DNA of 20,620 nucleotides. Source: a virus. The notes below the pieces were generated by a model, which was given only the letters and a program-made list of their open reading frames with translations, did no database searches and was not told the DNA's origin. The position numbers and the translations under genes were made by a program. Below, one piece after another: positions 1 through 20,620 of this stretch (position 1 is its first letter; every line of letters starts with the position of its first letter). The DNA is taken from IMG/VR virus record IMGVR_UViG_3300034198_011936, positions 1-20,620 of that record; one strand, given 5' to 3'.

Positions 1-52
1 CCACCCCACCCCACCCCCAATGCGTTGGCTGGCAGGCAATGCGTTGGCCAGC
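1..52. repeat. Leader repeats: CCACC tract, 12-bp direct repeat and short inverted repeat
   Basis: Bases 1-17 are a 5-base-period C-rich tract (CCACC units). The 12-mer CAATGCGTTGGC occurs at 18-29 and again at 37-48, a 19-base period. GCTGGC at 28-33 is complementary to GCCAGC at 47-52. The block lies just upstream of the integrase operon. Closely spaced direct repeats there could be arm-type integrase sites, part of an attachment site, or an operator; nothing in the sequence decides between these. No tRNA 3' end is visible in it. Confidence 0.5.
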
Positions 53-66
53 AATCTTGCCGCGCC

Positions 67-297
67 ATGAAACTCAATCTCGACAACATCGTGCCGGCTC
101 CCAGTGTGGGGCCCGGCATTTCCAGATTGGAAGATGAGCAGGGCTCACGCCTGTTTGATTTCCTAATCACGCCGCCGAAAGAGCGGCCAATGCGAGCAAC
201 TATCAGGGCCAAGACTATGGCCCAAGCAAAACTATTCGCAAAGAACCGTCACCCACAAGCAGAAATCCAATGTCTTGGACACTCAAAGAGGCGCTGA
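67..297 (+). CDS. Small hypothetical early protein upstream of integrase
   Basis: Encodes 76 residues from ATG 67; no family is recognised. The C-terminal half is basic and helix-forming (MRATIRAKTMAQAKLFAKN, then RHPQAEI) and looks like a compact small domain. A second in-frame ATG at 190, with a weak purine-rich stretch (GAAAGAG) upstream, would give a 35-residue product and may be the real start, since ATG 67 has no visible ribosome binding site. The end overlaps the integrase start by 28 bases, consistent with a coupled early operon. Base composition is less GC-rich than the genes that follow. It could be a small directionality or regulatory factor because it sits next to an integrase, but that is only positional inference. 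Confidence 0.45.
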   Translation: MKLNLDNIVPAPSVGPGISRLEDEQGSRLFDFLITPPKERPMRATIRAKTMAQAKLFAKNRHPQAEIQCLGHSKRR

Positions 298-1058
298 AGA
301 AATCGCTCCAGGTCCGCTGGGCTGGGGCGAAGAACGAGAAGAAGGCAGTCGCCAATGCCATGCGCGTTCTCGACATTCTCGGACGAGACACAAGGCTGGA
401 CGACATCAACGCCAGCAAGGTGGATGCCCTGGTTGAGGGGCTGCGCCGATCGGGTGCCGGCCCGGCCACCATCAACCGCCACCTCGCCGCCCTCTCCGCC
501 CTGTTCAGCGATGCGTTGGACAGGGGCGGCGCCACCACCCAGCCCCGGATCCGCAGGCTGAGGGAGCCGGCCGGCCGCCTGCGCTATCTCAGCGCCGAGG
601 AGGAGGCCGCCCTGATCGGGGCGATGCAGGACCAGGAGGCCAAGGATCTCACCATCGTTCTGCTCAACACCGGCTGCCGGGTTGGCGAGCTGATCGGCCG
701 GGAGCTGGTGGTCGAGGACGGCCACCTTCGGGTGTGGGAGAACAAGGCCGACCGGCCCCGCTCTATTCCCCTCACCGCCAAGGCTGCCGCCGTGCTGGCT
801 GTGCGCCGCCAGTTCAGCCTCACCTACTGGCAGTTCCGAAAGCGGTGGGACGCCGCCCGCCTGGCTGCAGGGCTGGGCTCAGACGTGGTGATCCATTCCT
901 GCCGGCACACCTTCGCCAGCCGGCTGGTGCAGCGGGACGTGTCGCTGCCCGTGGTGAGCGCGCTGCTCGGCCATGGCAGCGTGACCATCACCCAGCGGTA
1001 CAGCCACCTGGCCAACAGCCAGCTGGCGGCAGCCGTTGCCTCACTGGAGGAAGCATGA
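270..1058 (+). CDS. int: Tyrosine recombinase / phage integrase
   Basis: A site-specific recombinase of the tyrosine (lambda-Int/XerC-like) family, expected to join phage attP to host attB through a 3'-phosphotyrosine intermediate. The 262 residues contain an N-terminal SAM-like core-binding domain (about 1-100, with ATINRHLAALSALFSDAL typical of it) and a catalytic domain (about 105-262). The full active-site set is visible: Arg137 (TGCRVGEL), Lys159, His209 and Arg212 (HSCRHTF), His235 (LGHGSV) and nucleophile Tyr244 (RYSH). It is shorter than lambda Int and has no arm-binding N-terminal domain. The ATG at 270 has no clear Shine-Dalgarno and overlaps the preceding ORF. The stop overlaps the RNA polymerase start (ATGA). 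Integrase beside RNA polymerase recalls P-SSP7-type cyanopodoviruses. An intact catalytic set argues that it is functional, not decaying. Confidence 0.93.
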   Translation: MSWTLKEALKKSLQVRWAGAKNEKKAVANAMRVLDILGRDTRLDDINASKVDALVEGLRRSGAGPATINRHLAALSALFSDALDRGGATTQPRIRRLREPAGRLRYLSAEEEAALIGAMQDQEAKDLTIVLLNTGCRVGELIGRELVVEDGHLRVWENKADRPRSIPLTAKAAAVLAVRRQFSLTYWQFRKRWDAARLAAGLGSDVVIHSCRHTFASRLVQRDVSLPVVSALLGHGSVTITQRYSHLANSQLAAAVASLEEA

Positions 1059-3472
1059 GCGAACCCTGCCCCAAGCTGCTGATGCAGCAGCGTGTGCTCG
1101 AGCGGGAGATGTTCTTGCTCGGCCAGGAGCGCGACGATCTGCTGCGCAACCGCTTCATCCAGAAGCAAAGCGAGAGCCTGTCCAGGTACGGCACGGCCAT
1201 GGTGGTGGGTGGCGTTGACCTGCTGGTGCAGCAGATCGAGCTCCACCAGCGGGCGATCGAGTGCGGCCGTGCAGGCCTGACCTTCTCCCTGCTCAAGCAC
1301 CTGGTCGGCGTGGATCCCGAGGTCATCGCCGCTGTGGCCATGAGGGTGGTGACCGACTCGATCAGCTCCGAGGTCAACGCCAACACCATCGGCTACCGGA
1401 TCGCTGACGCCTTGTGGGTCGAGATCATGCTGATCAGGGCGAGCGACTGGGAGCGCATGGTTCATGCCCGGGTGCGCCGGCGGGGGAACCTGGTCCGCAA
1501 CGACGTGATGCGGATGCGCAACACCGTGGCCTGGTCGAGGCAGGAGCGGCTAGGCATCGGCGCCTTCCTGCTCCGCCTGGTCGCCGCCCACACCGGGCTG
1601 GTCGAGATCGTGAACCTGCGCAAGGCCACGACCGTGGTGCCCCAGGTCAAGGCCACCGACCTGGCACTGGACTGGATTCGCAACGCCGTGGATCGCACAA
1701 GGTACATGGCGCCGATGACCATGCCCATGGTTGTGCCGCCGCTGCCATGGACCAGCGGCACGGAAGGCGGCTATCTCACCACCCTGCCGAACAACCAGCT
1801 GGTCAAGGACCAGGACTGTTCGGGGATGCGGCATGTGGGCCAGCCGGTGTTCGAGGCCATCAACATCCAGCAGGGCATCGAGTTCCGGCTGGATCCCTGG
1901 ATGCACCGGCAGCTTGAGGTGGCATGGGAGAACGACCAGGAGATCGGCCGGATGATTCCGAGGACCGGCTGGCAGATCCCGCCCTACCCCGCGGACAAGG
2001 AGCCAGGGTCTGCCGACGTGCAGCAGTGGAAGTTCGCCGCCCGGATCATCCATGAGCGGAACGACCGGGCCAAGCAGCGGCGCATCGTCATCGCCAAGCA
2101 GCTGTGGTTGGCCAACAAGTTCAAGGGGAGGAGCATCTACTTCCCGATGCAGCTTGATTTCCGGGGGCGCCTCTACTACCGGCCGCCGTTCATCAACCCC
2201 CAGGCCAACGACATTGCCCGCGGCCTGCTCAGGTTCCGGCCCACCCCTCTCACCGACGAGGGCTGGCGATGGCTGCGCATCCATGGCGCCACCGCCTATG
2301 GCCACGGCTTCAGTCGGCTGTCGTGGCAGGACCGTGAGGACTGGACGCTCGAGAATCGGGAGGCCATCTTCCGGTGCGGCAACGATCCCTTCGGCGGCGG
2401 CAACCTCTGGCGCGACGCCGACGACCCGTGGCAGTTCCTCGCCTTCTGCCGGGCCTACACCACCGCGGTGATCCAGGCCGAGCAGGGGAACCAGCCGGCC
2501 TGTGGTCTGCCGGTGAAGCTGGATGCGACGTGCAGCGGGATCCAGCACTACGCCGCCCTGCTGCGGGACCCCGGCATGGCCGGCATGGTGAACCTGACCA
2601 GCGATGGCACGGGCCAGCCGAGTGACATCTACACCCGGCTGATGCAGGAGGTGCTGACCAGGCTGCGCGTTGATGCGCAGGCCGGCAGCGAGCGGATGGC
2701 AGACGCCCGGCACTGGCTCGCGCTGCAGCCAGACCGGAGCCTGGCCAAGCAGGTGGTGATGACCATTCCCTACTCCGCCTCACGCCGGGCCATCTTCAAC
2801 TTCGTCCAGACCTGGGCGATCGACCGGGCCCTGGAGCTCTACGGCAGGGAGGCCTGGCCCTTCAAGTCTGGAGCGGTGGCGACCACCCACTACATGAGCA
2901 CGCTCATGGCCGACGCATCGCTGAAGATGGTGGCGCCAGCGGTGCGGGCAATGAAGTGGTTCAAGGCGGTGGGCCGCCTTGCCGGCAAGATCGGGATGCC
3001 GCTGGAGTGGGAGACGCCAAGCGGGCTGGTGGTGTGCCAGCAGTACGAACTCTTTGCTCGCCGCCAGATCACACTGCGCCGGCTGACGCCGGTGCCGATC
3101 GGGCTCTCGGTGTTCGACAAGCCGATGGGTCTATGCCCCAAGAAGATGGCCAACGGATTGTCGGCCAACGTGATCCATTCGCTTGACGCCAGCCACATGG
3201 CGTTGGCCACAATCCGCGCTAGGCTCACGGGTGTGGCGAACATCGCAGGGATCCATGACTGCTGGGCCACCACGCCCAGCGAGATGCCCGCCCTGCGAGA
3301 GGCGGTGCGCCACACCTTTGCTGAGATGTATCAGCAAGACTGGCTGGGCAGGATTACCAGTTCGCTGGTAGATCAAATCCCAGCAGAGTATCGGGCAGAC
3401 CTGCCCGTTCCGCCAGCCAAAGGATCATGGGATCCAACCACAGCAAACACCTCCGAGTATTTCATCGCTTAA
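1055..3472 (+). CDS. T7-like single-subunit DNA-directed RNA polymerase
   Basis: Transcribes phage middle and late genes from phage-specific promoters. The 805 residues compare with 883 in T7 gp1. Polymerase motifs are in order: motif A with Asp490 (KLDATCSGIQHY), motif B with Arg561, Lys565 and Tyr573 (LAKQVVMTIPYS; T7 R627/K631/Y639), HSLDASHM at 708-715 (T7 HSQDGSHL), and motif C HDC with catalytic Asp735 (T7 HDS, D812). Motif spacing matches the family. The start at 1055 is chosen because GGAGG at 1046-1050 precedes it and because it overlaps the integrase stop as ATGA; the open frame upstream is integrase shadow. The promoter-recognition loop (about 670-700) does not resemble T7's, so T7 promoters are not expected. 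Two substitutions stand out: Ser after Tyr573 where T7 has Gly, and HDC instead of HDS. Confidence 0.96.
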   Translation: MSEPCPKLLMQQRVLEREMFLLGQERDDLLRNRFIQKQSESLSRYGTAMVVGGVDLLVQQIELHQRAIECGRAGLTFSLLKHLVGVDPEVIAAVAMRVVTDSISSEVNANTIGYRIADALWVEIMLIRASDWERMVHARVRRRGNLVRNDVMRMRNTVAWSRQERLGIGAFLLRLVAAHTGLVEIVNLRKATTVVPQVKATDLALDWIRNAVDRTRYMAPMTMPMVVPPLPWTSGTEGGYLTTLPNNQLVKDQDCSGMRHVGQPVFEAINIQQGIEFRLDPWMHRQLEVAWENDQEIGRMIPRTGWQIPPYPADKEPGSADVQQWKFAARIIHERNDRAKQRRIVIAKQLWLANKFKGRSIYFPMQLDFRGRLYYRPPFINPQANDIARGLLRFRPTPLTDEGWRWLRIHGATAYGHGFSRLSWQDREDWTLENREAIFRCGNDPFGGGNLWRDADDPWQFLAFCRAYTTAVIQAEQGNQPACGLPVKLDATCSGIQHYAALLRDPGMAGMVNLTSDGTGQPSDIYTRLMQEVLTRLRVDAQAGSERMADARHWLALQPDRSLAKQVVMTIPYSASRRAIFNFVQTWAIDRALELYGREAWPFKSGAVATTHYMSTLMADASLKMVAPAVRAMKWFKAVGRLAGKIGMPLEWETPSGLVVCQQYELFARRQITLRRLTPVPIGLSVFDKPMGLCPKKMANGLSANVIHSLDASHMALATIRARLTGVANIAGIHDCWATTPSEMPALREAVRHTFAEMYQQDWLGRITSSLVDQIPAEYRADLPVPPAKGSWDPTTANTSEYFIA

Positions 3473-3473
3473 C

Positions 3474-4127
3474 ATGAAAGACTTCCACGTCATTGACAAG
3501 ATCAGCATTACAACTCCCAAGTGCAGGTTTCTTTATCCTCGGCTTGTGACTCCAGAGACCAAGTTTGACCCGGCTGGCTTCTACAAAGTCGTGGCACTTC
3601 TGGATCCAGTGGAGGCAGCTGAGATTGGTGACCAGCTTGATGATCTGTGGACCAGGCACAAGGCACACCTCAAGGAGCAGGCCCCGACCCACAGCTTCAA
3701 GGCGGCCGAGCTGCCCTATGGCTTCACCGAGTTCAACGAAGTGGCCGGCTTTCAGCTGAAGTGCAAGGCCAAGGCTTCCGGCGTGGACCAGCGCACCGGC
3801 GAAAGCTGGACCAGCAGGCCGGCCCTGTTCGATGCGGCCGGCCGTCCGATCACCGACCTGTCCAAGCTCAACGGGATGTGGACCGGCACCATCGGCCGGG
3901 TCAGCATCGACGCCTGCCCCTTCTACCGGACAGCGGTGGGCGCCGGCATCACCCTCCGGCTGCGCGCCGTGCAGATACTCGAGATGGTGACCGGCGGTGG
4001 TGACGCCGAGAGCTTCGGCTTCGATGCCGTGGAGGGCTGGTCTGCCGACGCTGCCCCGTCCACGCCGGCGGATCTTGCCCCGGTTCCCTTCGAGGCCGGC
4101 GTTGCCCCCGACGAGGCGGACTTCTGA
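3474..4127 (+). CDS. T7 gp2.5-like single-stranded DNA-binding protein
   Basis: Coats single-stranded DNA during replication and recombination. The 217 residues begin with MKDFHVIDKISITTPKCRF followed by LYPRLVTPETKFDPAG, a pattern I recognise from cyanophage gp2.5 proteins, with an OB-fold core to about residue 170. A Pro/Ala/Asp linker then leads to a short acidic tail ending PDEADF. The C-terminal Phe after acidic residues is the family's partner-binding signature; in T7 it contacts DNA polymerase and helicase. The tail is less acidic than T7's. The gene starts one base after the RNA polymerase stop without a clear Shine-Dalgarno. It ends as TGATG, overlapping endonuclease I, so translation is probably coupled. 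The 5' third is less GC-rich than the rest. Confidence 0.9.
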   Translation: MKDFHVIDKISITTPKCRFLYPRLVTPETKFDPAGFYKVVALLDPVEAAEIGDQLDDLWTRHKAHLKEQAPTHSFKAAELPYGFTEFNEVAGFQLKCKAKASGVDQRTGESWTSRPALFDAAGRPITDLSKLNGMWTGTIGRVSIDACPFYRTAVGAGITLRLRAVQILEMVTGGGDAESFGFDAVEGWSADAAPSTPADLAPVPFEAGVAPDEADF

Positions 4128-4477
4128 TGGGGTTCCGCTCCCGGTTCGAGGCAGAGGTCGCCGGATCGCTGCGGCACCGGGGCATCTCCTTCGGCTACGA
4201 AACCATCCACCTGGGCTACCAGCTCCAGGGGGTCTACACGCCCGACTTCGTTCTGCCGAACGGGGTAGTCGTGGAGGCCAAGGGTGCGTTCTCTCCAGCC
4301 GATCGGCGGAAGATGCTGGCGGTTCGGGAGGCCCACCCCGAGCTCGACATTCGCCTGCTGTTCCAGCGCGCCAGCGCCCGGATCGTGGGCGGCAAGCTGA
4401 GCTGCGGGGCCTGGGCCACCAGGAATGGATTCACCTGGGCAGAGGGTGTCATCCCCTCCGCATGGGCTGATGCCTAG
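4127..4477 (+). CDS. Endonuclease I (Holliday junction resolvase, T7 gp3-like)
   Basis: Resolves branched DNA and, in T7, degrades host DNA to supply nucleotides. The 116 residues compare with 149 in T7 gp3; the shortfall is at both ends. The active-site residues align with T7: Glu8 (FRSRFEAEV; T7 E20), Glu25 (GYET; E35), Asp40 (YTPDF; D55), and Glu50 and Lys52 (VVEAKG; E65, K67). The core segment HPELDIRLLF is nearly the same as T7's. The ATG overlaps the SSB stop (TGATG), and the 3' end overlaps the primase-helicase by 8 bases, so these three genes form a tight replication operon. The basic C-terminal tail of T7 gp3 is absent. Confidence 0.93.
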   Translation: MGFRSRFEAEVAGSLRHRGISFGYETIHLGYQLQGVYTPDFVLPNGVVVEAKGAFSPADRRKMLAVREAHPELDIRLLFQRASARIVGGKLSCGAWATRNGFTWAEGVIPSAWADA

Positions 4478-6080
4478 CCGCTTCCTCAAGCATGAGGCTT
4501 GCCCGGCCTGCGGCAGCCGCGACAACGCCGCTCGCTACAGCGACGGGCATCTTCATTGCTTCGGCTGTGGTCACCACGAAGGTGAGCCGGCAGAGGCCAA
4601 GCCAGAACCGATCCCTCCTATGGCCCCACCGACCAGGCCCCTGCTGCAGTTCCTGGACTTCCGCCAGCTCACCGCTCGCGGGATCAGCCAGGAGACCTGT
4701 GCCCTGTTCGGCTACGGCATGGGCAGCGACAACGGCAGGCCCTGCCAGGTCGCGGAGTACCGCAACCAGAAGGGAGCGGTGTGCGCCCAGCACGTCCGCT
4801 ACCAGGGGAAGCGGTTCGCCTGGACCGGCAACGTTGAGGAGCTCCAGCTGTGGGGCCAGCACCTCTGGCGGCAGGGCATGGGCGCCGGCAGCAATGCCTT
4901 CGTGGTGGTGGCCGAGGGGGAGATCGATGCCATGAGTATCTCCCAGGTGCAGGGCAACAGATACCCCGTGGTCAGCGTGCCGAACGGCGCCCAGTCCGCA
5001 CGCCGCTACCTGGCGGCCAACCGTGACTGGCTCTCACAGTTCGCCCGGATCGTCTTGTGCTTTGACTCAGACGAGCCGGGTGAGACTGCTGCCAACGACT
5101 GCCTGACCGTTCTGCCCCTGGGCAAGGTGGCCATCTGCCACCTCCCGAGGAAGGACGCCAACGAGATGCTCATGGCCGGCGAGGGCGCCGACCTGAAGGA
5201 GCTGCTCTGGAAGGCCACGCCCTCCCGGCCCGACGGGATCGTGAACGCCAGCGAGCTCTGGGATGTGCTGGTCAAGCCGGGCTTCAGCTCGATCGGCAAG
5301 TACCCCTGGTCGGAGTTGAACCGGGTGACCAAGGGGCTTCGGCGCTCCGAGATGGTGACGCTCACCGGCGGCACCGGCACCGGCAAGAGTCTGATCGCCA
5401 AGCACATTGCGCACGACCTCCTCAACCAGGGGCTCAGGGTCGGGTACATCGCTCTGGAGGAGAGCGTGCAGCGCACCATGCAGATGATCGTGGGACTGGA
5501 GTGCAAGCGCAAACTGCACACGGACCCCACCTGGCTTGGCGACGACCTGGTGCGTGATGCCTTCGACCGGCTATTCGGTTCTGGGAGGATGCACCTATAC
5601 GATCACTTCGGCAGCATGAACCCTGATACCCTGGCCAGCAAGATCAGGTATCTGGCTGATGCCCAGTCCACGGATGTAGTGGTGCTCGACCACCTATCCA
5701 TCGTGGTGTCGGGGTTGGATGAGCCGAACGAAAGGAAGGCGATCGATCGGATCGTCACCATGTTTCGGGAGTGCGTGGAGCAGACCGGGATCAACCTGCT
5801 CATGGTGTCCCACCTGTCCAGGCCAGAGGGCAAGCCGCATGAGGAGGGCGGCGCAACATCCCTATCGCAACTGCGCGGCAGCCACTCCATCGCCCAGCTC
5901 AGCGACTTCGTGTTCGGCGCCGAGCGCAACCAGCAGGGCGATCCGGGCGATCGTTCAACGCTACAGCTACGGGTTCTCAAGAACCGCTTCACCGGGGAAA
6001 CTGGTCTCGCAGATCGGTTGCTCTACGATAACGAAACCGGGCTATTGTCTCAGTCGATGTCTACCTACTTCGGTCTATGA
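4470..6080 (+). CDS. Primase-helicase (T7 gp4-like)
   Basis: A bifunctional replication protein that synthesises primers and unwinds DNA as a hexameric ring. The 536 residues hold, in order: an N-terminal zinc finger (Cys11, Cys14, Cys30, Cys33), a TOPRIM primase core with Glu149/Glu151/Asp153 (AEGEID) and Asp199-Ser-Asp201, a linker, and a RecA-like helicase domain with Walker A GGTGTGKS at 300-307, Walker B ending in Asp407 (VVVLDH), and a motif with SLSQLRGSHSIAQLSDF near 465-485. The ATG at 4470 is chosen because it lies just before the zinc finger and overlaps endonuclease I; the upstream in-frame extension is endonuclease coding sequence. The protein ends LLSQSMSTYFGL with no acidic tail, unlike T7 gp4, whose acidic tail binds DNA polymerase. 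The stop overlaps the next gene as ATGA. Confidence 0.95.
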   Translation: MPSRFLKHEACPACGSRDNAARYSDGHLHCFGCGHHEGEPAEAKPEPIPPMAPPTRPLLQFLDFRQLTARGISQETCALFGYGMGSDNGRPCQVAEYRNQKGAVCAQHVRYQGKRFAWTGNVEELQLWGQHLWRQGMGAGSNAFVVVAEGEIDAMSISQVQGNRYPVVSVPNGAQSARRYLAANRDWLSQFARIVLCFDSDEPGETAANDCLTVLPLGKVAICHLPRKDANEMLMAGEGADLKELLWKATPSRPDGIVNASELWDVLVKPGFSSIGKYPWSELNRVTKGLRRSEMVTLTGGTGTGKSLIAKHIAHDLLNQGLRVGYIALEESVQRTMQMIVGLECKRKLHTDPTWLGDDLVRDAFDRLFGSGRMHLYDHFGSMNPDTLASKIRYLADAQSTDVVVLDHLSIVVSGLDEPNERKAIDRIVTMFRECVEQTGINLLMVSHLSRPEGKPHEEGGATSLSQLRGSHSIAQLSDFVFGAERNQQGDPGDRSTLQLRVLKNRFTGETGLADRLLYDNETGLLSQSMSTYFGL

Positions 6081-6316
6081 AATGTCCACACTGCGGATCG
6101 GAAAGTGTTCGCATCTGTTTCACCAGGGCGGCAGCCTTCGGCGGTGCGATCCGGCGCCGGCACTGCCAGGACTGCGGCCACCGCTGGTACACCGGGGAGG
6201 TGGCGCTGCCAGCTGGGGCAGTCAGATACACCAGCGCCAACTCTGAGCGCATGGCTGACCTGCAGCCGTGGTGCAAACTCCAACCTCAAATTGCTTTCGA
6301 CAATGCAGTTCTCTGA
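6077..6316 (+). CDS. Small NrdR-like zinc-ribbon protein
   Basis: Encodes 79 residues, with an N-terminal zinc ribbon: Cys3 and Cys6 (MKCPHCGS), then AIRRRHCQDCGHRWYTGE carrying the second CxxC pair. Spacing and the basic RRR-x-C segment closely resemble the zinc ribbon of NrdR, the bacterial repressor of ribonucleotide reductase genes (MxCPxCG...IRRRRxCxxCxxRFTTYE). The ATP-cone domain that follows in NrdR is absent, so nucleotide sensing is not expected. Ogr/Delta-type phage activators also have a similar look. A role in DNA or RNA binding, such as transcription control, is reasonable; a partner for the primase-helicase is also possible given the ATGA overlap with its stop. It sits in the interval where T7 has DNA polymerase. 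Confidence 0.7.
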   Translation: MKCPHCGSESVRICFTRAAAFGGAIRRRHCQDCGHRWYTGEVALPAGAVRYTSANSERMADLQPWCKLQPQIAFDNAVL

Positions 6317-6626
6317 GCAGGATCGCTTCAATCTCTACCGCTTGGCCACCAGTCCGAACAAGGCCTACTGCGGGGCGCGAGCAATCGTGAACCTGCTCGA
6401 GCGGGTTCACAAGCTGGAGCAGGCGCAGCAGCAGCCAGAGCCCGCCCCGAGCACCCCGGCGGGGCAGGAGGAGCTGGTTCGCTGCGTGGCGGAGGGTGTC
6501 GCTTGTGGTTGCGGCGGCGACTGGACGCCCGAGGCCATCGCCGCGATCCTCGCCGTGGCCGACTGGCTGGCCAGTCGGGGATGGAACGAAGCCGCATGGT
6601 TTCTCCGCCGGGAGGTGGGGCGATGA
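6303..6626 (+). CDS. Hypothetical protein in the DNA-polymerase interval
   Basis: Encodes 107 residues; no family recognised with certainty. The N-terminus (MQFSEQDRFNLYRLATSPN) is followed by a helical segment with heptad-like spacing (ARAIVNLLERVHKLEQAQQQ), a Pro-rich linker, and a C-terminal part with four Cys residues (RCVAEGVACGCGG) and a predicted helical end (TPEAIAAILAVADWLASRGW). The start at 6303 is chosen because it overlaps the zinc-ribbon gene by only 14 bases; no good ribosome binding site is visible. The stop overlaps the next gene as ATGA. The reading frame also stays open upstream, but that part is shadow of the zinc-ribbon gene. Confidence 0.6.
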   Translation: MQFSEQDRFNLYRLATSPNKAYCGARAIVNLLERVHKLEQAQQQPEPAPSTPAGQEELVRCVAEGVACGCGGDWTPEAIAAILAVADWLASRGWNEAAWFLRREVGR

Positions 6627-7090
6627 CCGGCGACCGACTGCGCGAGCTGTTCGATCAGTACGCCTTCTTTCCGTGCGGGCGACAGGCCCTCACCTGGGAG
6701 ATGTTCGAGACTGCCGCCAGCGCCCTGCTGGCCGAGGCCCAGCCCCAGCCGGTTGAGCCCACGGATGAGCAGCTGGACAAGACTCTGTTCAGGGCATTGT
6801 GCGACTACATGGAGCAGGAAAGCCCGTTTGGCGGGCCTATTGATGAGAAGCAGCTGGACCGCGCCAAGGCCCGCGCCGTGCTGGCCCGCTGGGGGCGCCC
6901 TGCGCCGGAGCCGGTCAGCGTGGCCGAGCGGCTGCCGGGAGATCAGCTCTGCTGGTGGTTCGAGGCAGACGAAGACGGTGGCTATGGCAGCAACTGGACC
7001 TTGCTGCGCATTCGCGGCAGCGCCACTGGCTACACCCACTGGCTCCCCCACTGTGCGCTGCCGGTGCCGCAGGAGCAGGCCGATGCCTGA
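6623..7090 (+). CDS. DUF551-like hypothetical protein
   Basis: Encodes 155 residues. The C-terminal half contains PVSVAERLPGDQLCWWF and, near the end, GYTHWLPHCALPVPQ. This two-part pattern (SVxxRLP ... THWxPL/HxxLP) is the hallmark of DUF551-type phage proteins and of related proteins I associate with Synechococcus and its phages. The N-terminal half is helical and acidic, with the segment DEQLDKTLFRALCDYM. No enzymatic residues are recognised and the function is unknown. A purine-rich GGGAGG lies about a dozen bases before the ATG, which overlaps the previous stop as ATGA. The gene lies within the interval where DNA polymerase is expected. Confidence 0.65.
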   Translation: MTGDRLRELFDQYAFFPCGRQALTWEMFETAASALLAEAQPQPVEPTDEQLDKTLFRALCDYMEQESPFGGPIDEKQLDRAKARAVLARWGRPAPEPVSVAERLPGDQLCWWFEADEDGGYGSNWTLLRIRGSATGYTHWLPHCALPVPQEQADA

Positions 7091-7259
7091 CCTCACCCCC
7101 GCCCAGCTGGCCGCCCAGATCGCAACAGCTTGCGAATCCTCCTGGGTTCACAATCCCGTGGTCGCTGCCCTGCTGGAACTGGCCAGCCAGATGGAGCGCC
7201 AGCGCATCATCTCCGCCGACGTGCAAGCCATCGCCACTGAACTGTCGAGGTACCCGTGA
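7083..7259 (+). CDS. Small hypothetical protein (58 aa)
   Basis: Encodes 58 residues that appear largely helical (MPDLTPAQLAAQIATAC, then VVAALLELASQMERQ). It overlaps the preceding gene by 8 bases and ends in the GTGA that begins the exonuclease, so it bridges two coupled genes without a gap, which is the best evidence that it is translated. No family recognised; no zinc, membrane or signal features are visible. Confidence 0.5.
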   Translation: MPDLTPAQLAAQIATACESSWVHNPVVAALLELASQMERQRIISADVQAIATELSRYP

Positions 7260-8014
7260 CCACCGCTCTGATCGACGCTGACCACCTGATCTACAGCTGC
7301 GCGGCTGGCTGCGAGAAGGACATCCGCTGGGATGAATCCGTTCACACCCTGCACAGCGACTTCAACGACGTGCGGCAGGCCATCTCCAGCAAGGTCGAGA
7401 CCATCCGCCAGAACGCTGCGGCCGAGGCGGTGGTGCTGTGCTTCAGCGACTACCCCTACTTCAGGTCCGAGATCCTCCCTGGCTACAAGGCCAACCGCAT
7501 CGGCCGCCGCCGGCCGCTCGCCCTGGGCGACGCGATCGACTGGGCCAAGGAGGCCTTCGTCTCCCGCAGCCTGCCGGGGCTGGAGGCCGACGATGTGATG
7601 GGCCTGCTGGGCTCCGCCAACGTGGCCAGCATGGTCGTGGCCTGCGTGGACAAGGACCTTCGCACGGTGCCCTGTCGCCTCATGCCAGACCGCGAGATCG
7701 AAACCATCAGCGAGGCCGCGGCGAACAGGGCCTGGATGATGCAGACCCTGCACGGTGATTCGACCGATGGCTACTCCGGCCTGCCCAAGGTGGGCCCGGT
7801 CGCCGCGGCCAAGATCCTGGAGGGAGCCACCACCCTGCCGGAGATGTGGGAGGCGGTGCTTGCCGCCTACCGCAAGGCAGGCCTGGGTTACAAGGAAGCC
7901 CTGGCCACCGCTCGCGTGGCTCGCATCCTGCGGGCTGGCGACTACGACTTCCATGCCATCTCCTCCCACGCCCTCCGGCTATGGGAGCCCGCCGTTGACC
8001 CCGCCTTCCAATGA
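7256..8014 (+). CDS. 5'-3' exonuclease (T7 gp6-like, FEN family)
   Basis: Removes RNA primers and degrades DNA from 5' ends; in T7 gp6 this also supports host DNA breakdown, recombination and concatemer processing. The 252 residues show FEN-superfamily features: Asp7/Asp9 (ALIDADHLIYS), Asp65 and the basic segment ending GYKANR (about 64-81), the metal site Glu110-Ala-Asp112-Asp113 (LEADDVMG), Asp132 and Asp134 (VDKDLRT), Asp168/Asp171, and a helix-3-turn-helix DNA-binding element (GYSGLPKVGPVAAAKIL, 172-188). The start is GTG at 7256, inside the preceding stop (GTGA); no ATG fits the conserved N-terminus. T7 gp6 is 300 residues, so this is a compact version. Confidence 0.92.
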   Translation: MTTALIDADHLIYSCAAGCEKDIRWDESVHTLHSDFNDVRQAISSKVETIRQNAAAEAVVLCFSDYPYFRSEILPGYKANRIGRRRPLALGDAIDWAKEAFVSRSLPGLEADDVMGLLGSANVASMVVACVDKDLRTVPCRLMPDREIETISEAAANRAWMMQTLHGDSTDGYSGLPKVGPVAAAKILEGATTLPEMWEAVLAAYRKAGLGYKEALATARVARILRAGDYDFHAISSHALRLWEPAVDPAFQ

Positions 8015-8223
8015 GCCCGACTTCACCCAGCGAACTGCCCAGCGACATCACCCTGCCGCCCATCGATGAGGCCTTGCTTGTGGCCCTGGACCGCATCTAC
8101 CCGGAACGCTGCCCTGATCTGTTCGCCAACGATCGTTCGATCTGGGCCGCCGTTGGTGAGAGGCGCGTGGTGCGGATGCTATGGGCGGCGTATCGTGAAC
8201 AGCAAGAGATACTGGACCTCTGA
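8011..8223 (+). CDS. Small conserved-looking podovirus protein upstream of gp7.3-like gene
   Basis: Encodes 70 residues. The core LPPIDEALLVALDRIYPERC followed by PDLFANDRSIW and ending RRVVRMLWAAYREQQEI resembles a short protein I recall from the same position in cyanopodoviruses (LLxALExxFPxRCPD...). Function is unknown. It is ATGA-coupled to the exonuclease and TGATG-coupled to the next gene, so it sits at the change from replication to virion genes. Confidence 0.65.
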   Translation: MSPTSPSELPSDITLPPIDEALLVALDRIYPERCPDLFANDRSIWAAVGERRVVRMLWAAYREQQEILDL

Positions 8224-8561
8224 TGTGCGGCACTTCCAAGGCCCAGCAGGCGAAGCGCAAGCCTGTGCTCGACAAGCTCTATCAGAAGTCGCCCGGTGCG
8301 CAAATGGACGCTGCTCAGTCTGCTGCCTTGCAACAGCAGGACGATCAGTTCAAGGCCCAGATGGAACTGTCGGTGAAGCAGCAGCAGATCCAGCAGGCCC
8401 AGTACGAGGAGCAGCGGCGGATTGCCATGGCGCCGCCGCCCCCCGGCCCGAATGAATCCGCGACCATGGTTGCCCCTGCTCTCACGGTGTCCCCCCTGGG
8501 GATCCGTGCGGGCGTGGGCCGCCGGGCCCTCCGCACCTCCGGCCTGAGCATCGCCCCCTGA
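8223..8561 (+). CDS. gp7.3-like tail assembly / host-range protein (tentative)
   Basis: Encodes 112 residues. It is Gln/Ala-rich in the first two thirds (helical, QQQDDQFKAQMELSVKQQQI) and ends GVGRRALRTSGLSIAP. A short basic end of the form G(R/K)xxLRxxxxGLxI and the position just before the portal both match T7 gp7.3, a minor virion protein needed for adsorption and DNA ejection. The N-terminus MCGT is unexpectedly shared with the gp14-like protein at 16250. The low-complexity body gives no enzymatic clue. It is TGATG-coupled to the portal gene. The gp7.3 call rests on position and C-terminal pattern only. Confidence 0.55.
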   Translation: MCGTSKAQQAKRKPVLDKLYQKSPGAQMDAAQSAALQQQDDQFKAQMELSVKQQQIQQAQYEEQRRIAMAPPPPGPNESATMVAPALTVSPLGIRAGVGRRALRTSGLSIAP

Positions 8562-10333
8562 TGGAACTGAACCTCACCCGCGACGTTGACAAGACATCCG
8601 ACCTGCAGGAGAAGGGCAAGGCCAACGCGGAGTCGCGCTACCAGCGTCTTGTCTCGCGGCGTGATCCGTTCCTGCAGCGGGCCCGGGACTGCAGCAAGGT
8701 CACCATCCCATCGCTGATCCCCGATCAGGTGGGCGGAGACCGCGGCCGGCTGCCCACCCCGCACCAGTCGCTCGGCGCCAGGGGCCTGAACTACCTGGCG
8801 TCCAAGCTGCTGATCAGCCTGTTCCCACCCAACAACAGCTTCTTCAAGCTCGAGACCTCCGCCGGCCTGCGCACCAAGGACCTCCCCCCGGAGCTCCAGG
8901 CCGAGCTCGACAACGTGCTGGTGCGGATCGAGGGCGCCGTGATGCGCGAGCTGGAGCTGTGCAACGGCAGGTCCAGCCTGTTCGAGGCCTTCAAGCATTT
9001 GCTGGCTGGCGGGAACGTCCTGCTCTATGCGGCCGAGGGGGCGATTCGTGTCATCCACCTCAGCAACTTTGTGTGCTGCCGTGATCCTGTCGGCAACATT
9101 GACGACATCATTGCCCAGGAGGAGATCAGCCCTGATGTTCTCCCCGAGGATTTCCGCGAGCAGGTGAAGTCTGCCGGCAGCATGGCGGACGACGACAGCG
9201 ACGAGAGCTACGAGAAGACCGTCAAGCTCTACACCGTGGTCGAGTACGAGGGCGACGACTGCTACTGGTGGCAGGAGGCCTATGGCCAGAGGATCCCCGG
9301 CACCAGCGGCAAGTGCAAGAAGGATGTGTCGCCGTGGATCCCGCTGCGCTTCAACCGGATCGATGGCGAGGAGTATGGCCGCGGCTACATCGAGGAGTAC
9401 CTGGGCGATCTGCTCTCTCTGGAGGGTCTCTACAAGGCGATCCTGGAGGGCTCTGCCGCTGCGGCCAAGGTGGTGATCCTGGTCGATCCGAACGGCACCA
9501 CCCGGATGGCCACCCTGCAGAAGGCCGAGAGCGGCGACATCGTGCAGGGCAGCATGAAGGACGTGACCGTGCTGGAGCTGGGCAAGACCCAGGACTTCAG
9601 CGTGGTGCTGAGCACGATCGATCGGATCGAGGCCAGGCTGCAGTTCGCCTTCCTGCTGAACACCGCGGTGCAGCGACCGGGTGAGCGGGTGACGGCAGAG
9701 GAGATCCGCTTTATGAGCCAGGAGCTCGAGGCTGGTGTCGGCGGCCTGTATTCGATTCTCACGCAGGAGCTGCAGCTGCCCCTGGTACGGCGGTTCATGC
9801 ACATTCTCCGCAAGAGCGACCGCCTGCCGGCCCTGCCTAAGAGCAGCGATGGTGACGAGCTTGTGCGCCCCCGGCCGGTCACCGGCCTGGAAGGCCTGGG
9901 CCGGATGGATGACCGCTCGCGGCTGGCCGACTTCCTCAGCACAGCATCCACCCTGCTGGGCCAGGAAGTCGTTGATCGCATGATGAACGTTGGTGAGCTG
10001 CTGCGCCGCCTGGCCACCAGCAGTTCGATCGACCCCACCGGGTTGATCAAGGACAGCCAGCAGCTGGCCACCGAGGCCAGCGAGGCGGACCAGACGCAGG
10101 CCACTGAGGCCCAGCAACAGATGATGACTGCCGCCCTGCAGTCGCCGGCGCTGGCGCAAGTCGCCGGCAACTACACCCAACCAGGAGCCCCCTATGGCCC
10201 CCAGATCCAAGAAGGTGACCCCAATGCAGCCCTCCCAGAACTCGACCCCAGCAGCATCGCCGGCATCGACCCCTCAGCAGGACTCCCCGGAACCGGCATC
10301 CCAGCCGGTGTCCCTGGTCTCCCCCCCGAGTGA
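8561..10333 (+). CDS. Portal protein (head-tail connector, T7 gp8-like)
   Basis: Forms the dodecameric portal through which DNA is packaged and ejected. The 590 residues compare with 536 in T7. The family core is plain: ESRYQRLVSRRDPFLQRARD near the N-terminus, LGARGLNYLASKLLISLFPP near residues 70-90, and VQRPGERVTAEEIRFMSQEL in the second half. The last 60 or so residues are Pro/Gly/Ala-rich and appear to be an added tail. A run of seven C (10321-10327) sits immediately before the final GAG and TGA. A +1 shift there would carry the frame into the overlapping ORF that ends at 10463 and give a portal about 43 residues longer. The start overlaps the preceding stop as TGATG. Confidence 0.95.
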   Translation: MELNLTRDVDKTSDLQEKGKANAESRYQRLVSRRDPFLQRARDCSKVTIPSLIPDQVGGDRGRLPTPHQSLGARGLNYLASKLLISLFPPNNSFFKLETSAGLRTKDLPPELQAELDNVLVRIEGAVMRELELCNGRSSLFEAFKHLLAGGNVLLYAAEGAIRVIHLSNFVCCRDPVGNIDDIIAQEEISPDVLPEDFREQVKSAGSMADDDSDESYEKTVKLYTVVEYEGDDCYWWQEAYGQRIPGTSGKCKKDVSPWIPLRFNRIDGEEYGRGYIEEYLGDLLSLEGLYKAILEGSAAAAKVVILVDPNGTTRMATLQKAESGDIVQGSMKDVTVLELGKTQDFSVVLSTIDRIEARLQFAFLLNTAVQRPGERVTAEEIRFMSQELEAGVGGLYSILTQELQLPLVRRFMHILRKSDRLPALPKSSDGDELVRPRPVTGLEGLGRMDDRSRLADFLSTASTLLGQEVVDRMMNVGELLRRLATSSSIDPTGLIKDSQQLATEASEADQTQATEAQQQMMTAALQSPALAQVAGNYTQPGAPYGPQIQEGDPNAALPELDPSSIAGIDPSAGLPGTGIPAGVPGLPPE

Positions 10334-10463
10334 GGAGGCCGAGCCCAGGCGCGTGCAACTGGACATCGAGATTCCGCCGATGCCGGAGGCCAACGCCAGC
10401 CGGCGCAACGACCCGCAGCCGGAGGTGTCCGTGGACCCCGATGGCACCATCACGATCCGCTGA
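10194..10463 (+). CDS. Small Pro-rich ORF overlapping the portal 3' end, or portal C-terminal extension
   Basis: Encodes 89 residues, of which the first 46 or so share DNA with the portal in another frame. AGGAG at 10183-10187, six bases before the ATG, supports independent initiation. The N-terminal part is low complexity (Ser/Pro/Gln); the unique C-terminal part (RRVQLDIEIPPMPE, then VSVDPDGTITIR) looks like real folded or tail sequence. Without it, 133 bases between portal and scaffold would be noncoding, unusual in this dense genome. The same unique part would instead become the portal's C-terminus if the ribosome shifts +1 at the C7 run, or if the run is miscounted. The sequence alone does not decide. 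Confidence 0.5.
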   Translation: MAPRSKKVTPMQPSQNSTPAASPASTPQQDSPEPASQPVSLVSPPSEEAEPRRVQLDIEIPPMPEANASRRNDPQPEVSVDPDGTITIR

Positions 10464-10466
10464 GCC

Positions 10467-11294
10467 ATGCCCGAACCCATCACGATCATGAGCGAACCCA
10501 CGGGGCCCATGCCCCCTGGGGTTGAGCTGCCCACCGACGAGCAGGAGGAGGAGCCGCCGCGTCTGCTGGCCGGCAAGTTCAAGTCGGTCGAGGACCTGGA
10601 GGAGAGCTACCAGCATCTCCAGCGCAAGCTGGGCCAACGCGCAGCCGCTGAGCCCGCGGCCGAGGGGGAGGAGGGAGCGGCGCCGCCTGCCGAGGAGGGG
10701 GAGGCCCCTACCGAGGAGGAGCAGCCTGCCCAGACCGCGGCCGAAATCTACGGGGAGTTCATCGGCGGCCGGCTCGAGGAGGCCGGCATCGACTACGCCG
10801 GCATGAGCGACCGCTGGCAGAAGGACGGGGCCCTGGGCGACGAGGACTACGAGGCCCTGCAGGAGGCTGGCTTCAACCGCGAGATGGTGGACGCCTACCT
10901 GGCAGGCCTTGGCTACAAGGCCGCCCAGGACAACGCTTTCACCGCCCAGGAGATTGCGCAGATCAAGGCCGAGGCGGGCGGCGAGGCCCAGTACCAGCAG
11001 CTGATCGACTGGGCCGGCAAGAACCTGAGCGAGCAGGAGGCCACCGCCTTCGATCGCGTGGTGGCGACGGCCGACATGGCCGCCGTGCGCCTGGCGGTGG
11101 CCGGCCTGCAGGCTCGCAAGGCCGCGCAGCTGGGCTCCGAACCCAGGCTGCTGGGGGGCCGGCAGACCAGCAATCAGGATCGATTCGAGTCAACCGCCCA
11201 GGTGATCGCTGCCATGAGCGATCCCCGTTATGCGGATGATCCGGCCTATCGCAGGCAGGTCGAACAGAGGCTGGCTCGCAGTTCTGTCTTGTGA
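10467..11294 (+). CDS. Capsid assembly scaffolding protein (T7 gp9-like)
   Basis: Directs procapsid assembly and is expelled before DNA packaging. The 275 residues compare with 307 in T7. The N-terminal half is highly acidic and low complexity (EEGEAPTEEEQ). The C-terminal half has the family helices and the ending AAMSDPRYADDPAYRRQVEQ, nearly identical to T7 gp9 (KAMSDPRY...YRRQVEQK). That basic-helical C-terminus contacts the capsid protein. ATG 10467 follows the previous stop by three bases; an in-frame ATG at 10488 is an alternative start. The gene is followed by the noncoding leader of the capsid gene, as in T7. Confidence 0.93.
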   Translation: MPEPITIMSEPTGPMPPGVELPTDEQEEEPPRLLAGKFKSVEDLEESYQHLQRKLGQRAAAEPAAEGEEGAAPPAEEGEAPTEEEQPAQTAAEIYGEFIGGRLEEAGIDYAGMSDRWQKDGALGDEDYEALQEAGFNREMVDAYLAGLGYKAAQDNAFTAQEIAQIKAEAGGEAQYQQLIDWAGKNLSEQEATAFDRVVATADMAAVRLAVAGLQARKAAQLGSEPRLLGGRQTSNQDRFESTAQVIAAMSDPRYADDPAYRRQVEQRLARSSVL

Positions 11295-11299
11295 GACTC

Positions 11300-11328
11300 G
11301 GCCTAGGTATGCTGATAGTGCCTAGGCC
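11300..11328. promoter_or_regulatory. 8-bp inverted repeat in capsid leader
   Basis: GGCCTAGG at 11300-11307 is exactly complementary to CCTAGGCC at 11321-11328, with a 13-base loop. It begins six bases after the scaffold stop and has no T-run behind it, so it is not a typical Rho-independent terminator. It could be an RNA processing hairpin, an operator or part of a promoter region. Its place, between scaffold and capsid, is where T7 carries its strongest late promoter. Confidence 0.5.
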
Positions 11329-11409
11329 TGATCACTGATTGGGGCCCTCGTTTGAGGACACCCCCAGCGCCAGGGAGATGGCTGGGATCAATCTTTCCCA
11401 CTGAACCCT
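11329..11409 (+). promoter_or_regulatory. Probable phage late promoter region for the capsid gene
   Basis: This noncoding stretch precedes the most highly expressed T7-type gene and should contain a promoter for the phage RNA polymerase. ATTGGGGCCCTCGTT at 11338-11352 partly resembles the promoter known to me for cyanophage Syn5 polymerase (ATTGGGCACCCGTAA): the first six bases and two of the CCC are shared. Two possible hairpins follow: CCTC-GTTT-GAGG within 11341-11364, and CCCAGC (11363-11368) pairing with GCTGGG (11381-11386). No second clear copy of the ATTGGG element was found, so the promoter assignment is tentative. Confidence 0.35.
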
Positions 11410-11415
11410 AGGAGG
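11410..11415 (+). promoter_or_regulatory. Consensus ribosome binding site of the capsid gene
   Basis: AGGAGG lies four bases before ATG 11420. It is the most perfect Shine-Dalgarno among the genes here, most of which rely on overlapping stops, and fits the high translation expected for the capsid protein. It fixes the capsid start. Confidence 0.85.
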
Positions 11416-11419
11416 CGTT

Positions 11420-12403
11420 ATGCCTGCTCCCAATCTTGACGCATCCAGGCTTGGCCTGATTAACGCTGCCGGTGGCGGCACCTGGGCTGGCGACAACGCC
11501 ATGTTCCTGAAGGTGTGGTCCGGCGAGGTGTTGACCGCCTTCAAGAAGGCGTGCGTCTTCACCGAGATGACCAAGCAACGCACGATCCCCAGCGGCAAGG
11601 AGGCCAGCTTCCCGATCATCGGCGTCACCACCAGCTCCTATCACTCCGCCGGGACGATGATCACGGGCCAGTCGGTGAAGCACGCCGAGGCGACCGTTCG
11701 GATCGATGACAAGTTGATCTGCCCGGTGTTCATCGCTGACATCGATGAGGCCAAGAATCACTACGACGTGCGTTCGCAATACACCACGGAGATGGGCAAC
11801 AGCCTGGCCTACAGGCTGGACTCGAACATCTCCGCGATGATCGCCAAGGCGGCCCGCACGACCACCAACTTCAACACCGATCTGCCGGGCGGCACCCGGG
11901 TGAAGATCGTTGCAGCGTCCAAGGCGGCCATCACCGGCAGCCAGCTGGCCGCATCCCTGTTCAGCGCGGCCATCGCCCTGGACGAGAAGAACATCCCCAA
12001 GGAGAACCGATACGCGGTCTTTGGCCCGACCGAGTATTACAAGCTGGTTCAGAGCACGGATGTGATCAACCGCGACTGGGGCGGCCAGGGCGCCTACAGC
12101 GATGGCACGGTCCTTCGCGTTGCAGGCATCCAGATCGTGAAGTCGAACCTTCTGCCCAACGCCACCCGCACCGCGGTGACCGGCGAGCAGAACGACTACA
12201 CGGGCACCTTCGCGGATTGCGTGGGCCTGGTGTTCAACGAGATGGCGGTGGGCACCGTCAAGCTCATGGACCTCAAGATGCAGCAGACCGGCAACGATGT
12301 CTCCGCCATCTGGCAGGGCACGTTCATGGTGGCCAGCATGGCGGTGGGCACGGGCATCCTGCGGCCCGACTGTGCGGTGGACATCTACACCGCGACCAGC
12401 TGA
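11420..12403 (+). CDS. Major capsid protein (T7 gp10A-like)
   Basis: The HK97-fold shell protein that builds the icosahedral head. The 327 residues compare with 345 in T7 gp10A. Recognisable segments include AMFLKVWSGEVLTAFKKACV and RTIPSGKEASFPIIGVTT near the N-terminus, DDKLICPVFIADIDEAKNHY (about 93-112), and ENRYAVFGPTEYYKLVQ near the middle, all typical of T7-like cyanophage capsids. It is a single-gene transcription unit with its own leader and a terminator 18 bases after the stop. No slippery sequence or in-frame extension comparable to the T7 10B frameshift is visible; the terminator leaves no room for one. Confidence 0.96.
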   Translation: MPAPNLDASRLGLINAAGGGTWAGDNAMFLKVWSGEVLTAFKKACVFTEMTKQRTIPSGKEASFPIIGVTTSSYHSAGTMITGQSVKHAEATVRIDDKLICPVFIADIDEAKNHYDVRSQYTTEMGNSLAYRLDSNISAMIAKAARTTTNFNTDLPGGTRVKIVAASKAAITGSQLAASLFSAAIALDEKNIPKENRYAVFGPTEYYKLVQSTDVINRDWGGQGAYSDGTVLRVAGIQIVKSNLLPNATRTAVTGEQNDYTGTFADCVGLVFNEMAVGTVKLMDLKMQQTGNDVSAIWQGTFMVASMAVGTGILRPDCAVDIYTATS

Positions 12404-12420
12404 GCGCCATCCAGCTGACC

Positions 12421-12447
12421 GGGGGGCGCAAGCCCCCCTTTTTCTTT
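12421..12447 (+). terminator. Rho-independent terminator after the capsid gene
   Basis: GGGGGGC (12421-12427) pairs perfectly with GCCCCCC (12432-12438) around a GCAA tetraloop, followed by TTTTTCTTT. This is a textbook intrinsic terminator and sits exactly where T7 has T-phi, behind gene 10. It probably lowers expression of the tail and internal proteins relative to the capsid. Confidence 0.93.
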
Positions 12448-12458
12448 GAGGCCCTGCC

Positions 12459-13070
12459 ATGACGCTGACCACCTTTCTCGAAGCAGTGAACCAGATGCTG
12501 AGGATGATGGGCGAGGCGCCCGTCAACAGCCTGGATTCGCTGGATGCGCCGGCCAGCGTGGCGCAGCAGGCCAAGGATCTCCTGCAGATCACCAGCCGGG
12601 CGATGCAGTCGGAGGGCTGGTCCTTCAACACCGATCGGCAGATCACGCTGGTGCGCGCTGCGGTGACCGACAACATCGTCCTGGCACCCAACGTGTCCAA
12701 GGTGGTGGTCGATCAGCTGCAGTATCCCGACCTGGATGTGGTGCAGCGGGGCAATCGGCTCTACGACAGGCAGGGCAGCACCTACGTTTTCCCCTACGAC
12801 CTGGTGGCTGACGTGACCTGGCTGCTCGAGTGGGAGGAGCTGCCGGAGTACGCCCGGTTCTACATCTCGATCAAGGCCGGCCGGGCCCTGCAGGAGGCGA
12901 TCGTGGGCGACGTGAACCTGACCAAGATCCACATGGCCCAGGAGGCCGAGGCCCGGGCATCGTTCATGGAGCAGGAGGCCAGCACCTCCCGGCCGAACAT
13001 CCTGCGGGGCGACCCGAACCAGTGCTCCCCGCTGATCACCTTCAAGCCCCACCGCGCACTGCAGCGATGA
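12459..13070 (+). CDS. Tail tubular protein A (T7 gp11-like adaptor)
   Basis: Connects the portal to the nozzle in the short podovirus tail. The 203 residues compare with 196 in T7 gp11. The N-terminus MTLTTFLEAVNQMLRMMGEA and the segment AMQSEGWSFNTDRQITL are diagnostic, as is LPEYARFYISIKAGRALQE in the C-terminal half. GAGG at 12448-12451, just after the terminator T-run, supplies a ribosome binding site seven bases before the ATG. The gene ends in an ATGA overlap with tail tubular protein B. Confidence 0.95.
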   Translation: MTLTTFLEAVNQMLRMMGEAPVNSLDSLDAPASVAQQAKDLLQITSRAMQSEGWSFNTDRQITLVRAAVTDNIVLAPNVSKVVVDQLQYPDLDVVQRGNRLYDRQGSTYVFPYDLVADVTWLLEWEELPEYARFYISIKAGRALQEAIVGDVNLTKIHMAQEAEARASFMEQEASTSRPNILRGDPNQCSPLITFKPHRALQR

Positions 13071-15787
13071 GCCTGATTTCAACCACGATCCCAAGCCTGA
13101 TCAACGGAATGTCGCAGCAGCCAGCGGCGCTGCGGCTTTCCTCCCAGGCGGACGATGCGAAGAACTGCAGCCTGAGCCCAGTGGAGGGGCTGGCCCGCCG
13201 GTCGAGCTCGAACCATTTGGCGGTGCTTTACAACGGGTCGGGGCTGGCGGGGACCAACAAGCCCTTTTTCCGGGTGATCAACCAGGATTCCAGCAACCAG
13301 TATTTCGTGGTCCTGGAGAACGGCACGCTCCGGGTGTTTGACCTGAATGGATCGGCCAAGACCATCGTGGCACCGTACGGCTACGCCTACCTGAACCTGG
13401 CCAGCCAGAGCCCAACTTCTGCATTTCGGATTGTCTCGATTGCAGACACGACATTTATCCTCAACCGCGAGAAGACGGCGGCAATGGCCGCAACGTTATC
13501 CCCATTCTGGGGATACGAGAGCATGGTGTTTGTCAGGACTGCCGACTACAGCACGACTTACTGGCTGACCGTGAATGGCGTGATGGTCACCAGCACGACA
13601 GCAGCGGTGGGCGGCACTCCGCCCGATACCTTGTTCACGGCTTTCGACCTGGCCGGCAAGATGGCCTGGGCCATCAACCCGTTGGCGACTACCAGAACGG
13701 CCTCTGGGGGCACAACAAATACAATCACGTTTGCCACTACGACAGGAATAGTTGTTGGCCAGTACCTGAAAGACGCTACCGGCCACATGCTTAATGGCGC
13801 TTATGTCACAGCGGTAACTGCTACTCAGGTAACGTTTACTCCCCCTGCAACGCAGGCGATTCAGAACGGCACTCTTATCACATTCAAGGGGCAAACATTC
13901 TATTGCTATGCGTCCTATTACGACATTATTGTTGGCCGAACAGATGGCAGCAACTTCTCCATTGACGCTGGAGACAACCGCACCGGCAACGCCATGTCGG
14001 TTATCAAAGGCGCCGGAGTTGTCGATTCTCTGAGCGACCTGCCGACCAGCGCCAACCATGGCTTTACCGTCAAGGTCCAGGGCGATTCGGCGTCAGCAAC
14101 AGACGACTTCTGGGTGAGGTTCGTCACAGATGCGGGCTCTGGCTGGGGCAACGGGGTCTGGCGGGAAACGGTGGCGCCAAGCATCCCTTACTTGCTGGAC
14201 GGGGCGACCATGCCGCATGTGCTTACGCGCAACTCCAACGGCACCTTCACCTTCTCGCAGTTCAACTGGTCTGGTCGAGTCGCCGGGGACGCCACCACCG
14301 CCCCTAACCCCAGCTTCGTGGGCAAGAAGATTCAGGCCCTGGACGTCTACCAGGGGCGCCTGGTGCTGCTCGCGGACGAGAACGCCATCCTCTCGGCCAC
14401 CGACGACTACAGCCGGTTCTACCCCGAGACCGTGCAGACGGTCGTGGACAGCGATCCCATCGACATCACGGCCGGCGGCCAGTCAGTCAACATCCTGGTG
14501 GCCAGTGCGGCCGTGAACGACACGCTGCTGCTGATGAGCCGCAATGCCCAGTTCAAGCTGGACACCGGCGGCGCCAACGCCAGCCTGACGCCCCGCACGG
14601 CCACGATCACCAGGGTCACCGCCTTCGAGACGCTGCCCGATGTGGAGCCGGTGGTGACCGGGCGGCTGGTCTACCTGCCCACGCCCAGAGGCGGCGATCG
14701 GGCCGGCGTGCGCGAGCTGCTGCTGACCGACTCGAGCGGGCCCGCCCCAGCGTCAGAGGACATCACGGCGGCCGTGCCCACCCTGCTGGGCAGCAACCTG
14801 TTCATGCTGGCCGCCTGCGCGGAGGAGAACACCCTGGTGGCGCTGACCAGGGAATACGGTCATCGGATCTTTGTCTACAAATACTTGTACGAGCAGGACA
14901 AGAAGTTGCAGTCGGCCTGGAGCTATTGGGACCTGGGCGACGGGTACGACGACGAGCTAGTTCTTGGCGCGCAAACTGTTGGCAGCGATCTTTACATCAT
15001 GGTGGAAAGGCGCTCCGATACTGCGTTTGCCGACCAGGTTTCTCTTGAGCGGATTTCCTTGCGCCCTGTCACCACTGACCCCGGCGCTCAGTACGAGATT
15101 CACATAGACCGGAGGGTAACTGAAGCGCAATGCCTTGGGACCCAGCTGGTTGTGGCAAACCCACCAGTTACCAGGATCAGCTTGCCGTATCGGCTCAGGA
15201 ACGAGTTCGGCAATGTCATCAGCCCCATGGCCGTTGTCGGTCGCTACGACACTACAGCGCCTGGCCCCACGCCTGGCGCAGGCGCGCCCGGAAAGCTCTA
15301 CACGCAGCGAGCAATCAATGGGGGCACCGCGCCCAATAGCAACGCCTGGATTGAGGTTGAAGGCAATCTTGTAGGGGCCAAGTTTTACGTTGGCGAGCCA
15401 TACCAGATGGAGTATAAGTTCTCCACGCAATACATCAAAGAGTCGCCAGCCGGCGGCGGCGTTGCAGTAGCCGCCGGGGTCTATCTGCAGCTGCGCACCT
15501 GGTCGATGGTGTTCGACAAGACGGGGGCCTTCGAGGTGGTCGTTGACGCCACCGGCAGAGATCAGCGGAGGTTCCGCTACACCCCCTACACGGCTGGCGG
15601 CCAGGGCTCCGATCTTGGCGCGGCCTTCACCCCGGCCGGCAATCTGCAGACCGGATCGATGCGGGTGCCGGTGATGGCCCGCAACACCGACGCCAGCGTG
15701 TCCCTGTTCAGCCTGGGCTTCTTCCCGTGCCGCTTCCAGAGCGCGGAGTGGGAAGCCTGGTATCACGCACGGGGCCGCCGGATGTGA
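13067..15787 (+). CDS. Tail tubular protein B (T7 gp12-like nozzle) with an inserted beta-rich domain
   Basis: Forms the tail nozzle. The 906 residues compare with 794 in T7 gp12. The N-terminus SLISTTIPSLINGMSQQPAA and later segments (LYKYLYEQDKKLQSAW-type motif near 605-625, and TGRDQRRFRYTPY near the end) fit the family. Residues about 211-273 (TASGGTTNTITFATTTGIVV through NGTLITF) form a Thr-rich beta repeat like those found in adhesins and phage tail proteins. It lies in DNA clearly poorer in GC (about 49% over 13741-13920, against 77% at 14701-14760) and may account for part of the extra length. A second AT-richer block covers about 14950-15440. The start at 13067 overlaps the previous stop as ATGA; the longer upstream frame is shadow of tail tube A. 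Confidence 0.94.
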   Translation: MSLISTTIPSLINGMSQQPAALRLSSQADDAKNCSLSPVEGLARRSSSNHLAVLYNGSGLAGTNKPFFRVINQDSSNQYFVVLENGTLRVFDLNGSAKTIVAPYGYAYLNLASQSPTSAFRIVSIADTTFILNREKTAAMAATLSPFWGYESMVFVRTADYSTTYWLTVNGVMVTSTTAAVGGTPPDTLFTAFDLAGKMAWAINPLATTRTASGGTTNTITFATTTGIVVGQYLKDATGHMLNGAYVTAVTATQVTFTPPATQAIQNGTLITFKGQTFYCYASYYDIIVGRTDGSNFSIDAGDNRTGNAMSVIKGAGVVDSLSDLPTSANHGFTVKVQGDSASATDDFWVRFVTDAGSGWGNGVWRETVAPSIPYLLDGATMPHVLTRNSNGTFTFSQFNWSGRVAGDATTAPNPSFVGKKIQALDVYQGRLVLLADENAILSATDDYSRFYPETVQTVVDSDPIDITAGGQSVNILVASAAVNDTLLLMSRNAQFKLDTGGANASLTPRTATITRVTAFETLPDVEPVVTGRLVYLPTPRGGDRAGVRELLLTDSSGPAPASEDITAAVPTLLGSNLFMLAACAEENTLVALTREYGHRIFVYKYLYEQDKKLQSAWSYWDLGDGYDDELVLGAQTVGSDLYIMVERRSDTAFADQVSLERISLRPVTTDPGAQYEIHIDRRVTEAQCLGTQLVVANPPVTRISLPYRLRNEFGNVISPMAVVGRYDTTAPGPTPGAGAPGKLYTQRAINGGTAPNSNAWIEVEGNLVGAKFYVGEPYQMEYKFSTQYIKESPAGGGVAVAAGVYLQLRTWSMVFDKTGAFEVVVDATGRDQRRFRYTPYTAGGQGSDLGAAFTPAGNLQTGSMRVPVMARNTDASVSLFSLGFFPCRFQSAEWEAWYHARGRRM

Positions 15788-16386
15788 GGCCGCACCTTCG
15801 GCTGGCCACCGCGGCCGACGCCGCCCTGGTGGCCGCGACGATGCGGGCGGAGGATGCAGCCGAGGCCATGGCCCAGGGCGGCCAGGGGCCAGCCGAGGCT
15901 TTGCTGGGGGGTCTGCTGCTGAGCCAGCCCTGCCTGGCTGTGATCGGCGCGGCTGGCGGCCCCATCGCCCTGCTGGGCGTCATCCCCGAACATGCCCTCG
16001 CGGGCAGGGTCTGGCTGCTGGGGGTCGAGGGGATGCTGGCCGATCAGCAGAACCGCCGCGCTTTCGTTCGCCAGGCGCCGGAGGTGATCGACTGGATGCA
16101 CAGCGTCAGGCCGATCCTGTTCAACGTGGTGGACGCCAGGAACCAGGTCCACGTTCGGTGGCTGCGCCGCATGGGTTTCACCATGATCAGCGATCAGCCA
16201 GACTGGGGCCCAGAGCATCGCCTGTTCTACGAGTTCTGCAGGGTTCAAGATGTGCGGCACAGCAGCAGTTCCTATTGCGGTTGGAGTCGTCTCCGCCGGC
16301 CTTGGGATCGCCCAGCAGAGATCGGCCTACCAGCAGGCACGACAGCAGACGAGCTACGAGAACGCGCAGGCGATCCGAAACTTTGA
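15784..16386 (+). CDS. Internal virion protein A (T7 gp13-like, GNAT-fold)
   Basis: A small virion-associated protein; T7 gp13 is needed for infective particle assembly and resembles GNAT acetyltransferases. The start is GTG 15784, inside the nozzle stop (GTGA), giving the family-like N-terminus VRPHLRLATAADAALVAATM (initiator Met). The segment NVVDARNQVHVRWLRRMGF (about 118-136) matches T7 gp13 (NYVWVGNTSHIRFLKTIGA). The frame runs 200 residues, against 138 in T7; the last 45 or so residues overlap the next gene in another frame and look random (Ser/Arg-rich), so a lost stop codon has probably extended the protein. No acetyl-CoA pocket residues could be confirmed. Confidence 0.85.
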   Translation: MRPHLRLATAADAALVAATMRAEDAAEAMAQGGQGPAEALLGGLLLSQPCLAVIGAAGGPIALLGVIPEHALAGRVWLLGVEGMLADQQNRRAFVRQAPEVIDWMHSVRPILFNVVDARNQVHVRWLRRMGFTMISDQPDWGPEHRLFYEFCRVQDVRHSSSSYCGWSRLRRPWDRPAEIGLPAGTTADELRERAGDPKL

Positions 16387-16987
16387 GTATCAGCAATCGC
16401 AAGTGGTCAGCGCCCGCAACTTCGAGGCGCTGAAGGCTCAGCAGCAGGAGGCGCTGATGCAGCAGAACCGCCTGCTGGCCGATCGGGCCTACGAGAACGA
16501 GATCGCCCAGCTGAACGCTCGGATGATGCAGGAGCAGGAGGCCGCGGCCCAGCGGACCATGGAATCCGGCGCCCAGGCCCTGAGAGCTCGCGGGGAGGTG
16601 GTGGCCACCGGCCGGCTGGGGGCGAGCATCGACAACCTGGTGGCCGACTACTACCGGCAGCAGGCCACGTTCGACTTCGCCACCAGCCGCAACCTGGCCT
16701 TCACCGGCACGCAGATCCAGGAGCAGAAGCGGGCGGCGGCGGCCACCAGGGGGTCCAGGCTGGCGGCCGAGCAGCCGTATCTCGAGCAGCCGGTGCTGGA
16801 TCCGATGGCACCGGAGCTTCGCCGGATGCCTTCTTCCAGGCCCTATGTGCTGGGCGCCCTGGGCTCCGTGACCAACGCAGGCCTCACGGCCTACGAGGGG
16901 GTGCAGAAGATCAACAGGCCGCTCAAGGACTCGACCGGCCGCGATGCGCCCGGAGGCATCACCCTCAAATCGAAAACTCAGAGATAG
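16250..16987 (+). CDS. Internal virion protein B (T7 gp14-like ejection protein)
   Basis: Likely part of the ejected core; T7 gp14 forms the outer-membrane channel for DNA entry. The 245 residues compare with 196 in T7. The N-terminus MCGTAAVPIAVGVVSAGLGI matches the T7 pattern MCWAAAIPIAI, a short hydrophobic helix followed by a Gln/Ala-rich helical body (QQRSAYQQARQQ) and the shared GASIDNLVADYYRQQATFDF region. AGGG lies a few bases ahead of ATG 16250. The gene overlaps the gp13-like frame by 137 bases, an unusually long overlap here. It ends three bases before the gp15-like gene. Confidence 0.9.
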   Translation: MCGTAAVPIAVGVVSAGLGIAQQRSAYQQARQQTSYENAQAIRNFEYQQSQVVSARNFEALKAQQQEALMQQNRLLADRAYENEIAQLNARMMQEQEAAAQRTMESGAQALRARGEVVATGRLGASIDNLVADYYRQQATFDFATSRNLAFTGTQIQEQKRAAAATRGSRLAAEQPYLEQPVLDPMAPELRRMPSSRPYVLGALGSVTNAGLTAYEGVQKINRPLKDSTGRDAPGGITLKSKTQR

Positions 16988-16990
16988 GCC

Positions 16991-19438
16991 ATGGCCCAGC
17001 AGAGCATCGGCAACGCTTACGGCTCCACCGAGGAGCTCACCCCGGCCTGGCTGGCGGGGGCCGGCGGCACCACCGCGGCGCCGATCCGCGCCGACCAGCT
17101 GAACCTGCCAGCCCTGCAGCCGAACGCCGCCCCGGTCGATACCTTCCAGCGGGCAGGCGCTCCGCGGCTGGGGGGCGCCGTGGCGGTGCCGACCCCGCCG
17201 GCCCTGCCCCAGCCCAACGACGACCTGGTGGCGCTGACCAAGGCGCTGGGGTCGTTCAGCGAGCCGCTGGCCAAGTTCGCCGCCATCCAGCAGGAGCGCC
17301 AGCAAGAGCGACGGCAGGCCGAGGCGCTGAAGGCCGAGCAGGCTGGCGCGGACCTGGGCGTTGCGCTGAGCTCTACCGGGGCCCTGCCCGCGGCGAAGGC
17401 GGGCTTTGGCGGCCAGGTGGATTTCACGGGCGATCCAGCTTCTCGGCTGGTGGCCTACAGGGATAGCCTATACAAACTTGCAACGGATTCGACCAAGGGC
17501 CCGGCCCAAAGGGAATGGGCAAAGGCTTTGTACGATCGGCTGCAAGCCGCATCACCACTGCAGCTTGCGTTCGCAAATAGGCACTTGCAAATACAGGCGG
17601 TGAACGAATACCTGGCAAGCATCGAGGAGATACCTGCCAGGGGTTCCATCACAATCACGAAAGAAAATGGAGAGATTGAAGACGTCAACCTTCAGAGCTA
17701 CTCTGGCACAAGCAGCTATTTCCGCAACCTAGTTACCGGGGCAATCCCGCTGGTATCTGATCGAGTAGCGGCAGACATGCTGGCGCAAAGGCTGCCCCAG
17801 GCAGTCGTTAATGCGTCCAAGATGCAGGACAAAAACCACGAAGCCTACAAGTTTCAGATAGTCCGAAACGGCTTAAATGCAATAGTTGCAAACGCCGTTG
17901 GATCTACGGAAGACGTGCAGCTAAGCTCCGATTATTTTACCAACTTCCTGGAAGACGCTCGAATCAACCTTGGCGCCGAAGCCTATCAACAACTTCTCGA
18001 TGTTATTCCGGCTGCCATCAGGGGAGCAGTCACTGTTGAGCTGCGAAAGAACAATAGCCAAGACAACTTTTCCAGGCTTCAGGAACGTGTGTTGTGGCTG
18101 GTAAACATGACCGGAGCAACATCGCCGCTAGTCAAGCGAGATGAATCCGGCAAGTTGGTTCCCTTGGAGACAATCGACCCGGACACCGGGGTTAAAGCAA
18201 TAGACCCAAAAACTGGCGGGGCAGTAGACATAACTGGCCAGGTTGGGACCCTGGTAGATGCACTGCCCGCGATTAACGGAATGAGGGCAGATGCTGGGAT
18301 TTTTGCCCAGCTTGCGGGAGACTACAGATACATGCGTGAGTTCGGAGACTACACCGAAAGCAGGAAAGGGGAATGGTTTGGCGGCACGCTTGCTGGCGAG
18401 AACTTCGACCGACCACTGAACCCTGTCGAGCGAAGCAGAATTGAGACTGACGGATACCGGCAAATCATGGAGAAGTTCGGCCCAGGGCCTGCCAGAGATG
18501 CGGCCATGGCGGCATGGGATCGGACTGTCCAACGACAAAGAGCCGCGTTCGATGCGCCAAGAATTGAGCAAATGGGCCGAGCCCTTGTTGAGATGATGGG
18601 CAACGAGGCTCTTTCTCCAGAGGCGAAAGAAAGCAAGATTGATGAGGCGAACAGGCTTGGCTACATCACTCCCGCTCAGGCTGGGGCCTACAAAGCTGAC
18701 GTCAGAGCGCAAAGAGATGAGCGCGACAGGTTCGATGTCAACAACGTCAACACTCGGCTGGGACGCTACCTGAAGCAATACATGGCGTTCATGCAGCTGC
18801 CGGCCAACGGCACCGACCTGTCCAAGGCCGAAGGCGACAGGCTGAGCGCGCACAAGGGAGGCCTTGAGAAAGAGCTGCGGCAAATCCGCATCAACGGGCG
18901 AGCGAATGGCTTGACCCCTGAACAGATCCTTGAGCAGCAGATGCAGATGCTCGGCCGGAAGGAGCAGGAGCTGCTGAACAGCGCGCAGCGGGTCACCGCT
19001 ACGCAACGCCGGCCGCTGATTCAGAACATGGACGAATACTTCAGGCGGCGGGGCGGCTCCACCGGCCGGCCGCCGAACCAGCAGCAGCTGAACCGGATGG
19101 TCGAGGCCGGCCCGGTGCTCTCCGAGCCGCAGTTCAAGTCGGCCCTGGAGACCTGGGTGTTCAACGGGAAGCTGCTGCCGGCCGTCAAGCAGGTCATCCG
19201 CGACAGCGGCTATGGCAAGAAGGCAGACGAGTTCTTCAGGAAGCAGTGGCGAATCATGTATCCCGGGGTCGAGTTCCCTGCGCAGTTCAACAAGCGGATG
19301 CAGGAGCTCCGCCAGGGCTTCAGCGTCTCGCGGGCCATGCCCCAGGGCGGCGCCAACCAGGCCCCGGCGGTGGCGCTGGCGCAGCTTGGCGGGACGGCAG
19401 AGCAGGCCATGGTGCCAGCCGCAACTGCAGCAAGCTGA
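16991..19438 (+). CDS. Internal core protein (T7 gp15-like ejection protein)
   Basis: Expected to form the internal core and periplasmic ejection tube with the gp16-like protein. The 815 residues compare with 747 in T7 gp15. The Ala/Pro/Gln-rich N-terminus is followed by a coiled-coil-like stretch (AAIQQERQQERRQAEALKAE) and a long helical body, with LGYITPAQAGAYKADVRAQ in the second half and FRKQWRIMYPGVEFPAQFNK near the C-terminus. Identification rests on order, size and these features; no catalytic domain is recognised. Bases about 17460-18780 are markedly less GC-rich (about 45-52% in sampled 60-base lines, against 70% just before), so the central part may have a different history. The gene is followed by a strong hairpin. 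Confidence 0.85.
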   Translation: MAQQSIGNAYGSTEELTPAWLAGAGGTTAAPIRADQLNLPALQPNAAPVDTFQRAGAPRLGGAVAVPTPPALPQPNDDLVALTKALGSFSEPLAKFAAIQQERQQERRQAEALKAEQAGADLGVALSSTGALPAAKAGFGGQVDFTGDPASRLVAYRDSLYKLATDSTKGPAQREWAKALYDRLQAASPLQLAFANRHLQIQAVNEYLASIEEIPARGSITITKENGEIEDVNLQSYSGTSSYFRNLVTGAIPLVSDRVAADMLAQRLPQAVVNASKMQDKNHEAYKFQIVRNGLNAIVANAVGSTEDVQLSSDYFTNFLEDARINLGAEAYQQLLDVIPAAIRGAVTVELRKNNSQDNFSRLQERVLWLVNMTGATSPLVKRDESGKLVPLETIDPDTGVKAIDPKTGGAVDITGQVGTLVDALPAINGMRADAGIFAQLAGDYRYMREFGDYTESRKGEWFGGTLAGENFDRPLNPVERSRIETDGYRQIMEKFGPGPARDAAMAAWDRTVQRQRAAFDAPRIEQMGRALVEMMGNEALSPEAKESKIDEANRLGYITPAQAGAYKADVRAQRDERDRFDVNNVNTRLGRYLKQYMAFMQLPANGTDLSKAEGDRLSAHKGGLEKELRQIRINGRANGLTPEQILEQQMQMLGRKEQELLNSAQRVTATQRRPLIQNMDEYFRRRGGSTGRPPNQQQLNRMVEAGPVLSEPQFKSALETWVFNGKLLPAVKQVIRDSGYGKKADEFFRKQWRIMYPGVEFPAQFNKRMQELRQGFSVSRAMPQGGANQAPAVALAQLGGTAEQAMVPAATAAS

Positions 19439-19449
19439 CCAATCTCGAG

Positions 19450-19482
19450 CCCTGCGTGATGATGGTGAGATCACACGCAGGG
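19450..19482. promoter_or_regulatory. 9-bp perfect stem-loop between gp15-like and gp16-like genes
   Basis: CCCTGCGTG (19450-19458) pairs perfectly with CACGCAGGG (19474-19482); the 15-base loop itself can pair TGAT with ATCA in an alternative register. No T-run follows, so intrinsic termination is unlikely. An RNA processing site, attenuator or phage promoter element is possible. It occupies one of the few true intergenic gaps of the late region (54 bases). Confidence 0.6.
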
Positions 19483-19492
19483 CGAAGGGTCG

Positions 19493-20620
19493 ATGTCATA
19501 CGAGATTGTCGTTGACGAAGCCACCGGCAAACAGACCGTTCGGCTGACCCGAGAGCCCTACAAGGCGACGCCTGCAGACCTGCGCCGGTATGCGCAGCGG
19601 CCGGTGGGGTTCGATCTGATGCGCGATCTGAACCGCGGCCTGCGCGTGGCCCGGGAGGCGTACAAGACGATCGGACCTGGCGCGATCGAGCCGTTCCAGG
19701 GTGCGGTCGGCGCCGGCATGGCGGAGCTGGTGAGGACCGGCGATTTCCGCAGGGCCCACCAGAGCGCCCTCAGGGCCTACGCGAAAGACCTTGAGCGGCC
19801 GGAGGCCCTGTTCCGGCGGGTGCCCTACAACGCCGCCCGAGACCTGACCACCAGCCTGCTGGGCAACCTGCCAGCTTCGCCATGGCGCAAGCCGGGCCAG
19901 GCCGACTCCCCCCTGCTGGGCGTCATCCCCGCTCCGCCGAAGGCGCGCACCACCGGCGTGGCGGAGGACATTGCCACCGGCTTGATCCAGGCAGGCCTTG
20001 CGTGGGTGCCGGCGGCCGGAATTATCGGGACCGCGGCCAAGCTGCCGAAGATCGCCGCTGCCGGCAAAGCGGTCACTGGAGCGGCCAGGACCGTCCCCCA
20101 GGGCCTTAGGGCCGCGGCTGCCGGGGTGCAGTCGCCAATCACCCAGCGCGGCCTGGGCTTCGCCGCCACCGCCACGACCAAGGCCGGCCGCCTGGCACGG
20201 ATCGCTGGCAGGGGGGCCGCGACCGGCGCACTGGTTGACGTTGCCGCCTTCACGCCCGGGCAACAAACCCTGGTGGGGTCGGTTCTGGACTGGGCCGAGA
20301 AGGCGAAGGGGACCTCGCTGGAGGGCCCGCTGTTCGATCTGCTGCGGACGAGGCCAGACGACAACGAGATGGCCGCGAGGTGGAAGGACGCCGTGGCTGG
20401 CCTGGGCCTGGGCGCCGCTGCGGAAACGACGCTGGAGGCACTCGGCCGCACGGCCCGGCTGATCCTGCGTCGGCCTGGGCGGCCTGGGCCCCGTGGTCCC
20501 ATGGAGCCTGATCCCTGGACACTGCCGCAGCGGGTAGATGTTGAGGTGGTGGACGAGTCTGCCCCCGCCGCCCCAGCCGCGCCGGCCGCGCCGGTGCCTG
20601 CCCGCCCTGCCCTGCCGGGG
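19493..20620 (+). CDS. Internal core protein, gp16-like, N-terminal part (runs off the window)
   Basis: The frame stays open from ATG 19493 to the last base, giving 376 residues with no stop; AAGGG just upstream can serve as ribosome binding site. The protein looks helical and Ala/Gly-rich. GVAEDIATGLIQAGLAWVPA, GAATGALVDVAAFTPG, then a DDNEMAARWKDAVAGLGLGA segment form a pattern I recognise from large phage internal and polyvalent proteins (DFLAFDP...DPDDS...RFKNALEGLGLG). Position after the gp15-like gene supports the T7 gp16 role: the largest core protein, ejected to form the DNA conduit across the inner membrane. T7 gp16 starts with a lytic transglycosylase domain; none is visible here. 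The visible end is a Pro/Ala-rich linker. Confidence 0.82.
   Translation, partial: MSYEIVVDEATGKQTVRLTREPYKATPADLRRYAQRPVGFDLMRDLNRGLRVAREAYKTIGPGAIEPFQGAVGAGMAELVRTGDFRRAHQSALRAYAKDLERPEALFRRVPYNAARDLTTSLLGNLPASPWRKPGQADSPLLGVIPAPPKARTTGVAEDIATGLIQAGLAWVPAAGIIGTAAKLPKIAAAGKAVTGAARTVPQGLRAAAAGVQSPITQRGLGFAATATTKAGRLARIAGRGAATGALVDVAAFTPGQQTLVGSVLDWAEKAKGTSLEGPLFDLLRTRPDDNEMAARWKDAVAGLGLGAAAETTLEALGRTARLILRRPGRPGPRGPMEPDPWTLPQRVDVEVVDESAPAAPAAPAAPVPARPALPG

Follow-up and report, generated by a model that had tools for sequence, protein, structure and literature searches.

A GC-rich T7-like phage fragment from a clade that appears to have lost its gene 5 DNA polymerase once

The stretch of DNA analysed here, a linear fragment of 20,620 bp that constitutes the IMG/VR record in full (hereafter, the window), is best explained as belonging to a T7-like phage of the Autographiviridae type, a member of a clade in which gene 5, which encodes the family A DNA polymerase, would have been lost a single time. 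On the best explanation of the gene content and phylogeny, this clade would comprise the MPP-C cyanopodoviruses together with a GC-rich branch that includes the window. Polymerase-less T7-like phages are a kind already known, in that the MPP-C clade has no identifiable DNA polymerase gene (Cai et al. 2022, PMC9860041); the window is a further member, one that is GC-rich and carries an integrase. The preliminary description of the window had mentioned reports of polymerase-less cyanopodoviruses, and these phages prove to be real and to provide the top gp4 and capsid matches. No description of the GC-rich branch was found in the literature searched, the coverage of which was partial.

Gene calls and family searches placed the replication genes on the plus strand in the order of T7, namely gp2.5, gp3, gp4 and then gp6, with gene 5 missing (Table 1). 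This is the order that had first been read for the SSB, endonuclease I, primase-helicase and exonuclease. The combination of a single-subunit RNA polymerase with replication and head-tail genes in T7 order is that of an Autographiviridae-type phage. The fragment does not extend to the right-hand late genes and covers little of the early region; part of gp16, the tail fibre and the terminase are missing. No tRNA was found in the window or in 18 stretches of its relatives, and the number of matches in a search for the tRNA T-arm motif was compatible with chance. Among 38 bacterial-genome loci retrieved with gp4, none was a close prophage (best identity, 49%).

Table 1. Features of the 20,620-bp window, with positions counted from its first nucleotide.
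Feature	Position	Strand	Evidence and remarks
Tyrosine integrase	270..1058	+	PF00589, E 3.7e-18; phrog_1, E 2.9e-41; left of the RNA polymerase gene
T7-type single-subunit RNA polymerase	1055..3472	+	phrog_414, E 1e-170; ATG at 1055
gp2.5-like SSB	3474..4127	+	phrog_112, E 1e-21; acidic C-terminus, -DEADF end kept
Endonuclease I (gp3-like Holliday junction resolvase)	4127..4477	+	PF05367, E 3.4e-30
gp4-like primase-helicase	4470..6080	+	phrog_239, E 6e-172; zinc-binding, TOPRIM and DnaB-like helicase domains
NrdR-type zinc-ribbon ORF, 79 aa	6077-6316	+	PF22811, E 1.1e-10; first in the slot
Small ORF, 107 aa	6303-6626	+	Not conserved; single weak relative, L029 (E 0.001)
Small ORF, 155 aa	6623-7090	+	Weakly conserved; relatives in L005, L018, L070 and L033
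Small ORF, 58 aa	7083-7259	+	No relative found
gp6-like 5'-3' exonuclease	7256..8014	+	phrog_107, E 5.2e-57; PF02739, E 1.3e-8
Portal	from 8561	+	Gene calls and family searches
Scaffold	between portal and major capsid protein	+	
Major capsid protein	11420-12403	+	
Tail tubular proteins, weak gp13-like protein, gp14-like protein	after the capsid gene	+	
Further probable internal virion proteins	past the gp14-like gene, off the end of the window	+	

The slot between gp4 and the exonuclease gene (6081-7255) is 1,175 bp long and is packed with four short ORFs that overlap each other and their neighbours. Thus, the tetranucleotide ATGA is common to the gp4 stop and the start of the zinc-ribbon ORF, and GTGA is common to the end of the 58-aa ORF and the start of the exonuclease gene. 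The GC content of the slot (0.67) agrees with that of the whole window (0.65). Conservation is scarce for the three ORFs other than the zinc ribbon. The earlier statement that only four small ORFs occupy the interval of gene 5 stands.

Might a polymerase be encoded in some other part of the window? The profiles DNA_pol_A, DNA_pol_B and DNA_pol3_alpha had no match anywhere in the 20.6-kb window, and positive controls were matched in each case (T7 and CRP-125 for DNA_pol_A; bacterial or archaeal genomes for the other two). A profile made from T7-like polymerases, applied to all reading frames with the filters off, found nothing in the window at E ≤ 10 and no remnant of the gene, in agreement with the earlier remark that no long frame of the window shows a family A polymerase motif. 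With the same profile, noise at E ≥ 3 was all that was obtained in the polymerase-less relatives, compared with 159 strong matches in polymerase-bearing loci. The profile for protein-primed family B polymerases, PF03175, had no positive control above the cut-off and is given little weight. phrog_196, which was tried as the T7 polymerase family, had no match in T7 and is hence uninformative on polymerases.

The survey of relatives covered 367 loci with a readable gp4, of which 155 bear a polymerase, 142 lack it and 70 are undecidable. The distance from gp4 to the exonuclease gene is 3-1,342 bp in 105 polymerase-less loci and 1,944-8,080 bp in 120 polymerase-bearing loci; the two genes adjoin each other in P-SCSP1u, P-SCSP2 and S08C159. 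DNA_pol_A was absent from the records of 20 of 20 relatives, and repeat searches of relatives' records found no DNA_pol_A, DNA_pol_B or DNA_pol3_alpha. In 11 near-complete GC-rich relatives (37.7-60 kb, mostly about 38-40 kb) that span the RNA polymerase through the terminase, no family A, B or C polymerase was found, nor was any polymerase found in a whole-genome search of P-SCSP1u and P-SCSP2. Because three near-complete relatives (38,724, 39,929 and 38,794 bp) have identical ends of 127, 62 and 123 bp, respectively, we read these records as complete circular assemblies, though they carry no such flag.

Since the window is a fragment, the absence of gene 5 from its complete genome has to be deduced from these relatives, and the incompleteness of the record, from which the early left region, part of gp16, the tail fibre and the terminase are missing, leaves room for a normal T7-like polymerase gene outside the 20.6 kb. 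However, all fully examined polymerase-bearing controls have the gene in the slot after gp4 and before the exonuclease gene, the near-complete relatives that cover the missing regions have none, and the gp4 of the window has a C-terminus of the polymerase-less type. Because the gene is absent from 142 related loci and from the 11 near-complete relatives, we consider a location elsewhere in the genome to be very unlikely. The window rests on a single metagenomic assembly, and the gap might likewise be suspected to stem from faulty assembly or from a defective genome with a recent deletion. Against this, the gene is absent from the same 142 loci, on many contigs, and from isolated infectious phages; overlapping ORFs fill the slot tightly, and the first of them is conserved; and the window contains zero N and no polymerase remnant. 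In view of the related loci, an explanation of this kind is extremely unlikely.

A phage polymerase too divergent to be recognised, encoded either by a slot ORF or by a large unannotated ORF elsewhere, is an option that Cai et al. kept for MPP-C (PMC9860041), and the clade has several ORFs of unassigned function. The ORFs in the slot, at 58-155 aa, are nevertheless too small for a replicative polymerase and are mostly unconserved, and the large unknown ORFs sit in the region of the internal virion proteins and the tail. No profile of family A, B or C was matched, and the unfiltered T7-like profile returned nothing beyond the noise noted above. We regard a divergent polymerase as very unlikely, and we favour the loss of gene 5 without a phage-encoded substitute.

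When, in the history of these phages, might gene 5 have been lost? The best gp4 and capsid matches of the window among 50,697 phage records were the P-SCSP1 phages (49.9% and 57.7% identity, respectively). In a gp4 tree built without the last 25 residues, so that the tail was left out, the polymerase-less rows (18 representatives) form one side of a branch with an SH-aLRT value of 100, and the loss amounts to one change. The exonuclease tree (SH-aLRT 98) and the RNA polymerase tree (87) likewise set the polymerase-less rows on one side of a branch, and in the replication-gene trees the window falls together with the P-SCSP phages and apart from the polymerase-bearing relatives. RNA polymerase and capsid phylogenies had been suggested at the outset as a check; the former supports the grouping, whereas the capsid tree, which is weakly resolved, requires two changes and is not decisive. 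Because the capsid tree does not cleanly separate the polymerase-less from the polymerase-bearing phages, the claim of a clade rests on the replication genes and the RNA polymerase. Members of the GC-rich branch that holds the window mostly have a GC content of 54-65%, with a few at 48-49%; the window itself is set off by a rather long branch, its nearest relatives being 65-67% identical in gp4. MPP-C proper is delimited by marine picocyanobacterial hosts and by small genomes (37-38 kb) that carry no auxiliary metabolic genes. The integrase had been put forward as a distinguishing mark of the window, but because P-SCSP2 carries one too, it is not distinctive.

The polymerase-less phages also differ from their relatives in the C-terminus of gp4. 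In the window, gp4 ends in ...LLYDNETGLLSQSMSTYFGL (...SMSTYFGL), and an acidic, aromatic-ended tail is absent. A gp4 ending in F, Y or W occurs in 0 of the 142 polymerase-less loci, as opposed to 124 of the 155 polymerase-bearing loci; the remaining 31 of the latter also lack an aromatic end. Over the final 15 residues, the average net acidity is 0.3 in the polymerase-less and 3.8 in the polymerase-bearing loci, and gp4 stops about 10 residues (7-13) past a conserved TGRL-like motif in the former, compared with a median of 17 (7-33) in the latter. The SSB tail ends in F in all of the 128 polymerase-less loci in which it was read. In T7, basic patches on the polymerase are bound by the gp4 tail, and processivity falls approximately threefold without this tail (PMC5997990, PMC8472574). 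It is a natural reading of the sequences that the docking tail would have had nothing to hold once gene 5 was gone. Because the loss of the polymerase and that of the tail fall in one clade and provide one independent contrast, their association could be a coincidence. The difference in the gp4 tail was not found in the literature searched; the tail, and not the idea of a host polymerase, is what our analysis adds to the study of Cai et al., because that study listed the same options. Within gp4, 22 positions are diagnostic of the clade, 14 of them in the primase half, and no contact could be assigned to them.

How, then, might such a phage replicate? Phages of this type encode a helicase-primase, an SSB, an endonuclease and an exonuclease, and no recognisable polymerase. 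The view, taken in the preliminary description, that a T7-type module without gene 5 would need another polymerase is supported, and we think it very probable that this is a polymerase-less phage that uses some host polymerase. Since it makes its own gp4, SSB, endonuclease I and exonuclease, it would open and prime its DNA itself, gp4 unwinding the phage DNA and laying primers, and a recruited host DNA polymerase would have to extend the primers made by gp4. Because the gp4 tail is absent, coupling of the helicase to the polymerase in the manner of T7 would be gone.

Pol III is the processive replicase of the host, and Pol I, the host enzyme of the same family (A) as gp5, is mainly a repair enzyme. 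Because of this role of Pol III, and because the contact for a family A enzyme known from T7 is absent, we infer that the Pol III holoenzyme is the likeliest partner, with somewhat better than an even chance of being correct. Recruitment of Pol I instead is suggested by its kinship with gp5 and by the acidic SSB tail, with its final F kept throughout the polymerase-less loci read; its role in repair and the absence of the gp5-docking gp4 tail across the whole clade argue against it, and we judge it to be rather unlikely. Pol I does stand first among the options of Cai et al., followed by host Pol III and an unrecognised polymerase, none of which was chosen by those authors (PMC9860041).

The first ORF of the slot encodes a four-cysteine zinc ribbon of the NrdR type (41.7 bits for PF22811, against a curated cut-off of 27.2). 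Because Pfam found no ATP-cone of NrdR in the 79-aa protein, it is NrdR-like in the ribbon only. In 53 of the 69 GC-rich polymerase-less loci (47 by a strict position criterion and 6 with a stop-to-stop frame that begins slightly further upstream), a relative begins where gp4 ends or close by, and the family occurs in 0 of the 155 polymerase-bearing loci. In the P-SCSP2 group, a member of the family directly precedes the integrase gene (648-872 in P-SCSP2), and the gene is absent from P-SCSP1u. A tblastn search of 50,697 phage records with the zinc-ribbon protein found nothing; the diverged copy in P-SCSP2, missed by tblastn, was detected by a profile search. The presence of the zinc ribbon in the slot of the GC-rich members was not found in the literature searched. 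NrdR acts in bacteria as a repressor of the genes for ribonucleotide reductase (PMC12051234), and no such reductase is encoded by the MPP-C phages (Cai et al. 2022, PMC9860041). For these reasons, we conjecture that a lone NrdR ribbon might free the ribonucleotide reductase genes of the host from repression. In combination, the replisome might have been rebuilt around the host Pol III holoenzyme, with the gp4 tail discarded, with the -F tip of the SSB or a clade-specific surface of gp4 as the new contact and, in the GC-rich branch, with the zinc ribbon of the slot derepressing the host ribonucleotide reductase and so providing dNTPs; this scheme is tentative, and we think it unlikely to hold in all its parts.

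T7 supplies the textbook example of a minimal replisome, with gene 5 at its core. That a whole clade, comprising abundant marine cyanophages as well as a GC-rich branch, manages without gene 5 points to the possibility of rewiring a T7-type primase-helicase to a polymerase of the host. The mechanism of this rewiring is the question posed by Cai et al., and the gp4 tail and the zinc ribbon make it specifically testable. If the DNA polymerase gene serves as the marker, surveys of T7-like phages will miss the GC-rich branch too.

Among known systems, the closest isolates are the MPP-C phages of Prochlorococcus (P-SCSP1a-u and P-SCSP2; PMC9860041), which, like the window, have a T7-type order, no DNA polymerase and a gp4 without the acidic, aromatic-ended tail. 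In these phages the exonuclease gene comes immediately or almost immediately after gp4. They differ from the window in that the slot is almost empty instead of 1,175 bp long, and in that they are AT-rich (34-39% GC, compared with 65%). P-SCSP2 shares with the window both an integrase and a zinc-ribbon gene; the latter, however, is upstream of the integrase in P-SCSP2 and after gp4 in the window. In the uncultured MedDCM-OCT-S08-C159 (Jalkavirus S08C159), the primase gene adjoins the exonuclease gene with no polymerase between them, and gp4 is 49% identical to that of the window; unlike the window, it is a marine 10-kb fragment of 37% GC that groups with P-SCSP2. Roseobacter phage CRP-125 and other marine polymerase-bearing Autographiviridae have the module order of the window, with an integrase before the RNA polymerase. 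The gp4 of CRP-125 is 46% identical to that of the window, but this phage carries a polymerase between gp4 and the exonuclease, and its gp4 has an acidic tail ending in -DEDF. Finally, Escherichia phage T7 shares with the window the order of gp2.5, gp3, gp4, gp6 and the structural genes, whereas its gene 5 is flanked on both sides by several small genes and its acidic gp4 tail reads ...DWSNDTDF.

How is the slot of gene 5 filled in phages without a DNA polymerase gene? In the window, it is occupied by a gene for an NrdR-type zinc ribbon. Such a gene is kept at this position in most of the GC-rich polymerase-less relatives, and it was found in none of the 155 polymerase-bearing loci. The small ORF that follows the exonuclease gene, for which a Pfam search returned no match, belongs to a family common to 112 polymerase-less and 81 polymerase-bearing loci. 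In gp4, 22 positions set the polymerase-less clade apart from polymerase-bearing phages; 14 of these lie in the primase half, and several involve the replacement of basic residues.

Features and their positions
Feature	Location
gp4 (primase-helicase)	window 4470-6080
NrdR-type zinc-ribbon gene	window 6077-6316
Small ORF	window 8011-8223
P-SCSP2 capsid gene	L086:12758-13744
T7-like portal/capsid/tail gene sets	L008 record, ~12-20 kb and ~52-60 kb

The 60-kb IMG/VR record of locus L008, on which loci L395-L397 also lie, carries its two T7-like structural gene sets on the same strand; either the contig was assembled as a chimera or it holds two prophages side by side. The bacterial MAG TMED161 bin includes L090, a polymerase-less T7-like phage, and L093, which has an exonuclease near gp4 but a truncated gp4 frame; both are probably phage contigs that were placed in a bacterial bin.

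The order of capsid likeness could stem from an exchange of structural genes between polymerase-less and polymerase-bearing phages: the capsid of the polymerase-less cyanopodovirus P-SCSP2 scored 42.6% against that of the window, below the 48-49% of several polymerase-bearing Roseobacter phages.
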